Made by a program: the position numbers and the translations under genes
NCBI RefSeq assembly: GCF_001854865.1
Contig: NZ_MDDW01000030.1
Coordinates: 73,585 to 87,165 of the forward strand
Source: Rhizobium sp. LCM 4573
Lineage (GTDB): Bacteria > Pseudomonadota > Alphaproteobacteria > Rhizobiales > Rhizobiaceae
DNA length: 13,581 nt
Reading direction: 5' to 3'
In this document: positions 1 to 13,581 of the stretch, piece by piece
How the letters are laid out: every line of letters starts with the position of its first letter
Numbering within the stretch: position 1 is the stretch's first letter
The notes under the pieces: model-generated
What the model saw: the letters and a program-made list of their open reading frames with translations, nothing else
What the model was told of the DNA's origin: nothing
Database searches by the model: none

Positions 1-1072
1 GGCCGCTTGCGGTGCGGATGACCTGGGCGCGGGCGCGCATCCAGACGTAATGACCGGCGGCGTGGCGCATGCGGAAGACCTGATCGACCTGCTTGGCGTT
101 TCCGCGGCTGATGGCGCGGGCAAGTGCATAGAGATTGCCATCGGTCGGATGCATCATGCGCGCCGCGTCGGAAAACGAGATCACGTTGCCGGCGGGCGGC
201 AGGCCGAGCATCTCGTACATCGAGCTGGACCAGAAGAGGCGCCGGTTGGCGACATCGAAATCCCACAGGCCGCAGCGGCCGCGCGACAGCGCGGTCTCGA
301 TGCGCATGTTCGTCTCGACGAATATGTCGTCGGCGTCGCGGGCCCGCTTCACCTGCATGTAGTAGGCGTAGAGGATGACCAGCAGGATTGCCGAGATGCC
401 GGTGAAGAGCGTGACGTTGAGCGAAACCTCATGGCGCCAGAGCCGGTTTATCGTCTCGATCGAATGGGCAGCGACGATCAGCGCGCCCTCATTTCCGATG
501 GGCTCGATCGCCGCATAGAAGGGCGTGGCGCCGAAAGAGGTCTCGAATACGCCGAACTGGCGAGGTGTCGTGGTTTCGGGCAGCAGGGAGGCGAGAGGCA
601 TGCCGGCATAGCCGCTGGCAGCCGCCGAGCCGCCGAATATCCGGCCCGCTTCATTGACGAAAAGCACGAAGGCACCGTCTTCCATGCGGTCCTGCGGCAG
701 GAAGGCTGCAAAACGCTGCTCCGCCGCCGTGCGGTCGCCATTCTGGACGAGGCTTTCCATGCCGGAAAAGGCTGCGGTGCCGGTCGCGGCCATCAGCGCC
801 GTGGTACGCTGCGCCGTCTGATGCATGCGGTCATGTTCCGCGACGATGCCGAGAATGCGGGAGGCGGCGACGACTGCGAGGAAGGCGAGGATGAGAAGCG
901 GGATGGAGCGTTTCAGAACCAGCTCCACCCGTGGCTCCTGCCGGGAGATAGGCCTGACGGAAAGTTTTGCACCTTCGGGAAGCGCCTGCCGCAGCCGCGC
1001 AAAGCCCGGAAATTTGAGACGCAAACGCCCCTCGGCCGCGGTTGCCCGCCGCACGTCCGCCATCGTATTCAT
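1..1072 (-). CDS. PAS-domain membrane sensor histidine kinase, N-terminal part (PdhS/CbrA-like), cut by window edge
   Basis: This is a 357-residue open N-terminal fragment that runs off the left edge. Visible order: a cytoplasmic N-terminus; a first membrane segment at about residues 56-75 (LVLKRSIPLLILAFLAVV); an extracytoplasmic region at about 76-217; a second membrane segment at about 218-238; then a PAS fold from about 258 (GLWDFDVANRRLFWSSSMYE, then FRMRHAAGHYVWMRARAQV). The layout and PAS sequence resemble rhizobial PdhS-family kinases such as CbrA, which signal to DivK and on to CtrA in the cell cycle. The kinase core (H box, ATPase) lies outside the window, so histidine kinase identity and the CbrA name are inferences. 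The ATG at 1072 is chosen because GAGG stands 6 nt upstream; an in-frame ATG at 1063 is less well placed. The gene is transcribed away from the GANTC-rich region at 1073-1221. Confidence 0.75.
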   Translation of the reverse strand, partial: MNTMADVRRATAAEGRLRLKFPGFARLRQALPEGAKLSVRPISRQEPRVELVLKRSIPLLILAFLAVVAASRILGIVAEHDRMHQTAQRTTALMAATGTAAFSGMESLVQNGDRTAAEQRFAAFLPQDRMEDGAFVLFVNEAGRIFGGSAAASGYAGMPLASLLPETTTPRQFGVFETSFGATPFYAAIEPIGNEGALIVAAHSIETINRLWRHEVSLNVTLFTGISAILLVILYAYYMQVKRARDADDIFVETNMRIETALSRGRCGLWDFDVANRRLFWSSSMYEMLGLPPAGNVISFSDAARMMHPTDGNLYALARAISRGNAKQVDQVFRMRHAAGHYVWMRARAQVIRTASG

Positions 1073-1221
1073 GTTGTCCCTCGTGGTGATTCGCGCGCCG
1101 CTCGCCCGAATCTACCCTAATGAATCATTAGTGATTCGCGCTGTCCAGAGGGTCGGTAAGATTTTTTTAACCAATTGAATCGAAAGCGAATCTGCAGGAA
1201 TCGAGTCGGCGCCTTTCGCTT
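1073..1221 (-). promoter_or_regulatory. Upstream region of the sensor kinase with a cluster of eight GANTC (CcrM) sites
   Basis: This 149-bp gap between the MFS gene stop and the kinase start must contain the kinase promoter. It carries GANTC at 1088, 1108, 1122, 1133, 1177, 1188, 1198 and 1203 (first base of each). GANTC is the target of the alphaproteobacterial cell-cycle methyltransferase CcrM. It also holds an 11-bp direct repeat (GTGATTCGCGC at 1086-1096 and 1131-1141), a 6-bp inverted repeat with a 4-base loop (GAATCA/TGATTC, 1122-1137), and an AT-rich stretch around 1161-1176 containing TTAACCA, similar to a CtrA half-site. No convincing -35/-10 pair could be fixed by eye. Confidence 0.55.
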
Positions 1222-2424
1222 TCAGCAGGTCGCGGGACTTTGAGCAGAGCTTACGCGGGTCGCCAGAAGCGAGATCGCCGCAAGCAGGATGATGCCGCCG
1301 CCATAGACATAGGCCGTCATGGAAAGGCCGAGGGCGGGAGCCGCAAGACCGGCGGCGATCGCCGGAAGCGCGAAGGCAAGGTAGCTTTCCACCAGGAAGG
1401 CGGAGAAAAGGCCGGCCCGTTCATGCGCGGCCGCCAGCGGCAGCATGATGCGCAGGATATTGGCGAAGATCGATCCGAAGCCGAGGCCGGCGATCGCGGT
1501 TCCAAGGAAAAGCACGCCGACATTCTGCAGGTGTACGCCGACGAGTGTGACGGCGACGCCCGCGATCAGAACGACCGCGCCGGTAAAGAGGACCCGCTGC
1601 GGTCTCCAGGTGCGGAAGATGAAGACGGAAGCGGTGGCGCTGAGCATCAGGGTGGCGACGACGGAGCCGCCGACGAAGGGCGAGGTGAGGCCGGTCGCGA
1701 TGGCAACCAGCGTCGGCATAAGCGAGAGATAGAAGCCCCCGAGCGCCCAGCCGGCGACGTTGACCGGAGTGACCCTGAGAAGCGTGGAGCGCGCCGCCCG
1801 CGGAACGCTGACCTGCGGCCGCATGGCGGCAAGCGCGCCGGGCCGGCCGGCGGCTGTTTCCGGCATGAAGGCGAGCATCAGAATGCCGGCAATCGTGACG
1901 CCGAGCAGCACTTCATAGATGAGGCGGGTGGGTTCCGGTGCGAAGGCAACCAGCGTGCCGGCGGCGAGCGTGCCGATCATCAGGCCGAGAAAGGCGGTGA
2001 CGCTGTTGAGGAGCGGACCTCTTTCCTTGTCTGTATCGAGGATCGCCGCGCCGAATGTGGGGAAGGCAATGCCCGTTCCCATGCCTTGCACGATCCGCGC
2101 GGCCATGAGCATGGCGCCGGATTCCGCCAGCATGAAGATCATCAGGGCCGCGCCGTTGAAAAACAGAGCGAGCAGGATGAGCGGCCGGCGCCCGATATAA
2201 TCCGAAAGCCCGCCGAGGGTGAGCAGAGTTGCCAGAAGCGCGAAGGCGTAGGAACTGAAGATCAGCGTAATCATCGCCGGAGAGAGATGAAACAGCTCCT
2301 GATAGAGGTGGTAAAGCGGTGTGGGCGCGCTGCTGCAGGCGGAAATCGTGACCGCTCCGAGGAAGCTGTAGACGGTCATGCGGGAGGTGGAAGTGAAAAT
2401 CGCGGGAGAAGTCGGCTTACTCAT
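1222..2424 (-). CDS. MFS transporter, probable drug/metabolite efflux permease
   Basis: This 400-residue, very hydrophobic protein has about 12 membrane segments and the length of a typical major facilitator. Motif A, GGLSDYIGRRP, lies at about residues 71-81 in the loop after the second helix. RIVQGMGTG at about 110-118 matches motif B of the proton-coupled drug antiporters. It is therefore probably an inner-membrane proton-driven exporter; the substrate cannot be read from sequence. A reading from GTG at 2433 is open, but the ATG at 2424 is preferred because AAGGTGAG lies just upstream at good spacing and would otherwise overlap the GTG. The gene is divergent from the TetR gene at 2546, which is expected to repress it through the operators at 2435-2503. 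Confidence 0.9.
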   Translation of the reverse strand: MSKPTSPAIFTSTSRMTVYSFLGAVTISACSSAPTPLYHLYQELFHLSPAMITLIFSSYAFALLATLLTLGGLSDYIGRRPLILLALFFNGAALMIFMLAESGAMLMAARIVQGMGTGIAFPTFGAAILDTDKERGPLLNSVTAFLGLMIGTLAAGTLVAFAPEPTRLIYEVLLGVTIAGILMLAFMPETAAGRPGALAAMRPQVSVPRAARSTLLRVTPVNVAGWALGGFYLSLMPTLVAIATGLTSPFVGGSVVATLMLSATASVFIFRTWRPQRVLFTGAVVLIAGVAVTLVGVHLQNVGVLFLGTAIAGLGFGSIFANILRIMLPLAAAHERAGLFSAFLVESYLAFALPAIAAGLAAPALGLSMTAYVYGGGIILLAAISLLATRVSSAQSPATC

Positions 2425-2434
2425 GGCGCTCACC

Positions 2435-2457
2435 TTAACGCAAATTTTTAGCGTTAG
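2435..2457. promoter_or_regulatory. Operator-like palindrome O1 (TetR site candidate)
   Basis: A 23-bp site built as 7-9-7: TTAACGC, nine bases, GCGTTAG. TAACGC/GCGTTA are exact inverted repeats. It covers the predicted transcription start of the MFS gene and overlaps its Shine-Dalgarno by two bases, so a bound repressor would block transcription. The same architecture recurs at 2481-2503. Confidence 0.65.
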
Positions 2458-2460
2458 CGG

Positions 2461-2489
2461 GATATAGTTGCATTCACGGCTTAACGCAA
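2461..2489 (-). promoter_or_regulatory. Predicted sigma-70-type promoter of the MFS gene
   Basis: On the minus strand, TTGCGT (2489-2484), exactly 17 bases, then TATATC (2466-2461) make a good housekeeping promoter. The -35 lies inside operator O2 and the start point would fall inside operator O1. Both sites are thus placed for repression. The untranslated leader would be about 30 nt. Confidence 0.6.
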
Positions 2490-2496
2490 TATCTTT
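2468..2496 (+). promoter_or_regulatory. Possible promoter of the TetR gene
   Basis: On the plus strand, TTGCAT (2468-2473) followed after 16 bases by TATCTT (2490-2495) is a plausible promoter. It overlaps operator O2, which would allow autorepression. The -10 is imperfect, so this is tentative. Confidence 0.35.
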
Positions 2497-2503
2497 GCAT
2501 TAA
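2481..2503. promoter_or_regulatory. Operator-like palindrome O2 (TetR site candidate)
   Basis: A 23-bp site with the same 7-9-7 layout as O1: TTAACGC, nine bases, GCATTAA. Only one position of the outer arms breaks symmetry. Its centre is 46 bp from that of O1. It overlaps the -35 of the MFS promoter and the proposed -10 of the TetR gene. Confidence 0.65.
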
Positions 2504-2545
2504 AGGTTGTGAGTTTCCGGCCTCAAGCCGGCAAGGAGAAGAAGA

Positions 2546-3109
2546 ATGGCAAGAGAGATGCTGCGTCAGGGAGGCAGGAGCGCCCGCATCCAGGCGGAGG
2601 TGCACCGCACCGTCCAGGATCTCCTGAAAACCATGGACCGCAGCGAGATCACCGTTCCGATGATCGCGGAAAGGGCAGGGGTGACACCCTCGACGATCTA
2701 TCGCCGCTGGGGCGATCTTTCCGAGCTCCTCGCGGATGTCGCGGTTGCCCGGATGCGGCCGATCGCCGATCCGGACGATACCGGAGCGCTGGCTTCGGAT
2801 ATGGAAGCCTTCGTCGTTCAATATGCCGAGGAAATGTCGTCGCGGGTCGGCCGCGCCATGCTGGTCGATGTCGTCGGCAGCGTGCAGAGCGGAGCCGCCG
2901 CGCAATGCTGCCAATATACCTACCACCATCTGGAAACGCTGAGGGAGCGCGCAGTCGCGCGCGGCGAGACGCCCTTCGATGTCGAGGAGGCCATCGACCG
3001 GGTTATGGCTCCGATCGTCTATCACATCCTCTTCGGAGATCGCGAACTCTCGCCGGATTATTGCCGGACATTGGTTCGGGGTTTCTTCGCGGTTAGTGTC
3101 TATGAATGA
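2546..3109 (+). CDS. TetR/AcrR-family transcriptional repressor
   Basis: This 187-residue protein has the usual length and layout of a TetR regulator. An N-terminal helix-turn-helix lies at about residues 36-57 (VPMIAERAGVTPSTIYRRWG), where the STIYRRWG recognition-helix end is diagnostic, followed by an all-helical ligand-binding/dimer domain. The ATG at 2546 has a GGAG Shine-Dalgarno about 8 nt upstream. It probably represses the divergent MFS gene and itself through the two 23-bp palindromes between them, with release by a small molecule that the transporter exports. The ligand is unknown. A strong inverted repeat at 3141-3181 follows the stop. Confidence 0.92.
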   Translation: MAREMLRQGGRSARIQAEVHRTVQDLLKTMDRSEITVPMIAERAGVTPSTIYRRWGDLSELLADVAVARMRPIADPDDTGALASDMEAFVVQYAEEMSSRVGRAMLVDVVGSVQSGAAAQCCQYTYHHLETLRERAVARGETPFDVEEAIDRVMAPIVYHILFGDRELSPDYCRTLVRGFFAVSVYE

Positions 3110-3140
3110 CGTGGAGGGCGCGCTGTCATTGCAAGAGCAA

Positions 3141-3181
3141 GGCACGCCGGATGAAGACGATCGACATTCATCCGGCGTGCC
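3141..3181. terminator. 15-bp perfect inverted repeat between convergent genes
   Basis: GGCACGCCGGATGAA (3141-3155) and its exact reverse complement (3167-3181) flank an 11-base loop. It sits between the convergent TetR and SDR genes, 31 nt after the TetR stop and 24 nt after the restored SDR stop. That position suits a two-way transcription terminator or RNA-stabilising hairpin. There is no T-run on either side, so intrinsic termination is not certain. It could instead be an extragenic palindromic element. Confidence 0.6.
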
Positions 3182-3205
3182 GGCCAGCATTGGGAAGGCT
3201 GACCA

Positions 3206-3966
3206 CTATTGAACGGTATAGCCGCCATCTACAGGCAAGGCATGCCCGACGATGAAGCTCGCGGCATCGCTGCAAAGCCACAGGACGGCGTCGGCGATTT
3301 TTTCCGCTCTGCCGAGCTGCCCATGGGCACGACTTGCATCAGTGCATCCATCGCTTCCGGTTGGGTTTCAAGCATTCCCGTCACCATCGGCGTCTCGATG
3401 ATGCCTGGGCAGATGGCGTTGATCCGAATTCCCCTGGCGGCATATTCAAGCCCGGCGCTTTTGGTCAAGCCGACCACTCCATGCTTCGAGGCATGATAAA
3501 TCCCGCGTTCTGCAATCCCGACCAATCCACCAAGCGATGAGTTGTTCACGATTGCGCCCGAACCCTGCTTGCGCATCTGCAGCAGCTCATACTTCATGCA
3601 GTTCCACACGCCCCGCAGATTGACCCCCATGACGAAGTCGTAATCCTTGGGATCTGCGTCGGCGGTCTCGGCGACGGGGCTTTGGACCCCCGCATTGTTG
3701 AAAGCGGCGTCAAGACGACCGAATTCCGCGACCGTCTTTTCCACCATGGCGGCAACCTGCTCCATGTCGGCGACGTCACATTGAATGGCGATGGCCCGGT
3801 GTCCCGAAGAAGTCAGGGAGTCAGCCGCGGCGCGAACCGCGCTCTCGCTGACATCGGCAAGTGCGACCGCTGCGCCAGCCTCCGCAAAGGCCTTCGCCAC
3901 CGCAAGCCCCATGCCGGAAGCAGCGCCGGTGACGAGAGCGACTTTGTTTTCAAAGGAGATGTTCAT
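3206..3966 (-). pseudogene. Short-chain dehydrogenase/reductase (SDR) with C-terminal frameshift
   Basis: A classical SDR Rossmann enzyme that probably oxidises or reduces an alcohol/carbonyl with NAD(P). TGAASGMG (about residues 13-20) binds the cofactor and NNAG is at 90-93. The catalytic Ser is in NNSS (about 143-144), and Tyr157/Lys161 are in YHASK. The CPG motif is at 186-188. After VVPMG (about 213-217) the frame is lost near position 3319, and the open frame ends out of family at 3229. In the neighbouring frame the expected SDR tail follows at once (LGRAEKIADAVLWLCSD, then PVDGGYTVQ) and ends at TAG 3206-3208. One missing base, for example a C in GGGCAGCTC, explains it; the restored protein would be about 253 aa. 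It may be a real mutation or a sequencing error. Start ATG 3966 is preferred over GTG 3975. It lies downstream of the hydrolase on the same strand and may share its LysR control. Confidence 0.8.
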
Positions 3967-4097
3967 AGCACTCACTCGTTGTTCTGATGGAAGTTGATGC
4001 CGTCCGAGGATTTGGTCGGAGGGTGTTCGCCATCTTCGGCCGGTCGGACCATTCCCGTCCCATTCGTGGCGATACAGTCTCGGCTAACAGTCGCCGG

Positions 4098-4203
4098 CTA
4101 GAGGGGTTTCGCTTTTCTCCGAATAGCGAAGCCCCTCCATCTCTTTGTTTTACGCAATTCCGGCGCGCAAAACCCGCATGCTCTTTTGCTGGAATTGCTC
4201 TAG
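4098..4203. repeat. Rhizobial-type intergenic palindromic repeat element, 106 bp
   Basis: The element begins CTAGAG (4098-4103) and ends CTCTAG (4198-4203), inverted copies of each other. Inside are two stem-loops. One has arms at 4101-4113 and 4125-4137 (13 bp with one G-T mismatch, 11-base loop). The other has arms GCAATTCC at 4154-4161 and GGAATTGC at 4191-4198, with an inner GCAAAA/TTTTGC pairing. The core pattern of GCAATTCC...GGAATTGCGTAAAA followed by ACAAAGAG is one I recognise from intergenic regions of many rhizobial genomes. I cannot assign it to a named family (RIME or other) from sequence alone. Its right end provides the stop codon of the hydrolase, and it may help end transcription between the hydrolase and SDR genes. 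Confidence 0.65.
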
Positions 4204-5288
4204 GCTGACAGGTGCTGGTCGAAGAAGGACTTCAACTTGTCCCACGGGATCATGTCGACTTTGTCGTAGAGGTCGACGTGACCGGCGCCTGGAACGATGA
4301 ACAGTTCCTTCGGTTCGGCTGCCTTCGCAATCGCCTGTTCGCTGAAGAAGCGCGAGTGCGCGTTCTCGCCTGCGATGAGCAGAACGGGTCGTGGCGAGAT
4401 CATGTCGACATGGTCAAACGGCCGGAAATGCAGATAGGACGGGTCTCCTGAAACATTCATCGCGGTCGTCGCGCGCGGGTGAGCGCCACGGGGTGTGCGG
4501 TAGTACTCGAAGAATTCCCGCGTGATCGCGTCCGTCTCCGGCGTCAAGGTTTCCGGCAGTGCGCCATACTGCTTCTGCGCGCCTGCGGCCTCGGCCCAGC
4601 GTTGCCCGCCGATTTTGGTCAGCATGTCGATCCGGGCATCGGCAGGCATTTCGTTACCCTGCCACGCCCATTTCGCGCCGCCCATGTCGTACATGCTGAC
4701 GGTAGCCACCGCCTTCAAGCGAGGATCGATCTGCGCGGCGGCAAGCGCGAAACCGCCGCTTGCGCAAACGCCGATGACGCCAATGCGATTTCGATCGACG
4801 CGCGGATCGAGACCCAGGAAGTCGACGCCTGCGCTGAAGTCTTCGACAACGGCTTCCGGCGAAGAGATGAAGTGCGGCTGGCCCCCGCTTTCGCCGTTGT
4901 ACGAGGCATCGTGTGCGATGGTGATGAAGCCGCGTTCCGCCATCGTCTGGGCGTAAAGTCCGGCGGTCTGCTCCTTCACGCCGCCATAGGGATGGCCGAC
5001 GATCAATGCGGGGTGGTGGCGCGACGTGTCGAGGTCCTTCGGGACATACATGTCCGCAACGAGGTTGATGCCGAGGCGGTTGACGTAGGAGACCTTGCGG
5101 TGCACCACGCGATCGCTTTGCTTGAAAGTCTTGTCCCAGGTCCCGGCGTATTGGGCGAGCGCTGGACTTGCATTGAGAGAGATTACGCCGGCCGCAGCCG
5201 CACCTGCTCCTGTCAGCTTGAGAAGCTCGCGCCGACCGATGCCGGCGGGTGCCAGCCGGTCGTTAGATTCAACAGGTCCATTGTCCAT
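4200..5288 (-). CDS. Tat-exported alpha/beta hydrolase, dienelactone-hydrolase-like
   Basis: This 362-residue protein begins with a twin-arginine signal: GRRELLKLTG (Arg19-Arg20), a hydrophobic Ala/Gly stretch, then ALA before Gln46 as the probable cleavage site. It should fold in the cytoplasm and be exported to the periplasm. The mature part is an alpha/beta hydrolase: HPYGG (about 99-103) for the oxyanion region, a nucleophile elbow GVCASGG (173-179) with Cys175 as probable nucleophile as in dienelactone hydrolase (Ser177 is the alternative), an acid near Glu308 in IAGENAHS, and His337 in GAGHVDLYD. The substrate is unknown, likely an ester or lactone. The frame is open to 5387, but ATG 5288 is chosen because AAGGAG sits 7-8 nt upstream. 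The stop TAG lies in the end of a repeat element. The gene is divergent from the LysR gene and followed by the SDR gene. Confidence 0.85.
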   Translation of the reverse strand: MDNGPVESNDRLAPAGIGRRELLKLTGAGAAAAGVISLNASPALAQYAGTWDKTFKQSDRVVHRKVSYVNRLGINLVADMYVPKDLDTSRHHPALIVGHPYGGVKEQTAGLYAQTMAERGFITIAHDASYNGESGGQPHFISSPEAVVEDFSAGVDFLGLDPRVDRNRIGVIGVCASGGFALAAAQIDPRLKAVATVSMYDMGGAKWAWQGNEMPADARIDMLTKIGGQRWAEAAGAQKQYGALPETLTPETDAITREFFEYYRTPRGAHPRATTAMNVSGDPSYLHFRPFDHVDMISPRPVLLIAGENAHSRFFSEQAIAKAAEPKELFIVPGAGHVDLYDKVDMIPWDKLKSFFDQHLSA

Positions 5289-5597
5289 TGCCATTCTCCT
5301 TCGCCGTCTGATGGTTGCGGAAGGAATATAATCTGGGCGGGTCTGAATGATTATCGGCTGCAATTCGCAAGCGCTTATGTGCTCCATGCATTAATTTGAC
5401 ATGTGGGAAAGCTGCCGCCAACAGCCCCGAAGCGCATCGAACTTAGGGAAAAGAAGGTTGCCGTCAGCGAGAATCTGCTGTTTTCGTATCTGAGGACATG
5501 CCAATTTCGATGACTTATTCTTGAGGAGCAATAATCGCAGATGTTGTATGCGGCCTAGGCCGCATGTGTGGCCGATCAATCGATGGAGTGTATGGAT
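5289..5597. other. Divergent intergenic region between hydrolase and LysR gene
   Basis: About 309 bases without a supported gene. On the minus strand a TATATT at 5330-5325 could be the hydrolase -10, but no good -35 stands 17 bases upstream, as expected of an activator-dependent promoter. A GAGGAG at 5523-5528 is followed by a five-codon ORF (ATG 5541, TAG 5556) in the LysR frame. A perfect 18-bp palindrome covers 5548-5565. LysR-type proteins normally bind such shared regions, but no clear T-N11-A site could be singled out. Confidence 0.5.
5548..5565. promoter_or_regulatory. Perfect 18-bp palindrome in the LysR leader
   Basis: ATGCGGCCTAGGCCGCAT is its own reverse complement over all 18 bases. 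With no unpaired loop it is better suited to binding a protein dimer as DNA than to forming an RNA hairpin. It ends 32 bases before the preferred LysR start. It could be the autoregulatory site of the LysR protein or a site for another regulator. Confidence 0.5.
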
Positions 5598-6488
5598 ATG
5601 CTGCGGGCCAACGTGAACGATCTTTTGGCTTTCATTGTCGTGGCGCGGGAGCGGAGCTTCACGAAAGCCGCGGCGCAGTTGGGCATGTCGCAGTCTGGTC
5701 TCAGCCACGCGATCCGGGCGCTGGAGTCTCGGCTGGGGCTTCGACTTCTGACCCGCACCACCCGCAGCGTGTCACCGACCGCCGAGGGAGAGCGTCTGCT
5801 GAACGTGATCGCTCCGAGGTTCGAAGAGATCGAGGGCGAGCTGTTTTCAATCACCGAGCTGGGAGAGAAGCCGGCTGGTACCATCCGCATCACCGCAGAA
5901 GACTACGCCATCGACACGGTTCTCTGGCCGAAACTCGAGAAGGTCCTGCGGCAATATCCCGACATCAAGGTCGAGTTCATCGTCGATTATGGGCTGACCG
6001 ACATCGTCGCCGAACGGTTTGATGCGGGCGTCCGACTTGGGGAGATCGTCTCACAAGGCATGATCTCGGTGTGCATCAGCCCCTATCAACGGATGATCGT
6101 GATTGGCAGCCCGGAATACGTCAAGGAGCACGGCATTCCTAAAAGGCCGCAGGAACTGACATCGCATCAATGCATCAATCTCAGACTCCCGACACATGGC
6201 GGAACCTATGCCTGGGAATTCGAGAAAGACGGAGAAGAGCTAAGGGTCCGAGTGGACGGCCAGGTCATCTGCAACGGGATCAGGCAGATTCTGAACGCAG
6301 CGATCAGCGGCTACGGTTTCGGTTTCGTGCCTGACGGCCTGGCGATCCCGGACATTGAAGCGGGACGCCTGGTGCAGGTTCTCTCGGACTGGTGCCCGTC
6401 TTACCCCGGATATCACCTTTACTATCCAAGCCGTCGCCAGTCGTCCGCAGCGTTCAAGGTCGTCCTCGATGCGCTCAGGCAGAAGTGA
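5598..6488 (+). CDS. LysR-family transcriptional regulator
   Basis: A 296-residue protein, the normal LysR length. The N-terminal winged helix-turn-helix (about residues 20-60) reads SFTKAAAQLGMSQSGLSHAI, then ALESRLGLRLLTRTTRSVSP, which is strongly diagnostic. A periplasmic-binding-protein-like effector domain follows from about residue 85 to the end. Several in-frame starts exist: GTG 5568 with no ribosome site, ATG 5583, ATG 5592 (GGAG too close) and ATG 5598 (GGAG 9 nt upstream). The last gives MLRANVNDLLAF, the usual short LysR N-terminus, and is preferred with some doubt. As a divergent neighbour it is expected to control the hydrolase, and perhaps the SDR behind it, in response to an unknown small molecule. 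Confidence 0.92.
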   Translation: MLRANVNDLLAFIVVARERSFTKAAAQLGMSQSGLSHAIRALESRLGLRLLTRTTRSVSPTAEGERLLNVIAPRFEEIEGELFSITELGEKPAGTIRITAEDYAIDTVLWPKLEKVLRQYPDIKVEFIVDYGLTDIVAERFDAGVRLGEIVSQGMISVCISPYQRMIVIGSPEYVKEHGIPKRPQELTSHQCINLRLPTHGGTYAWEFEKDGEELRVRVDGQVICNGIRQILNAAISGYGFGFVPDGLAIPDIEAGRLVQVLSDWCPSYPGYHLYYPSRRQSSAAFKVVLDALRQK

Positions 6489-6557
6489 TATGGCAAATCA
6501 CTGGCGCCGGGCGCCCAAAAGGGCTCAGCGGTAAATAGTCGTGGCGAACGACGGTTA

Positions 6558-6585
6558 GGCCGGCGCTGAAAAAGCGGCGCCGGCC
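6558..6585. terminator. GC-rich hairpin between convergent LysR and pepN genes
   Basis: GGCCGGCGC (6558-6566) and its exact reverse complement (6577-6585) are separated by a 10-base A-rich loop. The hairpin lies 70 nt after the LysR stop and 6 nt after the pepN stop, so it could serve both convergent genes. There is no clear T-run on either side, which leaves the mechanism open. Confidence 0.55.
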
Positions 6586-6591
6586 GCAGGA

Positions 6592-9240
6592 TCATCCTTT
6601 CAGGATACGCTCCACGATGTCGCGCACATCGGTCGAAAGCGAGGAGGCGCGTTCGATCGTCATCAGTGCGGCGCGTGCGTGATCGGCGCGCTGGGGTTCG
6701 AGGGAGCGCCAGGAACGCATCGAGGTGAGAATGCGCGCGGCGAGCTGCGGATTCTTCGGATCGATCGCAAGGATCTGCTCGGCCAGGAACCGGTATCCCT
6801 CGCCGTCGGCGCGATTGAAGCCCGTCGGGTTCGAGAAGGCGAAGGTGCCGATCAGGGCGCGAACGCGGTTCGGATTGGTGGAGACGAAGCGCGGATTTTG
6901 CATCAGCGCCTTGATCCGCTCCAGCGTGTTGGCGCTCGGAATGGTCGCCTGAACCGAGAACCACTTGTCGATGACGAGCGGATTGCCGTCGAAACGGGTG
7001 AGGAAGGTCGCAAGCGCTGCCGTCGTTTCGGCCGCATCGGGGAAGCGGTGCGCAAGCAGGGTGAGCGCCTGCGCGAGATCGGTCATGTTGTCCGCCAGGG
7101 CGAAGGCTTCGGCCGCGCGGACCGGCGAATTCTCGGCATAGGTCAGATAGGAAAGCGCGACGTTGCGGAGCGCCCGTCTGCCGGCACTCGCCGCATCGGG
7201 CGTGTAGGCTCCCTCGGCCCCCATTCCATCGAAAAGGCGCGTGAAGGTCTTCCAGCCGGCTTCGGCGATTGCCGACAGGATGGCATTGCGGCCTGTATGG
7301 ATGGCGTCCGGATCGTTGTTTTTGCCGAGTTCGCGGGCGATGTCGGCCTCGCCTGGCAGGGTCAGCGCCTGAGCGCGGAAGGCAGGCTCCAGCGCCTCGT
7401 CCGCTGCTGCTTCGAGAAGCGCCCGGATCAGCACCGGATCGCAGCTCGGTTCCCGGCCTTCGCGGACGTCGCGCGCCGCCTGCATGAGGTTCGGCATGGC
7501 AAGGTCCGTCAGCGCCTGCCAGCGGGCGAAGAGATCCGTATCATGCCGCGCGATATGGGCGAGATCGTCCGGCGCCTGGTCGAGGCGCAGGTTGATCGGT
7601 GCCGAGAAGGAACGGTTGAGCGACAGCACCGGCCGGGATGCGATCCCGGAGAAGGTGAAGGTTTGCTTGGCACGGGTCAGGTGCAGCACGTCGCCGGTCA
7701 CCTCGCCGCCGCTGACGCTTTGGGGCGCGGCAAGCGATCCGTTGTCCAGGATCAGCGCGAAGCTGAGCGGGATGTGCATCGGCTCCTTGATGAGCTGCCC
7801 CGGCGTCGATGGGACCTTCTGCTCGAGCGAAAGCGTGAACGTGGCGCTCTTGGCGTCATAGTTGCCCGAGGCAGTCACCAGCGGCGTACCCGCCTGATGG
7901 TACCAGAGCGAGAATTGCGAGAGATCGCGGCCGGTGGCGTCCTCGAAGCACTTCACGAAGTCCTCGACGGTCGCCGCCTCGCCGTCATGGCGTTCGAAGT
8001 AGAGATCCATGCCCTTCTTGAACCCGTCGCGGCCGAGAAGCGTGGCGATCATGCGGGTGACTTCGGAACCCTTTTCGTAGACGGTCGCCGTGTAGAAGTT
8101 GTTGATCTCGCGATATTGCGTCGGCCGCACCGGATGGGCGAGCGGACCGGCATCCTCGGGAAACTGTTCCGCTTTCAGATGCCGCACCTCGGCGATGCGC
8201 TTGACGGCGCGCGAGCGCATGTCGGCCGAGAATTCGTGGTCGCGATAGACCGTCAGGCCTTCCTTGAGGCAGAGCTGGAACCAGTCGCGGCAGGTGATGC
8301 GGTTGCCGGTCCAGTTGTGGAAATATTCGTGCGCGATGATCGCTTCGATATTGGCGTAATCCTGATCGGTCGCGGTCTCGGGGTCGGCCAGCACATATTT
8401 GTCGTTGAAGACGTTGAGGCCCTTGTTCTCCATGGCCCCCATGTTGAAATCGGAGACCGCGACGATCATGAAAATGTCAAGATCGTATTCGCGGCCGAAG
8501 CGCTCCTCGTCCCATTTCATCGAGCGTTTCAGCGCATCCATGGCATAAGCGGCGCGCGGCTCCTTGCCGTGCTCGACATAGATCTTCAGCGTCACTTCAC
8601 GGCCGGTCATCGTCGTGAACGTGTCCTCGACCACTCCGAGATCGCCGGCCACCAGTGCAAAGAGATAGCTGGGCTTCGGATGCGGATCGAACCAGGCGGC
8701 GAAATGCCGGCCCTCGTCGAAATTGCCTCCGCCGAGATAGTTGCCGTTCGAGAGCATCACCGGATTGGCCGCCTTGTCGGCGATGATGGTGATCGTATAG
8801 GGCGCGAGCACATCCGGCCTGTCGGGGAAATAGGTGATGCGGCGGAAGCCTTCCGCCTCGCACTGGGTGCAGTAGACCCCGTTGGTGCGGTAGAGCCCCA
8901 TCAACTGGCTGTTGGCCTCCGGATTGATGAAGGTCGTGATGGTGATCTCGAACGGTGCCTCGGCCGGCAGATCGCGGATCGTCAGCTTTTCCGCCGTCGC
9001 CTCGTACTGGCCGGCCGGGATTTCGGACTGGTCGAGCAGCAGGCCGGAAAGGGTCAGCTCGTCGCCGTCGAGCTCGAGCGGAACCAAGGGATCGACACCT
9101 TCGCGGCGATGAAAGATCAGCCTTGCCTCCACCTTGGTATTGGCCGGATCAAGCTCGAAGGTCAGATCGACGCGTTCCAGGACGAAATCGGTGGGGCGGT
9201 AGTCTGCCAGATGAACGATCTGGCCCGTATCTGTTCGCAT
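6592..9240 (-). CDS. pepN: Aminopeptidase N (M1 zinc metallopeptidase)
   Basis: An 882-residue protein, the usual length of bacterial PepN, a cytoplasmic enzyme that removes N-terminal residues from peptides in protein turnover. An N-terminal beta domain (about 1-190) is followed by the thermolysin-like catalytic domain. GAMEN at 268-272 binds the substrate amino terminus. HEYFH at 304-308 plus Glu327 (in KEGLTV) give the HExxH-X18-E zinc site. The Tyr of the transition-state site is probably in FYTATVYEKGSEV. The region after about residue 440 matches the DUF3458 Ig-like domain and the helical C-terminal domain. No signal peptide is seen. ATG 9240 has AGGA 7 nt upstream. The start MRTDTGQIVHLADYRPTDF is typical of the family. 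The large plus-strand frame across it is an antisense shadow. Confidence 0.97.
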   Translation of the reverse strand: MRTDTGQIVHLADYRPTDFVLERVDLTFELDPANTKVEARLIFHRREGVDPLVPLELDGDELTLSGLLLDQSEIPAGQYEATAEKLTIRDLPAEAPFEITITTFINPEANSQLMGLYRTNGVYCTQCEAEGFRRITYFPDRPDVLAPYTITIIADKAANPVMLSNGNYLGGGNFDEGRHFAAWFDPHPKPSYLFALVAGDLGVVEDTFTTMTGREVTLKIYVEHGKEPRAAYAMDALKRSMKWDEERFGREYDLDIFMIVAVSDFNMGAMENKGLNVFNDKYVLADPETATDQDYANIEAIIAHEYFHNWTGNRITCRDWFQLCLKEGLTVYRDHEFSADMRSRAVKRIAEVRHLKAEQFPEDAGPLAHPVRPTQYREINNFYTATVYEKGSEVTRMIATLLGRDGFKKGMDLYFERHDGEAATVEDFVKCFEDATGRDLSQFSLWYHQAGTPLVTASGNYDAKSATFTLSLEQKVPSTPGQLIKEPMHIPLSFALILDNGSLAAPQSVSGGEVTGDVLHLTRAKQTFTFSGIASRPVLSLNRSFSAPINLRLDQAPDDLAHIARHDTDLFARWQALTDLAMPNLMQAARDVREGREPSCDPVLIRALLEAAADEALEPAFRAQALTLPGEADIARELGKNNDPDAIHTGRNAILSAIAEAGWKTFTRLFDGMGAEGAYTPDAASAGRRALRNVALSYLTYAENSPVRAAEAFALADNMTDLAQALTLLAHRFPDAAETTAALATFLTRFDGNPLVIDKWFSVQATIPSANTLERIKALMQNPRFVSTNPNRVRALIGTFAFSNPTGFNRADGEGYRFLAEQILAIDPKNPQLAARILTSMRSWRSLEPQRADHARAALMTIERASSLSTDVRDIVERILKG

Positions 9241-9547
9241 GGTGCTTCCTGAACCGGCTATGGTATGGCGTCGGGCACCTCCGATGCCCGTTCGACTGGC
9301 ACTTGCCCGTTTGCCGCGGGCACAATCGCATGCAAAGCTAAACGATTGTTGAAACTCCTCCGGGGCAGACGCTTAGCGGGCGCGCCCACGGATTTTAACT
9401 TTCCGACACGTATATTGATCGATCCGTCAGCAGTTTTCATCCCGTTTTCTTGTCCGCTCCGTTAATTGTGACGGGTCTCTCCACTTGGATTCGATTTTCT
9501 TTCCGCGGCAGTGATTTTTTGCCCGCCCAGTCCCCGATGAGCTGTAA
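9241..9547. other. Divergent intergenic region between pepN and the DMT permease gene
   Basis: 307 bases that should hold both promoters. A small hairpin, CGGGCA (9272-9277) / TGCCCG (9285-9290) with a 7-base loop, lies in the pepN leader. The stretch at about 9390-9520 is T-rich and lower in GC than its surroundings, consistent with a promoter zone. No convincing -35/-10 pair, RNA gene or small ORF with a ribosome site was found. Confidence 0.5.
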
Positions 9548-10486
9548 ATGGCCGCCGATGCCTTAAATCCCCTCAGGGGGATCATGTTCAAGGTACTTTC
9601 CGTTGTCGTGTTTCTGGTGATGCAGACCTGCATCAAGGCGGCGGGGCCGGATATCCCGGCAGGACAGATCACCTTCTATCGTTCCGCCTTCGCCATACTC
9701 CCTATCGTCATTTATCTGACCTTCCGCCGCGATCTCCTGGCGGCGTTCCGGACGGACAATTTCCCTGGGCATCTGAAGCGCGGCTTTCTGGGCATTCTCG
9801 CCATGGCCTGCGGCTTTTACGGGCTCGTGCATCTGCCGCTCCCCGAGGCGATCGCCATCGGCTACGCATCGCCGCTGATGGCGGTGGTCTTCGCGGCGGT
9901 GATCCTTGGAGAAACGGTGCGTGTCTACCGCTGGACGGCGGTTTTCATCGGCATTTTCGGGGTGCTCGTCATTTCATGGCCGAAGCTTACCCTGTTCCAG
10001 GAAGGCGGCTTCGCCTCCGAACAGGCGCTGGGCGCGCTCGCGGTGTTGCTGTCGGCCGTGCTTGGCGGCCTTGCGATGGTGCAGGTGCGGCAGCTGGTGC
10101 GTACCGAAAAAACTTCGACGATCGTGCTCTACTTCTCGCTCACGGCTTCGGTTTTTGCGCTTGTCAGTCTTCCCTTCGGCTGGGCATCGCTGCCGTTGAA
10201 ATCGGCCCTGCTGCTGATCGCCTCCGGCATATGCGGCGGGATAGCCCAGATTTTTCTGACCGAAAGCTATCGGCACGCCGATGTCTCGACCATCGCGCCG
10301 TTCGAATATACGTCGATTTTGCTGGGAATTGCCGTCGCCTTCGTGCTGTTCGGCGACATTCCCACCACGACCATGCTGATCGGCACGGCAATCACCGTTT
10401 CGGCGGGGATTTTCATCATCTATCGCGAGCACCAGCTCGGGCTGGAGCGCAAGGCGGCGCGGCGGGCATCGCCGCCGGCGAGCTGA
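9548..10486 (+). CDS. EamA/DMT-family inner-membrane permease
   Basis: A 312-residue hydrophobic protein with about ten membrane helices arranged as two EamA repeats (about 10-142 and 160-295), the drug/metabolite transporter layout. Repeat features include FYRSAFAILP near residue 43, GYASPLMAVVFAAVILGE near 105, and APFEYTSILLGIAVAFVLFGD near 253. Such permeases export or exchange metabolites; the substrate is not readable here. ATG 9548 has a weak ribosome site, whereas ATG 9584 has a GGGGGA stretch upstream. The longer form is kept because NPLRGI before the first helix looks like a conserved family N-terminus. Only three bases separate its stop from that of the convergent small gene at 10490. 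Confidence 0.9.
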   Translation: MAADALNPLRGIMFKVLSVVVFLVMQTCIKAAGPDIPAGQITFYRSAFAILPIVIYLTFRRDLLAAFRTDNFPGHLKRGFLGILAMACGFYGLVHLPLPEAIAIGYASPLMAVVFAAVILGETVRVYRWTAVFIGIFGVLVISWPKLTLFQEGGFASEQALGALAVLLSAVLGGLAMVQVRQLVRTEKTSTIVLYFSLTASVFALVSLPFGWASLPLKSALLLIASGICGGIAQIFLTESYRHADVSTIAPFEYTSILLGIAVAFVLFGDIPTTTMLIGTAITVSAGIFIIYREHQLGLERKAARRASPPAS

Positions 10487-10489
10487 TCC

Positions 10490-10636
10490 TTAGAGCGGGA
10501 TCGCGGCGGATGCCGGGTTGGCGCGCTTGTCCTGATCAGCACCGGCGCGGTTGTATTCGCGGGCGGCGTTCACGGCTGTGCCGATCTGGTGAAGGGTCTC
10601 GCGAAGGGTGCGGATCGTCTGCAAGGCTGCCGTCAT
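10490..10636 (-). CDS. Small protein of unknown function (48 aa)
   Basis: It starts MTAALQTIRTLRETLHQIGT and reads on to AAREYNR, then a polar, probably disordered tail. The N-terminal 30 residues look like one amphipathic helix. I do not recognise a family, and it does not show the DUF1127 signature common in small rhizobial proteins. It is supported by a strong Shine-Dalgarno (AGGAGA, 7 nt before the ATG) and by lying only 28 nt after the 63-aa gene on the same strand, so the two probably form one operon. Its stop is three bases from the stop of the convergent permease gene. Confidence 0.7.
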   Translation of the reverse strand: MTAALQTIRTLRETLHQIGTAVNAAREYNRAGADQDKRANPASAAIPL

Positions 10637-10664
10637 GGTTCGCTCTCCTGCGTGCTTTCCGGGA

Positions 10665-10856
10665 TCAACGTTCGCGGAAATCGGCGAAGATGGCCGAAGG
10701 ACGCGTGATATAGCCCGAGCGGCCGAGGGCGCGCGCGGTGATCTGCTCGTTCGTGGCGGAGCCGAAACGGTGATAACCCTCGCTCGAGCGCGGCGAGAGG
10801 CCGGCGATGCGGAGGGTTTCGAAGCCCGAATGGATCGGACGGTAGCGGGTCGTCAT
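10665..10856 (-). CDS. Small protein of unknown function (63 aa)
   Basis: It begins MTTRYRPIHSGFETLRIAGL and ends FADFRER. It is basic, soluble-looking, with no membrane segment or signal peptide, and rich in Arg, Ser and Gly. I do not recognise a family. ATG 10856 has AAGG 4 nt upstream and a second AAGGA further up. Longer frames from 10916 exist but lack a ribosome site and would begin in the promoter region. It is the first gene of the likely two-gene operon with the 48-aa protein. Confidence 0.65.
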   Translation of the reverse strand: MTTRYRPIHSGFETLRIAGLSPRSSEGYHRFGSATNEQITARALGRSGYITRPSAIFADFRER

Positions 10857-10897
10857 TGCCTTGGTTCCTTGACCTGATCTTCCTCCCAAGACACGCC

Positions 10898-10928
10898 TTA
10901 TATTGCATCGCAACATAGATTTCGCAAC
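10898..10928 (-). promoter_or_regulatory. Predicted promoter of the small-protein operon with a TCGCAAC direct repeat
   Basis: On the minus strand, TTGCGA (10927-10922), 17 bases, then AATATA (10904-10899) form a plausible sigma-70-type promoter (ATATAA with an 18-base spacer is the alternative). The -35 heptamer GTTGCGA recurs 14 bp downstream in the spacer (plus-strand TCGCAAC at 10908-10914 and 10922-10928). This could be a tandem regulator half-site. The leader would be about 35 nt. Confidence 0.45.
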
Positions 10929-11006
10929 GCGGCAAGACGCTGCGCTGCCATGCGCTTATTGCATAGCGATTTTCATAATTTGGTAATCTTGATCAAAATA
11001 CAGCCG

Positions 11007-11903
11007 CTAGACGGCCTCAAGTCGTGACTTGAAGGTCAAAAGATCCTGCCAGGCGAGCGCCTTGTTGGCCGGCGCCGCCAGCAGCTCCTGCGGATGCAAT
11101 GTGGCGATCGCAGCAAGCTCCAGCCCGGCGAAGCGGATGTCGCGCCATTCTCCGCGCATGCTGTGGATCGTGCCGCCGTCGCCGAAGAAGAAGCGGGCCG
11201 GGAAATTGCCGAGCAGCAGCAGGTATCTGGGTTCCGCAAGCGCGATCTGCCGCTCCAGGAACGGTCTGCAGATTTCCTGCTCGGCGGGCGAGGGCATGCG
11301 GTTTCCCGGTGGGCGCCAGGGGATGACATTGGTGAGCATCACCGCCTCGCGCGTAAGGCCGATCGCGCCGAGCATGCGGTCGAGCAACTGGCCCTGTCGG
11401 CCGGAAAAGGGAATGCTGTCCCGGTCGTCATCGGCATTCGGCATCGGGCCGATAACCATGATCCGCGAGGCCGGATCGCCGCTCGCGAAGACCGTGGAGC
11501 GGGCGCCGTTCTTCAGATTGCAGCCGTTGAAGGCCTCCAGTGCCGTCTTGAGTTCGCTGAGCGAACGGGCGCTTTCAGCCGCAAATTGCGCGGCGGAGAC
11601 GGCTTCGCCATCCGGCACGGCGACCGGGGCCTGTTGTGCGGCGGGTGCCGCGCGGGCAGCGGGAGCGGTGCGAGCTTGAGTCGGTGAGCCCGCCCCCGTT
11701 CGGGACGTGGGGGGCTCATTCTGTGCCGGTTGCTGCGGCCTCTGCTGCGTGGCGCGGGCTTCCGCCCGTGCTGCCTTCTGAGCGGCGAACTCGGCAAACC
11801 TGTCGGCGGGCTCGTCCTCGACAAGCCACTCTACGCCTGCATCCGCATAGAAATGCAGAAGTGCGGTCAGCTGGCTGGGATCGAGGTCCGTGATGTAGGT
11901 CAT
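11007..11903 (-). CDS. Uracil-DNA glycosylase, family 4-like, alphaproteobacterial variant
   Basis: A 298-residue protein of the UDG superfamily, which removes uracil or other damaged bases from DNA. The first 30 residues are folded-looking. About 45-105 is an Ala/Pro/Gln-rich low-complexity linker. The glycosylase domain runs from about 115 to the end: FNGCNLKNGARSTVF (125-139), GPMPNADDDRDSIPF (152-166) at motif I, TNVIPWRPPGNR (191-202) with Asn192, and TLHPQELLAAP (268-278) with His270 as the second motif. Family-4 enzymes carry four cysteines for a 4Fe-4S cluster. Here only Cys128 and Cys212 remain; Phe125 and Trp196 occupy the other positions. Motif I also lacks the usual GEAPG. The start lacks a clear ribosome site, but no better one is near. 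The Hsp70-like gene lies 58 nt upstream. Confidence 0.85.
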   Translation of the reverse strand: MTYITDLDPSQLTALLHFYADAGVEWLVEDEPADRFAEFAAQKAARAEARATQQRPQQPAQNEPPTSRTGAGSPTQARTAPAARAAPAAQQAPVAVPDGEAVSAAQFAAESARSLSELKTALEAFNGCNLKNGARSTVFASGDPASRIMVIGPMPNADDDRDSIPFSGRQGQLLDRMLGAIGLTREAVMLTNVIPWRPPGNRMPSPAEQEICRPFLERQIALAEPRYLLLLGNFPARFFFGDGGTIHSMRGEWRDIRFAGLELAAIATLHPQELLAAPANKALAWQDLLTFKSRLEAV

Positions 11904-11930
11904 TGTCGGATATTAGCGGACGTTGTCGGT

Positions 11931-11957
11931 CGACAAAACCGACAAAACCCACAAAAG
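11931..11957. repeat. Short tandem repeat, three 9-bp units
   Basis: CGACAAAAC occurs twice in tandem (11931-11939, 11940-11948), then a third copy with two changes, CCACAAAAG (11949-11957). The first copy also overlaps an inverted repeat TTGTCG-GT-CGACAA. It lies between the Hsp70-like stop and the glycosylase start and may be a regulator site or slippage product. Confidence 0.5.
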
Positions 11958-11961
11958 AGAC

Positions 11962-13254
11962 TTACGCCGCCCATTTTTCCGCTTCGCCACTTTCCCCGAT
12001 CAGCGCCAGCCCGTGGGCGATGGAGAGCAGTTCTCCACCGCTCTCGATCCGGTCGGCATCGAAGCGGCGGGTGAAGATGCGCCTGACTGCCGGCACGAAG
12101 GAGGTGCCGCCGGTAAGGAACACCTTGTCGATATGCTGCGGCTCCGTCTTCGTCTTTTCGAGCACCTCATCGAGCGCGCCCTCGATCTTCTCCAGATCGT
12201 CGGCGATCCAGGTTTCGAAATCGGCGCGCTTCACGACCTTGCGGCCGGCACGACCGAGCGGCGGAAAGTTGAACTCGGCTTCTTCCGTCTGCGAGAGCGC
12301 CATCTTGGTGGCGGAAATCGCCTGATAGAGCGGATAGCCCTCGTCGTGATCCACGAGATCGATGAAAAGCTCCAGCTTTTCAGGCTCGAGCGCCGTGCGC
12401 ACCAGCGATTTCAGGTCCGCGAATTCGCGGCTGGTCTTGAAGATCGAAAGCTGGTTCCAACGCCCGAAATTGGCATAATAGCCGGCGGGCACTTCCAGAA
12501 CCTTGTCGAAGCTCTTGAAGAAACCGCCTTTTCCGATCTCGGGTGCGACGAGGTTGTCGATCATCCGGAAATCGAAATGATCGCCGGCGACACCGACGCC
12601 GGAATGACCGACCGGGGTGGCGGAAAGCCTGCCTGCCTGTCTTTCGAAGCGGATCAGCGAATAGTCCGTCGTGCCGCCGCCGAAATCGGCCACCAGCACG
12701 GTCGCGTCCTTCTTCAGCGTCTGCGCGAAATAGTAGGCGGCAGCGACCGGCTCGTAGACATAGCGGATTTCCGGAAAGCCGAACCGGGCGAGCGCTGCAT
12801 TGTAGCGCTCCACCGCGAGCGTTTCATCTGGGCTCGCTCCGGCGAAACGCACCGGCCTTCCGGCGACCACGCTTGAGATATCCGAAGGCCACGCGCCATC
12901 CGCATAGGTTTTCAGCCGCCGCAGGAAAATCTCCATGAGATCCTCGAAAGCGTGCCGGCGGGCGAAGATCAGCGTGCCCTGGAAGAGCGGGCTTGCCGCG
13001 AAGGTCTTGATGGATTGCAGGAAGCGGCAATCGCCCGGATTGTCGATGAACTGGCGGATAGCCGCCTGGCCCGCCTCGACTTTGAGCGCCTGCGCGCCCA
13101 TCACCGGGTCCTTCATGAACGACAATGCCGTGCGCATCGTATCGGTCACGCCGGCGCTGCTCGTGAAGGTCATGGAATGTGTGGCATTGCCGCCATCCGC
13201 CAGTGCCAGAACCGTATTGGTCGTGCCGAAATCAAGCCCGAGCGCCCGTGCCAT
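11962..13254 (-). CDS. Hsp70-family protein lacking a substrate-binding domain (YegD-like)
   Basis: A 430-residue protein that is almost entirely an Hsp70/actin ATPase domain. Phosphate-1 is LDFGTTNT (7-14), a connect motif is EPVAAAYYF (168-176), phosphate-2 is ADFGGGTTD (189-197), and the adenosine motif is TGGTSFVPAV (381-390). DnaK is about 640 aa with a peptide-binding domain. This one stops where the ATPase ends, like E. coli YegD, so it is a cytoplasmic ATPase of unclear client. The ATG at 13254 has AAGGAG 8 nt upstream. It is followed on the same strand by the glycosylase gene, so the two may be co-transcribed. Confidence 0.9.
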   Translation of the reverse strand: MARALGLDFGTTNTVLALADGGNATHSMTFTSSAGVTDTMRTALSFMKDPVMGAQALKVEAGQAAIRQFIDNPGDCRFLQSIKTFAASPLFQGTLIFARRHAFEDLMEIFLRRLKTYADGAWPSDISSVVAGRPVRFAGASPDETLAVERYNAALARFGFPEIRYVYEPVAAAYYFAQTLKKDATVLVADFGGGTTDYSLIRFERQAGRLSATPVGHSGVGVAGDHFDFRMIDNLVAPEIGKGGFFKSFDKVLEVPAGYYANFGRWNQLSIFKTSREFADLKSLVRTALEPEKLELFIDLVDHDEGYPLYQAISATKMALSQTEEAEFNFPPLGRAGRKVVKRADFETWIADDLEKIEGALDEVLEKTKTEPQHIDKVFLTGGTSFVPAVRRIFTRRFDADRIESGGELLSIAHGLALIGESGEAEKWAA

Positions 13255-13323
13255 GGCCGTGCTCCTTAAATCGATCCGCTAAAGACTGCTTGAAACGGGA
13301 CGTGGAAGCCCCGAACGCGAAAA

Positions 13324-13339
13324 GGGCGCTTGCCCGCCC
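13324..13339 (-). terminator. Weak possible terminator after the LysR-type gene
   Basis: On the minus strand GGGCG, a six-base loop, CGCCC, then TTTTC. It lies about 60 nt past the stop of the LysR-type gene and before the Hsp70-like gene. The stem is only five base pairs and the T-run only four, so this is a weak call. Confidence 0.3.
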
Positions 13340-13398
13340 CCATGTTTTTGAGAGCGCGCGTGATGGCACAAGGCCGGCCGGATGACAAGGGGCGGAAT

Positions 13399-13581
13399 TC
13401 AGCTCTCGCGCGTCTCCTCCGCCTTCGCGATGATCCAGTTGCGGAAGGCTTCCATGGCGGGCGTGACGTTGCGGGATTTGAGCCGCGTGAGCCAATAGCT
13501 GCCTTTCGATATGTAGATCGGGAAGGGCTGCTCGATGGTGCCGGCGGCAAGGTGGCGCGAGAACATCAGCGGTGGCGCGAG
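13399..13581 (-). CDS. LysR-type transcriptional regulator, C-terminal fragment cut by window edge
   Basis: The last 60 residues of a protein entering from the right edge. It begins LAPPLMFSRHLAAGTIEQPF, continues through YWLTRLKSRNVTPAMEAFRNW, and ends before TGA at 13399-13401. The pattern of a LAAG, a PF, a YWL near the middle and PAMEAFRNW at the end matches the effector-domain C-terminus of GcvA-type LysR regulators. The DNA-binding domain is outside the window, so target and ligand cannot be given. It lies upstream of the Hsp70-like gene on the same strand, 144 bases away, with a weak hairpin between them. Confidence 0.75.
   Translation of the reverse strand, partial: LAPPLMFSRHLAAGTIEQPFPIYISKGSYWLTRLKSRNVTPAMEAFRNWIIAKAEETRES

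Follow-up and report, generated by a model that had tools for sequence, protein, structure and literature searches.

The window analyzed here, a 13,581-base stretch of the Rhizobium sp. LCM 4573 genome, begins within a sensor kinase gene on the minus strand, the ATG of which is at position 1072. Upstream of this ATG lies an intergenic region with eight copies of GANTC, starting at 1088, 1108, 1122, 1133, 1177, 1188, 1198, and 1203, all within 120 bp. The gene on the other side of the cluster, an MFS gene, is also on the minus strand and has its 3′ end at 1222; the cluster is therefore not the MFS promoter. The features discussed below are the following, all on the minus strand.

1..1072, minus strand: 5′ part of the probable pleC ortholog (777 aa; whole gene at G000:C30:72326-74656, the remainder being beyond the window)
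1073..1221, minus strand: 149-bp intergenic region upstream of pleC, containing all eight GANTC
1077..1082, minus strand: Shine-Dalgarno-like GAGGGA before the pleC ATG, read directly from the sequence
1088..1092, minus strand: site 4, GAATC, the site nearest the ATG and 3′ arm of the predicted leader hairpin
1088..1112, minus strand: predicted leader hairpin GAUUCG...CGAAUC, formed by sites 3 and 4 where the pleC mRNA is predicted to begin
1108..1112, minus strand: core site 3, GATTC, which doubles as the 5′ hairpin arm and coincides with the predicted transcription start
1118..1123, minus strand: predicted −10 hexamer TCATTA, placed by its 17–18 bp spacing to the −35-like box; overlaps site 2
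1122..1126, minus strand: core site 2, GATTC, kept more widely than any other site; the predicted −10 hexamer would start with its TC
1133..1137, minus strand: core site 1, GAATC, 4 bp past the −35-like box
1142..1147, minus strand: −35-like hexamer TGGACA (T[GA]GACA in most orthologs), a putative −35 element
1156..1170, minus strand: CtrA-type box TTAA-N7-TTAC, one mismatch from TTAA-N7-TTAA, upstream of the −35-like box
1177..1207, minus strand: four distal GANTC (1177, 1188, 1198, and 1203), their number being kept only in part of the genus

The genes farther along were recorded in passing. The MFS transporter gene (1222-2433) and a TetR-type regulator gene (2546-3109), both recognized with Pfam, are divergent, a layout typical of an efflux system and its repressor. 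A dehydrogenase-like ORF at 3229-3975 (minus strand) seemed by eye to have a C-terminus that is out of frame; it ends RKKSPTPSCGFAAMPRASSSGMPCL and has a frameshift-like appearance.

Kinase identity and density of GANTC

The kinase has 777 amino acids (about 85 kDa), with two TM-like stretches, two PAS folds (PAS_3 and PAS_7), and HisKA and HATPase domains. An earlier note on this DNA had described it as PdhS/CbrA-like, and that identification was wrong: PdhS1 of A. tumefaciens and CbrA of S. meliloti are reported to exceed 100 kDa and to have no transmembrane domain (PMC3577659), and the LCM 4573 genome has a separate PdhS-type gene at G000:C29:45474, which scored 690 bits over profile positions 547-1041 when a 756-aa part of it was scanned. 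The kinase itself scored 188 bits against the NCBIfam PdhS model NF041593, for which the cut-off is 2000, and matched it in the kinase core only. Its size, its two TM-like stretches, and the separate gene rule out CbrA/PdhS. For the 120 relatives listed of 3373, the sources used general names (PAS-domain sensor kinase, ATP-binding protein) or the name PleC. A further kinase of this group, with 601 aa and a score of 207 bits against the DivJ model (cut-off 1000), lies about 60 kb from the gene and is perhaps DivJ; the distance resembles that in A. tumefaciens, where divJ (Atu0921) and pleC (Atu0982) are 61 tags apart (PMC3577659). Because of the domain architecture, the names of the relatives, the separate PdhS-type gene, and the neighboring kinase, we call the gene pleC. 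PleC is the most likely identity, judged by sequence orthology and architecture. The broader claim of the earlier note, that a kinase of the DivK/CtrA pathway has a GANTC-dense promoter, was right.

The eight GANTC are exactly at the positions that had been given for them, and the cluster is confirmed as an observation. The window contains 18 GANTC in total, eight of them in the cluster, as compared to a mean of 79 in dinucleotide shuffles; GANTC is therefore scarce in the window overall and packed in the cluster. The background was determined from a sample of 39 stretches of the same genome (744,966 bases, about 13.5% of 5.52 Mb), which contained 998 GANTC, or 1.34 per kb. Besides the pleC cluster with its eight sites, the densest 120-bp stretches of this sample held three GANTC, at 11 places. 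Counts as high as that at pleC are thus not common in the 13.5% of the genome sampled. When the 149-bp intergenic region was shuffled 20,000 times, the maximum was six GANTC. The region upstream of gcrA in the same genome, which is outside the sample, has five GANTC in 120 bp; dense clusters are therefore rare, but not unique. Genome background, shuffles, and the conservation described below rule out chance clustering. A single explanation for all eight sites was also considered and was dropped, since the sites split into a core of three, a hairpin arm, and four distal sites.

Conservation of the core promoter in related genomes

PleC orthologs were sought in overlapping draws of genomes and were found in 57 of 57 from the genus, 60 of 61 from the family, and 62 of 81 from the order. 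Upstream DNA was taken for the LCM 4573 gene, 56 genus members, 59 family members, and 50 of 59 further order genomes, giving 166 regions; one family genome (G043) lacked usable upstream DNA and was dropped, leaving 165. Alignment of the core to the pattern T[GA]GACA-N4-GANTC-N5/6-GANTC-N9/10-GANTC, to which three of the eight sites belong, was scored with a register test, which requires a −35-like T[GA]GAC[AG] followed by at least two of the three GANTC in register. The test was passed by 158 of the 165 regions (LCM 4573, 1/1; genus, 56/56; family, 57/58; order, 44/50) and failed by seven. All three core sites were present in LCM 4573, in 35 genus members, in 38 family members, and in 20 from the rest of the order. 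Losses of single sites differed with the group: site 3 was missing in 21/56 of the genus, site 2 in 8/58 of the family, and site 1 in 24/50 of the order members, a further three of which kept site 2 alone. None of the 165 stretches passed when read on the reverse strand, and 10 of 3300 local shuffles did. In 689,932 bases of the LCM 4573 genome (both strands of 345 kb) only this locus passed. A set of named loci, which overlaps the unnamed set and of which 80 of the 144 found were kept, passed in all 80 cases; Rhizobium johnstonii 3841 and one A. tumefaciens strain passed without an exact site 3.

The spacing within the core suggests how it might function as a promoter. Of 101 cores with an exact site 1, 99 have it 4 bp past T[GA]GACA, the predicted −35 element; the site 1–2 spacing is 10, 11, or 12 in 100 of the 101 cores counted; and the distance from the box to site 2 is 14–16 bp among the 127 cores counted. 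With this last distance, site 2 would abut the −10 hexamer and site 3 would be at the transcription start; the −35, −10, and +1 assignments are all predictions from the sequence.

A sequence model was built from 46 cores with all three sites. The core of LCM 4573 is one of the 46, and its match to the model is therefore by construction. No second copy of the core was found in this genome up to an E-value of 5, with 150 of the 1089 first-look candidates scored, and the idea of a wider regulon with the pleC-type core was rejected, the model having found no second place. A class draw was used to look beyond the order; of its 114 other genomes, at least one of which (G156) is itself in the order, three had a match to the kinase at E≤1e-90. 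Of these three matches, only one, a related kinase gene outside the order (L282, in G203), has, by eye, a TGGACA box and two GANTC in register.

The earlier note had let its reading depend on conservation of the sites in close relatives, and the core sites were found to be kept well beyond the family. For the eight sites together the expectation was borne out only in part: conservation is deep for the three core sites, site 4 is better accounted for as a hairpin arm, and the four distal sites are partially kept. Judged by sequence conservation, the GANTC-tiled core upstream of pleC is real and deeply conserved.

Base counts were made for the 161 regions in which the box was accompanied by one or more sites. 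The number with an exact GANTC was 131 for site 1, 153 for site 2, and 128 for site 3. Among sites with one mismatch at most, the center base of site 1 was A in 100, T in 29, G in six, and C in two (n = 137), with G, A, T, and C of the motif kept in 136, 134, 135, and 137; at site 2 the center was T in 142, A in 12, and C in one, and the G, A, and T were fixed in 155/155. At sites 1 and 2 the center base thus varies most and GA-TC is kept, as would be expected of CcrM sites and not of a fixed operator. The center of site 3 is nearly fixed, with T in 137 of 144.

These counts bear on the possibility that the GANTC were not selected for methylation but are by-products, whether of the promoter sequence or of a site for another factor, such as MucR or a palindrome-binding regulator. 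Genus and family members that keep both sites 1 and 2 mostly have them as the inverted repeat GAATC-N6-GATTC; the near-fixed center of site 3 would also be in keeping with such an origin, and MucR is reported to be able to keep GANTC in target promoters unmethylated (PMC5172544). However, 40 of 57 family members have GAATC at site 1 and 13 have GATTC, and among order members outside the family, 14 of 20 exact sites 1 are GATTC, which makes direct repeats of sites 1 and 2. The spacing between these sites (10, 11, or 12) and the center base of site 1 (all four bases) also vary. Because orientation, spacing, and center base vary beyond the tolerance expected of it, a reader of the palindrome is unlikely, and so is a single palindromic operator at sites 1–2, given the change of orientation outside the family. 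We regard a by-product origin of the sites as improbable.

The flanking bases are in keeping with GcrA. With its flanks, site 1 of LCM 4573 reads TGATTCG on the other strand, which is the GcrA-type extended motif (YGAKTCK/TGATTCG; PMC7987155). YGAKTCK was present at 21% of 990 background GANTC and at 110 of 131 exact sites 1 (genus, 53/56; family, 48/54; order, only 8/20). At exact site 3 it was present in 77 of 129, none of them in the genus (0/35; family, 34/49; order, 43/44), and at site 2 it was at the background level (29/153). The GcrA-type motif thus does not stay at one place, which counts against a GcrA reading: genus and family members have it at site 1, whereas other members of the order, along with some of the family, have it at site 3.

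Leader hairpin, distal sites, and CtrA-type box

Sites 3 and 4 can pair in the predicted leader of the pleC mRNA, and these two sites might be conserved as RNA hairpin arms that control stability or translation, rather than for methylation. Among unselected leaders, 33 of 56 in the genus and 36 of 57 in the family paired at all seven positions with a loop of 8–16, as compared to about 1% of shuffles, and the fold of the LCM 4573 leader was −15.3 kcal/mol (z −3.0). Covariation was examined in 85 of 114 genus and family leaders: five in which fewer than five pairs were possible (G085, G083, G131, G079, and G026) and 19 duplicates were dropped to give 90, and another five (G094, G002, G039, G005, and G056) were left out for poor pairing or being out of register, a choice that favors the hairpin. 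In these chosen leaders, 93.6% of cells paired versus 90.3% in column shuffles, and 13 cells were changed on both sides versus 3.4; neither value was reached in any of 500 shuffles. The numbers of pairs with double changes (two) and of pair types (eight) were not above the shuffles, and sliding the hairpin by +1 column gave 14 double-changed cells, as many as the 13 in register. In 33 of the 85 leaders, G replaces the first A of site 4, with loss of the GANTC and pairing kept as U-G. Because GANTC is often lost there and pairing is kept, the site nearest the ATG can be explained without methylation, and site 4 is better explained as a hairpin arm.

As an account of site 3 as well, the hairpin fares poorly: in the rest of the order only four of 47 leaders pair at all seven positions, yet site 3 is an exact GANTC in 43 of the 47. 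Sites 1 and 2 are outside the hairpin, which could therefore explain only part of the tiling, and conservation of both sites 3 and 4 for RNA structure in place of methylation seems very unlikely. No Rfam match to the leader was found, and a known RNA family was rejected on that ground. The loop of the hairpin in the genus and family is often GC-rich, with the sequence GTGCGGCG or GCGAGCGGCG.

Within the distal 90 bp, two or more GANTC were counted for 28 of 56 genus members and 11 of 57 family members, as compared to 30 of 3673 background windows. By this count, the four distal sites are partly shared in half of the genus, and their conservation is weaker than that of the core.

The CtrA-type box, TTAA-N7-TTAA with one mismatch at most, was found upstream in 47/56 of the genus, 22/57 of the family, and 16/47 of the order, versus about 4% of shuffles, and it mostly starts 23–24 bp before the −35-like box (63/86). 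CtrA is reported to bind the pleC promoter in S. meliloti (PMC4433202) and B. abortus (PMC2877005), and in S. meliloti a CtrA motif is described upstream of the mapped pleC start; the predicted box agrees with this published binding. No significant change in pleC upon CtrA depletion is reported for S. meliloti (PMC4433202).

Possible control of pleC and comparison with known promoters

The most likely reading of these results is that pleC has a methylation-read promoter of the GcrA/CcrM kind with CtrA input. Both proteins appear to be available: the genome encodes GcrA (PF07750 at G000:C2:119876) and a RAMA-domain protein in a 394-aa frame (G000:C29:250726), which was taken, from this domain, as the putative CcrM. 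Unexpectedly, the control genome of Sulfolobus acidocaldarius also gave a score above the cut-off of the GcrA family model.

In this proposal the cluster would regulate pleC, which encodes the DivK phosphatase/kinase PleC, and the conserved −35-like box, T[GA]GACA, would belong to a core promoter of the housekeeping type. The three GANTC in fixed register would occupy the −35/−10 spacer, the upstream edge of the −10 hexamer, and the predicted transcription start. Late in the cycle CcrM would methylate the core sites, and passage of the replication fork would leave them hemi-methylated; GcrA bound to RNA polymerase would read TGATTCG and drive transcription of pleC as the locus is replicated. 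CtrA would act from the upstream TTAA-N7-TTAA box, and the site nearest the ATG would serve mainly as an arm of the 5′ leader hairpin. We infer the methylation of the sites, the action of GcrA, and the timing and sign of its effect at pleC; the full account of the core, with GcrA, CcrM, and CtrA, is in our estimate evenly poised between right and wrong. DNA replication itself may help to time production of the kinase, as is suggested by a GANTC layout that most of the relatives examined share.

The promoter of gcrA offers another model. In A. tumefaciens, six GANTC fall within 250 bp there, and methylation lowers the activity of the promoter, even in E. coli (PMC11514494). The pleC gene might be controlled in the same direct way, without GcrA, if full methylation at the −10 and −35 elements lowered sigma-factor binding and hemi-methylation upon passage of the fork relieved this. 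The presence of several GANTC, a trait of methylation-repressed promoters of the gcrA type, is shared by pleC, and site 2, exact in 153 of the 161 regions, would overlap the predicted −10 hexamer. GANTC arrays also lie upstream of gcrA in the family genomes read. In LCM 4573 (L281:1277-1352) the sites are at −185, −175, −166, and −153 from the ATG, with others at −224 and −40. When gcrA loci were taken from 30 of the 41 genomes with a match, LCM 4573 and the 29 other family genomes (L307-L335) all had GANTC arrays, with two to six per 120 bp; by eye, about 11 of these 30 loci share the 10-9-13 spacing of LCM 4573 and about 13 have the spacing 18-13. However, only 24 of 96 gcrA array sites were YGAKTCK, which is no enrichment over the 21% background, in contrast to site 1 of pleC (110/131) and to site 3 outside the family (43/44). 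Because of this difference in enrichment, the two promoters look to be differently read. In addition, the main text of the study of CcrM depletion in A. tumefaciens does not mention pleC (PMC11514494), a point against the GcrA/CcrM reading as well. Direct control of pleC by methylation is thus possible, but we think it doubtful.

The reading with GcrA as the driver at pleC can be extended to both genes. On this broader view, pleC and gcrA of the Hyphomicrobiales would have phased GANTC arrays that function as multi-site replication timers, GcrA-driven at pleC and methylation-blocked at gcrA; as a whole we consider it unlikely. If it is true, several sites per core promoter would give a sharp response to the switch from full methylation to hemi-methylation, and passage of the fork through the locus would set the moment at which the DivK phosphatase PleC is made.

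Symbiotic differentiation of some of these bacteria depends on the PleC-DivK-CtrA pathway. Control of genes by GANTC methylation is poorly defined in rhizobia and their relatives, and a pleC promoter with sites kept in register in most of the genomes examined from the order would be a concrete target tying replication to the PleC-DivK-CtrA polarity switch. No paper describing a tiled pleC promoter was found in the open-licence PMC literature, as judged mostly from listings and passages. Brilli (2010) counted GANTC upstream of cell-cycle genes and, in the passages on these counts, drew no conclusion on methylation control (PMC2877005), and the promoters of cell-cycle-regulated genes of E. meliloti are reported not to be GANTC-enriched relative to the genome (PMC8725594).

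Among known systems, the pleC promoters of S. meliloti and B. abortus are close in gene and CtrA input: CtrA binding or a CtrA motif is reported for them, and the LCM 4573 promoter has the motif, as read from its sequence. The tiling seen here is not mentioned in the passages that describe those two promoters. The gcrA promoter of A. tumefaciens resembles that of pleC in LCM 4573 in having multiple GANTC, in belonging to a cell-cycle gene, and in coming from the same family; the gcrA arrays differ from the pleC core in their spacing and in having no enrichment of YGAKTCK, and methylation makes A. tumefaciens gcrA less active. Two published results speak against the GcrA/CcrM reading: only six of 75 candidate direct targets found by CcrM depletion in A. 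tumefaciens are reported to be shared with Caulobacter or Brevundimonas (PMC11514494), and the GcrA targets of B. subvibrioides are described as having no preference for the extended motif (PMC7987155).

The GcrA/CcrM promoters of Caulobacter (podJ, mipZ, pleC, and ctrA P1) are like pleC of LCM 4573 in having GANTC within the promoter of a polarity or cell-cycle gene. C. crescentus pleC is listed among 80 loci that need CcrM for efficient GcrA binding (PMC3667746), and the GANTC is at −24 in podJ P2 and at −28/−29 in ctrA P1 (PMC4287350, PMC3667746). Of the 96 Caulobacter cell-cycle start sites reported to bear GANTC, 11 have more than one (PMC4287350). The Caulobacter promoters thus usually have a single site, whereas pleC of LCM 4573 has three core GANTC in a fixed register that is kept across the Hyphomicrobiales.
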